Shown here one piece after another: positions 1 through 64,000 of a DNA stretch of 64,000 bases. The DNA is from Natronobacterium texcoconense (lineage in GTDB: Archaea > Halobacteriota > Halobacteria > Halobacteriales > Natrialbaceae). The translations under genes were made by a program, and so were the position numbers. A model generated the notes under the pieces. That model worked only from the letters and a program-made list of their open reading frames with translations. It made no database searches and was not told the origin of the DNA. The DNA lies in the NCBI RefSeq assembly GCF_900104065.1, contig NZ_FNLC01000002.1, forward strand, positions 974,995 to 1,038,994. The letters run 5' to 3'. Position 1 is the first letter of the stretch; each line of letters begins with the position of its first letter.

Positions 1-1
1 G

Positions 2-1135
2 ATGGACAACGGCTGGGTGAACGTCTTCATCCAGCGCGGCGACATCGAGAACCTCAGCGACCACCTCGACGACGACGCGCTCTCGAGAGTGGAGGACGAC
101 TACTTCGAGGCGTTTACCGCGACGGCACGGGAGCCCGAGACCGACGACCTGTACGGGATTCCGATCTTCCCGGACTACCCGACGATGCAGTACCGCAAGG
201 ACTACGCTCGGGAAGCAGGCTACGACGAAGACGATTTCGAGGAGTGGGCCACCGAGCCGATGACCTGGCAAGAGTGGGCCGAGGTTACGGAGGAGATCGT
301 CGAGGCCTCCGACGCCGACTACGGCCTCGCCACCCAGTGGGACATCTACGAGGGAACTGCCTGCTGTACGTGGAACGAGGTCATGTCCTCGTTCGGCGGC
401 GCCTACTTCGGCGGCTTCGACAACCTCTTCGGACCGGTCGGCGACCGGCCCGTGACCGTCGACGAACCCGAGTTCGTCGAGGGCCTCGAGATGATGCGGA
501 CGTTCGTCGCGGACGAACACGACGACTACACGAACGACGACTACCCGCTCGGACTCGCGACCTCGGATATCACGTCCTGGATGGAAGAAGACGCCCGCGA
601 AGCGATCCTCAACGGCAGCGCGGTGATGCAGCGCAACTGGCCGTACGCCATCAACCAGAACGTCGGCGACGACGAGGACCTGCTCGACGTCGACGACTAC
701 GGGGCGATGCCGATTCCCTACGGCGTCAGCGAAGACGAGGCCGCCCAACCCGGTACCGGCGGAACGACCGCCGCGCTCGGTGGCTGGCACATGACGCTGA
801 ACCCACACTCCGAGCGCAAGGAAGAGGCAACCCAGGTCCTGCAGGCAATGATGGAAGATAGCTTCAACCTCGACATGTTCGAACTCTGGGGGTGGGTTCC
901 GCCGAAGCCGGACCTCTTCGACGCCGAAGAAGCGGAAGCAATCGATCCGATGGGCGAGTACATGGACACACTGCGCGTGGCCGGTGAGAACGCGATGCCA
1001 CGCCCCGTAACGACGGTCTGGCCCGATCAGGCGACGCTCATCGCCGAGGAAGTCAACAACGCAGTCGCCGGGGACAAAGCGCCCGACGAAGCGGCTGCTG
1101 ACCTCCAGGGCGGCCTCGAGGACATCGAAGGGTAA
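2..1135 (+). CDS. ABC transporter extracellular solute-binding protein (family 1, sugar type), 5' partial
   Basis: The C-terminal 377 residues of a periplasmic-type sugar-binding protein are visible. The chain starts mid-domain, so the methionine at base 2 is probably internal and the signal peptide with lipobox lies off the window; family members usually run to about 430-480 residues. The acidic composition and segments such as GIPIFPDYPTMQYR (near residue 52) and NGSAVMQRNWPYAINQ (near 203) fit family 1 solute-binding proteins. It is followed after 2 nt by a MalF-like permease, so it is the first known gene of an importer operon (binding protein, permease, permease, ATPase). The downstream dehydrogenases and epimerase suggest a sugar, sugar acid or polyol ligand, which is inference only. 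Confidence 0.85.
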   Translation: MDNGWVNVFIQRGDIENLSDHLDDDALSRVEDDYFEAFTATAREPETDDLYGIPIFPDYPTMQYRKDYAREAGYDEDDFEEWATEPMTWQEWAEVTEEIVEASDADYGLATQWDIYEGTACCTWNEVMSSFGGAYFGGFDNLFGPVGDRPVTVDEPEFVEGLEMMRTFVADEHDDYTNDDYPLGLATSDITSWMEEDAREAILNGSAVMQRNWPYAINQNVGDDEDLLDVDDYGAMPIPYGVSEDEAAQPGTGGTTAALGGWHMTLNPHSERKEEATQVLQAMMEDSFNLDMFELWGWVPPKPDLFDAEEAEAIDPMGEYMDTLRVAGENAMPRPVTTVWPDQATLIAEEVNNAVAGDKAPDEAAADLQGGLEDIEG

Positions 1136-1137
1136 GG

Positions 1138-2151
1138 ATGGGGACCGAAGAACGGACGGCCGGCCCGGTTCGCGAGACGAACCGGTCGGGCCCACTCGTC
1201 GCGTTCACTCGCTGGATGGAGAACCTCGGCGAGACGGGGTTTGCCTACCTGCTGTTGACGCCGGTGTTTCTCCTCCTGACGGCGATCGCGCTGTATCCGC
1301 TGTTGCGGACGTTCGAGCTGTCGCTGTACCAGAACGTGCTGTCGGATCCGGAGTTCGTCGGCTTCCAGAACTACGTCGCGCTGTTTACCGGCGAGGCCGA
1401 CGCCCGGATGCCCGGAACGACGACGTTCCTGCCCGACGTGAGCACCAGCGGGAGTTTTCCGTTCGTCCACGTCGACGGCTGGCTCCGAAGCGCACTCGCC
1501 GTGACGCTGCTCTTCACCATCGTCAGCGTCTTCTTCGAGACGATCATCGGCTTCGGACAGGCACTGGTTCTGGATCAGGACTTTCGCGGCCGTCGCTGGG
1601 TCCGCGCCGCGATCATCATCCCGTGGGCGATCCCGATCGTCATCCAGGGGATGATCTTCTACCTGATGTTCCACCCCAGCACCGGATTCATGACGGAGTA
1701 TCTGGCTAACTGGGGGCTGGTCGCGGAGAACAACACGCTCAACGATCCGGCGAGTTCGCTGTTGATCGTCATCGTCGCCGACATCTGGAAAACGACGGCG
1801 TTCATGGCGTTGCTCATCCTCGCCGGCCTCCAGAGCATCGACCGGAGCCTCTACGACGTCGCGAAGGTCGCTGGCGCGAGCAAGTGGCAGCAGTTCAAGC
1901 TGATCACGTTCCCGCTGGTGCTGCCAGCACTGGGAATCGCCGTGCTGTTCCGGATGCTCGACGCGATGCGAGTCTACGGGCTCATCGACTCCGTCTCGAA
2001 CTGTACCACCGTGCCGTCGCTGTCGTGTATGGTCGTCGAATCGTTCAACACGAACCGCGGACTCGCGTCCGCGATCGCGTTCGTGACGGCTCTCATCATC
2101 GGTATCACCGCCATGGGCGTCGTCTACCAGCAGTACAAGGAGGGGTTCTGA
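1138..2151 (+). CDS. Sugar ABC transporter permease, MalF/UgpA-like
   Basis: This 337-residue integral membrane protein has six to seven hydrophobic segments, beginning near residue 36, and a large loop after the first one, as in MalF-type permeases. The cytoplasmic EAA loop that docks on the ATPase is visible near residues 238-258 (DVAKVAGASKWQQFKLITFP), with the conserved glycine. It lies 2 nt after the binding-protein gene and 1 nt before the second permease, so the genes are almost certainly co-transcribed and translationally coupled. It would form the heterodimeric channel with the 2153-3160 product. Confidence 0.9.
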   Translation: MGTEERTAGPVRETNRSGPLVAFTRWMENLGETGFAYLLLTPVFLLLTAIALYPLLRTFELSLYQNVLSDPEFVGFQNYVALFTGEADARMPGTTTFLPDVSTSGSFPFVHVDGWLRSALAVTLLFTIVSVFFETIIGFGQALVLDQDFRGRRWVRAAIIIPWAIPIVIQGMIFYLMFHPSTGFMTEYLANWGLVAENNTLNDPASSLLIVIVADIWKTTAFMALLILAGLQSIDRSLYDVAKVAGASKWQQFKLITFPLVLPALGIAVLFRMLDAMRVYGLIDSVSNCTTVPSLSCMVVESFNTNRGLASAIAFVTALIIGITAMGVVYQQYKEGF

Positions 2152-2152
2152 G

Positions 2153-3160
2153 ATGGCGACGAGCCAACCACAGTCGCGGTCGACCGACGACGAAGAGAAT
2201 CTCGGGCCGCTCGAGCGTTGGACTCGAGACGTCGTCACCGATCCCGACAAACGCGGCCGACTGTACAGGGCGCTATTTTACGTCGTGACGCTGTTTTTCC
2301 TCGTTACGACCCTGTTCCCGTTCTACTGGCTGCTGGTGCTCGCGTTGACGCCGAACAACGAGATTCTCGAGGGAGACTGGTCGCTGCCATTCGTCGGCGT
2401 CGAATTCCCTCACGTCCATCCGAACGACGTCAACCCCACCGCGTTCGTCGAGGTGTTCCAGCAGGTGCCGTTCCACCTCTACGTGTTCAACAGCTTCGTG
2501 CTCGCGACGGTGACGACGATCATCGTCCTGATCCTCGCGAGTCTCGCAGGGTACGTCTTCGGCCGGCTCGAGTTCCCGGGTCGCGGGCTGATGATGCTCG
2601 CGATCCTGGCGATCTCGTACTTCCCGCCGGCGGCGTTCCTGGTGCCGCTGTTCGACGCGTTCCTCGGGAACGCGGTCGTCGTTCCGTTCCTGGGGATCGA
2701 GCTATTCGAGTCGCCGCGGCTGGTCAACACGCCGGGCTCGATGATCATGCCCTTCAGCGCGCTGTTCCTGCCGCTGTCGATCTTCATCCTCACCACGTTC
2801 TACTCGCAGATTCCGGACGGACTCGAGGATGCGGCACGCGTGGAGGGGACGACGCGGCTGGGCGCGCTGTTTCGCGTGATCATGCCGCTGTCGGCACCCG
2901 GCGTCGCGACTGCGGCCGTCCTGACGTTCATCGCCGTCTACAACGAGTACTTCTTCAGCTCGATCATGGCGTTGCAGAACGAGCCCGAGCAGTGGTCGCC
3001 ACTCGTAGGCGGAATTCTCAGCTACCAGACCCAGTACACGACGGACTTCAACCTGATGGCGGCGGCCAGCATCGTCGGCGTCCTGCCGATGCTGATCCTC
3101 GTCGTGGTCGCACAGGAACGAATCGTGAGCGGATTGACCGAAGGAGCACTCAAAGAGTAA
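2153..3160 (+). CDS. Sugar ABC transporter permease, MalG/UgpE-like
   Basis: This 335-residue membrane protein has an N-terminal cytoplasmic tail of about 40 residues followed by six predicted membrane helices. The EAA motif is near residues 223-245 (DAARVEGTTRLGALFRVIMP). The length and the C-terminal position of the EAA loop fit the MalG family. The ATG follows the stop of the MalF-like gene by one base. It pairs with the MalF-like subunit and the ATPase at 3163. Confidence 0.9.
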   Translation: MATSQPQSRSTDDEENLGPLERWTRDVVTDPDKRGRLYRALFYVVTLFFLVTTLFPFYWLLVLALTPNNEILEGDWSLPFVGVEFPHVHPNDVNPTAFVEVFQQVPFHLYVFNSFVLATVTTIIVLILASLAGYVFGRLEFPGRGLMMLAILAISYFPPAAFLVPLFDAFLGNAVVVPFLGIELFESPRLVNTPGSMIMPFSALFLPLSIFILTTFYSQIPDGLEDAARVEGTTRLGALFRVIMPLSAPGVATAAVLTFIAVYNEYFFSSIMALQNEPEQWSPLVGGILSYQTQYTTDFNLMAAASIVGVLPMLILVVVAQERIVSGLTEGALKE

Positions 3161-3162
3161 CT

Positions 3163-4383
3163 ATGGCACGCGTAACACTCGAAAACGTCACGAAACGCTA
3201 CGACGACATCGTCGCCGTCGACGACATGAACCTCGAGATCGAGGACGGCGAGTTCGTCTGTCTCGTCGGTCCCTCCGGCTGTGGGAAGTCGACGACGATG
3301 GAGACCATCGCCGGCCTGACGAAACCGACCGAAGGGGCGATCCGGATCGGAGACACGGACGTCACGAAACTCCCGCCGAAGGACCGTGGGGTCGCGATGG
3401 TGTTCCAGAACATCGCGCTGTTTCCCCACATGGACGTCTACGACAACGTCTCGTTCGGTCTCCGGCTACGGAACTTCTCCAAGGACGAGATCGATCAGCG
3501 GGTCGAAGACGCCGCCGAAATCGTCCAGTTAGAGGGGATGTTAGACCGGGAGCCCAACGAACTCTCGGGCGGGCAACAACAGCGCGTTGCGATCGCACGC
3601 GCGATCGTCCGCGAACCCGCCGTCTTCCTGATGGACGAACCGCTGGCGAACCTGGACGCGAAGCTCCGGGTTCACATGCGGACGGAACTCCAGCGACTGC
3701 ACAAGCAGCTGGATACGACGATCATCTACGTCACCCACGACCAGGCCGAGGCGATGACCATGTCCGATCGGATCGCGGTCATCAACGACGGCGAACTCCA
3801 GCAGATCGCCCCGCCGCTTACCTGCTACAACGAGCCGTCGAACCTCTTCGTCGCCGGCTTCATCGGGTCGCCGTCGATGAACTTCCTCGACGGTAAACTG
3901 ACGGAAAGCGGACTGTCGACCGAGCACGTCGACCTCGAGTTCGACGTCGACGGTCTCGATCTGTCGACCGGCGCGCCCGTTACGATGGGGATTCGGCCGG
4001 AGGACATCTATCCCGCCGAGACAGCCGAGTCGCTCTCGAGCGCCTCGACGACCATCGAGGCGACGACCGACGTGTTAGAGCCGATGGGCGACGAGATCTT
4101 CGTCTACCTGGCACTCGACGGCTCGAGTGCGGGAACGATGACGAGCGACGAGGCCTCGAGAGCCTCGAACCAGTTGCTGATGAGCGTCGATCCTGACTCG
4201 ACGATCGCGGAGGGAGACACCGTCCGCGTCGTCCTCGATCGGTCCAAAGTCCACCTGTTCGATACGGAGACGGGTGAGGCGATCACCCACGGCATCGAGG
4301 AACTCCCTCGGACGCCGGCGGAGAGCATCGCGACGGAAACTGAGGGAAGTTCGAGCGCCGCGTCGGGTGGTCAGCATGAGTGA
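3163..4383 (+). CDS. Sugar ABC transporter ATP-binding protein (MalK/UgpC type)
   Basis: This 406-residue protein has all the nucleotide-binding motifs. Walker A is GPSGCGKST (residues 36-44), the Q-loop is in [12 protein letters not shown] (near 78), the signature is [14 protein letters not shown] (near 133) and Walker B is [12 protein letters not shown], followed by a His switch in [10 protein letters not shown]. The C-terminal 160 residues form TOBE-type regulatory domains, as in MalK-like importers. An open frame continues upstream, but the ATG at 3163 directly precedes a canonical N-terminus and sits 2 nt after the permease stop. The last 8 nt overlap the next small gene. Confidence 0.93.
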
Positions 4384-4591
4384 GATCGTTCCGATCGTCT
4401 ACTACGGCGGCCTGTTCGTCCTCTTCTTCTTCTGGATCTACGGGATCGTCTCGTTCGCGCTCGATCTGAAGAACAAGATCGTTCCCGGAATCGTACAGTA
4501 TCGTCGCAACCGCAAGCGACGCAACACGTCACGAGATAGCGATTACGACACCGAAAATGAACACACGGACCCCGAAGAGCAGTTGTACTGA
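4376..4591 (+). CDS. Small membrane protein of the sugar ABC operon
   Basis: This 71-residue protein has one strong hydrophobic segment (about residues 4-29, rich in F, I, L and Y) followed by a basic stretch (YRRNRKRRN) and an acidic tail. The orientation is therefore probably N-out with a cytoplasmic tail. Its ATG overlaps the end of the ATPase gene by 8 nt, which suggests translational coupling and a role tied to the transporter, for example assembly or stability. No enzymatic motif is visible. The stop codon touches the left arm of the palindrome at 4591-4670. Confidence 0.7.
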   Translation: MSEIVPIVYYGGLFVLFFFWIYGIVSFALDLKNKIVPGIVQYRRNRKRRNTSRDSDYDTENEHTDPEEQLY

Positions 4592-4670
4592 TACTGTCGG
4601 ACAGAAGTCAATGAAGAGAATTCGCCGGACAGGAGCGGTGAATTCTCACAATAGTTCTGTCCGACAGTAT
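4591..4670. repeat. 80-bp nested palindrome (terminator or MITE-like)
   Basis: Perfect 16-bp outer arms (atactgtcggacagaa at 4591-4606 and its reverse complement at 4655-4670) enclose a second imperfect inverted repeat, gagaattcgcc against ggtgaattctc. The whole unit can fold into one long hairpin. It begins at the last base of the small membrane protein's stop codon. It could be a transcription terminator, or a miniature inverted-repeat element with 16-bp termini. No clear target duplication was found. Confidence 0.75.
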
Positions 4671-4729
4671 GACCAGAGCCGTCGCACCGAACTCACACCC
4701 ACCGTCGAGGCAGGACGGACGGTGATGCG

Positions 4730-5824
4730 ATGACGGCGGTGAACGACCCAATCCGAATCGGCATCGTCGGCCTCGGGAACATCGGCCACCACCACGCCGA
4801 CCGCCTCATCGAACAGGGCGACGGCGTGGCGCTGGCCGGCGGGATGGACATCGCTCCCGAGGCCCGCGAGTCGTTCGCCGACGCCTACGGCGTCCCGGTC
4901 TACGACGACCACCGCGACCTCTACGAGACGGTCGACGCCGTCGTCATCACCACGCCAAACCGGTTCCACGAGGAGTACGCCGTCACCGCACTCGAGGCGG
5001 ACCTGCACGTCCTCCTCGAGAAGCCGCTGGCTCACTCCCTCGAGAGCGCCCGACGGATCGAGGCTGCGGCCGAAGATGCCGACGGCTTCTGTATGATCGG
5101 ACTCGACAAGCGGTTCCTGAACGCCGTTCGCCTCGTCAAGAACCGGATCGATCGCGGCGAGTTCGGCGAGGTGACCCACGTCGAGGCGAACTACGTCCGA
5201 CGGCGCGGCGTCCCCGGTCGTGGTTCCTGGTTCACTCGTCGCGAGGTCTCGGGCGGCGGCGCACTGATCGACCTCGGCGTCCACGCCATCGACCTCTCGA
5301 TGTACCTGCTCGGCTACCCCGAGCCACGGGAAGTGTCGGGCGTTACGCGCTCGGAGTTCGGCTCTCGGGAAGACTACGCCTACCTCGAGATGTGGGGTGA
5401 CGACCAGGGTGCCGACGCGTTCGACGTCGACGACTCCGCGAGCGCGTTCGTTCGCTGTGACGGCGACCGGACGATCTCGCTCGAGGTCGCCTGGGCGACG
5501 AATCGGCCGTCGACCCACGAGTTCGTCGTCCGCGGCACTGAGGCGGCCGCTCGCTTCGATCTGCTGACGAACGAACTCACGATTCACTCGGCGAGTTCGG
5601 ACGGGCCGAACCACATGATCGATACGGACGTCGAGACCGAACAGAACGACTCACACGCCGACGAACAGGCGGCGTTCGTCGAGGCCATCGCAACCGGTAC
5701 CGCGGCCGGCTGTGACGTCGACGAAGCCATGACCGTCCAGCGGATCGTCGACGGGATCTACCGCTCGAGTGAGACCGGGACGACCGTCAGCCTCGAGGAG
5801 CCGACACTCGAGCCCGAGGCCTGA
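4730..5824 (+). CDS. Gfo/Idh/MocA family NAD(P)-dependent dehydrogenase
   Basis: This 364-residue oxidoreductase has an N-terminal Rossmann motif (IGIVGLGNIGHHHAD, about residues 10-24) and the family motif EKPLA near residue 101. The C-terminal substrate domain contains GGGALIDLGVHAIDLS, whose Asp/His pair is typical of inositol, glucose and similar dehydrogenases. The segment NYVRRRGVPGRGSWFT is shared almost exactly with the gene at 35954, so the two are close paralogues with probably related substrates. It follows the ABC importer operon across a palindrome. The likely role is cytosolic oxidation of an imported sugar or polyol; the exact substrate is unknown. Confidence 0.88.
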   Translation: MTAVNDPIRIGIVGLGNIGHHHADRLIEQGDGVALAGGMDIAPEARESFADAYGVPVYDDHRDLYETVDAVVITTPNRFHEEYAVTALEADLHVLLEKPLAHSLESARRIEAAAEDADGFCMIGLDKRFLNAVRLVKNRIDRGEFGEVTHVEANYVRRRGVPGRGSWFTRREVSGGGALIDLGVHAIDLSMYLLGYPEPREVSGVTRSEFGSREDYAYLEMWGDDQGADAFDVDDSASAFVRCDGDRTISLEVAWATNRPSTHEFVVRGTEAAARFDLLTNELTIHSASSDGPNHMIDTDVETEQNDSHADEQAAFVEAIATGTAAGCDVDEAMTVQRIVDGIYRSSETGTTVSLEEPTLEPEA

Positions 5825-5880
5825 CGGTCGTGCCAGTCAGCGGGCGATCCTAGGATTTCCAGTAACTACTTTATTCCAAC

Positions 5881-5904
5881 TATTTACTCGAGGTACAGTA
5901 AATA
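5881..5904. promoter_or_regulatory. 24-bp perfect dyad, candidate operator
   Basis: Perfect 8-bp arms, TATTTACT and AGTAAATA, are separated by 8 bp. The dyad lies 30 bp upstream of the ATG at 5934, where the TATA/BRE region of a leaderless haloarchaeal transcript would be, so a bound regulator could block the promoter. A looser AGTAACTACT sequence lies just upstream (about 5861). A related AGTAAATTACT palindrome sits at the start of the paralogous dehydrogenase gene at 37 kb. Confidence 0.55.
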
Positions 5905-5933
5905 ACTTACCAGTGGGGGTACTACCACCTGGC

Positions 5934-6902
5934 ATGGACATCGGCGTACACACACCACCGCTGGCTGACGAGTCGCTCGAGGGTGCACTCGACTACCTCT
6001 CGGAGATCGGCGTCGACGCGATCGAACCCGGCGTCGGCGGCTATCCCGGCCAGGACCACCTTCCGCGAGAGGAGTATCTCGACGACGAGGACGCCCAGGC
6101 TGACCTCGACGACCTGCTCGAGGAGTACGGGATGCGTATCAGCGCGCTCGCGACCCACAACAATCCGCTGCATCCCGACGACGAGCAAGCGGCGGACGCC
6201 GATACGGAACTCCGGGAGGCGATCCGGCTGGCCGATCAGATCGACGTCGGCGTCGTCACCTGTTTCTCCGGCCTGCCCGCGGGCGGCCCCGAGGACGAGG
6301 TCCCCAACTGGATCACGGCACCCTGGCCGACCGAACACGCCGAGGCCCACGAGTACCAGTGGGACGTTGCCGTCGACTACTGGTCCGATCTGGCCGCGTT
6401 CGCCGACGACCACGGCGTCGACCTCGCCATCGAGATGCACCCCAACATGCTCGTCTACGAGCCCCACGGGATGGCGAAACTCCGCGAGGAGACCAACGAC
6501 CGCGTCGGCGCGAACTTTGACCCCTCACACCTCTACTGGCAGGGGATCTCGATCACCGACGCAATCCGCTTCCTCGGTGAGCGCGACGCGATCCATCACT
6601 TCCACGCCAAGGACACGAAGGTCTACGAGGAACAGGCCCGTGAGAAGGGCGTCCTCGACACGACCGCCTACGACGACGAGCCGAATCGCTCGTGGCTGTT
6701 CCGCTCGGTCGGCTACGGCCACGACGAATCCCACTGGAAGGACCTCGTCTCGACGCTCCGGATGGTCGGCTACGACGGCACTCTCAGCATCGAACACGAG
6801 GACTCGCTGACCAGCAGTCGAGAGGGCCTCGAGAAGGCCGTCGAGCTGCTCGAGCGCGCCGTCTTCCGAACGCAACCGGGCGAGGCGTACTGGGCGGAGT
6901 AA
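5934..6902 (+). CDS. Sugar phosphate isomerase/epimerase-like TIM barrel protein
   Basis: This 322-residue protein has the AP-endonuclease-2/xylose-isomerase-like TIM-barrel pattern. Metal ligands are expected at the Glu of LAIEMHPN (near residue 166), in GANFDPSHLYWQG (near 192), at the His residues of AIHHFHAKDTK (near 223) and in LSIEHED (near 285). The upstream frame is open, but the ATG at 5934 gives a family-like N-terminus (MDIGVHTPPL) and places the dyad at 5881 in the promoter. The gene sits between two Gfo/Idh dehydrogenases, a common arrangement for inositol or keto-sugar catabolism. The substrate is not identifiable. Confidence 0.85.
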   Translation: MDIGVHTPPLADESLEGALDYLSEIGVDAIEPGVGGYPGQDHLPREEYLDDEDAQADLDDLLEEYGMRISALATHNNPLHPDDEQAADADTELREAIRLADQIDVGVVTCFSGLPAGGPEDEVPNWITAPWPTEHAEAHEYQWDVAVDYWSDLAAFADDHGVDLAIEMHPNMLVYEPHGMAKLREETNDRVGANFDPSHLYWQGISITDAIRFLGERDAIHHFHAKDTKVYEEQAREKGVLDTTAYDDEPNRSWLFRSVGYGHDESHWKDLVSTLRMVGYDGTLSIEHEDSLTSSREGLEKAVELLERAVFRTQPGEAYWAE

Positions 6903-6935
6903 CGCACACGACGAAGAAAACTGTAAACTGATACT

Positions 6936-8060
6936 ATGACTGAACCACTCGAAGTCGGTGTACTCGGCTATCGGTTCATGGGTAAAGCACACGCGAACGC
7001 GATGGCGCGGCTGCCGATGTTCTTCCCGGACGCGCCCGAGATCGAACGCTCGGTACTGGTCGGTCGGGACGAGGAGGCACTCGAGGATGCCGCCGACCGA
7101 CTCGGTTTCGACTCGATTTCGACCGATTGGGAAGCGGTCGTCGACGACGTCGACGCCTTCTACAACCTCGGTCCGAACCACGTCCACCCCGGGCCGTCGA
7201 TCGCGGCACTCGAGGCGGGCACCCCTGTCTTCTGCGAGAAACCGCTCGCGCCCACGCTCGAGGACGCAGAACGGATGGCGCAAGCGGCGGACGACGCCGG
7301 CGTCCCCGCAGGAACCGCGTTCAACTACCGGTTCGTCCCCGCGATCCAGTACGCCAAGGGGCTGCTCGAGGCTGGCGAACTCGGCGAGATCCGTCACGTC
7401 CGTGGTCGCTATCTGCAGGACTGGCTGGTCGACCCCGAAGCGCCGTGGTCGTGGCGACTCGACGAGGAGATGGCGGGCTCCGGCGTGCTCGGTGACCTCG
7501 GAGCGCACACGGTCGATCTGGTGCGGTTCCTCGTCGGCGACGACGATCTCGCGGGCGACATCGAACGGCTCAGCGGCCACCTACAGACGTTCGTCGACGA
7601 GCGGCCCGTAGAAGGTGAGGAAGAAACGCGCCCCGTCACCGTCGACGACGCCTACTCCGCACAGCTCGAGTTCGAAAACGGCGCGGTCGGCACGCTCGAG
7701 GCCTCGCGGTACGCCACCGGTCACAAGAACGACCACACGATCGAGATCCACGGCTCGAACGGCAGCCTGCGGTTCTCGCTCGAGCGGCTGAACGAACTCG
7801 AGGTCCACCGCGAGGGTGACCGCGGCTACGAGACGATCCTGGTGACCGACGCGGACGACCCCTACGTCGACCACTGGTGGCCGCCAGGTCACGTGCTCGG
7901 CTGGGAGCACACGTTCGTCCACGAGAACTACGAGTTCCTCTCGTCTGTGGAAGCGGGCAGCGAGTTCGAACCCAGCTTCGCCGACGGCCTCGCCGCACAG
8001 CGCGTCCTCGAGACGATCGTCGAGAGCGACGAACGCGGTGAGTGGCTCGCGCTCGAGTAG
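6936..8060 (+). CDS. Gfo/Idh/MocA family dehydrogenase (second of cluster)
   Basis: This 374-residue NAD(P)-dependent oxidoreductase has the nucleotide-binding motif GVLGYRFMGKAHAN near residue 8 and CEKPLAPT near residue 99. The C-terminal catalytic segment is GVLGDLGAHTVDLVRF near residue 185. It is less similar to the 4730 gene than the 35954 gene is, so it probably catalyses a different step of the same pathway. It starts 33 nt after the epimerase-like gene and is likely co-transcribed with it. Confidence 0.87.
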   Translation: MTEPLEVGVLGYRFMGKAHANAMARLPMFFPDAPEIERSVLVGRDEEALEDAADRLGFDSISTDWEAVVDDVDAFYNLGPNHVHPGPSIAALEAGTPVFCEKPLAPTLEDAERMAQAADDAGVPAGTAFNYRFVPAIQYAKGLLEAGELGEIRHVRGRYLQDWLVDPEAPWSWRLDEEMAGSGVLGDLGAHTVDLVRFLVGDDDLAGDIERLSGHLQTFVDERPVEGEEETRPVTVDDAYSAQLEFENGAVGTLEASRYATGHKNDHTIEIHGSNGSLRFSLERLNELEVHREGDRGYETILVTDADDPYVDHWWPPGHVLGWEHTFVHENYEFLSSVEAGSEFEPSFADGLAAQRVLETIVESDERGEWLALE

Positions 8061-8061
8061 G

Positions 8062-8310
8062 TTACTCCGACTCGAGCTTGACGACCGTGTGTATCTCGTC
8101 GTACCTGGGGCTGCCCTCGGTCGGCGGGTTGCCGTCTAACTCGAGGTAGCCAGGTCCGATAGACGTCACCTTGCCGGTCGTCGCCACGTCGTCGCTGCCG
8201 GTCCGGTCGGACTCGCGGACCTCGACAGTGTCACCGACTTCGATGTGGTCGCGGACGAGTTTCGCGGCCTCCTGATCGTCGACCTCCGGTGGGATCGTCA
8301 GTTGGGTCAT
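8062..8310 (-). CDS. Small conserved haloarchaeal protein, function unknown
   Basis: This 82-residue acidic protein converges with the dehydrogenase gene, the stops being 1 bp apart. It is predicted to be a small beta-rich fold: DHIEVGDTVEVRE followed by ATTGKVTSIGPGYLELDG resembles an SH3/KOW-like barrel. There are no membrane segments or metal motifs. It is a plausible single-gene transcript; no function can be assigned. Confidence 0.65.
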   Translation of the reverse strand: MTQLTIPPEVDDQEAAKLVRDHIEVGDTVEVRESDRTGSDDVATTGKVTSIGPGYLELDGNPPTEGSPRYDEIHTVVKLESE

Positions 8311-8444
8311 CGTCGGAACGACGACCGCCGAGCGGGTAAACGACCCCGCGTCAGGTGACGGGCACTTTTGTACCTCTCGTGCGACCGCTGGACGTCATTT
8401 CCGGGGCGGCTGCAGACGGTCCGGAAATCGTACACCGCTCTGGG

Positions 8445-8546
8445 TCACTCCTCCCAGTAGATCGAGACGTACAGCAACGCGATCAGACAAAGGATCACGA
8501 CGACGAACAGCGCGATCGTCATGAGCTGTGGAACGGACAGGGACAT
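8445..8546 (-). CDS. 33-residue single-helix membrane microprotein (candidate)
   Basis: A short frame from ATG (8546) to TGA (8445) encodes 33 residues. A short polar start (MSLSVPQ) is followed by about 22 almost purely hydrophobic residues (LMTIALFVVVILCLIALL) and the tail YVSIYWEE. Such a clean transmembrane helix is unlikely by chance in a GC-rich gap. It lies between a convergent small gene and a divergent lipoprotein gene. No function is known; it could associate with a membrane complex. Confidence 0.5.
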   Translation of the reverse strand: MSLSVPQLMTIALFVVVILCLIALLYVSIYWEE

Positions 8547-8654
8547 ATCGGAACTTCGAAACGGATTGTAAAAGCCCTACCGCAATCGACGCTCGGCTCA
8601 AATCGTCGTTTCACCTACCACGACCTTCTTTTCGACGCCGGGCGAAGATCGGCC

Positions 8655-9632
8655 ATGGAACTCGAGCGTCGGCATCTGCTCGCGCTGGTGGGAACGAGCG
8701 GTGTGCTTGCGGGCTGTCTGGAGGAGTTCGAGCTCGATCCGTCTCCGGGAGGCGGGGGTGGAGGAGCTACCTCCGTCTCGAGCGGCGGTGAAGACTTGCC
8801 GGACTGTCCAGCCTACGGCGATAGAGTCGATCGAGTCGTCTGTTACGGTAGCGGAGACGACGACCACGTCTTCCTCGAGCCCTCCGAACGGAAGGCGGCG
8901 ATCGGCGACGACTCGATCGAGTTCACCCTCCGAAACGAGAGCGATCGACGACTGGCGACGAACTTCTACAACTGGCGGGTCGACAAACGCGTCGACGGCG
9001 ACTGGTACCGCGTCGCGCCGCTCGGATACAACCAGCCGCTGATGTACGTCGATCCGGGCGAAAGCCACACCTGGACGTTCACGCCGACCGACGAAGCGAT
9101 CGACGGCGAGGACGGCCGCCCACGTGGTTCGGGCGGGACCGAGGACCTCGAGGTTCCGGCGCTCGGCTCCGGCGACTACGCGTTCCGGGCCCGTGGCTGG
9201 TTCGAGGACGAACGCGACGAGGAGATCCTCGCGTTCGCCGCGACGTTCGAACTCGAGGGTGAACCACTCGAGGTGACGCCGTCGGACGTCATCGAATCGA
9301 TCGACGAGAAAGATGGAACGCTCGTCGCCCGCTCGAGTCGGGGTGATCCCGACGGCGAACACCACCGGCTGGGCGCGTACGAACTCGAGGTCCTCGAGTC
9401 GGCTCCCGACGACCGCGAGGACGAGCCACGGTCGCTGATCGCCGAACAGTTGCTCCGCCAGCCACGGCTCCGAGACGTACTCGCCCTCGCACGCGAGCAC
9501 GACGTCTCGAGCGTTCGACTCGAGGAGTACGACGCGTCGTACCCGATCTTCGGGTCCCGTAGCGACGGCGTCTACGAGTACCAGGGAACCTACTACGAGG
9601 TAACGACGCGCGAACTCGAGAGCGAGGACTGA
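8655..9632 (+). CDS. Secreted lipoprotein, haloarchaeal, function unknown
   Basis: This 325-residue protein begins MELERRHLLALVG and has a lipobox LAGC near residue 20, followed by an acidic glycine-rich linker. Exported lipid-anchored localisation is likely. The mature part is soluble and acidic, with an immunoglobulin-like segment (IEFTLRNESDRRLATNFYNW) and a C-terminal repeat of the next gene's pattern (GVYEYQGTYYEV against GVYEYDGTAYRL). The upstream frame is open, but the signal peptide fixes the start at 8655. It is paralogous to 9636-10529 and 3 nt upstream of it. Confidence 0.75.
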   Translation: MELERRHLLALVGTSGVLAGCLEEFELDPSPGGGGGGATSVSSGGEDLPDCPAYGDRVDRVVCYGSGDDDHVFLEPSERKAAIGDDSIEFTLRNESDRRLATNFYNWRVDKRVDGDWYRVAPLGYNQPLMYVDPGESHTWTFTPTDEAIDGEDGRPRGSGGTEDLEVPALGSGDYAFRARGWFEDERDEEILAFAATFELEGEPLEVTPSDVIESIDEKDGTLVARSSRGDPDGEHHRLGAYELEVLESAPDDREDEPRSLIAEQLLRQPRLRDVLALAREHDVSSVRLEEYDASYPIFGSRSDGVYEYQGTYYEVTTRELESED

Positions 9633-9635
9633 CGT

Positions 9636-10529
9636 ATGCGGCCGCTGTCACGCCGAAAACTGCTCGCACTCGCCACGGGAGGTGCAATCGGTGGCGGCGT
9701 CGTTGCCTCGGCGACCGACGGACCCGACCGGCCGGACGCTCTCGAGGTCGACTGTCCCGACTACGGCGAGGACGTGACGACGACCGCGTGTAACGACCAC
9801 CAGCGGATCGGCGTGACCCTCGAGCCGTCTACGACGACGCTATCCGCGCCGGGAACGCTCACGTTCACGCTCCGGAACCGAACCCATCGTCAGTTCAAGA
9901 CGAACTGGTACGGGTGGAAACTCCACAAACTGGTGGACGGCGACTGGTTTTACCTCGGCCCGCGGGTCGTGCAACTGCCGTTACACCCGGTTCTTCCCGG
10001 CGGTACGATGGATTGGACGCTTTCAGTCCAGCCGAACAGCGACGGGAGCGACGACCACGACAGCGACGAAATTCTCCGGCAGTATCTCGGCTCTGGCACG
10101 TACGCCTTCGGCATCGACGGCTGGCCCAGCGACGGGAGTTCCGACGCGAAAACTGCCCTGATCGAAACGTTCGAACTCGAGGCACCCGACCTGTCGCTCG
10201 ATCCCCCACGGGCAGTCGAGACCGTCGAGTGGGACGAATCGAAGGACGGAGAGGTACTCGTCGCCCGGACCGACCGGGCGATCGAGGGAGACCGACCGAT
10301 GGCGTACGAACTCGAGGTCGTCGACTCGGCCGAGTCAACCGAGCGCGTGATCCTCGAGCAGGTCCTTCGCGACGACCAGTTCCGGACCGTCGTCTCACTG
10401 GCCGACGAATACGATGCTGACCGCGTTCGCCTCGAGGACGACACGGCCGGATCGGAGCCAGCGAGTCGGTTCCCGGGCGTCTACGAGTACGACGGGACGG
10501 CGTATCGGCTCGAGATGGGGGAGCTGTAG
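9636..10529 (+). CDS. Secreted protein paralogous to the upstream lipoprotein
   Basis: This 297-residue protein starts MRPLSRRKLLALATGGAIGG, a Tat-like signal with paired arginines, but no lipobox cysteine follows. The conserved core matches the preceding gene: CPDYGEDV against CPAYGDRV, LTFTLRNRTHRQFKTNWYGWKLHKLVDGDW against its equivalent, and the ending VYEYDGTAYRLE. The two genes form a tandem duplication with 3-nt spacing. The function is unknown; the fold is probably beta-sandwich. Confidence 0.72.
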   Translation: MRPLSRRKLLALATGGAIGGGVVASATDGPDRPDALEVDCPDYGEDVTTTACNDHQRIGVTLEPSTTTLSAPGTLTFTLRNRTHRQFKTNWYGWKLHKLVDGDWFYLGPRVVQLPLHPVLPGGTMDWTLSVQPNSDGSDDHDSDEILRQYLGSGTYAFGIDGWPSDGSSDAKTALIETFELEAPDLSLDPPRAVETVEWDESKDGEVLVARTDRAIEGDRPMAYELEVVDSAESTERVILEQVLRDDQFRTVVSLADEYDADRVRLEDDTAGSEPASRFPGVYEYDGTAYRLEMGEL

Positions 10530-10530
10530 G

Positions 10531-11223
10531 TCAGCCAGTCCGTCCACGAGCTAGCTCGCACTTCTTGACTCGAGTCGCGAGCGCGAGGAACAGCGCCAGC
10601 AGCGTGAACGTCACCTCGCCGGCGGCGATGACGCCGAGCGCATCGGCCCCGAGGAACATCGGCTCGTCGCGAGCGACAGGGATGAACGTGTGGTGAGGTT
10701 CGCCGACGATCGGAATAAAGTAGTCGACGATCAGGTTGCTTGCGTACCAGACGAGCGCGACGGCGACGCCCCAGACGGGGAAATCGGTGATCCGGTGGAG
10801 AACGTACGCCTGGACGACCATCGCGAGGTGGCTCCAGAAGAGGAACTGGTACATCAGCGGGTGGAGATAGCCGTAGGCGTCGTAGAACGCGAGCAGGGTA
10901 AACGGCGTCCACAGGCCCAGAATGACGTTCCCGAAGAACGCAAGCGACGTGAGCCAGGGCTGTTCGTAGCCGAGTTTCCAGGCGGCGATCGCCAGCGCGA
11001 TAAACAGCGTCGCTAGCGGGCTGTCCGGCACCCAGGGCCACATGACGACCGCGGTGTCGGCCAGCTGACTGGAGTAGTACCAGAAGCCGAAGGCCGTCCC
11101 CGCGAGGTTGATCGCGACGATCAACCATGCGAAACGCAGTCCCAGGTCTTCGATCACTCGAGGCACCGGCGCGAGATACGTCGGTAACGGGTCGCGCTCC
11201 GGCAGGTCTGGCGACGGAAACAT
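10531..11223 (-). CDS. DUF1405-type integral membrane protein
   Basis: This 230-residue protein has about six hydrophobic helices rich in W, Y and F, including WPWVPDSPLATLFIALAIAAW and YGYLHPLMYQFLFWSH. This pattern is typical of DUF1405 (YpjA-like) membrane proteins. A longer open frame exists, but the ATG at 11223 (MFPSPDLPERDPLP) gives the expected short cytoplasmic N-terminus. It converges with the secreted protein gene, 1 nt apart. The function is unknown. Confidence 0.75.
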   Translation of the reverse strand: MFPSPDLPERDPLPTYLAPVPRVIEDLGLRFAWLIVAINLAGTAFGFWYYSSQLADTAVVMWPWVPDSPLATLFIALAIAAWKLGYEQPWLTSLAFFGNVILGLWTPFTLLAFYDAYGYLHPLMYQFLFWSHLAMVVQAYVLHRITDFPVWGVAVALVWYASNLIVDYFIPIVGEPHHTFIPVARDEPMFLGADALGVIAAGEVTFTLLALFLALATRVKKCELARGRTG

Positions 11224-11381
11224 CGTCCTGTCGGGCGAGACGAACGACAGTTGCAAAACAGTAGCGGTCCGTGCGTGGCTCTCGGCCGGCGCCCCCGTCG
11301 AGCAGGAGGCCCCAATCCGAGACGGCAGCAACCCCGGCTGGAACGGACACGTGTAAGTGTAACGGCTCCTAACCGCGACGT

Positions 11382-12296
11382 ATGGCCGACAACGCCGATA
11401 CCGATCTCGAGGAACTCCGACGCGGGACCGACCTCGTCAAGCGAGGATTCGCACAGATGCAGAAAGGCGGCGTCATCATGGACGTCGTCGACCCCGAACA
11501 GGCTCGCATCGCGGAAGAGGCCGGCGCGGTTGCGGTGATGGCTCTGGAAGCCGTCCCCGCGGACATCCGCAAACGTGGCGGGGTCGCACGGATGGCCGAC
11601 CCCGCAGACGTCGAGGAGATCGTCGACTCCGTCTCGATTCCCGTGATGGGGAAGGCCCGGATCGGCCACACGAAGGAAGCCCAGATCTTAGAGGCCGTCG
11701 GCGTCGACATGATCGACGAGTCCGAGGTGCTTACGCCCGCGGACGACGCCTACCACATCGACAAGCGTGACTTCACCGCGCCGTTCGTCTGTGGCGCGCG
11801 CAACTTAGGCGAGGCCCTGCGCCGGATCGACGAGGGCGCGGCAATGATCCGCACCAAGGGTGAGGCTGGCACTGGCGACGTCAACCAGGCCGTCCACCAC
11901 CAGCGGACGATAAAGGGCGAGATCCGAAAGATCGAGGGCATGACTCACGAGGAACGCGAGGCCTACGCCCGCGAGATCGAGGCCCCTGCGGAACTGGTCC
12001 ACGAGACTGCGGAGATGGGCCGGCTTCCGGTCGTCAACTTCGCCGCCGGCGGCATCGCGACGCCCGCCGACGCCGCGCTCATGATGCACCACGAGTGTGA
12101 CGGCATCTTCGTCGGCAGCGGCATCTTCGGCGCGGAGAACCCGCCCGAGATGGCCGAAGCGATCGTCGAAGCCGTCAACAACTGGGACGACTCCGAAGAA
12201 CTCGCCGACATCGCGAAGAACCTCGGCAAAGGGATGAAAGGCGACGCGAACGTCGACCTCCCCGAAGAAGAGCAGATGCAGGGACGAGGCGTCTGA
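11382..12296 (+). CDS. pdxS: Pyridoxal 5'-phosphate synthase lyase subunit PdxS
   Basis: This 304-residue protein is a full-length PdxS (YaaD/SNZ). It makes PLP from ribose 5-phosphate, glyceraldehyde 3-phosphate and ammonia supplied by the glutaminase PdxT. Diagnostic segments are [15 protein letters not shown], the lysine of [14 protein letters not shown] (near residue 90), [13 protein letters not shown] (near residue 155) and [16 protein letters not shown]. The start ATG at 11382 follows a promoter gap shared with the divergent DUF1405 gene. pdxT is not in the window. Confidence 0.97.
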
Positions 12297-12346
12297 TCGA
12301 CGCCGGCAAGCAGCCCCGTTTTCTCCGTGCGTGACCTCCCTCTCTC

Positions 12347-13111
12347 ATGAGTCACACCGCCTCTCAGTCGACCGTCGACCACCTGTCCGACCGGATCGAA
12401 GCCGGAACCGAGCGACTGTTTCGGGACGCGGATTCGACGGAGACGCTGTCGACGACGGCGGCGGAGCTGTGGGACGTCGTAGAGGAACTCGAGGACCTCC
12501 TCGAGACGGTCGACCTCGAGAAACTCCCGAACGTTATCGAGGTGTCCGCGCTGGCGGATCTGGTCGCCGTAGAAGAGGTACCGGCCGCGCTCCGGGACTC
12601 GGATCCGGATCGAGCGCTCGACCTCCGCGGTATCCGACACGCGATCAGGCTCCACGACCTCTGGAATACCGTCGATCTCGTCGACTTCCAGCGAGAGCTA
12701 CGGCACCTCAAAGACGAACTCGAGGACGTCGTGGGAGCAGACGCCCTCGACTCCTCCGGCGATTCGAACGCTGGTGTCGAAATCGGTCGGTACCTCGACG
12801 AGGTGAAACCGGAAGCCAAGAACGCGGCGCTCCAGAAACAGGTGAAGAAGGGCGTCGAACCCGCTCGCAAGGCGGTCGTCGACGGCCACTCGAAATTCGA
12901 GACGCTGTACGAATCGACCCAGCGTGGCTCCGGGTACGCCGGCCGCAAACCCGTATCGAAGAATCCAACGGCGGTTTCGATGGTTCCCTACGGACCGCTG
13001 CCCGCGAGCATCTCGACGCGGGTGTCGACCGTCCCGACTGGCGTTCGTGGGGCGAGAGTCGCCCCGTCACCGCGGGTGTACGCCCGCCGGTGGCAGCGTA
13101 GAGCGAAGTGA
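12347..13111 (+). CDS. Conserved haloarchaeal protein, function unknown
   Basis: This 254-residue soluble protein has an acidic, helix-rich N-terminal half (ELWDVVEELEDLLETVDLEKLP, likely coiled coil). A basic, low-complexity C-terminus ends ARRWQRRAK. No catalytic motif is visible. The charge asymmetry could reflect binding to nucleic acid or to an acidic partner, which is only inference. It lies 50 nt after pdxS on the same strand. Confidence 0.6.
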   Translation: MSHTASQSTVDHLSDRIEAGTERLFRDADSTETLSTTAAELWDVVEELEDLLETVDLEKLPNVIEVSALADLVAVEEVPAALRDSDPDRALDLRGIRHAIRLHDLWNTVDLVDFQRELRHLKDELEDVVGADALDSSGDSNAGVEIGRYLDEVKPEAKNAALQKQVKKGVEPARKAVVDGHSKFETLYESTQRGSGYAGRKPVSKNPTAVSMVPYGPLPASISTRVSTVPTGVRGARVAPSPRVYARRWQRRAK

Positions 13112-13116
13112 ATCGG

Positions 13117-13452
13117 TCACCGTGACCGTCGAACGGCCCCAACGAGGGCAAGAAAGACGAGGTACGCAACCGTCGCACCGATACACAGCGACAACACCGC
13201 TGTCGGTGCGACTCGAGCGCCGATCGCAGCCACGCCGACCGCAATCGCAAGCGAGACGAACTGAACGAGCGGACGCTCCCAGTAGTACCGGACGAGTTCC
13301 GGATCTCGAGCGGCCAGCAGTTCGAACGCGAGCGTGCCGACTGCTCCGAGGGCGAGGTAAACAAGAGAGAGCGAGGCGTCGACCAGCAAAACGAGCGCGA
13401 CGAACGCACCGAGCGCGACGACTGCGAGCGCGGCGTCGGTTCGAGCGCCCAT
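13117..13452 (-). CDS. Small four-helix membrane protein
   Basis: This 111-residue protein has four hydrophobic segments: AALAVVALGAFVALVLLV, LSLVYLALGAVGTLAFEL, LVQFVSLAIAVGVAAIG and AVLSLCIGATVAYLVFLALVG. It starts immediately upstream of nothing else on its strand and follows the homoserine kinase gene, whose stop is adjacent to this gene's start, so the two are probably co-transcribed. The function is unknown. Confidence 0.65.
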   Translation of the reverse strand: MGARTDAALAVVALGAFVALVLLVDASLSLVYLALGAVGTLAFELLAARDPELVRYYWERPLVQFVSLAIAVGVAAIGARVAPTAVLSLCIGATVAYLVFLALVGAVRRSR

Positions 13453-14334
13453 CTACTCCCGGTACAGCCGTGCGCCGTCGCCGACGGTGGTCTGGTAGGC
13501 TCGAGCCTCGACGCCGACCGCGTCGAAGGCGTCGACCATCGCCGAAGCGATCGCCTGCCGGTCCCCGCGGTAACAGGCTGCCAGCATCCCCGGTCCCGCG
13601 CCGCTTACCGTGACGCCGGTCGCACCGGCCTCGAGTGCAGCATCACGAACGCGGTCGTAGCCGTCGATGAGTTTGCTTCGCTCGGGCGTGACGATTTCGT
13701 CTTCCATTCCGCGACCGACGAGGTCGGGATCGTTTCGGGCCATGCCGACGGTGAGCGTAGCGGCGTTGCCGACGGTGTCGACGACGTCGTTCATGTGGGC
13801 GTACTCGGGGACGACGTTGCGGGCGTCCCGGGTCGAGATGACGGCTTCGGGCAGGCAGGCGACGAGCGGGATCGACGCGTCGACCTGCGTAACGCCGTCG
13901 GCGGTGGCGACGGTGAACCCGCCCAGAATAGACGGCGCGACGTTGTCCGCGTGAGCCTCGCCGGAGACGATCGCTTCACCTTCGGCGGCGATCGGAACGA
14001 GTTCCTTCCGCGTGAATCCACGGTCGTAGAGTTCGTTGAGCGCGACGGCGGCGGCGGCGGCGCTGGCGGCCGAGGAGCCGAGGCCCGACGAGGGACGCAC
14101 GCCCTTGTCGATACGGATGCGTGCCGGCGCGTCGAGTGCGTCGACGACCGCGCCGACGGTGTTCTTGTCCGGATCCTCCGGGATGTACTGACTGCCGGTT
14201 CCGGTTACCGTGATCGTGGTCTCCGGAGCTCGTTCGACCCGGACCACGTCGGCGGGCGTCCCGAGCGCAACACCGAAGACGTCGAAACCACTGCCGAGGT
14301 TCGCACTCGTCGCCGGGGCCCGCACGGTGAGCAT
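13453..14334 (-). CDS. thrB: Homoserine kinase (GHMP family)
   Basis: This 293-residue kinase phosphorylates homoserine in threonine synthesis. The N-terminal APATSANLGSGFDVFG is the family start. The ATP-binding glycine-rich motif is PSSGLGSSAASAAAAA near residue 81, and the C-terminal GHMP motif is GVTVSGAGPGMLA near residue 254. ATG 14334 (MLTVRAPATSAN) was preferred over a start 9 codons upstream because it matches the usual N-terminus. It is followed directly by a small membrane protein gene. Confidence 0.93.
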   Translation of the reverse strand: MLTVRAPATSANLGSGFDVFGVALGTPADVVRVERAPETTITVTGTGSQYIPEDPDKNTVGAVVDALDAPARIRIDKGVRPSSGLGSSAASAAAAAVALNELYDRGFTRKELVPIAAEGEAIVSGEAHADNVAPSILGGFTVATADGVTQVDASIPLVACLPEAVISTRDARNVVPEYAHMNDVVDTVGNAATLTVGMARNDPDLVGRGMEDEIVTPERSKLIDGYDRVRDAALEAGATGVTVSGAGPGMLAACYRGDRQAIASAMVDAFDAVGVEARAYQTTVGDGARLYRE

Positions 14335-14437
14335 GCCGATTTCTTGCCAGACTGCGGGCAAAAAGGTAGCGAACGACGACGAGAACTCAACCGGGCCGGC
14401 GTCGAGCAGGCCGAACGCAAGCAGACGCGGCGGTCAG

Positions 14438-16951
14438 CTACTCACCGTCGTCGGAATCGAACGTGAACACGTCGTCATCGCCGTCGGGCTGCTCGTCAGA
14501 GAGCGACTCGGCGTCGTCGGGGCTCTCGTCCGAGAACAGTCCGGCGTCCCCGGAATGCTCGTCCGGAGACGTCCCGGTGTGTCCGGTATCGGCTGCGGAG
14601 TCGGTCCCGTCTCCGACCGTCTCGACCACCTCGACGGCGTCGGAGTCGAAAACGCTGTCCTCGAGGTCGTCCGGATCGGTCTCGAACCGATCGAGGGCTT
14701 CGGACAGCCGCGACGCCTGTCCGGAGAGTTGCGATGCCGACTCCGTAACCTCTGTTAGCGCCGACGTCTGCTCTTCGGCGGCTGCGGTGACGGTCTCGGC
14801 TTCGGCGGACGTCGAGTCCGAAATCGTCGCCGCTTCGTCGACCATCGCGACGACCTCCTGGGTAGAGGCCGCCTGCTCTTCGGTCGCCGCCGAAATCTCC
14901 TGAACGCCGACGTTCGTCTGCCGGGCGAGTTCCGCGATCTCCTCGAGCGCATCGACGGCGTCCGACACTTTCCGGCTCGCGTCGTCGATGTTCGTGCTCG
15001 TGCTCTCGACTTCGTCGACGGAACGGTCGGTGCGTTCACGGATCGCCTCCAGGCGGTTCTCGGCCTCGTCCGCTGCGTCGGCGACGTCCTCCGAGAGGGT
15101 CTTGACCTCCTGTGCGACCGCGGCGAACCCTTCGCCGTCCCCGGCGTTTGCGGATCGGGAGGCCTCGATATTCGCGTTCAATGCCAGCATGTTCGTCTGG
15201 TGAGCGATCTCCGAGATCGAGACGATCAGTTCGTCGATCTGCTGGACCTCGCTCTCGAGACGCCGGATCTCCTCGATCGTATCCTCGGCGTCGGCCTCGA
15301 TCTCGCCCATGGCGGCGATCGCCTCCTGTGCGGCCTCCTGACCGTGACGGCCCGTTTCGACGGTTCGTTCGGCGATATCGGCGACCTCGTTCGAGGAGGC
15401 GGCGATCTCCTCGGTCGTCGTCGAGAGCGCGGTCATCTCTCCGTTGACCGACTGCAGGGATTCGTTCTGGCGGTCCGCGCCATCCGAAATCTGCTGGATT
15501 GACTCGGTTACCTGCTGGGAAGCAGAACGGACCTCCTCGCTCGAGGCCGTCACCTCCTCGGAAGCGGTCGCGACCTCGGTCGCGAACCGGTTCAGGTCGG
15601 CGACAGTGGCTTCGATCTCCGCGAGCATCTCGTTGAAGTCCTCGGCGATTTCGGTCATCGCCTCGTTCTCGCCGTCGCCGTCCATCCGTGCCGTGAGATC
15701 GCCAGCGGCGGCTTCCTCCATCACCTCGCTGTACTCGTCGGCCTTGTGCTCGAGGTGGGCGTTGATCTCCTCGACGCGTTCTCGCTCCTGTTCGGCCTCC
15801 TCGCGGGCGGCCTCGGCTTCCTCGATCTGTTCGCGCAAGGCGTCCCGCATCGAGTCGAATCCCTTGTAGAGTCGTCCGATGTTGTCGATGCGTTTCGTCT
15901 CCAGTTCGACCGCGAGGTCGCCTCCCTCCATCCGTTCGGCCTTCCGGGTCAGTTTGTCGATCGATCGGGAGGTGTTCCGGCCCAGGACGGCCCCGATCAG
16001 GCCGATCGTGAGCACGCTGACGGCGGTCGCGATCATCCCCCACTCGTTGACCGAGTGGACGAACCCGTAGGCCTCCTCGGTCGGTTCGTGGTAGACGATC
16101 GACCAGTCGGTACCGCTGACCGACGTGATGCTGACGATGTACTCGTCCGAGTCGAAGCCGTACGCGTCGTGGCCGAGTACGCCGGACGGCGCTCCCTCGA
16201 TCACGTCGGTGTCGGCCTCGTCAGTGTCGGCCATCGCGAGCGTCGCCTCGTCGTCGTACTCGAGGCCGAACGTCTCGTACTCGTCGCCGAGGTACTCGCT
16301 GTCGGCCATCACGGTGCCGTCCCCGTCGAGTGCCATCATGGTGACGTGGTCGTCGACGTGGACGCTGTGCATGTAGGAGACGAGTTCCGCGGAGTAGACG
16401 ATCGCGCGGTCGTCGTCGGAGGCGACGACGTAGGAGACGACCGGCGTCTCGTCGCCGCCGTGGTCGTCGACGAGGGTGGGATCGGAGACCCACTCGCCGT
16501 CCTCCTCGAGCGCATCAATGGCGTCGTCGTCGACGCTCTCGAGGGCGTCGATCGATTCGCCGCGGAACCGGTCTGCGGTGCTCGCGAGGACTTCCTCCTC
16601 GTCGGTGTCGACGTAGGATATTTCGAACACTTCGGTGCGGTGTTCCAGCCGCCAGTCGGAGAGGCTGTTTTCGATCGCCGCAGCGTCGTCGCGAGCGACG
16701 ACGTCCGAGGTTGCGATCAGTGACGCCGTTCGTTCGTTCTGATCGTGCCACATCTGTAGGCTCTGTGCCTCCTGCTGGACGGCCGTACTGTGGTCGTCCT
16801 GGACGCGTTCTTCTACTTCGTCGGTGATCGTCGCCGTCGCGACGAATCCGATCATCCCGACAGTCACGCCGAGAACGAGCAACGCGATCGCGAACTTGAC
16901 CGCGTATCTCCGACGAATAACTGCGGGAATTAACTGTCGAACGAGGCTCAT
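14438..16951 (-). CDS. Methyl-accepting transducer (Htr-type) with extracellular sensor
   Basis: This protein of about 837 residues has a first membrane helix near residues 17-40, an extracellular Cache-like sensor to about 285 and a second helix near 290-310. It then has a HAMP linker, a second HAMP-like segment ([16 protein letters not shown]) and a long coiled-coil cytoplasmic domain. The CheA/CheW-binding tip is [18 protein letters not shown] followed by [16 protein letters not shown]. The acidic tail is 80-90 residues long and rich in D and E. The start at 16951 (MSLVRQLIP) leaves a basic N-tail; 16978 is possible. It signals to the flagellar or archaellum switch in response to an unknown ligand. 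Confidence 0.93.
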
Positions 16952-17110
16952 AATAGTAACGGCTAACTTCAGCATCACATAAATTATGGTACGCAGTTAT
17001 CGAAACTGATAGCGGAACCAGCCGCCGGGACCGAAGCAGGGCACAGATTCGACGGCGACCGACCGCCGGTCTACAGAAAGCAGAAAACCGCCGATGGGGA
17101 GTCCCAGTCG

Positions 17111-17746
17111 TCAGTTTTCGGTCTCGTCCTCGAGGCCGACCGCGTCCGAGACGTCGACGTCCTCGGGTTCCTCGCGGCCGCCGACGACGAGTTCGCCGTC
17201 GTCGTCGACGGCTTCGCCGTCTGCTCGTTGCGTCTCCGACGCAACGCTGGTCTCGACGTAGACGTCGTCAGCGAACCCACCCTCGGCGTGAGGGTGTTCG
17301 GGGTCCTCGAGTTTTTCGGGCGTCGACGGTGCGTCCGGCAGTCCCTCCGGCGGCGCGAACTGGCCGAGCGGGTCGTCGATGGTGATGTCCCAGGTCTCGA
17401 AGAACTGCTCGTAGCGCTCGTAGTGGGTCTCGACTTCGTCGACGGGGATTTCCATCATCTCGGTCCAGCCGTGATTGTAGAAGTCGAAGTTGGCCTGAAC
17501 GTGGGTGATCTCGCGGGCCTCAGCCTCGGAGTAGCCGTCCTGCAGGGCACGCAGATAGCTGTCGACCGTTGCGTCGAAGAGGGCGTCGAGGCGGTCTTTA
17601 CGCTCGTCGGCGTGGTCCGGGTCGGCCTTCCCGAGGAAGACTCTCGTGTGGAGTGTGACGAGTCCGCTCCTGGCGGCCGATCGAACGACCGGCGTCTCGA
17701 GGGCTTTCCGGGACGCGAAGTGACGTGCGTTCTGGCGGAGCTTCAT
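17111..17746 (-). CDS. DUF6149-type conserved haloarchaeal protein
   Basis: This 211-residue soluble acidic protein begins MKLRQNARHFASRKALETPV and carries ITHVQANFDFYNHGWTEMME near residue 100, a strongly conserved-looking block. The C-terminal 60 residues are low complexity and acidic. The frame is open far upstream, but the longer version would overlap the divergent flavoprotein gene, so 17746 is the start. The function is unknown. Confidence 0.75.
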   Translation of the reverse strand: MKLRQNARHFASRKALETPVVRSAARSGLVTLHTRVFLGKADPDHADERKDRLDALFDATVDSYLRALQDGYSEAEAREITHVQANFDFYNHGWTEMMEIPVDEVETHYERYEQFFETWDITIDDPLGQFAPPEGLPDAPSTPEKLEDPEHPHAEGGFADDVYVETSVASETQRADGEAVDDDGELVVGGREEPEDVDVSDAVGLEDETEN

Positions 17747-17918
17747 ACCCCTTCCTATGGCGGGAACGCTCAAGAACAGTTCGGGACAGAGCCAACAAGA
17801 GGTATGAACGTGGGAAGATATTCGGCCGAGATTCGACAATCGTCGGGACGGTTCACTGCTACAGGCAAAATGAACGAGATAGCAACCCACTTTAACCCGC
17901 ATTACGAACGGTCGGGAT

Positions 17919-19157
17919 ATGACAGAGTACGTCATCATCGGTGACGGGATCTCGGGCAGCTCGGCTGCCGAGACCCTCCGGGAAGAAGACCCGGATTCGG
18001 AGATTACCGTCATCACCGATGAGGGGGAGCCACTGTATAATCGAATTCTGATCAAAGAACACGCCAAAGGGAAACTCCCCGAAGCACCGATCTCGATCCA
18101 CGAAGAGGACTGGTACGAGGAGCGTGACATCGAACTCTCGCTCGACACGCACGTCACCTCGGTCGACACCGACGCACACGTCGTTCACACCCACAGCGGC
18201 GAGGAGATCAGCTACGACAAGCTGCTCGTCGCGACCGGCGGAACGCCGACCCAGCTTCCGGTCGATGGCAGCGACGCCGACGGCATCCACCACTTCTGGA
18301 CGTTCCAGGACGCTCGAGCGATCAAGGAAAGCGCCGAGGCCGCCGACACGGGCGTCGTCGTCGGCGCGGGCCTGCTCGGAATCGACTTCGCTGCGGTCTG
18401 TGGATCACAGGGCGTCGAGGGCAAGTACCTGATGCGTGGCGACCGCTGGTGGCGCTACGCGCTCACGGCAGACGGCGCGGATATCATCCACGACGGCCTG
18501 CGCGAGAAGGGCGTCGAGCCGGTCTTCGACAGCGGCGTCGACCACTTCGAGACGGACGAAGACGGTCACGTGAACGCGGCCGTCGATCCGAACGGCGAAC
18601 GCTACGAGTGTGACTTCGCCGGCGTCGCCATCGGTCTCACGTTCAACACCGAGTTCCTCCGTGGAAGCGGTATCGAGCAAGACAACGGCATCGTCGTCGA
18701 CGAGTACATGCAGACCAACGTCGACGACATCTACGCGGCCGGCGACATCACCCAGTTCTACGACGTCTTGCTCGGCGAGCAGGCCCAGAACGGCTCCTGG
18801 GGCTCGGCCAAGGAACAGGGTCGAATCGCCGCAGTCAACATGGCAGCGGACGACGAGGCAGAGGAGTTCGAGTGGGTCTCCTCGTACTCGATCACGCACT
18901 TCGACTTCCCGTTCCTTTCCTTCGGTCATCCGACGCTGGGCGACGAACACGCCGAACGCCGCTACAGCGACACCGAGTGGCGACGTATCGCGTTCAAGGA
19001 CGGCAAGATCGTCGGCGGCGTCCTCATCGGCGACCTCTCCCCACAGAGCAAGTTCAAACAGCTCATGCGCGAACAGCGCGAGGTCGCAGACCAGGCCGAA
19101 GTACTCTTAGAACAGTCCGTCGACCTGGACAATCTCGCCCCGACCCAGGAAAAGTAG
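17919..19157 (+). CDS. FAD-dependent NAD(P)-disulfide-type oxidoreductase
   Basis: This 412-residue flavoprotein has the FAD dinucleotide motif IIGDGISGSSAAE at residues 6-18 and a NAD(P) motif VVVGAGLLGIDFA near residue 146. The second FAD contact is NVDDIYAAGDITQF near residue 267. There is no CxxC redox-active pair next to the FAD motif, so it resembles nitrite-reductase-NirB-like or rubredoxin-reductase-like NAD(P)H oxidoreductases rather than a thioredoxin reductase. The divergent gap of 170 bp from the DUF6149 gene holds its promoter. The electron acceptor is unknown; the nrfD gene 0.65 kb downstream may be functionally linked. Confidence 0.82.
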   Translation: MTEYVIIGDGISGSSAAETLREEDPDSEITVITDEGEPLYNRILIKEHAKGKLPEAPISIHEEDWYEERDIELSLDTHVTSVDTDAHVVHTHSGEEISYDKLLVATGGTPTQLPVDGSDADGIHHFWTFQDARAIKESAEAADTGVVVGAGLLGIDFAAVCGSQGVEGKYLMRGDRWWRYALTADGADIIHDGLREKGVEPVFDSGVDHFETDEDGHVNAAVDPNGERYECDFAGVAIGLTFNTEFLRGSGIEQDNGIVVDEYMQTNVDDIYAAGDITQFYDVLLGEQAQNGSWGSAKEQGRIAAVNMAADDEAEEFEWVSSYSITHFDFPFLSFGHPTLGDEHAERRYSDTEWRRIAFKDGKIVGGVLIGDLSPQSKFKQLMREQREVADQAEVLLEQSVDLDNLAPTQEK

Positions 19158-19268
19158 CGTAGACGACCCGGAACCGACGTTCGTTCTTTCGAGACGATTC
19201 GACGATCCGGTTTCCCCTTCGATTCCCAGTCGTGACTCTGTATCGGCTGACTTCCCTATCCGAACGGG

Positions 19269-19685
19269 TCAGCGGACGATCGTCACCGGAACCGGCGCAC
19301 GGCGAACGACCCTCTCGGCCACGCTCCCCAGCAGCACCCGCGAGACGCCCGTCCGCCCGTGGCTGCCGACGACGATTCGATCGACGGCGTTTGCCGTCGC
19401 GTACTCGACGACTGCGTCGGCGGGCCGTCCCTCGAGTAGCTCCGTTTCGATCGATACGTCGTGTGCTGTAGCGCGGTCGCGAGCGGCCTCGAACAGTTCC
19501 GTCGCTTCCTCGCGGCGGCGGTCACGCATCGCGTCGGTACCGAGATGTGCGAACTCGCCGTAGCTGCTCTCGGTGAGATCCATCACGTGAACGACGGTGA
19601 TCTCGGCCTCGGGGTGTTCCGAGAGCGCGTGCTCGATCGCCGCCCACCCAGGTTCGGAGTCGTCGAGCGCGACGAGCAGGTGCAT
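19269..19685 (-). CDS. Universal stress protein (UspA family), single domain
   Basis: This 138-residue protein starts MHLLVALDDSEPG and ends with the ATP-binding motif GSHGRTGVSRVLLGS (Gly-x2-Gly-x9-Gly-Ser pattern) near residue 107, followed by VRRAPVPVTIVR. This is a complete UspA domain of the nucleotide-binding subclass. It is divergent from nrfD (127-bp gap). Four UspA-type loci occur in this window. Confidence 0.9.
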   Translation of the reverse strand: MHLLVALDDSEPGWAAIEHALSEHPEAEITVVHVMDLTESSYGEFAHLGTDAMRDRRREEATELFEAARDRATAHDVSIETELLEGRPADAVVEYATANAVDRIVVGSHGRTGVSRVLLGSVAERVVRRAPVPVTIVR

Positions 19686-19812
19686 ACCTGTGGGTACGGA
19701 GAGCAGTCACTTGAGTGTGAGCAACGCTGCCAGACCGCATCCGTGTATAGGGCTTGCACAGACAACCTGCGGAACGAAATGAGTCGGCGGGATAGACTTG
19801 CGGAAGCGTCTC

Positions 19813-21147
19813 ATGAGCACGAAAGAGCCGCGGGAGGCCGACATTCTTCGGCCGATCAAGACAACGTCGTCGAAGTATTACGCGGCGGTCGGTATCGCTG
19901 GACTGGCATTCCTGATCTTCCTCGTGGGCTGGGCCTACCAGCTCTGGGAAGGACTGGTCGTGACAGGCCTGTCGGACTGGGGGACCGGTGGCGGCGTCAC
20001 CTGGGGGGTGTACATCGGCGCGTTCATCTGGTGGGTCGGGATCGCCCACGGTGGGATCATCCTCTCGGCAGCGGTTCGCCTGCTCGGAATGGACCGGTAC
20101 ATGCCGGTCGCTCGACTCGCCGAAATGCTCACGCTCGCCGGCCTCTCAGCGGCTGGCTTCTACATTATCGTCCACATGGGCCGTCCGGATCGAATGGTCA
20201 CGAGCGTCATCGGCCACTACCACATCACGGTCCACAACTCGCCGCTGGTGTGGGACGTGACTGTCATTACGGCCTACTTCGTGCTGACCGCGACCTATCT
20301 CGGCCTGACGTTGCGGTACGACATCTCGCGGCTGCGCGGCCAGTTACCGGACCACTTCGGACCGATCTATAGCCTCATCACGATCGGCTACAGCGAGCGA
20401 GAAGACCGAGTCGTCCAGCGAATGGTCTGGTGGCTCGCGCTGGCGATCATCATCATGGCACCCCTCTTGCTGCACGGCGGCGTCATTCCGTGGCTGTTCG
20501 CGGTGTTACCGACGTATCCGCGCTGGTTCGGTGGCGTCCAGGGGCCGCAGTTCCTCACCATCGCGCTCACGTCGGCCATCAGCGGCGTCATCATCCTCTC
20601 CTATGCCTTCCGTCGTGCCTACGACTGGGAACACATCATCACCGACGACATCTTCCGCGGCCTGACGCTGTGGCTCGGCTTCTTCTCGCTGCTGTTCCTC
20701 TGGCTACAGCTTCAGCAGGTTACCGCCGGCACGTTCTTCCCACCAGTCGACCTCGAGGTCGCGTGGGCTGCGACGGTCGAGCACCCGATCTACATCTTCT
20801 CGATGAGCCTCGTCCTCGCCGTCCTCGCGTTCATCTTCGCCCAGACGCTCCGCCCCTCGCTTTTCTCCAAGGAACGGGCCATCGTCTGTGCGGTCGCGAT
20901 CCTCTCCGCAACGCTGCTCGAGAAGGTGCTGTTCGTCGTCGAAGGCTTCCTCCACCCGTCGTTCGAGATCTACTACGCGACGCCGGGGACGTACGTGCCG
21001 AGTCTGATCGAAATCGCCTCGATCACCGGGACTATCGGCATGGTGGCGCTTTTCTTCCTCTCGATCGCGAAGGTCGTTCCCGTCGTCGAGTTACACGCGA
21101 TCGAGCACCTGCGCGAGGACCACGGCGAGGAGGGGAGTCACGACTAA
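19813..21147 (+). CDS. nrfD: NrfD/PsrC-type membrane subunit of a respiratory oxidoreductase
   Basis: This 444-residue polytopic protein has eight to ten helices and NrfD-family features: WGVYIGAFIWWVGIAHGG near residue 61, GRPDRM near 123 and HNSPLVWDV near 139. NrfD subunits exchange electrons and protons with menaquinone and normally pair with an iron-sulfur subunit and a molybdenum enzyme or a multiheme protein. None of these is adjacent here, so the gene is an orphan or works with partners elsewhere. ATG 19813 was chosen over an in-frame TTG 15 nt upstream. Its stop is 10 nt before the terminal repeat of the cassette at 21158. Confidence 0.85.
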   Translation: MSTKEPREADILRPIKTTSSKYYAAVGIAGLAFLIFLVGWAYQLWEGLVVTGLSDWGTGGGVTWGVYIGAFIWWVGIAHGGIILSAAVRLLGMDRYMPVARLAEMLTLAGLSAAGFYIIVHMGRPDRMVTSVIGHYHITVHNSPLVWDVTVITAYFVLTATYLGLTLRYDISRLRGQLPDHFGPIYSLITIGYSEREDRVVQRMVWWLALAIIIMAPLLLHGGVIPWLFAVLPTYPRWFGGVQGPQFLTIALTSAISGVIILSYAFRRAYDWEHIITDDIFRGLTLWLGFFSLLFLWLQLQQVTAGTFFPPVDLEVAWAATVEHPIYIFSMSLVLAVLAFIFAQTLRPSLFSKERAIVCAVAILSATLLEKVLFVVEGFLHPSFEIYYATPGTYVPSLIEIASITGTIGMVALFFLSIAKVVPVVELHAIEHLREDHGEEGSHD

Positions 21148-21149
21148 CC

Positions 21150-21157
21150 GTTAGCGC
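21150..21157 (+). repeat. Left target-site duplication of the 967-bp cassette
   Basis: The octamer gttagcgc is repeated in direct orientation at 22125-22132 on the other side of the cassette. It starts 2 nt after the nrfD stop codon. Confidence 0.75.
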
Positions 21158-22124
21158 GAGAGTGTCATAGAACGGTTCTCGTGGTGTCTCTTTGGGCTGA
21201 ACTATCCGTTCACTATACTTGCGAACTGAACGGTGGTTTTGCATCAAATATAAACTATGTTCGTCGAGTCGTGCTGAATACACAGCGCGAATCGGTCAAT
21301 AGGGGCTCGCTGGTGAGCCCTACTCGATGTGCCGGGCAGGGGTGGAAACGCCAAATTCGTCGGCTGTGTCCGCAACAATTCCCTTCGCGGTATAAATATC
21401 CGGCTTGTAGTACAGTTCGTGGGTAACGTCGTGTGCTTCGCGGAGGTGTTCCCTGACGCGGAAAACATCTTGGCGGTCAAAATAATTCGGCGTATAGACC
21501 GTGAGGAGATAGTCGTCGTACATAGGAAGGTTCTCGTAGCCGAATGTCGTCATCGCCTTGACTGCCCAAATAGTTCCTGCTTCCGCGTCAGCGACGAGGT
21601 CAGGCCACAATTCGTCGATCCGCTCTGCTGACCCCGTGATTTGCCACTTCCCGATTGTCTTCTGCTCCTCGAGTGCGTCGCGGTCGATCTTCCGAACGGC
21701 TTCGCTGTCTGCTGCTGGCAAATCGTCGGACTGTACGTTCTTCGGCCGTGTAACGTCGTGTTCTGAAAAGTAGTCGTCACCTCCAATAGTCGGAGATTCA
21801 CTTACGTCTCTACTTCGTAGCCAATACTGCTCTGTCTCGGTGATTTCGAGCGGTGATTGCATGGTTACTGCCAACTCAAATCGGGTTTTGATGGAATACC
21901 AATGTTCGCCATCCGATGTGAAAGTGAAATTATATCCACAAGTTGGCCAGGTTGTCCATACGAATAGAGTCCGATAGATTTGCTGCAGCCACACTCTCTA
22001 TTCAGCACGCTATTCTCAACAGCTATCGGATGGATTGATCGCTACTCCGTTACCCACTCGACCAGTACTTACCGTTCGGCGAGCAATCGGTGGGTGGGTA
22101 TGCGAACTGTTCTATGACACCCTC
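21158..22124. mobile_element. 967-bp transposase-less insertion cassette (MIC-like)
   Basis: Terminal inverted repeats of 21 bp (21158-21178 and 22104-22124) match at 19 positions: gagagtgtcatagaacggttc against gagggtgtcatagaacagttc. They are flanked by identical 8-bp direct repeats. The interior is clearly more AT-rich than the neighbours, contains a further 11-bp inverted pair (cgtgctgaata, 21270-21280 and 21999-22009) and carries one gene, but no transposase. This is the layout of a mobile insertion cassette moved in trans. The donor IS family cannot be named; an 8-bp duplication fits several families. Confidence 0.8.
21320..21862 (-). CDS. DUF1917-like protein carried by the cassette
   Basis: This 180-residue protein begins MQSPLEITETEQYWLRSRD and ends with a domain containing GKWQITGSAERIDELWPDLV, LLTVYTPNYFDRQDVFRVRE and ELYYKPDIYTAKGIV. 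This pattern resembles DUF1917 (Bles03/C11orf68-like, sometimes called putative phosphothreonine lyase). That assignment is from memory of the family pattern and is moderate. Codon use is more AT-rich than in flanking genes. A TATA-like gatataat on the minus strand (about 21928-21938) supports the start at 21862; the open frame extends 44 codons further upstream. It is the only gene in the inverted-repeat cassette. Confidence 0.65.
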   Translation of the reverse strand: MQSPLEITETEQYWLRSRDVSESPTIGGDDYFSEHDVTRPKNVQSDDLPAADSEAVRKIDRDALEEQKTIGKWQITGSAERIDELWPDLVADAEAGTIWAVKAMTTFGYENLPMYDDYLLTVYTPNYFDRQDVFRVREHLREAHDVTHELYYKPDIYTAKGIVADTADEFGVSTPARHIE

Positions 22125-22132
22125 GTTAGCGC
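22125..22132 (+). repeat. Right target-site duplication of the cassette
   Basis: The octamer gttagcgc is identical to 21150-21157. Its tta is the reverse complement of the TAA stop codon of the tpiA-like gene, so the insertion occurred exactly at that stop and preserved it by duplication. Confidence 0.75.
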
Positions 22133-22803
22133 GGAAGCGCGACCGCGATCGATCGCAACCACGCCTCCCTGTCCTCGGCTTCGACCGCCGCGGATGCCGC
22201 GCCGGTGGCGTCGACGCCGCAGTCGAACGCTCGCTCGACGTCCTCACTCGTCCTGATTCCGCCGCCGACGAAGACCTTCGTCTCGGGTGACTCGTCGGCG
22301 ACCAGCTCGACGAACGACTCGAGTCGCTCGGGATGTGTCCTGACCATCCCCTCCTCGGACGCGATATCGCCCGGCTGCTCGAAGAGCAGACAGTCCGGAT
22401 CGAACGTGAGGGCTGCACGCCCTGTCTCGAGGCTGTCGACGCAGACGATCGACTCGAGTCCCAGTTCCGTACACCGATCGACGAGCGGGCCGACGTCGCC
22501 GAACGCGGCCTCGTTCTCGGGGTGGTTGACGAAGACGGCGTCGGCACCCGCTGCGGCGACGGCCTCGCACGTGACCGCGCCCATCCCGCCGTCTTCGCGG
22601 CGGACCGCGGTCTGGGCGACGACGGGGAGGTCGACGTGCTCGGCGACCAGCCGCAGGTCGGGCGACTGGGGTGCGACGGCGAACCGACGGCCGGTGTCGT
22701 CCGCGACGCGTTCGACGGCCTCTGCAAAGGCGAGGCCGTCCGCCCCGGCCGTCCCCTCGTAGGTCTTGACGTTGACCAGAAAGTACGGGTACGACAGTCC
22801 CAT
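22126..22803 (-). CDS. Triosephosphate isomerase-like protein (divergent TpiA paralogue)
   Basis: This 225-residue protein has an archaeal TIM pattern. It has the Asn-Lys start VNVKTYEG (residues 10-17), the His segment FVNHPENE near residue 90 and the phosphate-binding end VFVGGGIRTSEDVERA near residue 183. However, the catalytic-Glu loop that archaeal TpiA shows as EPPELIG reads LLFEQPGDIASEEGM here. It may therefore be a second, divergent TpiA or a related isomerase. It starts 5 nt after the DUF7557-like gene, so the two form an operon. Confidence 0.72.
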   Translation of the reverse strand: MGLSYPYFLVNVKTYEGTAGADGLAFAEAVERVADDTGRRFAVAPQSPDLRLVAEHVDLPVVAQTAVRREDGGMGAVTCEAVAAAGADAVFVNHPENEAAFGDVGPLVDRCTELGLESIVCVDSLETGRAALTFDPDCLLFEQPGDIASEEGMVRTHPERLESFVELVADESPETKVFVGGGIRTSEDVERAFDCGVDATGAASAAVEAEDREAWLRSIAVALPR

Positions 22804-22808
22804 TCCCG

Positions 22809-22958
22809 CTACTCGGAGTACCCTTCCTGGAGGAAGGTACCTTCGGTCTCGTACATCGCGACGAGTTCCGCGACGAACTCCTCGGGTGACTGTCCCTCGT
22901 CGCGGTGGCTTTCGATGCGGTCCTTGAGGTCGTCGTCGATCTCGAGCGTGTGCGTCAT
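22809..22958 (-). CDS. Small DUF7557-like protein
   Basis: This 49-residue protein (MTHTLEIDDDLKDRIESH and the ending GTFLQEGYSE) is acidic and helical. It resembles short haloarchaeal ribbon-helix-helix-like proteins labelled DUF7557. A short basic upstream extension is possible, but the ATG at 22958 is the natural start. It is the first gene of a two-gene operon with the TpiA-like gene. An antitoxin-like or DNA-binding role is only a guess from its size. Confidence 0.7.
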   Translation of the reverse strand: MTHTLEIDDDLKDRIESHRDEGQSPEEFVAELVAMYETEGTFLQEGYSE

Positions 22959-23074
22959 GTGTCGACCCTCGGCGGTACTGTCGCTACCCGGCTTCATATA
23001 CCCCAGGTGCGCGTTTGCACCGGTCGGGACGCGACGGCACCAGAACGAACATCGTCCACGTGGAAGCGCCACCG

Positions 23075-24178
23075 ATGGATCCGATCGACGTTCGTGAGAC
23101 CATACCTGCCCTCGAGTCGACCACCTACTGCAATTGGGGTGCAGGTGGTCCCAGCCCCCGACGAGTCGTCGACGCGGCGGCGTCGGCACTCGAGGACCAC
23201 GAGTTTCGAGCACCCACGGCCGAGGGGATGTATCCGGCAGCGTTCGACGCCTACGACGAGTCCAGACGCCGCGTCGCCGACCTGCTCGAGGCCGACGAGA
23301 GCGAGATCGCACTCACCGAGAGCACGAGCGACGGCATCAACCGTATCGCGACGGCGTTCGACTGGAGCGACGACGACGTCGTCGTCCGAACGGACCTCGA
23401 GCATCCCGCCGGCGTACTGCCGTGGCAACGCCTCGAGCGCGAGTACGGCGTGGACGTGCGCGTGCTCGAGACCGAGTGCGGCCGCATCGACCTCGAGGAC
23501 GTGAAAGCCCTCGCACCCGAAGCGACCCTGTTCTGTGTGAGTTCACTCACCTGGACTCACGGCACCCGGCTTCCGGTCGCCGACCTCGTCGATATCGCAC
23601 ACGACGGCGGCGCGTCCGTGCTGGTCGACGCCGTCCAGTCACCCGGTCAGGTCCCCGTCGACGTTCACGAGTGGGGTGCCGACTTCGTCGTCGGTGCCGG
23701 CCACAAGTGGCTCGTCGCACCCTTCGGCTCCGGCTTCCTCTACGTCCGCGAGGGGGCCGAACGGGATCTCGTTCCGGCCGCGATCGGCTACCGCAGCGTA
23801 GCCGACCCGGAGGCAGGCGAGTACCAGTACGAGACGGGCGCACGACGGTTCGAGGTCGGTACCGCGAGCCCGGTCGCCCACGCCGGACTGGTCGAGGCGA
23901 TCGACCTGCTCGAGGCGGTCGGCCTCGAGACCGTCCAGTCACGGATCGAGTCACTCACCGATCGGCTCAAGGAAGGGGTTCCGAACGAGCAACTCTCGAG
24001 TCCACGGGAGTACGAGTCCGGACTCGTTACGATCGCAGTCGACGATCCCGACCGAACCGTCGACCGACTCGCCGACGAGGGCGTGATCGTGCGGTCGATT
24101 CCCGACGGTGGCCTCAGAGTCTCGCTTCACGCGTACAACACTCGAGAAGACGTCGATCGGGTGCTCGAGGCGCTGTAG
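23075..24178 (+). CDS. Class V aminotransferase (cysteine desulfurase-like fold)
   Basis: This 367-residue PLP enzyme has the fold-type I class V signature. The PLP-binding lysine is in VVGAGHKWLVAPFGSG (near residue 211), the Asp of VLVDAVQSPGQV (near 187) binds the pyridine nitrogen, and TESTSDGINRIA (near 88) binds phosphate. No Cys-containing desulfurase loop is evident near the C-terminus, so it could be a selenocysteine lyase/isopenicillin epimerase-like aminotransferase. Start 23075 (MDPIDVRETIP) matches the family better than an upstream in-frame ATG. The substrate is unknown. Confidence 0.85.
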   Translation: MDPIDVRETIPALESTTYCNWGAGGPSPRRVVDAAASALEDHEFRAPTAEGMYPAAFDAYDESRRRVADLLEADESEIALTESTSDGINRIATAFDWSDDDVVVRTDLEHPAGVLPWQRLEREYGVDVRVLETECGRIDLEDVKALAPEATLFCVSSLTWTHGTRLPVADLVDIAHDGGASVLVDAVQSPGQVPVDVHEWGADFVVGAGHKWLVAPFGSGFLYVREGAERDLVPAAIGYRSVADPEAGEYQYETGARRFEVGTASPVAHAGLVEAIDLLEAVGLETVQSRIESLTDRLKEGVPNEQLSSPREYESGLVTIAVDDPDRTVDRLADEGVIVRSIPDGGLRVSLHAYNTREDVDRVLEAL

Positions 24179-24187
24179 TCGGTTCTG

Positions 24188-24715
24188 TTATGACTCCTCG
24201 TCCTCGTCGTCGCCCGCTCCCGCAGCGACCTCGAGCAGCGTCTTTCGTTCGTCGAAGTACGCCGGCGCGTCGGTGTCGGACTCGAACTCGACGACTCGAG
24301 CGATGGCCACCCGGTCCGTATCGACGTCGGTCTCGAGTTCCGCGGCGAGTTCGGTGTAGCCCGCGGCCAGTTCCTGGAACGCTTCCATTCGGCCGTGTTT
24401 TGCCTCGACGAGCAGCTGTTTCTCCTCGAGTTCGTCCTGGAGTTCTTCGATGGCCGCCAGGTCGACGTCGGATCCCGCGGGTGCGGTGACCGACGTCGGC
24501 GTCTCCGCCGCCTCGACGTCCCCGGGGAGCCCTTCGAGACGTGAGCGGATTTCGGCGGTTCGTTCGTCGATCTCGTCGAGCAGTTCGTCGGCTTCCGAGA
24601 CCATCGTGTCGACGTGGCCCGAGAGCAGTCCGGCCTGGGTATGACAGTAATCGACGAGATCGTCGACCGCAAGAGTCGCGTCCGTGGGGTCGCGATCCCC
24701 GTCAGCGTCGTCCAT
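24188..24715 (-). CDS. Conserved haloarchaeal coiled-coil protein
   Basis: This 175-residue acidic protein has two predicted coiled-coil stretches (VSEADELLDEIDERTAEIRSR and IEELQDELEEKQLLVEAKHG). There is no membrane segment or enzymatic motif. The start ATG is at 24715, close to the divergent uvrA promoter region (175-bp gap). It converges with the aminotransferase gene. The function is unknown. Confidence 0.65.
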   Translation of the reverse strand: MDDADGDRDPTDATLAVDDLVDYCHTQAGLLSGHVDTMVSEADELLDEIDERTAEIRSRLEGLPGDVEAAETPTSVTAPAGSDVDLAAIEELQDELEEKQLLVEAKHGRMEAFQELAAGYTELAAELETDVDTDRVAIARVVEFESDTDAPAYFDERKTLLEVAAGAGDDEDEES

Positions 24716-24840
24716 GCGACCCCGTTCGTGCTGCCAGCCGAAGACACTTTGGACCGTCCCAGGACGCTTGTTTTGCTAGCACACGCCACGGTGTTCTCCT
24801 TTCAGACTCGTTAAGTCGCTTCGACCACTGACTACGTACA

Positions 24841-24894
24841 ATGAATCGAGTATCGCGTCCGAGTACGTCCGCCGTATTCGTCGCCGAAACATGA
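24841..24894 (+). CDS. 17-codon leader ORF overlapping the uvrA start (candidate)
   Basis: An ATG at 24841 opens a 17-codon frame ([17 protein letters not shown]). Its TGA overlaps the uvrA ATG in an ATGA arrangement at 24891-24894. It could couple translation to uvrA, or be a chance frame within the 5' leader. There is no independent evidence of expression. Confidence 0.3.
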
Positions 24895-27854
24895 GCAAGG
24901 AGTACATCGAGGTACGAGGTGCAGAGGAGCACAACCTCAAGGATCTCGACGTACAGATCCCCCGGGAAGAGCTGACCGTCGTCACCGGGCTCTCGGGGTC
25001 GGGCAAGTCCTCGCTCGCGTTCGAAACCGTCTACGCCGAGGGACAGCGCCGCTACATCGAAAGTCTCTCCGCTTACGCCCGGAACTTCCTGGGCCAGATG
25101 GACAAGCCGCAGGTCGAGACCGTCGAGGGGCTCTCTCCAGCGATCTCGATCGATCAGAAGAACGCCGCGAACAACCCGCGATCGACCGTCGGGACCGTCA
25201 CGGAACTGCACGACTACCTGCGGCTGCTGTACGCCCGCGTCGGAACCCCACACTGTCCCGACTGTGGCCGCGAGGTCGGCGAACAGTCCGCCCAGAACAT
25301 GGTCGAGCGCATCCTCGAGCTTCCGGAGGGGACGAAGGCGAAACTCGCTGCCCCCGTCGTCCGCGACCAGAAGGGTGCCTTCGAGGACCTGTTCGAGGAA
25401 CTCGTCTCGGAGGGGTACGCCCGCGTCGAGGTCGACGGCGAGGAGTACGACCTGACGACCGACGACCCCGACCTGGACGAGAACTTCGACCACACGATCG
25501 ACGTGATCGTCGACCGCGTGAAGGTCTCGACGGAGGCCCGCCCGCGGATCATCGACAGCGTCGAGACCGCACTCGACGAGGCCGAGGGCGTCCTGAAACT
25601 CATCCTGCCCGATCCGCCCGAAGACGCCGCCGAAGACCTCGGCGAGGAGGCCCGCCGGACGGGTGCGCTCGGTGAGGAGAGCGAGGAGGACGACCGCTTC
25701 GTCGTCGAGTTCTCGAAGGACCTCGCCTGCACCCACTGCGGGATCGACGTCCCCGAGATCGAGACCCGCTCCTTTTCGTTCAACTCGCCCCACGGCGCCT
25801 GTCCCGAGTGTGAGGGACTCGGCGAGACCAAGGAAGTCGACGAGAACCTCGTGATCCAGGACGAGTCCAAGCCGCTGAAGGAGGTCTTCGAACCATGGAG
25901 CTACAACCGGTCGTACTACCAGACGCGACTGGACGCGGTCTCCGATCACTTCGACGTCTCGCTGTCGACGCCGTTCGAGGACGTCGACGAGGAGATTCAG
26001 GACGCGTTCCTCTACGGCACGAAAGACGAGGTGCTGTTCATGCGAAACACCAAGAACGGCACCCGTCGCAAGAAAAAACGCTTCGAGGGAGTCATTCCGA
26101 ACCTCGAGCGCCGGTACCTCGAGACCGACTCCGACTCCACCCGAGAACACATCGAGGACTACATGTCCGTGACGGAGTGTCCGGCCTGTGACGGCACCCG
26201 ACTCAAGCCCGCCTCGCGTGCCGTGCTGGTCGACGACACCTCGATCACGGCGATCAACGCGATGAGCATCGGCGACGCCTTAGAGCACTTCGAGTCGATG
26301 GAAGCCGACCTCACCGAACGCGAGAAGGTGATCGCCGAGGAGATTCTCAAGGAGATTCGCGCCCGCCTCGGCTTCATGTGCGAGGTCGGCCTCGAGTATC
26401 TCACGCTCGACCGCGAGGCCTCGACGCTGTCTGGCGGCGAGAGCCAGCGTATTCGGCTCGCGACCCAGATCGGCTCCGGCCTCGTCGGGGTGTTGTACGT
26501 GCTGGACGAGCCCTCGATCGGCCTCCACCAGCGGGACAACGATCGCCTGCTGGATACGCTCCAGGAACTCAGAGATCTGGGCAACACCCTCCTCGTGGTC
26601 GAACACGACGAGGAGACGATGCGCCGCGCGGACAACGTCATCGACATGGGGCCCGGCCCCGGCAAGCGCGGCGGCGAGGTCGTCGTCAACGGCCCCGTCG
26701 AGGAAGTCAAAGAGTGCGAGGAGTCACTCACCGGCGACTACCTCTCTGGCCGCCGACAGATTCCAGTTCCCGAAGAGCGACGGGATCCGGAAGATGCGCT
26801 GACGATCCTCGGTGCCCGCCAGCACAACCTCAAGGACCTCGACGTGGATATCCCGCTGGGCTGCTTTACGGCCATCACGGGCGTTTCGGGCTCCGGAAAG
26901 TCCACCCTGATGCACGACGTACTGTACAAGGGCCTCGCTCGCGAGATGAACGACAACACGAGCGTCATCCCGGGCGACCACGACGGACTCGAGGGCCTGG
27001 ATCAGATCGAGACCGTACGCCTGATCGACCAGTCGCCGATCGGCCGGACGCCCCGCTCGAACCCGGCGACCTACACCGGCGTCTTCGACTACATCCGCGA
27101 ACTGTTCGCCCAGACCAAACTCTCCAAACAGCGCGGCTACGAGAAGGGACGGTTCTCGTTCAACGTCAAGGGCGGCCGCTGTGAGGAGTGTGGCGGCCAG
27201 GGTACGGTGAAGATCGAGATGAACTTCCTCTCGGACGTGTACGTTCCCTGTGAGGAGTGTGACGGCGCTCGCTACAACGACGCCACGCTCGACGTCACCT
27301 ACAAGGGCAAGACCATCGCGGACGTGCTCGACATGGAAGTCGAGGAGGCCTACGAGTTCTTCGAGTCGAACTCCCAGATCCGCCGCCGGCTGAAATTGCT
27401 GAAAGACGTCGGCCTCGGCTACATGACGCTGGGCCAGCCCTCGACGACACTGTCGGGCGGAGAGGCTCAGCGGATCAAACTCGCCGAAGAACTCGGGAAG
27501 AAAGACTCCGGCGAAACGCTGTACCTGCTCGACGAGCCGACGACGGGACTCCACCACGAGGACGAACGCAAACTGATCGACGTCCTCCACCGACTCACCG
27601 ACAACGGCAACACCGTCGTCGTCATCGAACACGAACTCGACCTCGTGAAGAACGCCGACCACATCGTCGACCTCGGTCCCGAGGGCGGCGAGAACGGCGG
27701 TCAGGTCGTTGCCACTGGGACGCCCGAAGAGGTCGCCCGACTCGAGGACTCCCACACCGGCCGGTACCTGCGGGACCTGCTGCCGAAAGTCGATCTCGAG
27801 GGGCCACGCGGCGAGCGCGTCGATCCGGTGACGGCGCCGATGGACGACGACTGA
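24891..27854 (+). CDS. uvrA: Excinuclease ABC subunit UvrA
   Basis: This 987-residue protein is full length and recognises bulky lesions in nucleotide-excision repair with UvrB and UvrC. The two ATPase halves each show Walker A ([12 protein letters not shown] near residue 33; [13 protein letters not shown] near 663) and a signature ([16 protein letters not shown] near 514; [16 protein letters not shown] near 855). The zinc modules are CPDCG, CTHCG/CPECEG and [16 protein letters not shown]. Conserved [15 protein letters not shown] (near residue 52) confirms the family. In haloarchaea UvrABC was acquired from bacteria. A 17-codon leader frame overlaps the start. Confidence 0.98.
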
Positions 27855-27918
27855 CGGCGAACTCTTTTCTCCGATCGAAACCCGAACCGTTACCGACGCG
27901 GACTCGAAACGAGACTCC

Positions 27919-28329
27919 ATGAGCGACAAGGAGGAGGTCCGTAGCAGGCTCGTCGGCGGTGGGGTCGTTACGCTGGTGATAGTCGGACTGCTGGCGGTCC
28001 TGATCGGTGTCCCGACTCGCGGCGCCGAACTGCTCCCGCTTGCGTGGCTCGGCGGCGGCGGCCTCGCGTTACTCCTCGCGGGTCGCTACGAGCGTCTCCC
28101 GCTGGGAGTCGTGACCGTTGGCTGGCCGCGCGTCGCCGCCGTCGGACTCGGGATTCTCGCGGTCGGCTCGAGCACGTTCGGTTTCCTGCAACTGCTCGCG
28201 AACCCGTCGATGCTGGGACTGCTCCAGGTCGGACTGGCGCTGTTCGTCGCCCTCTTGCTGGCGTTCGGCGCGCTCGAGTGCTGGCTTGGCGGCGTCGGAC
28301 TGGACGAGGAGACGTTTGTCGTGGAGTGA
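27919..28329 (+). CDS. Small four-helix membrane protein
   Basis: This 136-residue protein has four hydrophobic segments: VVTLVIVGLLAVLIGV, ELLPLAWLGGGGLALLL, VAAVGLGILAVGSSTFGFLQL and LLQVGLALFVALLLAFGAL. It lies 64 nt after uvrA and 48 nt before the propeller gene. The function is unknown. Confidence 0.6.
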   Translation: MSDKEEVRSRLVGGGVVTLVIVGLLAVLIGVPTRGAELLPLAWLGGGGLALLLAGRYERLPLGVVTVGWPRVAAVGLGILAVGSSTFGFLQLLANPSMLGLLQVGLALFVALLLAFGALECWLGGVGLDEETFVVE

Positions 28330-28377
28330 TCCTCGACAGGGGCAGGAGCATTTGTGCCAGAAGCGCGTAGTTAGCGT

Positions 28378-29379
28378 ATGACGACAGCGTACGCCGCACT
28401 CCGGGATCGGCTCCTCGTCGGACGCAAGCGAGAATCGGAGGAGTGGACGACGACCGTCCGTCTCGAGGACCACACCCTCGAGTGCGTTACAGCTACCGAG
28501 GACCCCGACCGGATCTTGGTCGGCACATTTGGAGATGGACTCTTCCGGAGCACCGACGGTGGCGATTCTTTCCAGCGGCTCGAGATCGACTTCGTCAGCG
28601 ACGCGGTGATGTCGCTCGCGGTGAGCCCGCACGACCCCGATGTCGTCTACGCCGGCACCGAACCGAGCCGCGTCTACCGGAGTACGGACGGCGGCGACTC
28701 CTGGACGCACCTCGGGGGACTCACGGACCTCCCGTCGGCCGACGAGTGGTACTTCCCGCCCCGCCCCGACACCCACCACGTTCGCTGGCTCGAGGTCGAC
28801 CCCTTCGATCCCGACCGACTCTACGTTGGGATCGAGGCCGGCGCGTTCGTCTACAGCACCGACGGCGGGGAGACGTGGCACGAGCGGCCCGAGGGATCGC
28901 GCCGGGACAACCACACCCTGGCGACTCACCCGGACCGCGAGGGACGCGTCTACACCGCAGCAGGCGACGGCTACGCGGAGAGCGACGACGGCGGCGAGAG
29001 CTGGCGACGGCCACAGGCGGGCCTCGAACACACCTACTGCTGGGGGCTCGCTCGCGACCCCGGCGATCCGGACGCGGTGCTCGTCTCGAGTGCGAGCGGG
29101 GCCCGGACTGCACACACTCCTGACACGGCAGAGTCGTACGTCTACCGACGACGTGGCGGGAGCGAGTGGGAGCGACTCGAGAACGGACTGCCGACCGGCG
29201 ACGGCGTCGTTCGCACCGTCCTCGAGACGCCCGGCGAACCCGGCGTCGTCTACGCGCTGAACAATCGAGGGCTGTACCGCTCGAGCGACTTCGGCGACTC
29301 GTGGACGGCCGTTCCGCTCGAGTGGCACGAGGCGTACGAGAGCCAATCGCCGCGGGGACTGGTCGTCGTCGATCGGTGA
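28378..29379 (+). CDS. BNR/YVTN-type beta-propeller protein
   Basis: This 333-residue cytosolic-looking protein (no signal peptide) has repeated Asp-box-like units. STDGGDSF, STDGGDSWTHLG, STDGGETWHER, SDDGGESWRRP and SSDFGDSWTAV appear at roughly 40-80 residue intervals. It therefore folds as a sialidase/photosystem-stability-like propeller. Such repeats are structural and no glycosidase active site is evident. Confidence 0.8.
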   Translation: MTTAYAALRDRLLVGRKRESEEWTTTVRLEDHTLECVTATEDPDRILVGTFGDGLFRSTDGGDSFQRLEIDFVSDAVMSLAVSPHDPDVVYAGTEPSRVYRSTDGGDSWTHLGGLTDLPSADEWYFPPRPDTHHVRWLEVDPFDPDRLYVGIEAGAFVYSTDGGETWHERPEGSRRDNHTLATHPDREGRVYTAAGDGYAESDDGGESWRRPQAGLEHTYCWGLARDPGDPDAVLVSSASGARTAHTPDTAESYVYRRRGGSEWERLENGLPTGDGVVRTVLETPGEPGVVYALNNRGLYRSSDFGDSWTAVPLEWHEAYESQSPRGLVVVDR

Positions 29380-29442
29380 CGCCAACGCCGGATCGCGGCT
29401 GGCAGCGGAACCCTTATTTGAAGAAACATACAATTTTATCTC

Positions 29443-29832
29443 ATGTCAGAAACCGCGGACCGGCTCGAGCGGTACCTCGAGGACGAACTCGGCGAGTGTC
29501 GCAACGAGGACCTGCAGGCACGACTCGAGGAACTCGACGAACTCGAGTCGCTGCTGGACGAGGACGTCGTCTCGCGCGACGTCGAGGCGCTATCGGCGCT
29601 GGGAAACGAGACTCGGTATCGGCTCGTTCGGTTACTGGTCGAGGCGGACGAGGAACTCTGTGTCTGCGAAATCACGCCGCTGGTCGACGTCAGCGACAGC
29701 GCGGTCAGCCACGCGTTCTCGACGCTTTCCGAGGCTGGCCTCGTGGCAAAGCGCAAGGACGGTCGGTGGCGGAAGTATCGGGCGACTCCACGTGCGAGCG
29801 CACTGCTGACCGTTCTCGACGGTTCTCGGTAA
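29443..29832 (+). CDS. ArsR-family winged-helix repressor
   Basis: This 129-residue regulator has a 45-residue acidic N-terminal extension and then an ArsR winged helix. ALSALGNETRYRLVRLLVEA is near residue 49, ELCVCEI (near residue 69) holds the cysteine pair typical of arsenic sensing, and the recognition helix is in DVSDSAVSHAFSTLSEAGLV. It is the likely sensor of the downstream arsenic genes. GAAC/GTTC dyads occur before ridA and before the arsenite permease. Confidence 0.9.
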   Translation: MSETADRLERYLEDELGECRNEDLQARLEELDELESLLDEDVVSRDVEALSALGNETRYRLVRLLVEADEELCVCEITPLVDVSDSAVSHAFSTLSEAGLVAKRKDGRWRKYRATPRASALLTVLDGSR

Positions 29833-29925
29833 GTCGGCAGTCTCACATACCTCTTGGGCCTGTTTTCGATGCTCTCCCCCGCACACCCGGAGAAAGGGAC
29901 GAGTTTATGTATGATCACACGTTCA

Positions 29926-29943
29926 ATTGAACTATGGTTCAAT
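29926..29943. promoter_or_regulatory. Candidate ArsR operator over the ridA start
   Basis: Perfect 7-bp arms ATTGAAC and GTTCAAT are separated by 4 bp, centred on the start codon. The overlapping TTCAATTGAA palindrome is at 29922-29931. A TATA-like tttatgta at about 29904-29911 predicts transcription starting near 29933, so a regulator bound here would block it. This resembles the TTGAA/TTCAA half-sites of ArsR/SmtB-family operators. Confidence 0.5.
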
Positions 29944-30389
29944 CAAGAGCAGATAGTGACGGCCGACCGGCGAACGCCGACGACCCCGGTTCGGACTCAC
30001 TGCCGCGTGCCAGCACCGCGAGCAAGCGCCAGCGGGAGAGGTCGGGAAACGTCGGTGCGTTCGGCACCCGGACGGGCAGTTCGGACCTCGTCTTTCTCGA
30101 GGGAATCCTCCCCGAATCCGACGATGGAATACTGAGCGGTCGTTCAATCGAGGAACAAACGAGGGTGTGTCTCGAGCGACTCGAGGGAGTCCTCGCGGCG
30201 CGAGGACTGACGCTCGAGGACGTGATGAAAGTCGAGATTCAGCTAACCGATATCGACGACAGAGAGGTTGTCGACGACGTCTACAGGGATCGCTTCGGCG
30301 GCACGTATCCGCCGCGAACGACCGTCGGCGTCTGTGCGCTCCCCGGAGATGCCGGTGTACAGCTAGACGTCACTGCCGCTGACGAATAA
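29934..30389 (+). CDS. RidA/YjgF/UK114-family protein
   Basis: This 151-residue protein has an N-terminal extension of about 45 polar, serine-rich residues and a RidA domain. The latter shows LVFLEGILPE, the segment LEDVMKVEIQLTDIDD, and the conserved arginine in YPPRTTVGV near residue 125. The end reads GVQLDVTAADE, with what appears to be Gln at the position of the catalytic Glu of E. coli RidA; this alignment is by eye. RidA proteins hydrolyse reactive enamines/imines. Its place between an ArsR gene and an arsenite permease is unusual. Confidence 0.85.
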   Translation: MVQSRADSDGRPANADDPGSDSLPRASTASKRQRERSGNVGAFGTRTGSSDLVFLEGILPESDDGILSGRSIEEQTRVCLERLEGVLAARGLTLEDVMKVEIQLTDIDDREVVDDVYRDRFGGTYPPRTTVGVCALPGDAGVQLDVTAADE

Positions 30390-30406
30390 GTATGAACACG
30401 ACCACA

Positions 30407-30427
30407 TTCGAACTCTGGCGGTTCGAA
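30407..30427. promoter_or_regulatory. Candidate second ArsR operator before the arsenite permease
   Basis: Perfect 7-bp arms TTCGAAC and GTTCGAA are separated by 7 bp, 38 bp upstream of the Acr3 start. They share the GAAC/GTTC core with the dyad at 29926, although the spacing differs. Confidence 0.4.
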
Positions 30428-30464
30428 CAGGCGAACGAGGGGCGTCGTTCGCCGGTGATCTCGG

Positions 30465-31637
30465 ATGAGTGACCTCGATCACGACCACGGTCCCGACTGT
30501 GGCTGTCCGGACTGTGGCGATCCGCGGTCGATGGACTTTCTCGACAAGTACCTGACCGTCTGGATCTTCCTCGCGATGGGGCTCGGCGTCGGACTCGGCT
30601 ACGTCGCACCCGGCGTCGTCGATCCGATTCAGGAGTACCACCTCGTGGAGATCGGACTGATCGCGATGATGTACCCGCCGCTGGCAAAGGTAAACTACGG
30701 CCAGCTCCCGCGGGTGTTCAGCAAGTGGCGCGTGCTCAGTCTGAGCCTGATCCAGAACTGGCTGATCGGCCCGACGCTGATGTTCGTCCTCGCGGTGATC
30801 TTCTTCAGCGGCCTGGTGCCACCGTTCCCGGCCCACCCCGAGTACTTCCTCGGACTGATCTTCATCGGGATGGCCCGCTGTATCGCGATGGTGCTCGTCT
30901 GGAACGACCTCGCGGACGGCTCGAGCGAGTACGCCGCCGGCCTGGTCGCGTTCAACAGCGTCTTCCAGATCATCACCTACGGTGTGTACATCGCCTTCTT
31001 CGCGCTGTACCTCCCGCAATTGCTGGGAATGGACGCGCTTGTCGCTGGCATCGACGCGTTCGACATCACTATCGGCCAGGTGTTCTGGGCGATCGCGATC
31101 TTCCTCGGAATTCCGTTCGCGGGCGGCATCCTCACCCGGTTCGGCGGCGTTCGAGCCCGCGGAGAGGAGTGGTACGAAGAGAAGTTCGTCCCGACGATCA
31201 GCCCCGTCACACTGATCGCGCTCCTGTTTACCGTGATCGTGATGTTCGCCACGCAGGGCGACAACATCCTCGCACGGCCGCTCGACGTCGTCTGGATCGC
31301 CATCCCGCTGACGATCTACTTCGTCGTGATGTTCCTCGTGAGCTTCGGGATGGGGCGGGGCATCGGCGCGGACTACTCGACGACGACCGCGATCGGCTTC
31401 ACCGCCGCCTCGAACAACTTCGAACTCGCGATCGCCGTCGCCGTCGCCATCTTCGGCGTCGCCCACCCGACCGCGTTCGCGACCGTCGTCGGCCCGCTAA
31501 TCGAGGTCCCCGTCCTGCTCGCGCTGGTCTACGTCGCGATCTACTTCCAGGAACGGTTCGACTGGGCCGGCTACGAGACCGGGCAACTCGAGAGCACGAA
31601 ACCAGCAGACGACGTGACACCGTCGACGGACGACTGA
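30465..31637 (+). CDS. arsB: Arsenite efflux permease, Acr3 family
   Basis: This 390-residue protein has about ten membrane helices. Acr3 signature residues are present: the essential Cys in IGMARCIAMVLVWND (near residue 139) and the Glu in TAASNNFELAIAVA (near residue 320). The N-terminus carries an extra cysteine cluster, HDHGPDCGCPDCGDP (residues 6-20), that could bind arsenite or a metal. It exports As(III) across the membrane using the ion gradient. It is separated from ridA by 75 nt and followed after 6 nt by a stress protein gene. Confidence 0.94.
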   Translation: MSDLDHDHGPDCGCPDCGDPRSMDFLDKYLTVWIFLAMGLGVGLGYVAPGVVDPIQEYHLVEIGLIAMMYPPLAKVNYGQLPRVFSKWRVLSLSLIQNWLIGPTLMFVLAVIFFSGLVPPFPAHPEYFLGLIFIGMARCIAMVLVWNDLADGSSEYAAGLVAFNSVFQIITYGVYIAFFALYLPQLLGMDALVAGIDAFDITIGQVFWAIAIFLGIPFAGGILTRFGGVRARGEEWYEEKFVPTISPVTLIALLFTVIVMFATQGDNILARPLDVVWIAIPLTIYFVVMFLVSFGMGRGIGADYSTTTAIGFTAASNNFELAIAVAVAIFGVAHPTAFATVVGPLIEVPVLLALVYVAIYFQERFDWAGYETGQLESTKPADDVTPSTDD

Positions 31638-31643
31638 TAACCC

Positions 31644-32546
31644 ATGACATTCGACACACTCCTGATCCCGACCGACGGCAGCGACCCGGCCGAAAACGCA
31701 GCCCGCCGAGGGTTCGACCTCGCCGACAGGCTCGGGGCGAGCGTGCACGTCCTCTCGGTGGCAGATAGCAGCGTCGCGACGGGAGTCGGCTACTCCGGCG
31801 ACTCGGCGTCGATCCGCGAACGACTCCGCGAGACTGCACAGACGCGAGCCACTGCCCTCCGGGACGAGGCCGTCGAACGCGGACTCGAGGCGACCGCTGC
31901 AGTCCGCGAGGGGATCCCGGCGAACGAGATCACCGAGTACGCCGACGACCACGGTATCGACGCGATCGTCATCGGAACCGCCGGTCGTAGTGGGGTCGCG
32001 CGTGCGATCGTCGGCAGCGTCGCGGACAAGGTCGTTCGAACGGCACCCGTTCCGGTCGTGACGACCACGCCGGACGCGGCGAACGACGAAACGACCGACT
32101 CGGTGATCGACTCGATTCTCGTCCCGACCGACGGCAGCGAGAAAGCCGACGCCGGGAGCCGGCCGGGGCTCGAACTCGCAGCACAACTCGAGGCGACAGC
32201 TCACGTCCTCTCGGCGATCGATGCCGAACTCGAGGACGCGATCGAAACCGTCGTCGGGGACGACGTCGACCTCTCGAACGAACTCGAGGCGCGGGCGAAC
32301 GACCACCTCGAGGACCTCGCAGCCGACGCACGGGACCGCGACCTCGAGGTCGTGGCGACGATAACCGAGGGGACGCCGGCCGAAACGATCGTCGAGTACG
32401 CCGAGTCGGAAGGTATCGACCTGATCGCGATGGGGACGGCCGGTCGTGGCGGCTTCGAACGGGCGCTCGTCGGTAGCGTCACCGACGAGGTCGTCAGGAC
32501 GGCGACGGTGCCCGTACTGACGAATCGACCGGACGTCGAGCAGTAG
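31644..32546 (+). CDS. Universal stress protein with two tandem UspA domains
   Basis: This 300-residue protein repeats the UspA fold twice: residues 1-145 (starting [13 protein letters not shown]) and 146-300 ([12 protein letters not shown]). Each has the ATP-binding loop, [15 protein letters not shown] near residue 110 and [15 protein letters not shown] near residue 263. It is co-oriented with and 6 nt after the arsenite permease, so it may be co-expressed under arsenic stress. Tandem-domain forms are common in haloarchaea. Confidence 0.88.
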
Positions 32547-32602
32547 CGAGACGGCAGATCCTGGGACGACAATTACGACACCACCGATCGGGTTGACGGT
32601 TC

Positions 32603-32616
32603 GAAATCCTTTTAGG
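32603..32616 (+). promoter_or_regulatory. Candidate promoter of the S24e-S27ae operon
   Basis: A BRE/TATA-like stretch cgaaatccttttag lies 36-50 bp upstream of the S24e start. This is the best AT-rich element in the gap and is only a weak match. Confidence 0.35.
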
Positions 32617-32652
32617 CGCTACACGGGGATAGTAGGGTAACTGAGTGATATC

Positions 32653-32985
32653 ATGGACGTCGACATCGTTTCCGAAGCGGAGAACCCAATGTTGCATCGC
32701 ACGGACGTTACCTTCGAACTGACCCACGACGAGGCCACGCCCGAGCGCCTGCAGGTGCGTGACAGCCTCGCCGCGAAGCTCAACAAGGACGCCGACGAAG
32801 TCGTCGTCCGCAAACTCGACACCAAGTTCGGGATGCGAAAGACCGTCGGCGAAGCCAAGGTCTACGAGACGGCCGACGACGCCCGCGACGTCGAGCAGGA
32901 ACACATGCTCGAGCGCAACAAGATCGGCGTCGACGAAGAAGCCGAGGCCGAAGCCGAAGCCGAAGCAGAGGCGGAGGAAGCATAG
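32653..32985 (+). CDS. rps24e: 30S ribosomal protein S24e
   Basis: This 110-residue protein has the S24e core, beginning MDVDIVSEAENPMLHRTDV, with AAKLNKDADEVVVRKLDTKFG (near residue 39) and the conserved tail GEAKVYETADDA. The acidic alanine-glutamate tail (about 16 residues) is typical of haloarchaeal forms. It binds the small subunit and is co-transcribed with S27ae immediately downstream (no gap). Confidence 0.95.
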   Translation: MDVDIVSEAENPMLHRTDVTFELTHDEATPERLQVRDSLAAKLNKDADEVVVRKLDTKFGMRKTVGEAKVYETADDARDVEQEHMLERNKIGVDEEAEAEAEAEAEAEEA

Positions 32986-33120
32986 ATGGCGCGATACGAC
33001 CACTACGGTGACGACGGAAGCACCGAAGGCGAGCAGTGTCCCCGCTGTGGCGACGTCTTCCTCGCCGACCACGGTGACCGCCAGCACTGCGGGAAGTGCG
33101 GGTACACCGAGTGGGAATAG
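32986..33120 (+). CDS. rps27ae: 30S ribosomal protein S27ae
   Basis: This 44-residue zinc-ribbon protein has CPRCG (residues 18-22) and CGKCG (35-39), giving the four cysteine ligands that form the archaeal S27ae/S31e ribbon. Its ATG follows the S24e stop directly. A hairpin at 33121-33149 follows the stop. Confidence 0.94.
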
Positions 33121-33149
33121 CGAGGGAGCGAGCGTAGCGAGATCCCTCG
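33121..33149 (+). terminator. Hairpin after S27ae
   Basis: A perfect 7-bp stem, cgaggga (33121-33127) and tccctcg (33143-33149), surrounds a 15-nt loop and directly follows the S27ae stop. A second weaker stem, gcggt/accgc, lies about 15 bp further on. It is likely a transcription or mRNA end structure. Similar degenerate palindromes occur after many haloarchaeal genes, as a recollection rather than a check. Confidence 0.5.
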
Positions 33150-33236
33150 AGAAATGCGAGCGGTGAACGAAGTGAACCGCGAGCAAATACGGACAGGCCT
33201 CGTTACGTTCGACGACCACTACAATCGTTCTTATCC

Positions 33237-34862
33237 GTGACAGAATCAGTACGAGTACTCGGGATCGAAGGTACCGCATGGGCGGCCAGTGCAGCCGTGT
33301 TCGATTCCGAGACCGACGACGTTTTTATCGAAACCGACGCCTACCAGCCCGAGAGCGGCGGCATTCATCCACGTGAAGCCGCCGAGCACATGCACGACGC
33401 CATCCCGGCGGTCGTCGAGCAGGCACTCGAGTACGCCCACGAAACGAACGACGGACCAGCCGACGAGCCACCGATCGATGCAGTGGCCTTCTCTCGCGGA
33501 CCCGGCCTCGGTCCCTGTCTGCGAACCGTCGGGACGGCCGCTCGAGCGTTGAGCCAGTCCCTCGACGTGCCGCTGGTGGGTGTCAACCACATGGTCGCCC
33601 ACCTCGAGATCGGCCGTCACACGTCGGGCTTCGACTCGCCGGTCTGTCTCAACGCCAGCGGTGCGAACGCCCACCTGCTGGCCTACCGGAACGGCCGCTA
33701 CCGTGTGCTCGGCGAGACGATGGACACCGGCGTCGGCAACGCGATCGACAAGTTCACCCGTCACGTCGGCTGGTCCCACCCCGGCGGGCCGAAAGTCGAG
33801 GAGGCGGCGAGAGACGGCGAGTACGTGGACCTTCCGTACGTCGTCAAGGGGATGGACTTCTCGTTTTCCGGGATCATGAGCGCTGCAAAGCAGCGTTACG
33901 ACGATGGAACGCCCGTCGAAGACGTCTGTTACTCCCTGCAAGAGAACGTCTTCGGCATGCTGACCGAAGTGTCGGAGCGTGCGCTCTCATTGACCGGCAG
34001 CGACGAACTCGTGCTCGGCGGCGGCGTCGGGCAAAACGGTCGCCTCCGTGAGATGCTCGAGGAGATGTGCGACCAGCGCGGGGCCGACTTCCACGCCCCC
34101 GAGCCGCGCTTCCTGCGGGACAACGCGGGGATGATCGCCGTGCTCGGCGCGAAGATGTACGAAGTGGGCGATACGCTGGCGCTCGAGAGCTCGAGAGTCG
34201 ACCCCGATTTCCGGCCGGATCAGGTACCGGTTTCCTGGCGAACGGACGAACCCAACCTCGAACTGGGCAGAGACGCCAACGGGACCGTCCAGGGTGCCGA
34301 AGCCACCGTCGACCTCGAATCCGACGCGGGTCGCGTGACGAAGCACCGAGAGACCAAGAGCTACCGCCACCCCGAACTCGACGAGCGACTCCGGACCGAA
34401 CGGACGCGACTCGAGGCGCGCCTGACGAACCTCGCCCGGCGCGAGGGGGTTCCCACGCCGGTGCTCTCGGACGTCGATCCCCACGAGGCGCGGCTGGAAC
34501 TCGAGTACGTCGGCGAAAGCGACCTGCGGGTAGCACTGACTCCCGAACGGGTTCGCGACGTCGGGCGGCACCTCGCACGGCTCCACGAGGCCGGGTTCGT
34601 GCATGGCGATCCGACGACGCGAAACGTCAGAGTGAACGCAGAGCGAACGTACCTCATCGACTTCGGTCTCGGCTACCACACCGACCACGTCGAGGACTAC
34701 GCGATGGACCTGCACGTCTTCGACCAGAGCCTCGTCGGAACCGCCGACGACCCCGAACCGCTTCGCGAAGCGGTCCGCAAAGGGTATCGGGAGGTCGGCG
34801 ACGAGGGCGTTCTAGAGCGCCTGCGAGACGTGGAAGGCCGTGGCCGGTACGTGAGCGAGTAA
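33237..34862 (+). CDS. kae1: Kae1-Bud32 fusion (tRNA threonylcarbamoyladenosine synthase/kinase)
   Basis: This 541-residue protein has an N-terminal Kae1/TsaD domain (residues 1-325) with the metal motif HxxxH in VNHMVAHLEIGR (near residue 120), plus GGGVGQNGRLREM near residue 262. A Bud32 atypical kinase domain follows (from residue 345), with HGDPTTRN (near 457) and DFGLG (near 475). It forms the KEOPS core for t6A37 tRNA modification. The fusion is the usual haloarchaeal state. The start is GTG at 33237. Confidence 0.97.
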   Translation: MTESVRVLGIEGTAWAASAAVFDSETDDVFIETDAYQPESGGIHPREAAEHMHDAIPAVVEQALEYAHETNDGPADEPPIDAVAFSRGPGLGPCLRTVGTAARALSQSLDVPLVGVNHMVAHLEIGRHTSGFDSPVCLNASGANAHLLAYRNGRYRVLGETMDTGVGNAIDKFTRHVGWSHPGGPKVEEAARDGEYVDLPYVVKGMDFSFSGIMSAAKQRYDDGTPVEDVCYSLQENVFGMLTEVSERALSLTGSDELVLGGGVGQNGRLREMLEEMCDQRGADFHAPEPRFLRDNAGMIAVLGAKMYEVGDTLALESSRVDPDFRPDQVPVSWRTDEPNLELGRDANGTVQGAEATVDLESDAGRVTKHRETKSYRHPELDERLRTERTRLEARLTNLARREGVPTPVLSDVDPHEARLELEYVGESDLRVALTPERVRDVGRHLARLHEAGFVHGDPTTRNVRVNAERTYLIDFGLGYHTDHVEDYAMDLHVFDQSLVGTADDPEPLREAVRKGYREVGDEGVLERLRDVEGRGRYVSE

Positions 34863-34910
34863 CCAGTTGGAATCGGGAACGTTCTTCCCGACTCACGCCG
34901 ACGCTCCCCC

Positions 34911-35543
34911 ATGAGCGACGTCACCGTTCTCGTCACCGGCTACGAACCGTTCGGAGAGTTCGAAACCAATCCGACCTGCCGGATAGCACGGCGACTGGAT
35001 GGGGAGACGATCGGCGACGCAGCCACCGTCGTCGGCCGCGAACTCCCCGTCGTCTTCGACGAGATGGAAGCCGAACTCGAGGAGTATCTCGCGGAACACG
35101 ACCCCGACGTCGTCTGCGGCCTCGGCCTCGCCGCCGGCCGGAACGCGCTATCGCTCGAGCGGGTCGGGATCAACCTCCGGGATACGGCAGGGATTCCGGA
35201 CAACGACGACCGCGAGGTCACGGACGAAGCCGTCGACGCCGAGGGGCCGGTCGCCTACTTCGCGACGCTACCGCTCCGGGAGATGAAGTCGGCGATGCGG
35301 GATGCGGGCGTCCCGACGACGCTGTCGACGGACGCCGGCACGCACCTCTGTAACGACTTCCTCTACGCCGCCCGTCACCGCGCCGAGACGGACGACCGCG
35401 AGTTCCGCGTCGGGTTCGTTCACACGCCCTTCTCCCACGAGGATGCCGCCAGACGCGACGAGGGCGAACCGAGCATGGCGCTCGAGACGATGACTCGAGG
35501 GATTCAGGAGGGACTGGCGGTTTCGGTGAATGCACTCGAGTAG
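34911..35543 (+). CDS. pcp: Pyroglutamyl-peptidase I
   Basis: This 210-residue cysteine peptidase removes N-terminal pyroglutamate. The start GYEPFGEFETNPT matches the family. The catalytic Glu lies in SLERVGINLRD (near residue 83), the Cys in TDAGTHLCNDFLY (near residue 148) and the His in VGFVHTPF (near residue 170), completing the Cys-His-Glu triad. It is 49 nt after the kae1-bud32 stop, with its own ATG at 34911. Confidence 0.92.
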   Translation: MSDVTVLVTGYEPFGEFETNPTCRIARRLDGETIGDAATVVGRELPVVFDEMEAELEEYLAEHDPDVVCGLGLAAGRNALSLERVGINLRDTAGIPDNDDREVTDEAVDAEGPVAYFATLPLREMKSAMRDAGVPTTLSTDAGTHLCNDFLYAARHRAETDDREFRVGFVHTPFSHEDAARRDEGEPSMALETMTRGIQEGLAVSVNALE

Positions 35544-35663
35544 AGTGCGAGCGCGACTGCGACGCCACGGCTCCAGACGTCTCTAGTGACGGTCGAAGCG
35601 CCCACTCTCGAGTCCCGAGAGAAGCACGCAATACTCTTGTCCCGGGAGAACGTATCACCTCGC

Positions 35664-35948
35664 ATGGCAGATAAACCGACCTCCGGTGAGATCCTCGGAG
35701 TACCGTACAACTTCGAACGGCCGAGCATCAGCCGCATGCTCTCGGCTCACTGGGAACCCGGCGAGGGAATGCTCGTCGAGAAGCCGTTCGGTATCGGCTA
35801 CACGCTGAACCTTGCCAACTGGCGTTCCTGGATCGTTCTCGCGGTGGCCGGCGTCCTGCTCTGGCAGCAAGAACAGAGTGCCGCGAGCGCCGACGAGACG
35901 AGCGAGGACGAACCCGTCGAGGTCATCGTCGACGAAGACGACGACTGA
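35664..35948 (+). CDS. DUF5808-type small membrane protein
   Basis: This 94-residue protein has a family-like start (MADKPTSGEILGVPYNFERPS), one transmembrane helix (SWIVLAVAGVLLW near residue 54) and an acidic tail. The open frame extends upstream, but the ATG at 35664 matches haloarchaeal homologues as remembered. It converges with the dehydrogenase gene (5-bp gap). The function is unknown. Confidence 0.7.
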   Translation: MADKPTSGEILGVPYNFERPSISRMLSAHWEPGEGMLVEKPFGIGYTLNLANWRSWIVLAVAGVLLWQQEQSAASADETSEDEPVEVIVDEDDD

Positions 35949-35953
35949 GAGAG

Positions 35954-37036
35954 CTAGTTTTCGACCGGAACTGAACTTCCCTGGCGAGCAGAGCGATATA
36001 TCGCGTCGATCACGCGCTGGACCGCCAACGCCTGTTCGACGGTGTTCAGTTCCGGTGTCTGCTCGTCGAGCACGGCATCGAGGAAGCGTTTGTCGCTGCC
36101 CGACCAGCCGGTGTGATCGATCGATCCCTCGGTGAGCGTAACGTCGAGCGTGTGGTCGGTACCCTGCTTGCCGCTCTGGAACATCGTCAGGTCCTCGCCG
36201 CCGAGTTCGAGGGCTGCGCCGGCCTCGGTGCCGCGAGCGACGAACTCCTGGGTTTCGGCCTGGTTTGCGGCCCAGGTTACCTCGAGCGAGATCGTCCGGT
36301 CGCCCTCACAGCGGATCATCGCCGTCGCCGAGTCCTCGACGTCGAAGACGGCCTCGTCGGTCTCGTCGTACCAGTCGCCGGGGTCGACGTAGTCGTCGCG
36401 GTCGCCGAACTCGGTTCGCGTGACGGCGAAGACGTCCTCGACCGCCGGATAGTCCATGAGGTAGAGCGCGAAGTCGATCGCGTGGACGCCGATGTCGACG
36501 ACTGCGCCGCCGCCGGAGAGCTCTTCGTTGGTGAACCACGAACCGACGCCGGGAATGCCCCGTCGCCGGACGTAGTTCGCGTCGACGTGAGTGATCTCGC
36601 CGAAGTGGCCCTCGCGCTGGTACTCCTTGAACACCTCCGTGGCCGTCGAGACGCGGTTGTGGAAGTTGACCATGCAGAAGCCGTCGGAGTCGGCCGCAGC
36701 CGCGGCGATCCGCTCGGCACTCTCGAGGTCGTCCGCGAGCGGTTTCTCACAGAGCACGTCGTAATCGCGCTCGAGTGCGCCGACGACGGCCGATTCGTGG
36801 AACGCGTTGGGCGTCGAGACGGCGATCGCGTCGAGATCCTCGGCGTCGTACATCACCCCGAACTCCTCGTAGGTCGTTGCGTCGTAGGCCGTCGCGAACT
36901 CCTCGCGCGTCTCGGGGACGATGTCTGCGCCCGCGACGACCTCGTGGCCGTGCTCTTCGGCGTTCGTCGCGTGGGTCTGCCCCATGAATCCGAGCCCGAC
37001 GACGCCGAGTCGAACTGTAGTATCGGAATTACTCAT
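35954..37036 (-). CDS. Gfo/Idh/MocA family dehydrogenase (paralogue of the 4730 gene)
   Basis: This 360-residue oxidoreductase has the NAD(P) motif LGVVGLGFMGQTH near residue 10 and CEKPLADDLESAER near residue 95. The catalytic segment is GGGAVVDIGVHAIDFAL near residue 175, and NYVRRRGIPGVGSWFT is shared with the gene at 4730. An in-frame TTG lies directly upstream of the ATG at 37036. An AGTAAATTACT palindrome sits 6 nt before the start. It probably acts on a substrate related to the first cluster's. Confidence 0.88.
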   Translation of the reverse strand: MSNSDTTVRLGVVGLGFMGQTHATNAEEHGHEVVAGADIVPETREEFATAYDATTYEEFGVMYDAEDLDAIAVSTPNAFHESAVVGALERDYDVLCEKPLADDLESAERIAAAAADSDGFCMVNFHNRVSTATEVFKEYQREGHFGEITHVDANYVRRRGIPGVGSWFTNEELSGGGAVVDIGVHAIDFALYLMDYPAVEDVFAVTRTEFGDRDDYVDPGDWYDETDEAVFDVEDSATAMIRCEGDRTISLEVTWAANQAETQEFVARGTEAGAALELGGEDLTMFQSGKQGTDHTLDVTLTEGSIDHTGWSGSDKRFLDAVLDEQTPELNTVEQALAVQRVIDAIYRSARQGSSVPVEN

Positions 37037-37042
37037 CAATCG

Positions 37043-37053
37043 AGTAAATTACT
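37043..37053. promoter_or_regulatory. Palindrome AGTAAATTACT at the dehydrogenase start
   Basis: This 11-bp perfect (odd-centred) palindrome lies 6 nt upstream of the ATG at 37036 on the minus strand. It shares the AGTAAA/TTTACT half-site with the 24-bp dyad at 5881 and could be bound by the same regulator. Confidence 0.4.
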
Positions 37054-37099
37054 TCACCACGGAAATGGTTAGGCGTCGCGGCGAAGAGGACTTGCGAAA

Positions 37100-38761
37100 T
37101 TAACGATCGACCTCACCCATAATACAGTCGAGGCTCCCGATCGACGCGATCAGGTCGGGAACGTACTCGCCGCGGGTAATCACGGGTAACACCGAGAGGT
37201 TCGAAAACGAGGGGCTGCGGATCTTGAACCGAGCCGGCGTCTCGGAGCCGTCCGACCGGATGTAGATCCCGAGTTCACCCTTCGCTCCCTCGACTGCACG
37301 ATAGATCTCCGCGTCGGCGTCGGGTTTCAGCGTCCGCGGGACGTTCGCCTGGACCTCGCGTTCGTCCTCGGGCCACTCCTCGAGCAGGTCGAGACATTGC
37401 TCGACGATCTTGGCCGACTCCTCGAGTTCACCCATTCGGACGAGTGCCCGCGAGTAGTTGTCGCCGTCGGACTGGGTGACGACGTCCCACTCGAGGTGTG
37501 GATAGTAGCCGTACGGATCGTCGCGCCGGAGGTCGTAGTCGATTCCCGAGCCACGGGCGACGGGGCCCGTACAGCCGTACTGTCTGGCGACTTCGGGCTC
37601 GAGGACGCCCGTATCGACGCAGCGAGCCTGGAAGATTTCGTTCGTAACGAGCAGATCGTGGTACTCGTCGATCTTGGCGGGGAGCGAGTCGAGGACGTCC
37701 CGCGTCTGCTCGAAAAACTCGTCGCGGGGCTCGGGTAGGTCCCAGGCGACACCGCCGAGTCGGAAGTAGTTGAACATCATCCGTTGACCCGTCAGGTCCT
37801 CCAGAATATCGAGGACGAGCTCGCGGTCTCGCATTGCATACTGGAAGGTCGCGGTGAACTCGCCGTAGACGTCGAGCGCGTAGGTTCCCAGCGAGATCAG
37901 GTGGGCAGCCATCCGCGAAAGTTCGGCACCCATCGTCCGAATCAGCCGGGCGTACTCGGGCACCTCGAGGCCTGCCAATTCTTCGGCAGTACGGGCGTAA
38001 GCCCACTCGTTGAGCAAGCCGGCGGAGACCCAGTCCCACCGGTCGGGATAGGGCATGATCTGGTGGCGATAAGTTCCCTGCTGGCACATCTGCTCCTCAC
38101 AGCGGTGCATGTAACCGATATCGGGTTCGGCGTCGACGACAGTCTCGCCGTCCAGAACGGCCTTGACGTGCATGACGCCGTGGGTTGCGGGGTGATGCGG
38201 GCCGAGGTTCAGAAAGAGCGTCTCCGATTCGGGGTCGGCGTCGTCACCCGCGATCGGGTTCTCGTGCTCGGAGAGCGTGACGATCTGGGGTTTCTCCTGG
38301 TCGTACTCGAGGCCGAGCGGGTGGCCCTGCCACGTCTCCGGAAGCAGGATTCGACGGAGATCAGGGTGATCCTCGTACTCGATACCGACGAGGTCGTAGG
38401 CCTCGCGTTCGTGCCAGTTTGCCGTCTCGTAGATCGGCGCCGCCGACTGGCTCGTCGGGTCGCCGGTCGGCGTCGGGACGACGACGCTTACCTCCCGAGT
38501 TGGGTCGTCGTAGGACCGCAGGTGATAGATCGTCTCGAACCGGTCTTCGTACTGCTGTGCCGTGACGCAGGCGCAGTGGTCGAGGCCGGCCTCCTCGCGG
38601 AGGATAGCGAGTACGTCCTGGACCTCGTCGGGCCGGATCACGAACGCCGGCGCGTTCAAGTGATCGTCGCGGTCGAGAGCGTACGGCTCGAGCAACGTCT
38701 CGAGTGCCGACGCGAAGTCGTCGTGGGCAGGGGCCTCCTCGACTGTCGACTGTACGGGCAT
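37100..38761 (-). CDS. nuoCD: Fused NADH-quinone oxidoreductase subunits C and D (NuoCD)
   Basis: This 553-residue protein joins an N-terminal NuoC domain (to about residue 175, with ANWHEREAYDLVGIEYEDHP) to a NuoD domain with LNLGPHHPATHG (near residue 185), DIGYMHRCEEQMCQ and RDDPYGYY. NuoCD bridges the iron-sulfur and quinone modules of complex I. It is usually inside a nuo operon, but no other nuo gene is present here, so it is an orphan copy. The last active-site-region Cys seen in typical haloarchaeal NuoCD (SPCFSNL) appears to be Ser (SPSFSNL), by memory. Confidence 0.88.
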   Translation of the reverse strand: MPVQSTVEEAPAHDDFASALETLLEPYALDRDDHLNAPAFVIRPDEVQDVLAILREEAGLDHCACVTAQQYEDRFETIYHLRSYDDPTREVSVVVPTPTGDPTSQSAAPIYETANWHEREAYDLVGIEYEDHPDLRRILLPETWQGHPLGLEYDQEKPQIVTLSEHENPIAGDDADPESETLFLNLGPHHPATHGVMHVKAVLDGETVVDAEPDIGYMHRCEEQMCQQGTYRHQIMPYPDRWDWVSAGLLNEWAYARTAEELAGLEVPEYARLIRTMGAELSRMAAHLISLGTYALDVYGEFTATFQYAMRDRELVLDILEDLTGQRMMFNYFRLGGVAWDLPEPRDEFFEQTRDVLDSLPAKIDEYHDLLVTNEIFQARCVDTGVLEPEVARQYGCTGPVARGSGIDYDLRRDDPYGYYPHLEWDVVTQSDGDNYSRALVRMGELEESAKIVEQCLDLLEEWPEDEREVQANVPRTLKPDADAEIYRAVEGAKGELGIYIRSDGSETPARFKIRSPSFSNLSVLPVITRGEYVPDLIASIGSLDCIMGEVDR

Positions 38762-38847
38762 CGGTATTCGATTCTCGGGACGCAGGTGAGGAGTCGGTTC
38801 TGCGTCACTCGCTAGGCTCTTTATGTTGGACGGTCGAACGGTAACCG

Positions 38848-39516
38848 ATGAAGTCCGTCCGGTTGACGCTCCAGCACGGCCCCGAAACCGTCCACCCGAT
38901 GCACCGGTTCGTCGCCGAACACGACGCCTTCAGCCGATATCGGATGGTCAACTGGAACCACGCGAACGACCACAACGCGCTCATCTTTCACGTGGTCGGC
39001 GACCGCGAGGCCTACGAGCGGCAACTGGCGGAACTCGACGATCCAATCACGGCTGACGTAACCGCCGGTGAGGCGGACACCGCTCGAGAGGAGGGCGAAC
39101 CGTTCTACGTCTACGTCCGCGAAGAGCCGGGCGAACTGGGCGAACAACTGGTCGCGGCCTTCTCCCGGGGGAGCCTGGTCCCGATTCCGCCGCTCGAGTA
39201 TCGAATGGACTGGTCCGTGCGGTTCGGACTCGTCGGCGAACCAGCCGACATTCGGGCTGCACTCGAGACGGTGCCTGCCGAGATAGAGACGACGGTCGAA
39301 CGCGTCGGCGACTACCGCGGCGGTGGGTCCGCGCTCGAGCGCCTGACCGAGCGCCAGCGAAAGGCGCTACGAACTGCGCGAACGCTCGGCTACTTCGCGG
39401 TGCCCCGGGAGGCGTCTATCGAAGACGTCGCCGACGAACTGGGCTGTGCACCGGGGACCGCGAGCGAACACCTGCGGAAAGCCCAGCGGAACGTGATGGA
39501 ACGGCTCGAGCTCTGA
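38848..39516 (+). CDS. HTH-10 family regulator (bacterio-opsin activator type)
   Basis: This 222-residue protein has an N-terminal sensory domain and a C-terminal helix-turn-helix ([21 protein letters not shown] then [25 protein letters not shown], residues 166-213). This is the Bat/HTH-10 class that haloarchaea use widely. Its ATG (38848) follows a divergent gap from nuoCD, so it could regulate that gene or the alcohol dehydrogenase downstream. Confidence 0.88.
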
Positions 39517-39583
39517 ACGGTGTGTTGCAACCGCAGGTAAGAGGTTTAATCATCGCTCGAGTGACGATTCTGCGAGACCACCG

Positions 39584-40762
39584 ATGACCGATACGATGGA
39601 AGCACTCACCTGGCAGGGCGAACAGGACGTCCGGGTCAACGAGGTTCCACGGCCCGAGATCGTCGAACCGACGGACGCCATACTCGAGATCACGGCGACC
39701 GCTATCTGTGGCTCCGATCTCCACCTCTACAACGGCTACATGCCCGCAATGGAGGAGGGAGACGTCATCGGCCACGAACCGATGGGCGAGGTGATCGAGG
39801 TGGGAAGCGAGGTCGAGCGACTCGAGGTCGGCGACCGCGTCGTCGTTCCGTTCACGATTAGCTGTGGGTCGTGCTGGTTCTGCGAGGAAGACATGTACTC
39901 ACTCTGTGACGAGTCGAATCCGAACGCGGAGATGGCCCGGGAGGAGATGGGCCACTCCCCCGCCGGACTGTTCGGCTTCTCGCACATGCTGGGCGGGTTC
40001 GACGGCGGCCAGGCGGAGTACCTTCGGGTTCCCTACGCCGACGTTGGGCCGGTCAAGATCGACTCCGGGCTCTCGGACGAAGAGGTGCTCTTTCTCTCCG
40101 ACATCTTCCCGACGGGGTACATGGCCGCCGAGAACGCGGATATCGAAGACGGCGATACGGTCGCCGTCTGGGGCTGTGGTCCCGTCGGCCAGTTCGCCAT
40201 CCAGAGCGCCTGGATGCTCGGCGCCGACCGGGTGATCGCGATCGACCGTATCCCGGAGCGACTGGACATGGCCAGCTACCACGGCGATGCAGACATCGTC
40301 AACTACGAGAACGACGACGTCTACGATCGGCTGATGGATATGACCCGCGGCCGCGGTCCTGACCGCTGTATCGACGCCGTCGGAACGGAAGCACACGGCA
40401 CGGGACTCACCGGCGTCACGGACCGCGTCAAACAGGGCGCGAAACTGCAGGACGACCGGCCGTACGTCCTCCGGGAGGCGATCCAGTGCTGTCGGAAAGG
40501 TGGGACGCTGTCGGTCCCCGGCGTCTACCTCGGCCGTGCGAACGTCCCGTTCGGCGCACTGATGAACAAAGCCATCACCGTCAAAACCGGCCAGACTCAC
40601 GTCCAGCGCTACCTCGATCCCCTGCTCGAGAAGATCGAAGACGGCGAGATCGACCCCTCGTTCGTCGTCACCCACGAGGGATCGCTCTCGGACGCACCCG
40701 ACCTGTACGAGAAGTTCAACGAGAAGGAAGATGGCTGTATCAAGGCCGTACTGACCCCCTGA
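39584..40762 (+). CDS. Zinc-dependent alcohol dehydrogenase (MDR family)
   Basis: This 392-residue medium-chain dehydrogenase has the catalytic zinc ligands in [11 protein letters not shown] and IGHEPMG (residues 42-66). The structural zinc cysteines are in [16 protein letters not shown] (residues 90-105), and the Rossmann motif is [14 protein letters not shown] near residue 197. The pattern is of the formaldehyde-dehydrogenase-like or threonine-type subgroup. The substrate is not determinable. It is 67 nt downstream of the HTH-10 regulator. Confidence 0.88.
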
Positions 40763-40816
40763 TCGGCGTCGACCGACGGCTATATTCGGGCAGAGAACCC
40801 GCTCTCGCACACGCAC

Positions 40817-41365
40817 ATGCTCGTTCGGTTCGTCACTGGAAACGAAGGCAAAGCCCGCGAAGCCCAGGAGTACCTGGACGGCATCACCGCCGTCAACCGG
40901 GTCGAGTACGACTACACCGAGATTCAAAGCGACTCGCTGACCGAAATCGCGACTCGAGGCGCACGCGAGTCTTTCGAGGAACTCTCCGGCACCGAACCGG
41001 TGCTCGTAGGTGATACGGGGCTGTTCGTCGACGCGCTCGGTGGCTTTCCCGGCCCGTACTCGGCGTACGTCGAGGACACCGTCGGCGTCGAACGGCTCTG
41101 GCGACTCGCGAGCGAGGAGGACGACCACAGGGCGCGCTTCCGGACCGTGCTCGGCTACGCGGACGCCGACAGGACCGAGACCTTCGAGGGGGAACTCGTC
41201 GGCACGCTCGTCCCACCACGCGGCGATGGCGGGTTCGGCTACGATCCGATCTTCGAGTACAACGGCCAGACGCTGGCCGAGATGGACGTCGAGGAGAAAA
41301 ACGCGATTTCGCATCGCGGCCGTGCGCTGGCGAAGTTCGCGGACTGGTACGCGGACTGCGAATAG
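40817..41365 (+). CDS. rdgB: Non-canonical purine NTP pyrophosphatase (RdgB/HAM1)
   Basis: This 182-residue protein hydrolyses ITP/XTP and dITP to the monophosphate and PPi, keeping these bases out of nucleic acids. Family motifs are FVTGNEGKAREAQEYL (residues 5-20), VLVGDTGLFVDALGGFPGPY (near 62) and GDGGFGYDPIFEY (near 136). The start ATG at 40817 is 55 nt after the dehydrogenase. It is a single-copy housekeeping gene. Confidence 0.95.
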   Translation: MLVRFVTGNEGKAREAQEYLDGITAVNRVEYDYTEIQSDSLTEIATRGARESFEELSGTEPVLVGDTGLFVDALGGFPGPYSAYVEDTVGVERLWRLASEEDDHRARFRTVLGYADADRTETFEGELVGTLVPPRGDGGFGYDPIFEYNGQTLAEMDVEEKNAISHRGRALAKFADWYADCE

Positions 41366-41391
41366 CGCCGCTCTGTAACCGCTGTTCGAGC

Positions 41392-42102
41392 CTACTTCGG
41401 AACGTAAACGAGCGGCTCGTACCGATGTGCGGGGTACGGTTCAGCGTCGTCAGCCACTGAGAAAAGGCTCTGTGGCCAGGTCCCCAATACATCGTGGATG
41501 CGCTCGTACGACAGCAGGTTCTCGCCCTCGACGACGAGTTCGAAGCGGTCGGCGAACGTTTCGGGGTTCCACGCCGAATCCTCGTCGAGATACTCGTCGG
41601 GTGACTCCGCGATAGAACTGTAGTGAGCCTGCGCGAAGCGATTATAGTAGTGGACGATCAGGTAGCCGCCGGGTTTCACCGCCTCGTAAAGGGTCTCGAG
41701 AGCGCGCTCGATGTCCGCGACGTAGCCGAGCGTGAACAGACAGGAGACGATGTCGAACTGGCGGTCGGGATCGAACTCCGGGAGGACCGCCTGCTCGAAG
41801 GTGACGTCCGAATCGACCTCACGTGCACGTTCGCGGTTTTCTTCGAGGACGGCCACGGCAGAGTCGTATCCGACGACGGTCGCGTCGGGGTAGTGGGTGG
41901 AAACCTCGAACGCGAGGTCGCCAGGACCACAGCCGACGTCAGCGTACGCGTCCGGTCCGTCTGGCAACATCGTCTCGATGAATTCGACGCACGGCTCCAG
42001 TGCAAGAATCGCGCTCGGGCCCGTGTCCTCGCGTACCTCCTCGTCGGCCCCGTCCCAGTACTCGTCCCAGTCGATCGTGTCGCTGTATTTTTCTTCTGAC
42101 AT
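41392..42102 (-). CDS. SAM-dependent methyltransferase (class I, type 11-like)
   Basis: This 236-residue protein has a SAM-binding motif I-like segment, YADVGCGPGDLAFEVS, near residue 57. Downstream, FDIVSCLFTLGYVAD (near residue 118) serves as motif II and YEAVKPGGYLIVHYYNR follows. It is an intact class I methyltransferase. The target is unknown. The gap upstream (42103-42200) contains a 13-bp direct repeat. It converges with the ITP pyrophosphatase. Confidence 0.82.
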   Translation of the reverse strand: MSEEKYSDTIDWDEYWDGADEEVREDTGPSAILALEPCVEFIETMLPDGPDAYADVGCGPGDLAFEVSTHYPDATVVGYDSAVAVLEENRERAREVDSDVTFEQAVLPEFDPDRQFDIVSCLFTLGYVADIERALETLYEAVKPGGYLIVHYYNRFAQAHYSSIAESPDEYLDEDSAWNPETFADRFELVVEGENLLSYERIHDVLGTWPQSLFSVADDAEPYPAHRYEPLVYVPK

Positions 42103-42190
42103 CGTTCCGAGTGTTCAGTTGGTCGACCAGCGATGCTAGCGGACCGAATCAGTACTGTGGCGCTCCTAATGGGCGTAGAGAAAGGTGGTG

Positions 42191-42217
42191 CTACCATAAA
42201 AATACTACCATAAAAAT
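42191..42217 (+). repeat. 13-bp direct repeat upstream of the methyltransferase
   Basis: Two identical copies of ctaccataaaaat (42191-42203 and 42205-42217) are separated by one base. They lie 90-115 bp upstream of the methyltransferase start in an AT-rich stretch and could bind a regulator. The rest of the 42103-42340 gap shows no other gene. Confidence 0.5.
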
Positions 42218-42330
42218 TAACTTTTCTCTTACCTTACTATTTCGTAGGGAAGAGATTTAAAACTTTGGCCGATAGCAATTTCCATCGAGTATTCTGGTCC
42301 AGCGGACCGTCCGACGCCAGCGTTACCGCA

Positions 42331-42443
42331 AAAGTGACATCCTCCTCGCCGTAAACGGAGAGGGATCGAAGATCCCTCAGGCAGTCGGGCGGAGCCCGAC
42401 GACGGCGAGGCTTCCCGTACCGCAGGTTGGGATGTTTGCTGGT
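42331..42443 (-). ncRNA. Candidate omega-RNA/right end of the TnpB element
   Basis: Downstream of tnpB an outer 9-bp stem (42344-42352 with 42402-42410) encloses two hairpins. One is agggatc-gaa-gatccct (42361-42377) and the other gtcgggc-gga-gcccgac (42384-42400), so a branched structure forms on either strand. IS605/IS1341-type elements have a right-end hairpin here that is transcribed as the TnpB guide RNA scaffold. The extra stem-loops are unusual. The 3' boundary is not fixed, but if the conserved edge is near 42330, the guide would be read from just beyond it, on the minus strand. Confidence 0.45.
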
Positions 42444-43694
42444 CTACGATACGGCCTGTTCTCTCGTGTTGAACGTCCCGCTCTCGCGGTCGAACAGGTG
42501 TACCGATGGCTGTGCCACACAGCCGTTACTCCTATCCTCACCGTGAGGACTCGGGGTTATCTTCTGTCGCATGTTCTCCGCCCCGTTACAATCCGCGTTG
42601 GCTACCAACTCACACGACGAGCAGACGTACAGACCGCGTTCGACACGGTTTGACTTCGTATCGTCACCACACGCCGAACACGTTTTCGACGTGTCCCACT
42701 CGTTCTCTTTCAACACCTCGACACCACGTATCTCGCCTTTGTATTCGAGATACTGGTAGATGCGGTCGAACGCCCACGTGTGGAGTTTCTTGTTGCCTGT
42801 CTTGCCCCAGTCGGTCTCTCGCACGTCTTCGGGCCAGCTCACTGCGAGCGTTCCAACACCGCGCTCGACGCACTCGGTGATAATTGTGTCCGTGAGTGTG
42901 TGGTAGAAGTGGGTTTCACGCTCTGTGAGTTTCCTGCGTGCCCACATCGACTTCTCTGACGGGCCGTTCTCACCCTCGGTGTCGTACTCTGCTCGCGTGA
43001 AGTAGTGCTTGTCCTGCTTGAGCGAGTTACCGGGGTACAGGACGTATTCGTCGGGGAATGCGACCGTGGCGATGTTTGTGATCCCAAGGTCGATTCCAGC
43101 AACACAGTCGCCTGCGGAGTCGTTGGTTTCGAGTTCGACTTTGCAGACGAAGTGTAGTTCCCACTTTTCGCCGTTCCAGACAGCGCGAACGTTTTGTACC
43201 TTGTTGACTTCTGTGAGGTCAACGTCCGGGCGTGTCTGGTACTCGCAGAGGATGAAGTCTGACCAGTACTCCTTGAGGTTCGACCCTTTGCTGAGTCGGA
43301 CGCGGTTGTTCTCTGGATCGTGTTTGAACCCGTCTGCCTTGAACGTGACCGTACTCTTGGGTCGTGTGTCGCTGTGTTTGCGGTAGCCAGGTGGATTCGC
43401 CTCGTCAAACTTGTGTCGCAGGTCGAACCACGACTGGAAAGCGTCAGAAAGTTCTTCAATGACTTTCTGACTGGATTGTGCGTTCAAGTCTTTCCAGCAC
43501 GACTGGTTCTTCATGTACGATTTCAGCACACCCTCGTCTGGGATTTCACCGGTCTCATCCCAGATGCGGTCGGCTGTCCATCGTGCGACATTCCAGATCT
43601 TCGAGGCGGAGTCTCCGAGCGAGCCAAGGCCATCGCAGACCTGCCGGTGGTTCTGGATGGAACCAACGTAGGTGCGCGTGACCTCAATCGCCAT
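42444..43694 (-). CDS. tnpB: TnpB RNA-guided nuclease of an IS1341-type element
   Basis: This 416-residue protein is full length and apparently active. The RuvC catalytic residues are D202 (AGIDLGITNIA), a candidate E289 (SWPEDVRE) and D368 (NADCNGAEN). A zinc ribbon provides C339, C342, C358 and C361 (CSAC and CSSC). The start MAIEVTRTYVGS at 43694 is the usual family start; an 8-codon upstream extension was rejected. TnpB in ISDra2-like systems cuts DNA guided by RNA made from the right end. No TnpA is nearby, so mobility would need help in trans. Confidence 0.93.
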   Translation of the reverse strand: MAIEVTRTYVGSIQNHRQVCDGLGSLGDSASKIWNVARWTADRIWDETGEIPDEGVLKSYMKNQSCWKDLNAQSSQKVIEELSDAFQSWFDLRHKFDEANPPGYRKHSDTRPKSTVTFKADGFKHDPENNRVRLSKGSNLKEYWSDFILCEYQTRPDVDLTEVNKVQNVRAVWNGEKWELHFVCKVELETNDSAGDCVAGIDLGITNIATVAFPDEYVLYPGNSLKQDKHYFTRAEYDTEGENGPSEKSMWARRKLTERETHFYHTLTDTIITECVERGVGTLAVSWPEDVRETDWGKTGNKKLHTWAFDRIYQYLEYKGEIRGVEVLKENEWDTSKTCSACGDDTKSNRVERGLYVCSSCELVANADCNGAENMRQKITPSPHGEDRSNGCVAQPSVHLFDRESGTFNTREQAVS

Positions 43695-43732
43695 ACATAG
43701 CCCATGTAGATGAATCAACTTAATGGTGTGGA

Positions 43733-44422
43733 TTAGCGTGGAATATCCAGCCTGCTATCGAGCGGTGGTTCGCGTAGTTGAGTGACGCGATTCACGCCCG
43801 CCGTGAACGGCGGGATTCTCTCGCTGTAAGAAGATAGCTCGTGGGGCGACTGCTCGACGGACTCGTCGTCGACGACGGTTGCCGATTCTCGGCTTCGAAC
43901 GGCGTCTCGAGTGACCTCGATGACGAACTCGTCGGCTGCATCGATAGCCGTCGACCGAACCGGTGTAGTGATCGTCCGGAGCTGTTTGCCGTTCTCGAGC
44001 GAGACAGTTACCGTATACTCCGCGTCCGGCCTGTACGCGTCCGGATAGACGGCACACGCGCCGGCGGGGAGGTCGTACTCGTGGCGGACACGTTGTTTGT
44101 CGCGTTCGGTATCGCGGATCTCGAGTTCGAAACGGAGGGTTTCGTCGTCCCCGTTGAGAATGTGCATCTTGCGTCGTTCGCCTCCGGGCATCTTCGCGAA
44201 GCCCGACAGTGCGGCGATCGCGATGCCGACGAGGACCGTCCCAATCCCGAGGGTAAACATCCGATCGACGATGAAAATGAGACCTGCTGCAATGGTGAGG
44301 AGAGCGACTGTCAGCCCCGCTTCGCGGAGTTCGGCCGAAAGGTGGCTGGGCTTGTACGTGATCGTACGAATATTGTACCCGCTGGCCCGCTCCCGCCGCT
44401 CGTCGGAGCCCTTCTCGGCCAT
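43733..44422 (-). CDS. Conserved membrane protein with C-terminus replaced by an IS end
   Basis: This 229-residue protein has two membrane helices (near residues 36-77, LTVALLTIAAGLIFIVDRMF then GIGTVLVGIAIAAL) and a cytoplasmic domain with HILNGDDETLRFELEIRD. The last 30 or so residues (RIPPFTAGVNRVTQ...) are encoded by the transposon left end, including the hairpin at 43797-43814. The natural C-terminus was therefore probably just after SPHELSSYSE. Start at 44422 (MAEKGSDERRER) fits; an upstream extension of 44 codons is rejected as basic low-complexity. Confidence 0.65.
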   Translation of the reverse strand: MAEKGSDERRERASGYNIRTITYKPSHLSAELREAGLTVALLTIAAGLIFIVDRMFTLGIGTVLVGIAIAALSGFAKMPGGERRKMHILNGDDETLRFELEIRDTERDKQRVRHEYDLPAGACAVYPDAYRPDAEYTVTVSLENGKQLRTITTPVRSTAIDAADEFVIEVTRDAVRSRESATVVDDESVEQSPHELSSYSERIPPFTAGVNRVTQLREPPLDSRLDIPR

Positions 44423-44489
44423 GGCGTGAATTACGGTGAAGTCAGTGATAAATACCTTGACGAGTCGATCGGATCGAGGGCGACGGCCG

Positions 44490-44999
44490 TCACTCGATTT
44501 TGTCTCCGGTCCGTCGCGCTCGAGGGTCCAGATCCGGTCCCGGGTACTCGCCACCCTCGACTGCAGCGTAGAGGCTCTCGGGGTCGAAGAGGGTCGCGAA
44601 CGCGTCCGGCGGCCGGACGCTGACCGAGACGTGCTGTTGCATCGAGAGCCCGGCTTTCGCTGACCCCAGTTGCTCGTCGTAGGAGAGCAGGTGAGCCGCG
44701 TTCCCGCGGTAGGCCGAGGCCAGCGCCGGGTGGTCGTCCTCGGGGTGGTCGACCGCGACGCGTTCGGCCTCGAGTCGCTCGCGATGATCCGCCGCGAGGT
44801 CCTCGTCGGCGAGGTCCGCGACGATACGTTCGGTTCGCTCGAGGAGGTGGTCGCTCGCGACGAGGTCGACCCAGGTGTGGCGGCGGACGTGGTCGAGCGC
44901 CTCGCGGGCGTCGCCGCCGATCAGGACGTCTGCGGTGAGGACGTCGGCGTCGGCGACGACACGAGCGGGGTTCGGCCGGTCGGGGTCGCGGTCAGTCAT
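44490..44999 (-). CDS. PIN-like domain protein (DUF7384-type)
   Basis: This 169-residue protein has the acidic pattern of a PIN nuclease: Asp17/Asp19 in VVADADVLTADVL, Glu54, Asp88/Asp89 and Asp108 in LLSYDEQL. Many PIN proteins are toxins or RNA nucleases. Its start overlaps the upstream 35-residue ORF by 8 nt, the spacing expected of a small antitoxin-PIN pair, but haloarchaeal members may also be chromosomal housekeeping proteins. Function is inferred. Confidence 0.65.
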   Translation of the reverse strand: MTDRDPDRPNPARVVADADVLTADVLIGGDAREALDHVRRHTWVDLVASDHLLERTERIVADLADEDLAADHRERLEAERVAVDHPEDDHPALASAYRGNAAHLLSYDEQLGSAKAGLSMQQHVSVSVRPPDAFATLFDPESLYAAVEGGEYPGPDLDPRARRTGDKIE

Positions 45000-45099
45000 C
45001 GTCGCCCTCGTCGAGGTCCGCGATGGTCGACCGAATCCTCTCGAGAGAGACGTCGTACGTTGCGCCGCGTTCGAAGAGGTCTTCCCAGCTTTCTGTCAT
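44992..45099 (-). CDS. 35-residue micro-ORF overlapping the PIN-like gene
   Basis: A short frame encodes 35 residues (MTESWEDLFERGATYDVSLE then an acidic DEGDDD end). It overlaps the PIN-like gene by 8 nt and the gene before it by 4 nt (ATGA), so it sits inside a translationally coupled unit of three. It is predicted to be helical and acidic. It could act as a protein partner of the PIN protein. Confidence 0.6.
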   Translation of the reverse strand: MTESWEDLFERGATYDVSLERIRSTIADLDEGDDD

Positions 45100-45407
45100 C
45101 GGTAGAGGTTGGTAACGCGCTCTGAAAAGACTCGTCCCTCCTCTTGCCTCGTGGCGTCGGGGTTGCGCGCCAGCCGATTGTACAGCCACCCGAAGAGGTA
45201 TCCGAACGCGAACGCATCCGCGAACCCCAGTACCGTCCCCCAGACGAGGTCGCCGGGAGAGCGGCTGTAGCCGGGGTAGATGTCCTCGAGCAGTAGTCGC
45301 CACCGTTCTCCGTACTTCGTTCCCGCGAACAACTCGAGCAGTGCGACCGCGGCCGCCCAGAGGATGCCGGCCGAGAGGCCGAGCGCGCGTTTGTCGACGG
45401 TCGACAT
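45096..45407 (-). CDS. Small holin-like membrane protein
   Basis: This 103-residue protein begins MSTVDKRALGLSAGILWAAAV. It has two to three helices (residues 10-28 and 58-84, with VWGTVLGFADAFAFGYLFGWLYNRL) and a charged tail. Its pattern matches small proteins often labelled bacteriophage-holin-like in haloarchaeal genomes, which is a weak family label. It is the first gene of a coupled trio (ATGA overlaps) with the micro-ORF and the PIN-like protein. Confidence 0.6.
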   Translation of the reverse strand: MSTVDKRALGLSAGILWAAAVALLELFAGTKYGERWRLLLEDIYPGYSRSPGDLVWGTVLGFADAFAFGYLFGWLYNRLARNPDATRQEEGRVFSERVTNLYR

Positions 45408-45450
45408 GAGTCGCGTTCGTGTACGACGACCATCACGTAAACGTTGGAGG

Positions 45451-46554
45451 TCAGTCCGCTCGAGCGAGCAGCCAGAACGCGACCGTGCCGACGACGAACG
45501 CGACGCCGACGTTGACCGCCAGTCCGAGGACGCCGACTCCGACGACGACTGCGAGTGCCCGCCAGTCGCTGATGGGTTCGAACGCTGCACGTCCGAGTTC
45601 GATGGCGACGACGACGAGCAAGACCCCGAGCAGAGCCAGGGGGAACGCGGCCAGCAGAGCACCGGCGGCGACCAGCGCGAGCGCGAGGTAGCCGACCCCC
45701 AGCAGGACGTTCGCGCCGGCAGTTCGCGCACCGAAGGCGTACTTTCCGGCGAGGCCACCGCTGCCGTGACACATCGGAACGCCGCCGATAGGGACCGCCG
45801 CGAGACAGGTTACACCCATGCTCTTCGACAGCGAGTCCGCCGAGACGTCTCGGTCGTAGAGATCGCCACACAGCAGGGCCGTCGCGATGGCTGCGTTTCC
45901 GATCGTCATCCCGAGTTGCGCGACAGTTCCCTCGAGCGCGTCTATCGTGAACGCTGGCGTTCCCGCGGGGAACGCGGCGAGTTCGGGGACAGTGGGTGTA
46001 GGGATGCCTGCCGTCGCGACGGCAGCGATTCCACCGAGCGCGAGGACGACCAAGACGCTCGACTGGCGGTAACCGACCAGCGCGAACGCGGCGACGACGG
46101 CGACCCCACCGACGGCGACCAGTGGTGCGTCGACGGAGAGTCCGACTGCCGCCTCGAGCAACAGCAGGGCAACGGCGAACTGGACGCCGCGAACGACGGG
46201 TTCGCCGACGATCCGCTGGAGGCGGCCCACGAGTCCGAACTGACCGACCGCCAGCAAGACGCCGCCGGCGAGCAAGCCGGCTGCGGCCAGCTCGGGATAC
46301 GAGAGGGAGCCGACGATGGCCAGTCCGACCAGCGCCTTCATCGGCTCGACCGAGAGCGGCATCCCGTAGTAGAGTCCCCAGACGATCTGGAAAACGCCGA
46401 AGCCGACCAGTACGTGGGGCAACGAGACGCTCGTCGTCGCTGCAAGCGCCACCAGCAACGGGAGAACTGTAACTGAATCTCCTAGCGCACCCGTAAGTTC
46501 GTCGGTAGAGAACTCGAGTTCGGACTCTCCCTTAGTACGGAACGAGTGCGCCAT
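45451..46554 (-). CDS. MOT1-type molybdate/sulfate permease
   Basis: This 367-residue protein has about ten helices and the two MOT1 signatures: ALGDSVTVLPLLVAL near residue 23 and IGGVPMCHGSGGLAGKYAFG near residue 255. It transports molybdate or sulfate across the membrane. The start is ATG 46554; the divergent gap to the AIR-synthase-like gene is 155 bp. A defunct tungstate/molybdate transporter lies 4 kb away, so this may be the surviving oxyanion uptake system. Confidence 0.82.
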   Translation of the reverse strand: MAHSFRTKGESELEFSTDELTGALGDSVTVLPLLVALAATTSVSLPHVLVGFGVFQIVWGLYYGMPLSVEPMKALVGLAIVGSLSYPELAAAGLLAGGVLLAVGQFGLVGRLQRIVGEPVVRGVQFAVALLLLEAAVGLSVDAPLVAVGGVAVVAAFALVGYRQSSVLVVLALGGIAAVATAGIPTPTVPELAAFPAGTPAFTIDALEGTVAQLGMTIGNAAIATALLCGDLYDRDVSADSLSKSMGVTCLAAVPIGGVPMCHGSGGLAGKYAFGARTAGANVLLGVGYLALALVAAGALLAAFPLALLGVLLVVVAIELGRAAFEPISDWRALAVVVGVGVLGLAVNVGVAFVVGTVAFWLLARAD

Positions 46555-46709
46555 CTACCTGCGATTTGCCTTCGAGTCGTTTCACTGTTGTGAGTAACCA
46601 CACCTCGTTTCGGAGCGGTAAAACGAAAACGCGGCCGGTTACGCCTTCCGTCGCGGCGAGCGCGACGCCGACCAGCAACCCTAAGAGCGATCGCCCGGAG
46701 CGTTCGACC

Positions 46710-47729
46710 GTGAGCGAACTCGGCAAAATCGATCGGACGTTCTTCGATCGGCACGTCGCACCCAACCTGGGTGCAAAACGCGACGACGTCCCCGTCGGCC
46801 CCCAGCACGGCGTCGACTTCGGCGTGATCGACGTCGACGGCTCCGCACTGGTTACCGCGACCGATCCGATCTCGATCCTCCCGCCGCTGGGGTTCGAGCG
46901 AGCAGCACGCTTCGCGCTCGATCTGATCCTCGCGGACGTCGCGGTCAGCGGCATCGCACCCACGCACCTCTCGGTCTGCTTTACCCTGCCAGAGGAAATG
47001 ACTGACGAGGCGTTCGCGACCGTCTGGGAGACGATCCACGAAGAGTGTGCGGACCTCGGCGTCGCCGTCGCAACCGGACACACCGCCCGCTACTCCGATC
47101 CCTCCTACCCCTGGGTCGGCGCGGCGACCGCGATGGGCGTCGGTAACCACGACGAGATCGTCCGTCCGGACGGTGCGAACGTCGGCGACCGGCTCCTGTT
47201 GACAACCGGCCCCGCCGTCGAATCCGTCGGCCTGCTCAGCACGCTCTACGGCGACCACCTCGAGCTTCCCGACGACGTCGTCGCCGACGCCCAACAGCGC
47301 CTCGATGAGGTCCACTGCGTCCGGGACGCGCTGACGGCCGCGGCCGCAGGCCCCGTGACGGCGATGCACGACGTGACCGAAGGCGGACTCGCCGGCGCGC
47401 TGAACGAGATGGCCGACGGCGCGGACGTCCGGTTCGAAATCGACCGCGAAGCGGTTCCGCTGCGTCCCGGCGTCGAAGCAGTCTGTGAGACACTCGAGAT
47501 GGATCCCTGGGCCTCGACGAGCTGTGGCTCGCTGGTGATCGCCGTCGACCCAGACGGCGTCGACGACGTACGGAGCGCACTCGAGGACCGCGACACCGTC
47601 GTCGCGGAGATCGGACGCGTCGAATCCGGGGACGGTGTCGTCGTCGATGGGGAGCGACTCGAGCATCCGAACGTGGATCCGTCGTGGGCAGCCTACGCGG
47701 AACTCGCGTCTCGAGCGTCCACGGAGTGA
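46710..47729 (+). CDS. AIR synthase-related protein (HypE/PurM-like)
   Basis: This 339-residue protein has PurM-type features: TATDPISILPPLGFERAARFAL near residue 53, the metal/ATP segment GVAVATGHTARYSD near 116, and GPVTAMHDVTEGGLAGALNEMA near 210. It resembles HypE and other AIR-synthase relatives, but its exact reaction is not known. GTG 46710 (VSELGKIDRTFFDRH) was chosen; the upstream TTG frame lacks a sensible protein and covers the divergent promoter. Confidence 0.8.
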   Translation: MSELGKIDRTFFDRHVAPNLGAKRDDVPVGPQHGVDFGVIDVDGSALVTATDPISILPPLGFERAARFALDLILADVAVSGIAPTHLSVCFTLPEEMTDEAFATVWETIHEECADLGVAVATGHTARYSDPSYPWVGAATAMGVGNHDEIVRPDGANVGDRLLLTTGPAVESVGLLSTLYGDHLELPDDVVADAQQRLDEVHCVRDALTAAAAGPVTAMHDVTEGGLAGALNEMADGADVRFEIDREAVPLRPGVEAVCETLEMDPWASTSCGSLVIAVDPDGVDDVRSALEDRDTVVAEIGRVESGDGVVVDGERLEHPNVDPSWAAYAELASRASTE

Positions 47730-47748
47730 CCGGAGCACCGGGAACCAG

Positions 47749-47834
47749 CTATAGTAGTCACTGCAAGTCAATGCACACCTGATCGCACGACAACTGTGCG
47801 ATCAGTGTGTAAATAGTTGCAGTTGTTACTATAG
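47749..47834. repeat. 86-bp palindromic repeat, copy 1
   Basis: The outer arms ctatagtagtcactgca (47749-47765) and tgcagttgttactatag (47818-47834) are inverted complements with 3 mismatches. Inside is a perfect 10-bp stem (ctgatcgcac and gtgcgatcag) with a 7-nt loop (47779-47805). A second, diverged copy in the opposite orientation is at 62016-62071. It looks like a MITE or intergenic palindromic repeat and lies just before a nosL promoter. Confidence 0.8.
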
Positions 47835-47898
47835 TACGACTATCGAACCGGCCGAACCGATCGCATTCGTTTTACCGAACGCACTCTAGGAGCCAGTA

Positions 47899-48507
47899 AT
47901 GACAGACTCAGGCCCGCATTCGTGGCGCCGACGCCGATTACTCGCCGCAGTCGGTGCCGGAACGGTCACCGGACTCGCCGGTTGTTCCGGCGACGACGGC
48001 GAGAACGACGGAGACGTCTCGGATTCCGACGACGGCGACGAGGAGTCCCCGTTTCTCGTCGATCATCCCGGTGACGAACCCAAGGACTTCGAGAACCAGC
48101 ACATGTGTGGCGTCTGTACGATGGGTGTGGTGGACTACGACGACCGAAACGCCCAGCTCGCCCACGAGAACGGCGACGGGATGATGTTCTGTAGCTCGGG
48201 CTGTCTGTTCGCCTACTACGTCGCACCCGAACACTTCGACGGGCCGGATAGCGAGATCGCCGGCGTCTGGGTAACCGATTTCGATACTGGCGAACTGATC
48301 GACGGCTTCGATGCCCACTACGCACTCGAGCACGACGAAAGGCGGGCAGACGATCCGATGGGCGTCGATCCACGCGTCTACGAGGACGAGGAGATGGCAT
48401 TCGAGTACGTCGACGAGTACGACGACCTGGACGAGGACGACGTTATCACGTTCTCGGAAGTCGACGAGGAAGTCGCGAGGATCTACCGGAGCACGCGAAT
48501 CCCGTAA
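47899..48507 (+). CDS. nosL: NosL-family copper-binding lipoprotein (first copy)
   Basis: This 202-residue protein has a Tat-like RRRRLLAAVG start, lipobox LAGC (residue 27 region) and an acidic linker. The NosL core follows, with HMCGVCTMGVVDYDD (near residue 70) and MFCSSGCLFAYY (near 96). NosL delivers copper to nitrous oxide reductase. It is convergent with the TauE/SafE-like gene, the stops being adjacent. There is no nosZ nearby. Confidence 0.85.
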   Translation: MTDSGPHSWRRRRLLAAVGAGTVTGLAGCSGDDGENDGDVSDSDDGDEESPFLVDHPGDEPKDFENQHMCGVCTMGVVDYDDRNAQLAHENGDGMMFCSSGCLFAYYVAPEHFDGPDSEIAGVWVTDFDTGELIDGFDAHYALEHDERRADDPMGVDPRVYEDEEMAFEYVDEYDDLDEDDVITFSEVDEEVARIYRSTRIP

Positions 48508-49341
48508 CTACAACGGCTGGTAGTACGGAATCGGTGGGTGTGGTAGTGGAACGCCGACGGTCGCGAGTCCGTGTTGCAGCGGAATGTAGCCGAGCACGAC
48601 GAATCCGACGCCGAGAACGCGATGTAGTTTGACCCTGGTCTCGAGGCTGAGCGACTGGAACAGCGTTCCGTACACGAAAAGCGACGGAACGGTGCCGAGT
48701 CCGAGCGCCGCCAGTCCGAGGAAGCCACCGGTCGGCGAGCCCTGCACGAACGCATACAGGAACGCCGGATAGAGCAACGGACAGGGCAAGAGTCCGTGTA
48801 CTGCACCGAGGCCCGCAATCCGGCTGTCGCCGACCCAGACGTCGACGTTCGCGAGCAGGCGTCCGTGGACGCGCTCGAGGAGCGACCCGACGAACGGGAG
48901 ACTGACCGACCCGCCGACGAGTCCGCGACCGACCAGGTAGTGGACGCCCATCGCGACGATCACGATTCCGACGACGATACCGGCGATGGCGTGGACGTCG
49001 GTCGCGACCGCTGTCACCGCTCGAGAGGAGACGAAGACGGTCGCGCCCGCGAGTCCGAACAGCCCTCCGAGGATCGCGTAACTCGCCGTCCGTCCGAGGT
49101 TGAACAGCGCGTGCTGTTTGACCATCCCGACGGTTAGCTCGTTTCTCGCCGCCCGGCCGTCGCTCTGGGCCCGGAGTCGGTCGGAGTAAGTTGTCACGAG
49201 CGGCCCACACATCCCGAGACAGTGTGCGCCACCGAGCAACCCGATCAGCGCGAAGACGGCGAGCCCGACCGGTTCGACCGTCGTCGGATCGAGAGCGGGA
49301 TCGTGACACGTCTCGAGGACGATTCGCGGGGCCGTCATCAC
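48508..49341 (-). CDS. TauE/SafE or DsbD-like membrane transport protein
   Basis: This 277-residue membrane protein has six to seven helices. The helix 1 motif GLLGGAHCLGMCGPLVT (near residue 35) and the later HGLLPCPLLYPAFLYAF contain conserved cysteines as in the sulfite-exporter/DsbD-like transmembrane family involved in copper and cytochrome assembly. Its ATG overlaps the SCO1-type gene stop (ATGA at 49338-49341), so the two are an operon with likely shared copper delivery. Confidence 0.78.
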   Translation of the reverse strand: MMTAPRIVLETCHDPALDPTTVEPVGLAVFALIGLLGGAHCLGMCGPLVTTYSDRLRAQSDGRAARNELTVGMVKQHALFNLGRTASYAILGGLFGLAGATVFVSSRAVTAVATDVHAIAGIVVGIVIVAMGVHYLVGRGLVGGSVSLPFVGSLLERVHGRLLANVDVWVGDSRIAGLGAVHGLLPCPLLYPAFLYAFVQGSPTGGFLGLAALGLGTVPSLFVYGTLFQSLSLETRVKLHRVLGVGFVVLGYIPLQHGLATVGVPLPHPPIPYYQPL

Positions 49342-50012
49342 CAGTCGTCGAGTACCTGCTCGAGGTCGTCCGTTATCTGGTTGGAATCGGGGTTTTCGCC
49401 CCGGTAGCTTCGTTCGACGTATCCGTCCGGGTTGACGAGGAAGGTGACGGTGATGTGTCTGAAGTCGTAGTCGTCACCGAGATCCTCACGCTCGAACGGG
49501 ATTCCCAGTTCGTCGTGGACGACCGACTGTGCTTCCTCCTGGTCTTCCGGACGGAGATAGTGCCAGTTGCCCGCCTCGAGGTCGACGCCCATTATGTCGG
49601 CGTGGTTGGAGAGTTCCTCTGCCGTGTCGCGTTCGGGGTCGAACGTGATCGCGAGAAACCGCGCCCGGTCGTCGATTCCCCGCTCGAAGGTGTTCGCCTG
49701 GACCGTCGAGAGCGAGTTGATGAGCGGAATACACTCGGCGGGGCAACTGGCGAAAAACGCCGTACAGACGAGACAGTCGTCGTCGATGGCGGCGACGTCG
49801 ACCGACGTTTCCTCGATCGGGTCGGCGAGTTCGAACTCCGGAAACGGATCACCGTAGGTCGGATAGATCGGCTCTCCCCGTTCCCCGAGGTCCTCCGGCG
49901 GACCGAGTACGGCGTCGTCGCTTGCGTCGTCGTCGAACGCTCCAGTCAGACAGCCGGCGACGGCGGACAGACCGGCCGCCGCTCCTGCACCCAGAACAGC
50001 GCGTCGGTTCAT
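49338..50012 (-). CDS. SCO1/SenC-family copper chaperone lipoprotein
   Basis: This 224-residue protein has a lipobox-type signal (RRAVLGAGAAAGLSAVAGC) and a thioredoxin fold with the copper-binding CxxxC motif FASCPAECIP (near residue 89). The His ligand is in FRHITVTF (near residue 185). SCO proteins help assemble copper centres (CuA) in oxidases or nitrous oxide reductase. Its operon partner is the TauE/SafE-like gene. Confidence 0.88.
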   Translation of the reverse strand: MNRRAVLGAGAAAGLSAVAGCLTGAFDDDASDDAVLGPPEDLGERGEPIYPTYGDPFPEFELADPIEETSVDVAAIDDDCLVCTAFFASCPAECIPLINSLSTVQANTFERGIDDRARFLAITFDPERDTAEELSNHADIMGVDLEAGNWHYLRPEDQEEAQSVVHDELGIPFEREDLGDDYDFRHITVTFLVNPDGYVERSYRGENPDSNQITDDLEQVLDDW

Positions 50013-50149
50013 GACGAGAGTGTAGCCACCGGCGGGAGAAGTACCATCTGGTGTAATCGTCGAATGTACGTGGTAGAGACGCAGTACTCGGTATTTACGT
50101 TCGGTAATCGAACCAAATTCGACTTATCGTCGCGGTCCCAACGGTCAGT

Positions 50150-50740
50150 ATGGAGTTGACGTCAGCAGGAAAACGAAATGGTGTAACACGCCGAACGGTG
50201 CTCGCCGGCGTCGGGGGAGCCGGTATCGTGGCACTCGCCGGCTGTTCCAGCGCGGACGACGACGTTCCGGACCCGATCTCGATCGACGAGGAACAGACCT
50301 GTGACAACTGTACGATGGGGATCGGTCAACATCCCGGCCCGGTCGGACAGACTCACTACGAGGACCCCGAAGCCGTCGTCGACGAGGACAGGCCGGCCCA
50401 GTTCTGCAGTTCGCTCTGTACGTACAGCCACACGTTCGAACAGGAGGAGGCTGACAACGCCCCAGAAGTCGTCTACCTGACCGATTACTCGAGCGTCGAG
50501 TACGACATCGAGACGGACGACGGTACCGAGGAGATCAGCAGCCATCTCGAGGCGGAGACGTTCGCGGTCGCTGGCGATCTCCTGCTGGTCGTCGACAGCG
50601 ACGTCCACGGTTCGATGGGCCGGTCGTTGATCGGCTTTTCGGACGGAGACGAGGCCGAGGCCTTCCAGGACGAGTACGGTGGCGACCTGTACGACCACGA
50701 GGACGTGACCGGCGACCTCGTCATGTCGCTTATGAACTAG
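50150..50740 (+). CDS. nosL: NosL-family copper-binding lipoprotein (second copy)
   Basis: This 196-residue protein has a Tat-like start (RRTVLAGVGG), lipobox LAGC and copper-type cysteines CDNCTMG (near residue 50) and FCSSLC (near residue 84). A C-terminal domain includes VVYLTDYSSVEYDI and LLLVVDSDVHGSMG. The latter domain resembles the N-terminal part of the NosD protein at 54048. It converges with the transporter pseudogene, overlapping its end by 4 nt. Confidence 0.85.
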   Translation: MELTSAGKRNGVTRRTVLAGVGGAGIVALAGCSSADDDVPDPISIDEEQTCDNCTMGIGQHPGPVGQTHYEDPEAVVDEDRPAQFCSSLCTYSHTFEQEEADNAPEVVYLTDYSSVEYDIETDDGTEEISSHLEAETFAVAGDLLLVVDSDVHGSMGRSLIGFSDGDEAEAFQDEYGGDLYDHEDVTGDLVMSLMN

Positions 50741-51420
50741 TACGCCGGACCGACATCGACGCGCTTGCGGTGATCGGTCTCGAAAAGCGTCAGTTTCTCA
50801 GCAGGGAAATCGATTCCGACGACGTCATCGGCCGCAGGCGGGTTCGTCGCCCGCTCGACGAGGAGTTCTTGTCCAGACTCGAGTCGCACGGTCACGTCGT
50901 ACCGGCGACCGAGATCCGCGACGCGGGCGACTTCTCCCGTTAGCGACGAGTCCTTCGGGTTCGACGGGTCGACCGCGAGATCAGACGGCCGAACGTGACA
51001 CGTGACGACGTCACCGACAGATACGTCCGCACTCGAGTCGGCCAGGGAAATGTTCTCGTGAGCGCCGTCGCCCTCTTCGGTCTCGAGAGCGAGTTCGTAC
51101 CACGGCTCGCCGTTCTCGAGTTCCCGTCCGAACTCGGTGTCGGCGTTGTAGCCGATTCCGACGCTGTTGGCCACGAACTCGACGTCCCAGTCGGTGAACC
51201 CGCCGTAGAGTCGATCCCGGGGGAGCGTCGCGTCGGCGCTGACGACGATGTCGGGTGTTTGGTCCGGTCTTCGACCATCCGCAGCACCGCGTTCGCACCG
51301 TAGTACTCGCCGCGGAATTCGATCCTCGTCTCCTCCCGGTACGCTGGCCCGACGTGGTCTTCGAACGTGTGTTCGAGACTCCCCGGCCGACAGCACGCTC
51401 ACCGTGGACGCTCCTCTGAG
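50737..51420 (-). pseudogene. Fused remnant of a tungstate/molybdate ABC transporter
   Basis: Read on the minus strand, this region begins like a substrate-binding protein (VSVLSAG). It then has about 43 codons in another frame (SLEHTFEDHVGPAYREE to DRTKH) and returns to frame with PDIVVSADATLPRDRLYGG and ANSVGIGYNADTEFG, which are typical of WtpA-like tungstate/molybdate-binding proteins. It then jumps to an ATPase TOBE domain (VTCHVRPSDLAVDPSN onwards). The frameshifts map to a C-run (51381-51384) and near 51253, each a one-base change. The permease and ATPase core are missing. It is not functional as such. Confidence 0.75.
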
Positions 51421-51697
51421 ACAGCCCGAAACGGTGAGACCTGTGGCTCTTCCGACAGTTTCGAATGAGACTGTAGGCCTCGGGGTGGTTTTCCCGTTTT
51501 GTGGCTCTCTTCTTGTGGCGGTCGATCGGATCCCCGGTGTTTGCGCTACGATTACGGCCGTCTTACAGTTCCTTGAGGATTCTAACTGGGCTGGATGTAT
51601 TCGAGACCGTCATTCATCATACTTGATTTATATTCTTTACATCAGATAATATCTCTGTGTAGGAATTTTTATCTCTCAAGTTTCTTTAATCTGAGTT
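51421..51697 (+). other. AT-rich intergenic region before the lipoprotein gene
   Basis: This stretch has no gene. Its 3' third is AT-rich with several TATA-like elements (for example tttatatt at about 51625), which may drive the lipoprotein at 51698. No repeat or RNA structure was recognised. Confidence 0.4.
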
Positions 51698-52285
51698 ATG
51701 GGATTGCAACGGAGGACATTCCTTATGACTAGTGGTGTAATGGTGTCCGGAAGCTTAGGTGGATGTGTCGCTGGCCTTTCCGAGCCGGACTTAACAATTG
51801 TTGATCTTACTGCAACCGAAGTTAGGGTAGTCTCAGGTAGCGAGGAGGACGATTCGTTTTCTGTTACAGCCCAGAATACCGGAGTCGCTGGAGATATTGA
51901 AATTACTCTCTATTGGCAAATGACGGAAAACGCGGATCCGGAGGACATAGGGTCCGTTCAATCAATTGGTTGGCAACGTGAACAACAAAAAGTACTTTAT
52001 TTCGATGCAGACGAACGTCGAGAAGTCGAATTTACTGCAACCCCTCCGGCGGCTGCAGTGGGGTACTATTTCGAGTTGCATAGTCGGACAGCCGGGGCCA
52101 AAATACGAAACGATGGAGGTGCAGGTGAGGCCCGTGTAGCGATGGAATATGAGCATCCTGCCGGACTACCAGATCGTGAAGAAACCACTGTTTTCTTTCA
52201 GGAAGATGAGGTAAAAGAGGTGACGTTTGATGTGAGAATGGCTGAAGATAGTGAATACGAAGTTATTGCTGAACCAGCCGAGTGA
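51698..52285 (+). CDS. AT-rich lipoprotein, function unknown
   Basis: This 195-residue protein starts MGLQRRTFLMTSGVMVSGSL with lipobox GGC near residue 22. It has a beta-sandwich-like domain (LTATEVRVVSGSEEDDSFSVTAQN) and an acidic end. Codon use and composition are clearly more AT-rich than the neighbouring genes, and the flanks are AT-rich too, so it is probably acquired from elsewhere. The pattern (lipoprotein with a CARDB/Ig-like domain) is common in haloarchaea and functionally undefined. Confidence 0.7.
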   Translation: MGLQRRTFLMTSGVMVSGSLGGCVAGLSEPDLTIVDLTATEVRVVSGSEEDDSFSVTAQNTGVAGDIEITLYWQMTENADPEDIGSVQSIGWQREQQKVLYFDADERREVEFTATPPAAAVGYYFELHSRTAGAKIRNDGGAGEARVAMEYEHPAGLPDREETTVFFQEDEVKEVTFDVRMAEDSEYEVIAEPAE

Positions 52286-52418
52286 TCGACGTTAGGTAAT
52301 TCTCAACCCACAACCGAGATCTGAAGATAACGACTCTCAATTTGTAATATGATTCTTCTGAAATCCTAATCACTCGAACACAGACCGTCTGGAATCGACA
52401 GCAGTTCACAACGGTCGT

Positions 52419-53273
52419 CTACCGACCGACGCCCCAGATCGCGACAGCGAGCGAACCGACGATCCAGACGGCGAAGCCGGCCACACTCGCGAGCGGTGAG
52501 GCGACCTGTGGCCCCGTCCCCGAGGCGACGATCACGGTCGTCTCGAGCACGAGCCCCCGGTACGCGCTCAGTGGGCTGATCGCCAGCGAGTACAGCAGGT
52601 CTGCGTCGCCGATCACGCCTTCCGCGAGCCCGTAGATGAGCGCCAGATCGAACCCGATCAGCAAGGCGACGAGCGCGACGATCGACAGGCCGAGCGCACT
52701 GCGGGTGCCGCTGACCAGCGACGAGATAGCGACGGCAATCGCGAGTACGACCAGCCCGAACAGAACCGTCAGCACGAGAAATCGGGCGAAAAGAACTGGC
52801 GAGTCGGCGCCGGTGTGAGTCGCGTAGATCGCGACGGTGTCGGCGTCGGTGATCGCAATCGCGGCCGCAACCATGGCGAGCGGGACGGCGATCGTCGCCG
52901 CCAGCCCGATCGCACGGCCGGTATAGACCCCAAGGACGATCTCGCGCGGCGAGACCGGATACGTCTCGAGGACGTCCAGTTCACCCCGCTGCTCGTCGGC
53001 GAGAATGGCCCGATAGCCGAAGGCGACGGCGACGATCGGAACGAGCAACTCGAGCGGCGTCAGCAGGTCGACGACCGTCGGCAGGTAGCCAGCCGTGTAG
53101 CCGTCGCCGATCCAGGTGATCCCGAGGACGACGGCAGCGAGTGCGGCCGCGAGCAGGTAAAACGTCCGGGTGCGGACCACCGTCTGGAGTTCTCGGCGGA
53201 CGATCGTGGCGAGGAGGTGCCCAGTGGCGGGCGCAGGACTCCGTTCGCGTTCTCCCTTCGTCTCCGTACTCAT
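52419..53273 (-). CDS. nosY: ABC-2 type permease, NosY-like
   Basis: This 284-residue membrane protein has six helices: the first near residue 35, then clusters near 85, 125, 165, 205 and 255. Its start and length fit NosY-type permeases of the nosDFY system. The upstream NosF stop is 1 nt before its ATG, and nosF follows nosD by a 4-nt overlap, giving a D-F-Y operon on the minus strand. Confidence 0.82.
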   Translation of the reverse strand: MSTETKGERERSPAPATGHLLATIVRRELQTVVRTRTFYLLAAALAAVVLGITWIGDGYTAGYLPTVVDLLTPLELLVPIVAVAFGYRAILADEQRGELDVLETYPVSPREIVLGVYTGRAIGLAATIAVPLAMVAAAIAITDADTVAIYATHTGADSPVLFARFLVLTVLFGLVVLAIAVAISSLVSGTRSALGLSIVALVALLIGFDLALIYGLAEGVIGDADLLYSLAISPLSAYRGLVLETTVIVASGTGPQVASPLASVAGFAVWIVGSLAVAIWGVGR

Positions 53274-53274
53274 A

Positions 53275-54051
53275 TCAGGAACTCACCCCCTGGACGCGGA
53301 CGGTTCCCGCGTCGGCGGCGACCGACGCCTCGTAGACCGCACGGAGCGAGTCGACCCCGAGTTCGGACGTGATCGCGGCGGGCGCACCCTGACGGACGAT
53401 CCGACCGTCGTCTAGCACGACGACCTCGTCGGCGCTACGTTCGACGAGTTCGAGGTCGTGGGAACTCGACAGGACGGCCGTCCCCTCGGCCGCGAGCTCC
53501 GTCGCGACCTCGAAAACGTGTTTGCTCATCCCGGGATCGAGCCCGCTTGCTGGCTCGTCGAGGACCACGACGGGCGGGTCGCCGATCGTCGCCTGGGCGA
53601 CGCCGACCAGCCGGGTCATCCCGCCCGAAAGCGCCTCGACGGGTCGTTCGGCCGCGTCCTCGAGGCCGACCGCCTCGAGTCGCTCCATCGCGTCGGACTC
53701 GTCGACCCCGACAAGCGACGAGTAAAACTGGAGGGTCTCGAGGACGGTAAAGCCGGGCCGGAACGCTGGCTGCTGTGGGAGGTAGCCGATCCGACGGGTC
53801 GCCGCGCCGCCGTGGTAGGTGATCGAGCCGTCGGTCGGCTCGAGCAGTCCTGCAAGCACCCGAAGCAGGGTCGTCTTCCCGGAGCCGTTCGGACCGATCA
53901 GTGCGGTCACGACGCCGCCGTCGACGGTGGTCGAGACGTCTTCCAGCACGGAGACCTCGCCGTAGTCGTGATCGACGGCCGTCGCTTCCAGTATCGGCGT
54001 TCGCGTCGCGTTCGATGCAGTCGTCGCCGTCGTCGCTGTCTCCTCTGTCAT
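53275..54051 (-). CDS. nosF: ABC transporter ATP-binding protein, NosF-like
   Basis: This 258-residue ATPase has Walker A GPNGSGKTTLLRVLAG (near residue 52), signature LSGGMTRLVGVAQA (near 140) and Walker B VVVLDEPASGLD (near 160). It forms an ATP-driven unit with NosY. Its start codon overlaps the nosD stop (ATGA at 54048-54051). The N-terminal 20 residues are low-complexity Thr/Ala. Confidence 0.86.
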   Translation of the reverse strand: MTEETATTATTASNATRTPILEATAVDHDYGEVSVLEDVSTTVDGGVVTALIGPNGSGKTTLLRVLAGLLEPTDGSITYHGGAATRRIGYLPQQPAFRPGFTVLETLQFYSSLVGVDESDAMERLEAVGLEDAAERPVEALSGGMTRLVGVAQATIGDPPVVVLDEPASGLDPGMSKHVFEVATELAAEGTAVLSSSHDLELVERSADEVVVLDDGRIVRQGAPAAITSELGVDSLRAVYEASVAADAGTVRVQGVSS

Positions 54052-55991
54052 GGTGTCGTCGTTCGGTCACAGGACCACGCTCGATCAGCCCAGCCACTTC
54101 GCTCGAGCAGGTCCGGGTTGTTCGGTTCACAGGTCGGTTCCAGGTCGACGATGCTGCCGGTCCGCATGCCGGGGACGCTCCCCTGCAGGCCGGCCATCGC
54201 GTCGAGTGCGGGAGAGCGGGCGAGCGTCGGGGTGCCGTCGACGCTGTGGAGTCGCTGGTCGACGGGGGCTGTCGGCGAGTAGGTCCGATCCGTACGTTCG
54301 CCGCGCTCGAGGCTGGTCGCGCCCTGCCAGTAGTTGCCCGCGCCGTCTTCCGTCCAGATGCGAAGCGGCCCAGTGCCGGCGGCGCCGTGAACGTCGTTGT
54401 CGACGAAGTCGTTCGCGTACACCCGATTCGTCGGCAACAGTGCCCGTTCTTTGGCGCCGATCTCGTTGCCGGCGACGACGTTGTCCTCGTAGATCGTCCC
54501 CGCTGAGTCGATGCGGAGTCCGACGCGACTGTCCACGAGGACGTTCCCCGCGACGTAGGAGTCGCTGCCGCTCATGAAAATCGCGTACTCGCCGCCCCGG
54601 ACGTCGTTGTCGACCAGGGCGTTGCGCTCGGGGCCGGTCATGACGTAGATGCCGGTGTTGAACTGGTCGTGGATCTCGTTTTCCGTGACGAGTGCGTCCG
54701 AGGTGTGCATCAGGTGGACGCCAAGTCTGTTCCCGTCGAAGGTACTGTCGCGGACGACCAGTCCCTCGGATCGGTGTGCGTAGAGGCCGTCGCGACCGTC
54801 GGACACCGACGACTCCTCGACGACGATCGGCGAGTGCAACGCGAGGATGCCGGCGTGACCGTCGGTCCACTCCTCGGGGCTGTAGACGGTCGCGTTTCGG
54901 ACGACCGACTCGCCGCCTCGCCGGAGGATGATCCCGCTAGCCGAGGAGTGGACCGTCACGTCCTCGACGAGCGAGTCGCTCGCGGTGTGCATGGCGATAC
55001 CGGCGTCACCGCCCGCGTAGTTCTGCTCGAAGGTCGCATCCCACTCCTCGTCTTCCGGTTCGTCGCCGGGCAACTCGCCTGTTCCCGTTCGCTCCGAGCC
55101 CGATCCCGTGATCTCGAGGCCGATCAGCCCCGTCCGGTCCGCGGTCGCGGTGACGACCGAGCCGTTGCCGTCGCCACTGATCGTCACGTCGCCGTCACCG
55201 GCGAGCGTGATCGGGTGATCGATCTCGAGGGTCTCGTCGTACTCGCCTTCGGGAACGACGACCGTCGTGTTCGCCGGCGCGTCGTCGATCGCTTCCTGAA
55301 TCGTCTCGGCGTCCTCGCCGACGACGATCGAGACCGGACGGTCACGGAGTTCGGTCGTCGCCTCGACTCGCCGGTCGGCGTCCGCGTGCTGGTCGTCGAC
55401 GCGGTCGCGAACGACCGTCGCCTCGTCGCGGTCGAACTCCGTCTCGAGGAGCCCCTCCCACGAACGGACCGTCCCGTCGTGGGCGTCGGCGAACGCCGTC
55501 GCGTCCTCCCGGCTGGAGAACGGAACGACCGTCTCGCCGTTAGGCGTGCTCGCCTCGCTGTCGGTGACGTACCACGCGTCCTCGGCGTCGGTCCAGGCTG
55601 GCTGGCCGTCGGTGACGGGATACCCTTCGTCGGTCAGGTCGACGTCGACGCTCGAGTAGTCGCTGACGTAGACGGCGAGCGGATAGCCGAACCGCTGCGT
55701 GTGGCTCTCGCTGTCTTGCGTTTCGGCGAACGTTTCGACGCCGTAGTAGCCGACGACGTACTCGTACTGGGAGTAGTACGCCTGCGCTTTCGGGAGTTCG
55801 ACGTCCGCTCCGAGTCCGTACTCGTCGGCGAGCGAGAGGCCGACGGAGACGGTATCGTCGAAGGGCGCAGGTCCGGGGTCAGACGAGTCGACGTCGATCA
55901 CGAAGAGCCCGACCGCAACCACGGCGACGACGAGGACGACGCTCAACGCGACGGTACGTCGGAGGCGACTGGACACAGTCGAAGTTGGCAC
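54048..55991 (-). CDS. nosD: NosD-type periplasmic protein with N-terminal NosL-like domain
   Basis: This 647-residue protein has a signal anchor (VALSVVLVVAVVAVGLFVI near residue 13) and a right-handed parallel beta-helix C-terminal domain (residues 220-590, with repeats such as HTASDSLVEDVTVHSSASGI). It is typical of NosD, which helps copper-site maturation of nitrous oxide reductase. Residues about 100-190 (AVYVSDYSSVDVDL to DGTVRSWEGL) closely resemble the NosL C-terminal domain at 50150, without copper-type cysteines. This suggests a NosL-NosD fusion. Confidence 0.85.
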   Translation of the reverse strand: MPTSTVSSRLRRTVALSVVLVVAVVAVGLFVIDVDSSDPGPAPFDDTVSVGLSLADEYGLGADVELPKAQAYYSQYEYVVGYYGVETFAETQDSESHTQRFGYPLAVYVSDYSSVDVDLTDEGYPVTDGQPAWTDAEDAWYVTDSEASTPNGETVVPFSSREDATAFADAHDGTVRSWEGLLETEFDRDEATVVRDRVDDQHADADRRVEATTELRDRPVSIVVGEDAETIQEAIDDAPANTTVVVPEGEYDETLEIDHPITLAGDGDVTISGDGNGSVVTATADRTGLIGLEITGSGSERTGTGELPGDEPEDEEWDATFEQNYAGGDAGIAMHTASDSLVEDVTVHSSASGIILRRGGESVVRNATVYSPEEWTDGHAGILALHSPIVVEESSVSDGRDGLYAHRSEGLVVRDSTFDGNRLGVHLMHTSDALVTENEIHDQFNTGIYVMTGPERNALVDNDVRGGEYAIFMSGSDSYVAGNVLVDSRVGLRIDSAGTIYEDNVVAGNEIGAKERALLPTNRVYANDFVDNDVHGAAGTGPLRIWTEDGAGNYWQGATSLERGERTDRTYSPTAPVDQRLHSVDGTPTLARSPALDAMAGLQGSVPGMRTGSIVDLEPTCEPNNPDLLERSGWADRAWSCDRTTTP

Positions 55992-56124
55992 GGTGAGTAC
56001 GTATACCGTTTGGTTCGGGTCTCGAACGGCCCAATATGGGCGTTTAGAGCTGTCGTGGAGTCACCCCTCTCGAGCGATCGCCACCATCATCAGCGATTAG
56101 TATAACCAGCGAATACATACTGGT

Positions 56125-56925
56125 ATGCGAACGCCCACACCCGAGAGCCGACCCGTCGGCCTGACGATCGCGGGCAGCGACTCAGGCGGCGGTGCCGGAA
56201 TCCAGGCAGACCTCTCGACGATGGCCACCCACGGCGTCTACGGGACGTCGGCGATCACGGCTGTCACGGCCCAGCACACCCGCGGCGTCGAGTCGTCGCA
56301 CGTGCTCCCACGCTCCGAAATCGCCGCCCAGATAGACGCCGTCGTCGACGACTTCGACGTCGGTGCGGCGAAGACGGGAATGCTCGCGACGACCGACGTC
56401 GTCGAACTCGTGACCGACCGCGCCCGGGAGTTCTCGTTTCCGCTCGTCGTCGACCCCGTGATGGTCGCCACCTCCGGCGACCGACTCCTCGACGAGAACG
56501 CCGAGCGAGCCTACGAGAACCTGATCGCGGAGGCGACGGTCGTCACGCCGAACGCCGACGAAGCCGAGGTGCTGACCGGAACCACCGTCGAGGACGATGC
56601 GAGCGCACGCGAGGCCGGCGAAAGGCTGCTCGAGTTCGGTACCGATGCCGCGCTCGTCAAGGGCGGTCACGTCCCCGGCGAGACCGTCCGGGACCACCTC
56701 GTGACGCCCGAGGGAACGACGACGTTCGAACACGAGCGCGTCGACACCGACGCCACCCACGGCTCCGGCTGTACGCTCGCGGCCGCGATCACGGCGCGGC
56801 TGGCTCGAAGCGAGGACCTCGAGTCCGCTGTGGAGGGAGCGACGGATTTCCTCGCTCGAGCGATCGAACACCACTACGACGTCGGACAGGGGCCGGGCGC
56901 GGTGAATCACTCGGTGGATCGGTAG
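56125..56925 (+). CDS. thiD: Hydroxymethylpyrimidine/phosphomethylpyrimidine kinase ThiD
   Basis: This 266-residue kinase phosphorylates HMP and HMP-P in thiamine synthesis. Motifs are [16 protein letters not shown] (residues 14-29), [15 protein letters not shown] (near residue 109) and [14 protein letters not shown] (near 211, anion hole and catalytic Asp region). Archaeal ThiD is often fused to ThiN; here it is a stand-alone ThiD. Its ATG follows a gap from the divergent nosD gene. Confidence 0.94.
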
Positions 56926-58116
56926 TCAGTTCTCGAGCAGATAGACGTCCCCGCTCCCGAACGGTCCGACGGACGGGACCGCGTACAGGCGCTCGCCGAC
57001 GGCGGATATCGGCACACTGAGGCGCAGGTCCTCGTCGTGCCAGCGAATCGTGCCATCGGGTTCGACCGCGAACGTCCCCTCGTTCGGCGTCCCGAAGTAG
57101 ACCCCGTCGGCGACGGCCGTCGGCTGGCTCAGGTAGAGGGAAGTCCGGATCGTCCACAGTTCGTCGCCCGACTCGAGGTCGAGACACCGCGTCCAGTCGC
57201 TGTTTCCGGGGGGCAAGTAGACCTGGCCGTGAGCGACGGCTGGCGTCGTGCTCGCCGTCGCGTAGTGGGGGCGCTCGTACACCCAGACCGTCTCTCCGGT
57301 GTCGCGATCGAGCGCGTAGAGTTCTCCCGGTTTGGTGCAGGCGAGGACGACGTCGTCGGCGACCGCCGGCGGTGCGTAGAACTCCCCGACGTCGGACCGA
57401 CTCCACAGCTCTTCTCCATCCTCGAACGCGGCGATTTCTCCACCCTCGATGCTTCCGACCGCGTAGAGGATCCCATCGGCTACCGCGTACGCTCCTCTGG
57501 CCCACGTCTCGGCCGACCAGTCGAGTTCGCCCGTCTCGAGATCCAGGGCACCACCGTCACGGCCGCTGAGCGCGTAGAGTCGGCCGTCCGCGACGACCGA
57601 CGAGCCCCACCGAATCCCGGCGTCACTGGTCCACAGTTCGTCGCCGTCCTCGGCGTCGAGCGCGTAGCTCCCGTTCTCCGAAGAGACGTAGACGACGTCG
57701 CGGGTGACCGTGGGAGCCGTCCGAACGCCGGCACCCGGATCTGCCTCGTAGCTCCAGCGCCGTTTCCCGTCGACGCCATAACATACCACGTTGCCCCCGC
57801 CAGTTCCGAAGTAGACTCGATCCTCGACGACGGCGACGCCACTGCCGCCTAGATCCGTGCGGATACCCGAACCGTCGGTCGTGATCTTCGTCGACTCGAG
57901 ATCCGACTCGAGCAACTCGGCGTCGGGGTTGTATCCCGTGTTTGCGGCGTCGAACCCCTCTTCGGGCCAGGCGACGGTGCCGTCGTCGTAGCCACTGTAG
58001 TCGCGGTCCTCGATCGATCCAGGTTCGTCGTCGGCCCTCGAGAGACAGCCAGCGGTCGTCGCAAGCGTGGCAACAGAGAGGGCTCCAGCGGCGCGGAGGA
58101 ACGGGCGGCGGCGCAT
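56926..58116 (-). CDS. PQQ-type beta-propeller lipoprotein
   Basis: This 396-residue protein has a Tat-like start (MRRRPFLRAAGALSVA), lipobox AGC near residue 25 and then seven or eight PQQ-like blades (for example YALDAEDGDELWTSD, YALDRDTGETVWVY, LDLESGDELWTI). It is exported and probably a surface-associated propeller protein. ATG 58116 fixes the signal peptide; the longer upstream frame is rejected. It converges with thiD (adjacent stops). Confidence 0.82.
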   Translation of the reverse strand: MRRRPFLRAAGALSVATLATTAGCLSRADDEPGSIEDRDYSGYDDGTVAWPEEGFDAANTGYNPDAELLESDLESTKITTDGSGIRTDLGGSGVAVVEDRVYFGTGGGNVVCYGVDGKRRWSYEADPGAGVRTAPTVTRDVVYVSSENGSYALDAEDGDELWTSDAGIRWGSSVVADGRLYALSGRDGGALDLETGELDWSAETWARGAYAVADGILYAVGSIEGGEIAAFEDGEELWSRSDVGEFYAPPAVADDVVLACTKPGELYALDRDTGETVWVYERPHYATASTTPAVAHGQVYLPPGNSDWTRCLDLESGDELWTIRTSLYLSQPTAVADGVYFGTPNEGTFAVEPDGTIRWHDEDLRLSVPISAVGERLYAVPSVGPFGSGDVYLLEN

Positions 58117-58176
58117 ATCGAACGAATCTGCGGGACCACAGGTAAACGTTTTGACGGTTCGCGTCGCGGGTTCGGT

Positions 58177-58506
58177 ATGGTCGAGAACCCCTTCGACGTC
58201 GAAATTCGCGTCGGCGAAGTGCTCGAGGCAGAGGCCTTCCCGGAGGCGCGGAAGCCGAAGATGACGAAGCTGTGGATCGATCTTGGCGGCGAACACGGCG
58301 AGATCCAGTCGGCCGCACAGCTGGATCATCACTACGACCCGGAGGACCTCGAGGGACGACAGGTGCTCTGTGCGACGAATCTCGGTTCGGTCAGGATTGC
58401 GGGCTTCGAATCCGAGGCCCTGACGGTTGGCGTCCCCGGAGAGGAGGAGTACCCGGTCCTGGTCGAACCCGACAAAGAGGTACCGCTGGGTGGGCTGTTG
58501 TTCTGA
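58177..58506 (+). CDS. tRNA-binding domain protein (CsaA-like)
   Basis: This 109-residue protein is a stand-alone tRNA-binding OB-fold. It has the typical IRVGEVLEAEAFPEARKPKMTKLWIDLG block and the later GRQVLCATNLGSVRIAGFESEALTVG. Homologues include CsaA and the C-terminal domain of methionyl-tRNA synthetase. It is divergent from the propeller gene. The role in this organism is unknown. Confidence 0.88.
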   Translation: MVENPFDVEIRVGEVLEAEAFPEARKPKMTKLWIDLGGEHGEIQSAAQLDHHYDPEDLEGRQVLCATNLGSVRIAGFESEALTVGVPGEEEYPVLVEPDKEVPLGGLLF

Positions 58507-58582
58507 CTGACGCCGCGATTCCGTTTTCTCACAGTCGAACGCGGGAGTAGAGCTATACGTTCGGCTGGAATCACGACCGACT

Positions 58583-60004
58583 ATGGACGAGGCGTCTCCG
58601 TCGGCCGAGGGGACCAACGTCGAGGGCGAATCACCCGTAGTCGAACGGACGGTCGAGACCGACGAAGCAACCTACACCGACGACGCGGAACTCGAGCGGA
58701 CGCTGGGACTGACGGGTGGGCTCGCGATCGGGATCGGGACGATGATCGGCGCGGGCATCTTCGTCTTTCCCGGACTGGCGGCCGAGCAAGCTGGCCCCGC
58801 GGCGTCGGCGTCGTTCGCCATCGGTGCCGTCGTCGCCCTGCTGGTCGCGTTGCCGGCCTCGGAACTCGCGACGGCGATGCCGAAGAGTGGCGGCGGCTAC
58901 TACTTCATCTCGCGCGGGCTGGGGACGCTCGCGGGGACCGTCGTCGGCCTTTCGTTGTGGTTCGGGCTGGTGTTCGCGACGGCGTTTTACCTCGTCGGCT
59001 TCGGTTACTACGCGGTCGACACGCTCGCGGAACTCGGGATCACGGTCGGTGAGGGACTGGTCATCCCGATCGCCCTGCTTTTCGGCGCGGGCTTTACAGT
59101 TCTCAACGTCACAGGAACCGAGAACGCGGCGAAGCTCCAGAACGGGATCGTCGCGCTGTTGCTCTCGATCCTGGTCGTCTTCCTCGCGTACGGCGGGCTC
59201 GACGCGGCCGGCGTCGTGGGCGAACCGAGCGTGCCGGAGCAGTTCGCACCCGCTGGGATATTCCCCGTGTTCACGACCGCCGCGCTCGTGTTCACCTCGT
59301 ATCTCGGCTTCGCACAGGTCGCGACCGTCGCCGGCGAGATGAAAGATCCCGGACGGAACCTGCCGCTGGCGATGGTCGGCTCGGTGCTGATCGTCGGCGT
59401 GCTCTACGTGGTGACGATCTTCGTCGCGACGAGCGGGCTCGGGAGCGACAGGCTCGGCGACCTCGGCGAGACGGCGATGGTCGAGGTCGGTCGCCACTAC
59501 CTCGGCCCCGTCGGAGCGTTCGCGATCGTCTTCGGCGGCCTGCTGGCGACGATGTCCAGCGCTAACGCCTCCGTTCTAAGTACGTCCCGCTCGATTTACG
59601 CCGTCTCGAGGGACGCCCTGTTACCCAGGAAAGCGAGCCGGATCAACCTCCGGTACGGTACGCCACACGTCGCGCTGGGGATGGCCGGCGGCCCGATCCT
59701 CGTGTTGACCGCAACCGGGGAGGTCGAACTGCTCGCGGAGGTCGCCTCCTTCCTCCATCTCATCATGTACGGGCTGATCTGCGTCGCGCTGATCGCCCTG
59801 CGTCGCGACGAACCCGAGTGGTACGATCCCGATTTCCGGGTGCCGGGCTACCCCGTCGTCCCGATACTGGGTGCGATCTGTAGTTTCGTGCTGATCCTGT
59901 TCATGCAACTGGCCTCACAGCTCATCGGTGTCGGGATCATGCTCCTGACCGCCGTCTGGTATTTCTACTACGCCCGCGACGTTCAGTTGAGAGGTGCACT
60001 ATGA
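58583..60004 (+). CDS. APC-family amino acid permease
   Basis: This 473-residue protein has 12 helices and the APC family start ([29 protein letters not shown], from residue 49), with the conserved glycine-rich helix 1. An N-terminal acidic tail of about 40 residues precedes it. It imports an amino acid or related organic cation. Its stop overlaps the stress protein ATG by 4 nt (60001-60004), so the two are one operon, as in USP-linked APC transporters. Confidence 0.9.
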
Positions 60005-60717
60005 CACACATACTCGTTCCACTCCAGGTTCTCGAGGGAGAATCGATCTCGGCCGGACTCGCGGCCCTGCTCGAGCCGACGTACGTGACCCTCCTGGGGT
60101 ACCACGTCCTGCCCGAACAGACGCCACCCGACCAGGCGCGCCAGCAGTACGAAGCGCGCGCGACCGCCGCGCTCGAGGAGGTCGCGGCCGAACTCGGAGC
60201 CGACGAGGGGACCGCCGACTATCGGCTCGTGTTCACCCACGACGCCGAGCAGACGTTCGACCGCGTCGCCGCGGAGACGCGCTCGGACGTCTACGCCATC
60301 CCTGGCGCGACCGGCCCGGTCGACCGGCTGCTCGTCGCGCTGACCGGTGACGTCGCCGTCGACCGGATACAGTCGTTCGTCGCGGAGCTGATCGGCGACC
60401 GCGATATCGGCGTCACGCTCTTTCTCGCGACCGACGACGAGCGTTCGGGGCGGCAACTGCTCGAGACAACCGCCAGGAGCCTCGCGGACCGGGGAGTCGA
60501 CGTCCGAACCGAACTCTCGGTCGACGAACCGCCGCTCGAGGCACTCGCCGACGCAGCGATCGATCACGGTGCCGTCGTCGTGGGCGAGCGAGCGCCGTCG
60601 CTGCGGACGCTCGTCTTCGGCGAGGAAGCCGAACGAATCGCCGCCGAGTCGGTCGGCCCCGTGCTCGTGGTCCGACATCTCGAGGACGCCGACGAGACAG
60701 CACGAAGCGATCGCTGA
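60001..60717 (+). CDS. Universal stress protein, tandem domain, permease-linked
   Basis: This 238-residue protein is a two-domain UspA-like protein with an APC-coupled start ([19 protein letters not shown]) and the family-end motif [22 protein letters not shown]. It shares the segment [23 protein letters not shown] with the gene at 62056. It is translated from the ATGA overlap with the permease, and is probably a regulatory partner of that transporter. Confidence 0.85.
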
Positions 60718-60747
60718 TCGTCTGCTACTCTCGCGGCTACGACGTCG

Positions 60748-61101
60748 TCAGAGCATGACGGCTCGGTTATACCGGATATATGCTCGAAGCTGCTCGAGCT
60801 GTACGGCGGGTTCTTCCAGTGTGACCTGGCTCTGTTCGCGATCGTACCGGACGTATCCTTCCTCCACTAACTTCGGAACGTGGACGTGGTGTAACGAGAT
60901 ACCGACCCGGTCCAGTCTCTCGGCAGAAATCTCTGCAAGCGACGTCTCGTATTCACGGACGGCGACCTCGTCAGCCAGTTCCGAGATCGGAATCGGATTC
61001 TCGAACTCGTGGAGACATTGAAGGACGTACCGACGACGGTGATGTGCGAGGACGTCGAAGGTCGCGTTAGCGGCGTCGTGTTCGCATTGTGGCCCAACCA
61101 T
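60748..61101 (-). CDS. DUF7344-type winged-helix regulator
   Basis: This 117-residue protein has a winged-helix-like core (FDVLAHHRRRYVLQCLHEFE to ISELADEVAVRE and LDRVGISLHHVHVPKLVEEGYVRYD). This is a haloarchaeal small regulator of DUF7344 type. It may control the adjacent permease/stress operon. The start ATG at 61101 is preferred over longer frames. Confidence 0.78.
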   Translation of the reverse strand: MVGPQCEHDAANATFDVLAHHRRRYVLQCLHEFENPIPISELADEVAVREYETSLAEISAERLDRVGISLHHVHVPKLVEEGYVRYDREQSQVTLEEPAVQLEQLRAYIRYNRAVML

Positions 61102-61193
61102 ACGAGTAGGAGGGACTCCTTTCGGAAGAGACGGAGGGTTGTATAGACCACCTCGAGCGAAAGTCAGCGGCGATCGGACTCCGAGGGCGAGAC

Positions 61194-61862
61194 TTACTCC
61201 TCTTCCTCCTCCGGATGGCTGATCGTCAGCGTGCTCGTGATGAGATTTTCGTACGCGCCTCGAAACCGTTTCGAGAGTGCTTGCTGGGAAACGTCCATCT
61301 GGTCGGCCAGTTCGCTCATCGTCACCTCCCGGGGAGCCTCGTAATAGCCCGCCTCGAGCGCAGTTACCAGCGTTTCGCGTTGTTTCGGCGTGAGATCGTA
61401 CTGGGCGCTCGCCATGGGCTGTTCCTGTTCCTTGATGCGATTGAGTTCGTACGAAATTCCGTTGTCGTCGCAATACGTCTGGAACTACGAGAGCGCGTCC
61501 CGATCGTCGAATCGCATCCGCAGTTCCCAGTTTTCGGCTTTCCCGATCGCCTGCAGAAGCGTCGCACCGAGTTCGACGTACGCGTAGACGATGGTCTCGA
61601 CGTTCTGGGTCCACTCGCCGCGGTACAGTTTGGCACTGTCGACTTCGTCAACAGTGGCGATGTTTTTCACGGACTGGTCGTCGTGAAACGCGGCTTCGAG
61701 CTCCGCGTGGTTCCCACCGCTGACCCAGAAATACGGCATAATGCGGTCTTCCATCGTCGCCACGACCTGTTCAATCTCGACGACCATCGTCGGAGCCGTC
61801 GTGAGTGCGTGATTCAGGGCGAAATCCTCGGATTTGATGGAAAACTCGGCGATGATGCTCAT
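61194..61862 (-). pseudogene. HTH-10 regulator interrupted by one in-frame TAG
   Basis: An HTH-10 (bacterio-opsin activator type) gene runs from ATG 61862 (MSIIAEFSIKSEDFALNH) to 61194. The C-terminal HTH is LTPKQRETLVTALEAGYYEA then VTMSELADQMDVSQQALSKRF. In the same reading frame a TAG stop at 61485-61487 separates ALS from FQTYCDDNG, with no frame change. The single-base nature of the lesion suggests a recent loss, though read-through or a sequencing error remain possible. Confidence 0.8.
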
Positions 61863-62015
61863 ACCGCCAGTTCGGACTCGATACGGATAAGTCGAAGTCG
61901 TACGGCACAAAACCCCACGATATCGAGAGTCAGCAACTACGACCGTTCTCCCACAGACGATGCCTCGCTTCTCGAGTGACCGCACGAAGAACCGTCGACG
62001 GTGGCCGCGTCTCCT

Positions 62016-62071
62016 CTATCGCACAGCCGTCGTGCGATCGGGTGCGCACTGACTTTCAGTGGCTACTATAG
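62016..62071. repeat. Palindromic repeat, copy 2 (partial, opposite orientation)
   Basis: Reverse-complementing copy 1 (47749-47805) aligns over about 57 bp with roughly 10 mismatches. Both contain the atcgcac/gtgcgat stem, ctgact-ttcagtg-type segments and the end ctactatag. The second outer arm is missing. It overlaps the 3' end of the stress protein gene at 62056. Confidence 0.65.
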
Positions 62072-62829
62072 CCGCCGTCTTCTTCGGTCGATTCCTCGTC
62101 TTCCTCGAGGTACTCACCGCGAATCACGAGCACGGGATCGACCGTCCCTCTCGCCAGCGTCTTCGCCCGATCGCGGAAGATGAACCGGCGTACCGACGGC
62201 CGACTCTCGCCGACGACGAGCATGTCGTGATCGTCCGCAGCGGCGACGATCTCCGCCGTCGGCGACCCGTCGACGACGATCGACGTGTCGATCCGGTCGC
62301 GGTCGACGCCCGTATCTGCGAGTTCGTCGACTGCCGTCTCGAGGAGTTCGTATCCTCGATCGCGATCGTCCTCGTCGGAGACGACCCGGAAGAACGTCAC
62401 CTCGAGGTCGGTGCCAGCCACGAGCGTCCCGAGGAAACTGGCGATGTACTCGAGGTTGACGTCACCTCGGACGGCGACCAGCACCGACTCGAGTTTCGGC
62501 GCAGGGTTGAGCATCAGGACAGCGGTACAGGATTCCGCGAGTGCGACGCGCTCGAACGTCTTCAGCCGGTCGTGTGTGAACACGAGCCGCGTCGAGACGT
62601 CGACGCAGCCGGCGTCCTCGAAGACCGCCTGAAGCTCCTCGAGTTCGGCGCGTGCCCGGTCGCCGAACTGGTCGCGGGCCTGATCGGTGCCGATCTGGTC
62701 GGGGATCTCGCGGTAGGCAAGCAGCGTGATCGGCACCGACGCGAACGCGTCGACGACCGTCTGTGGAATCCCTTCGCCGCCGAGGACGTCGACGGGCACG
62801 AGCACGCGGTGGTCTCGGGGAGCAGGCAT
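62056..62829 (-). CDS. Universal stress protein, tandem domain, with repeat-derived C-terminus
   Basis: This 257-residue UspA-like protein begins MPAPRDHRVLVPVDVLGGEG and has REIPDQIGTDQARDQFGDRARAEL like the 60001 product. The ATP loop-like segment is MLVVGESRPSVRRFIFRDRA near residue 205. Its last codons (GYSSH) and stop are encoded in the palindromic repeat at 62016-62071. ATG 62829 was chosen; the frame upstream is shadow-like. Confidence 0.82.
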   Translation of the reverse strand: MPAPRDHRVLVPVDVLGGEGIPQTVVDAFASVPITLLAYREIPDQIGTDQARDQFGDRARAELEELQAVFEDAGCVDVSTRLVFTHDRLKTFERVALAESCTAVLMLNPAPKLESVLVAVRGDVNLEYIASFLGTLVAGTDLEVTFFRVVSDEDDRDRGYELLETAVDELADTGVDRDRIDTSIVVDGSPTAEIVAAADDHDMLVVGESRPSVRRFIFRDRAKTLARGTVDPVLVIRGEYLEEDEESTEEDGGYSSH

Positions 62830-62937
62830 CGTCTTCTGCCGAGATACGACGCCCGGCGTAATAGTACCCCGACCGGAACCGACCACTTTCGCCGCGGATC
62901 CCGCAGGGTTTTTGCGGTGGAACGCCAGGCATCGGGT

Positions 62938-64000
62938 ATGACAGAGGCGACGGGGATCGTCGGGGAGTTTCTCTCCTTGAAGGAGGGGACCGACGCGGAT
63001 CTGCTGGCGATGCAGTGTGGGGACTTCTACGAGTTTTTCGCCGACGACGCCGAGACCGTCGCGGACGAACTCGACCTGAAAGTCTCGAAGAAGTCCTCCC
63101 ATGGCTCGTCGTACCCGATGGCCGGCGTCCCGGTCGACGACCTCACGCCGTATCTGAAGGCGCTGGTCGAGCGCGGCTACCGGGTCGCCGTCGCCGACCA
63201 GTACGAGACCGACTCGGGTCACGCCCGCGAAATCGTCCGCGTGGTGACTCCCGGGACCTTGCTCGAGACGACCGACGCCGACGCCCAGTACCTCGCGGCG
63301 GTGGTCGACGGCGCGGCGACGGGCGACGACGGCTACGGCCTCGCGTTCGCCGACGTAACGACTGGCCGCTTCCTCGTCGCGGAAGCCGACGACGGCGACG
63401 AGGCACTGACGGAACTCTACCGGTTCGGCCCCGTCGAGGTCCTACCAGGCCCGGAAGCGCGGACCGACGACGATCTGCTCTCGACTGTGCGCGAGCGGTT
63501 CGACGCCACGCTCACGCTCCACGAGACGGAGGCGTTCGCGCCGAAACGCGCCAGTCACGAGGTCGGCGACCAGTTCGGCCGGGAGACGATCGACCGGCTC
63601 TCGGTCGGCACCCCCGCGATTGCAGCGGCCGGTGCCGTCCTCGACTACGTCGCCGAGACCGGTGCAGGGGTGCTGGCCTCGATGACTCGCATCCAGGCCC
63701 ACCACGGCGACGATCACGTGACGCTGGACGCGACGACCCAGCGAAACCTCGAGTTGACCGAAACCATGCAAGGGGACAGCGACGGCTCGCTGTTCGAGAC
63801 GATCGACCACATAGAGACGAGCGCGGGCCGGCGGCTGCTGAAGGAGTGGCTCTGCCGTCCCCGCCGCTCGCTCGAGGTCCTCGAGCGTCGCCAGGAGTCG
63901 GTCGCCGCGCTGTCGTCGGCCGCGCTCGCTCGAGACGAACTGCAGGATCGACTGGGCGAGGCCTACGACCTGGCGCGGCTGGCATCGAAGGCAACCCACG
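62938..64000 (+). CDS. mutS: DNA mismatch repair protein MutS (3' partial)
   Basis: The first 354 residues of MutS are present; the gene runs off the window. It starts MTEATGIVGEFLSLKEGTDA, with the mismatch-recognition MQCGDFYEFFADDAE (Phe-x-Glu motif, near residue 32), the clamp/connector segment YRVAVADQYETDSG and a lever domain with RRLLKEWLCRPRRSLEVLERRQ (near residue 305). MutS recognises mismatches in DNA. The ATPase core and C-terminus are outside the window. The start is 108 bp from the divergent stress protein. Confidence 0.93.
   Translation, partial: MTEATGIVGEFLSLKEGTDADLLAMQCGDFYEFFADDAETVADELDLKVSKKSSHGSSYPMAGVPVDDLTPYLKALVERGYRVAVADQYETDSGHAREIVRVVTPGTLLETTDADAQYLAAVVDGAATGDDGYGLAFADVTTGRFLVAEADDGDEALTELYRFGPVEVLPGPEARTDDDLLSTVRERFDATLTLHETEAFAPKRASHEVGDQFGRETIDRLSVGTPAIAAAGAVLDYVAETGAGVLASMTRIQAHHGDDHVTLDATTQRNLELTETMQGDSDGSLFETIDHIETSAGRRLLKEWLCRPRRSLEVLERRQESVAALSSAALARDELQDRLGEAYDLARLASKATH

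Follow-up and report, generated by a model that had tools for sequence, protein, structure and literature searches.

Between two convergent genes of the haloarchaeon Natronobacterium texcoconense lies a 967-bp segment that carries one gene of its own and no transposase, which raises the question of what kind of mobile element it is and how its gene came to be inside it. We analysed this segment within a 64,000-nucleotide stretch of DNA (the window; contig NZ_FNLC01000002.1, positions 974,995 to 1,038,994), whose coordinates are used below unless another contig is named. The element spans 21158–22124 (no strand assigned) and was originally predicted to be a unit with 21-bp inverted ends and 8-bp direct repeats, an anatomy that we could confirm. 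The left terminal inverted repeat (TIR; GAGAGTGTCATAGAACGGTTC, 21158–21178, plus strand) and the right one (GAGGGTGTCATAGAACAGTTC, 22104–22124, minus strand) are of a type common to insertion sequences (IS) of the ISH11 group, and the inverted repeats extend to 22 nt (21157–21178 and 22104–22125) with 91% complementarity. The octamer GTTAGCGC stands on the plus strand on both sides (21150–21157 and 22125–22132); owing to an ambiguity at the outermost base pair, a reading of up to 10 bp (CGTTAGCGCG) is possible for the direct repeat. The terminal end motif occurs at only two places in the window, both at the element's ends. The predicted AT-rich interior was likewise borne out, with a G+C content of 51.4% in the element versus 63.9% in the whole window.

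The neighbouring genes, NrfD-like on the left (PF03916; 19798–21147, plus strand) and triosephosphate isomerase-like (tpiA-like) on the right (PF00121; 22126–22803, minus strand), are both intact, as had been claimed, and the right copy of the octamer contains the TAA stop codon of the tpiA-like gene. Empty sites, which the original prediction proposed to look for in close relatives, were found in three genomes of the same genus (G001, G002 and G003), all of which have the nrfD/tpiA junction without the insert. If the insert and one octamer are taken out, the gene tails do not overlap as had been expected: the two convergent genes then end with their stop codons three bases apart, and the tails abut. 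Insertion at this junction is established by the 8-bp duplication together with the empty sites in relatives. With termini that are the inverted repeats of a known IS, a passenger gene without a transposase, and a target duplication with an empty site, the element fulfils the definition of a mobile insertion cassette (MIC; PMC3129680), and by its outward anatomy it is one. The mobility of this outer layer is well supported.

The passenger gene lies on the minus strand (21320–21862) and encodes 180 amino acids from an ATG; a GTG at 21994, giving 224 amino acids, is a possible alternative start. It is the single DUF1917-like gene that had been predicted, matching the DUF1917/Bles03 profile PF08939 with E = 1e-13 and 52.1 bits (curated cut-off, 23.1). 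Its dN/dS of 0.09–0.16 against six relatives indicates that it is under purifying selection; a gene in this state, in an element of 967 bp, rules out a MITE, which would be short and non-coding. The best relatives of the gene (72–83% DNA identity) come from several haloarchaeal families and have the gene alone in common, with unrelated flanks except in same-genus pairs. Remnants of the transposon ends or of the inner sites described below lie near only some of them, and no other species had this exact cassette between intact ends. The window genome holds a second, more distant copy on contig C3 (72%), next to a gene whose sequence reads like that of a replication factor C subunit. By family, the nearest solved structure is human BLES03, and it is barely matched: a comparison of the cargo with solved structures gave no strong match (1ztp, E = 0.23).

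We found the terminal repeats of the element to be widespread. At up to three mismatches, 111 of the 125 genomes from the organism's family contained the end motif GAGGGTGTCATAGAACNGTTCG, and IS copies with the same ends, which the original prediction had named as a check, do exist: an IS of 1,068–1,069 bp that encodes a 330-residue DDE transposase (PF01609) and whose relatives are named ISH11, ISNpe17, ISHma6 and ISHla6, of the IS5 family, in PLSDB plasmid annotation. There are six identical copies of ISH11-group IS in G001 and nine close ones in G003; in the window genome (G000) there are only decayed ones, and no intact ISH11-type transposase was found there, so the 967-bp copy may now be stranded. 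One decayed ISH11-type transposase with stop codons lies at about 252.2–253.3 kb of its contig C2 (L258). Across haloarchaea, direct repeats of 7–13 bp flank 49 of 111 inward-facing end pairs, compared to 0.16% of shuffled flank pairs.

Elements with ISH11-type ends comprise IS copies, non-coding MITEs of 263–480 bp and gene-carrying cassettes. Long asymmetric ends are common to the MITEs and the cassettes of the window type. In the window, the A-type end (21158–21269, plus strand; 46 bits against the HMM for A) consists of the TIR and about 90 bp with a conserved CTATCCGTTCACTACACTTGCG, and the B-type end (22010–22124, minus strand; 51 bits against the HMM for B) consists of the TIR and a conserved CGCATACCC..CGAACGGTAAGTAC. 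Every element that scored well at both ends had one A and one B. Cassettes and IS thus share the TIR (GAGGGTGTCATAGAAC..TTC) and short direct repeats at the ends, whereas the IS encodes its transposase and has only a short TIR, and the cassettes lack a transposase but have the long A and B ends. Cassette interiors are mutually unrelated, with cargo that includes HAD hydrolase, SnoaL-like, cupin, HTH_63, BAT/HTH_10 regulator, DUF7344, cold-shock, MazG-like, HD-domain, alpha/beta hydrolase, AstE/AspA-like and HsdR-N nuclease genes. The outer layer represents a new family of mobile insertion cassettes in archaea.

Three individual loci illustrate the variety of these elements. The window genome has a second ISH11-type cassette, at about 92710–93504 of contig C5 (L058, 2211–3005), with a HAD hydrolase gene and an imperfect 8-bp direct repeat (ACTGCAAG/ACTGTAAG). 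In Halorarius halobius (L146, 3954–6505), a composite of the form B-A-[HsdR-N nuclease gene]-B-A has an 8-bp duplication (TAGAGTAG) at its outermost ends and shows how a gene can be captured by a pair of elements flanking it. In G001 (L066, 2441–3509), an ISH11-group IS is inserted in the terminal repeat of an adjoining lipoprotein-carrying cassette.

Within these outer ends, the DUF1917 gene is bracketed by a second inverted pair of sites, which the original prediction had missed and through which an odd single cassette becomes a member of a system of exchangeable ones. The left site, L, begins with CGTGCTGAATACACAGCGCGAATCGG (21270–21301, plus strand) and the right site, R, with CGTGCTGAATAGAGAGTGTGGCTGCAGC (21978–22009, minus strand); the inverted pair itself reads CGTGCTGAATACACAGCG at 21270 and, on the minus strand, CGTGCTGAATAGAGAGTG at 22009. 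The A-type end runs into the L-side half of a junction and the B-type end into the R-side half. In the window, the R-type pattern matched only at the R of the element, and no match was expected by chance. The same two site types occur in other haloarchaea, where L continues as CGCGAATGTGGCAC and R as GATGAGTKCAGCAC, with conservation over 30–45 bp; a search with R alone, allowing up to three mismatches, was positive in 49 of the order's 243 genomes. The fetched loci contained 67 distinct cassettes bounded by L and R, mostly with one gene (median 849 bp) and with mixed gene orientation (30 R-to-L, 21 L-to-R). Because the loci were fetched by motif, these counts are not frequencies. DUF1917, which had been expected to be an unusual cargo, is not unique in this role: more than 12 other protein families occur in cassettes with the same ends or with L and R. 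Viral carriers were considered and set aside: one IMG/VR contig (IMGVR_UViG_3300035698_004441; L281) has an ISH11-type end, and none has the exact L or R pattern.

We found L and R around unrelated genes in three settings: within transposon ends of two unrelated kinds, and in gene arrays. Next to ISH11-type ends, their distance to the TIR is nearly constant (about 107–116 bp), and the ISH11-group IS itself has neither site. In the second type of bracket, with the TIR GGCTCTGTTGAAAYC, they lie 36 or 41 bp away (also given as a range, 36–41 bp), and three of the five brackets inspected have clear 8-bp duplications. A gene for a DDE-type transposase (weak match to PF01609; L341, 882–1463) lies about 50 bp from a GGCTCTGTTGAAATC end and is a candidate autonomous partner of this second type. 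The window genome has two further L..R cassettes, one with a methyltransferase gene at about 850.6–851.5 kb of contig C2 (L057, 654–1523) and one with a lipoprotein gene at about 623.3–624.0 kb of contig C1 (L051, 1503–2184), whose brackets resemble the second type (GGCTCTGTTGAAAC). A nested transposon, in which L and R would be the TIRs of an element inserted in an ISH11-type MITE, was rejected: the DNA outside the sites is conserved and their distance to the TIR is fixed for each bracket type, which is not what a random target would give.

In the arrays (L376, L377, L378 and L386), which have no TIR, genes follow one another head to tail with L and R back to back between them, separated by a spacer, J, of 36 bp. 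The resulting L-J-R junction is an imperfect dyad of about 105 bp, and the spacer measures 36 bp at almost every junction, in different genera alike. The 19 non-redundant junctions fold into long imperfect hairpins, and Rfam contained no relevant family. Pairing between the two arms was slightly better within sites than across sites (20.4 versus 19.7 of 26; permutation P = 0.0014), an excess that relatedness could explain. In the brackets, the few bases adjoining L or R resemble the matching half of the spacer, suggesting that the joint lies within it.

Three genome comparisons put breakpoints inside L or R and are our chief grounds for concluding that cargo has been exchanged at these sites. 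First, G055 and G161, two species of one genus, have a second-type bracket in common, at one and the same position in the chromosome (8-bp duplication in G055, TCCCTTCC), with different genes inside: in G055 the interior is about 2.8 kb long and encodes a lipoprotein, an AsnC-type regulator and a HalOD1 protein, and G161 has about 0.5 kb of other sequence. The two are near-identical up to and including L, then differ until the middle of R, beyond which they agree again, with flanks that are 94–96% identical. Second, two loci of G003, from the window's genus, share an ISH11-type end that is 98% identical over the 45 bp outside L; they diverge inside L and then carry different genes. Third, G198 and G237, from different families, share a 1.5-kb array that is 97.6% identical up to R, with different DNA outside. 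The swapping of cargo at L and R is thus supported by comparison of sequences.

The reading that we consider probable has two layers, an outer bracket of the ISH11 group and an exchangeable L-DUF1917-R cassette within it. The outer layer would be a non-autonomous bracket, with an A-type end, a B-type end and a short target duplication, that a transposase of the ISH11 group (IS5 family) inserted in trans at nrfD/tpiA; both transposition in trans and the identity of the enzyme are inferred, the latter from the shared ends. In the inner layer, L and R would be the boundary sites of many haloarchaeal single-gene cassettes, whatever their bracket. The DUF1917 cassette may accordingly have passed from a haloarchaeal pool into an ISH11-type bracket and then, by transposition, to the nrfD/tpiA junction.

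What carries out the swap is less certain. The most likely agent is a site-specific recombinase that acts at L/J/R, for which a haloarchaeal tyrosine recombinase is a candidate, an inference in which our confidence is about even; no enzyme has been shown to act on L or R. A tyrosine recombinase (PF00589, PF02899) adjoins an array in G055, and 6 of its 57 homologues lie within 140 bp of an L or R site, whereas comparison loci had 7 sites per 173 kb. The tyrosine recombinases near L and R were not typed as IntI. Most of the homologues have no site nearby, and their link to L and R is therefore only suggestive. In its fullest form the proposal describes a haloarchaeal gene-cassette system, not related to integrons, in which single genes bounded by L and R would be cut out, kept in arrays and integrated at L-J-R by a dedicated recombinase, and moved between replicons and species in brackets derived from at least two IS groups. 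We put this forward tentatively, with slightly less than even confidence.

The exchange at L and R could instead be the work of the host's general homologous recombination, without a dedicated recombinase. This is a live alternative that we cannot exclude, and we rate it as possible but less likely than not. It is favoured by the conservation of L and R over 30–45 bp and by the absence of any consistently linked integrase. It is further favoured by a locus of G003 (L297, contig C1 at about 2.998 Mb), where an ISH11-type left end is combined with a right end resembling the second TIR type; the locus looks like the product of a reciprocal exchange, in which recombination through L would have joined two brackets. 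Homologous recombination leaves unexplained, however, the fixed 36-bp spacer, the conserved L-J-R dyad and the arrays.

An ordinary MIC with a fixed passenger, in which L and R are subterminal parts of the transposon ends (for example, transposase binding sites) and cargo varies because the cassettes originated independently, would fit the ISH11-type ends, the duplications and the cargo, all of which match the MIC definition, as well as the near-constant distance of L and R from the ISH11-type TIR. We nevertheless regard it as improbable. The same sites accompany an unrelated TIR at a different distance and arrays with no TIR, they are missing from the ISH11-group IS, and the breakpoints fall inside them. 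A plain MIC with static cargo had been our earlier working view and was abandoned on the evidence of the second TIR type, the arrays and the breakpoints. Among known MICs, the closest likeness is to MIC231 and the IS231-MIC231 group of Bacillus cereus (Chen 1999 and De Palmenaer 2004, cited in PMC2266710), which also have IS-type inverted ends, a target duplication, a passenger in place of the transposase and presumed mobilization in trans. The 967-bp element differs in being archaeal, in having ISH11-group ends and in containing an inner boundary pair that arrays and other brackets have as well. MITEs have been described in haloarchaea, among them one ISH2-type element with a non-transposase open reading frame and reported expression (PMC3119063); they too lack a transposase and have only terminal bases in common with an IS, but are mostly non-coding and no longer than about 520 bp, in contrast to the diverse, selected genes and exchange sites found here.

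The inner layer works like integron gene cassettes but is not one. Resemblance to attC-bounded cassettes, those of archaeal integrons included (PMC9668308), extends to the tandem single-gene units, the dyad sites of about 105 bp with their long imperfect hairpins and the cargo exchange at these sites; the tyrosine recombinase beside the array in G055 would also fit an integron. A true integron, with attC sites and an IntI integrase, is nonetheless very unlikely, and we rejected it on the attC core test, as none of the 19 L-J-R junctions had the core motif pair RYYYAAC/GTTRRRY. Further differences are the inverted boundary on each side of solitary cassettes, the mixed gene orientation, the transposon brackets and the lack of an identified IntI; the main text of a survey of the archaeal integrons reported so far does not mention Halobacteria (PMC9668308). 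Finally, chance repeats around a native gene with no insertion, for which nothing speaks beyond the shortness of the repeats, can be dismissed as refuted by the empty sites in relatives and the in-register duplication, by the excess of direct repeats at end pairs over shuffled flanks, by the ends shared with an IS and by sites L and R that are common to several families.

A search of the literature on MICs and haloarchaea returned no report of such cassettes, which is not proof of their absence since most subscription journals lay outside the search, and among the matches listed by full-text searches with the terminal sequence or the inner motif, all papers were unrelated.

Gene exchange is heavy among haloarchaea. 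A standard boundary site for swapping single genes in IS-derived carriers would give this exchange a concrete mechanism. It would also allow the mobile gene pool to be listed, each L..R pair marking a cargo gene; this cargo includes many regulators (BAT/HTH_10, DUF7344, AsnC), lipoproteins and small enzymes. If a dedicated recombinase were shown, the whole system would be of a new kind.
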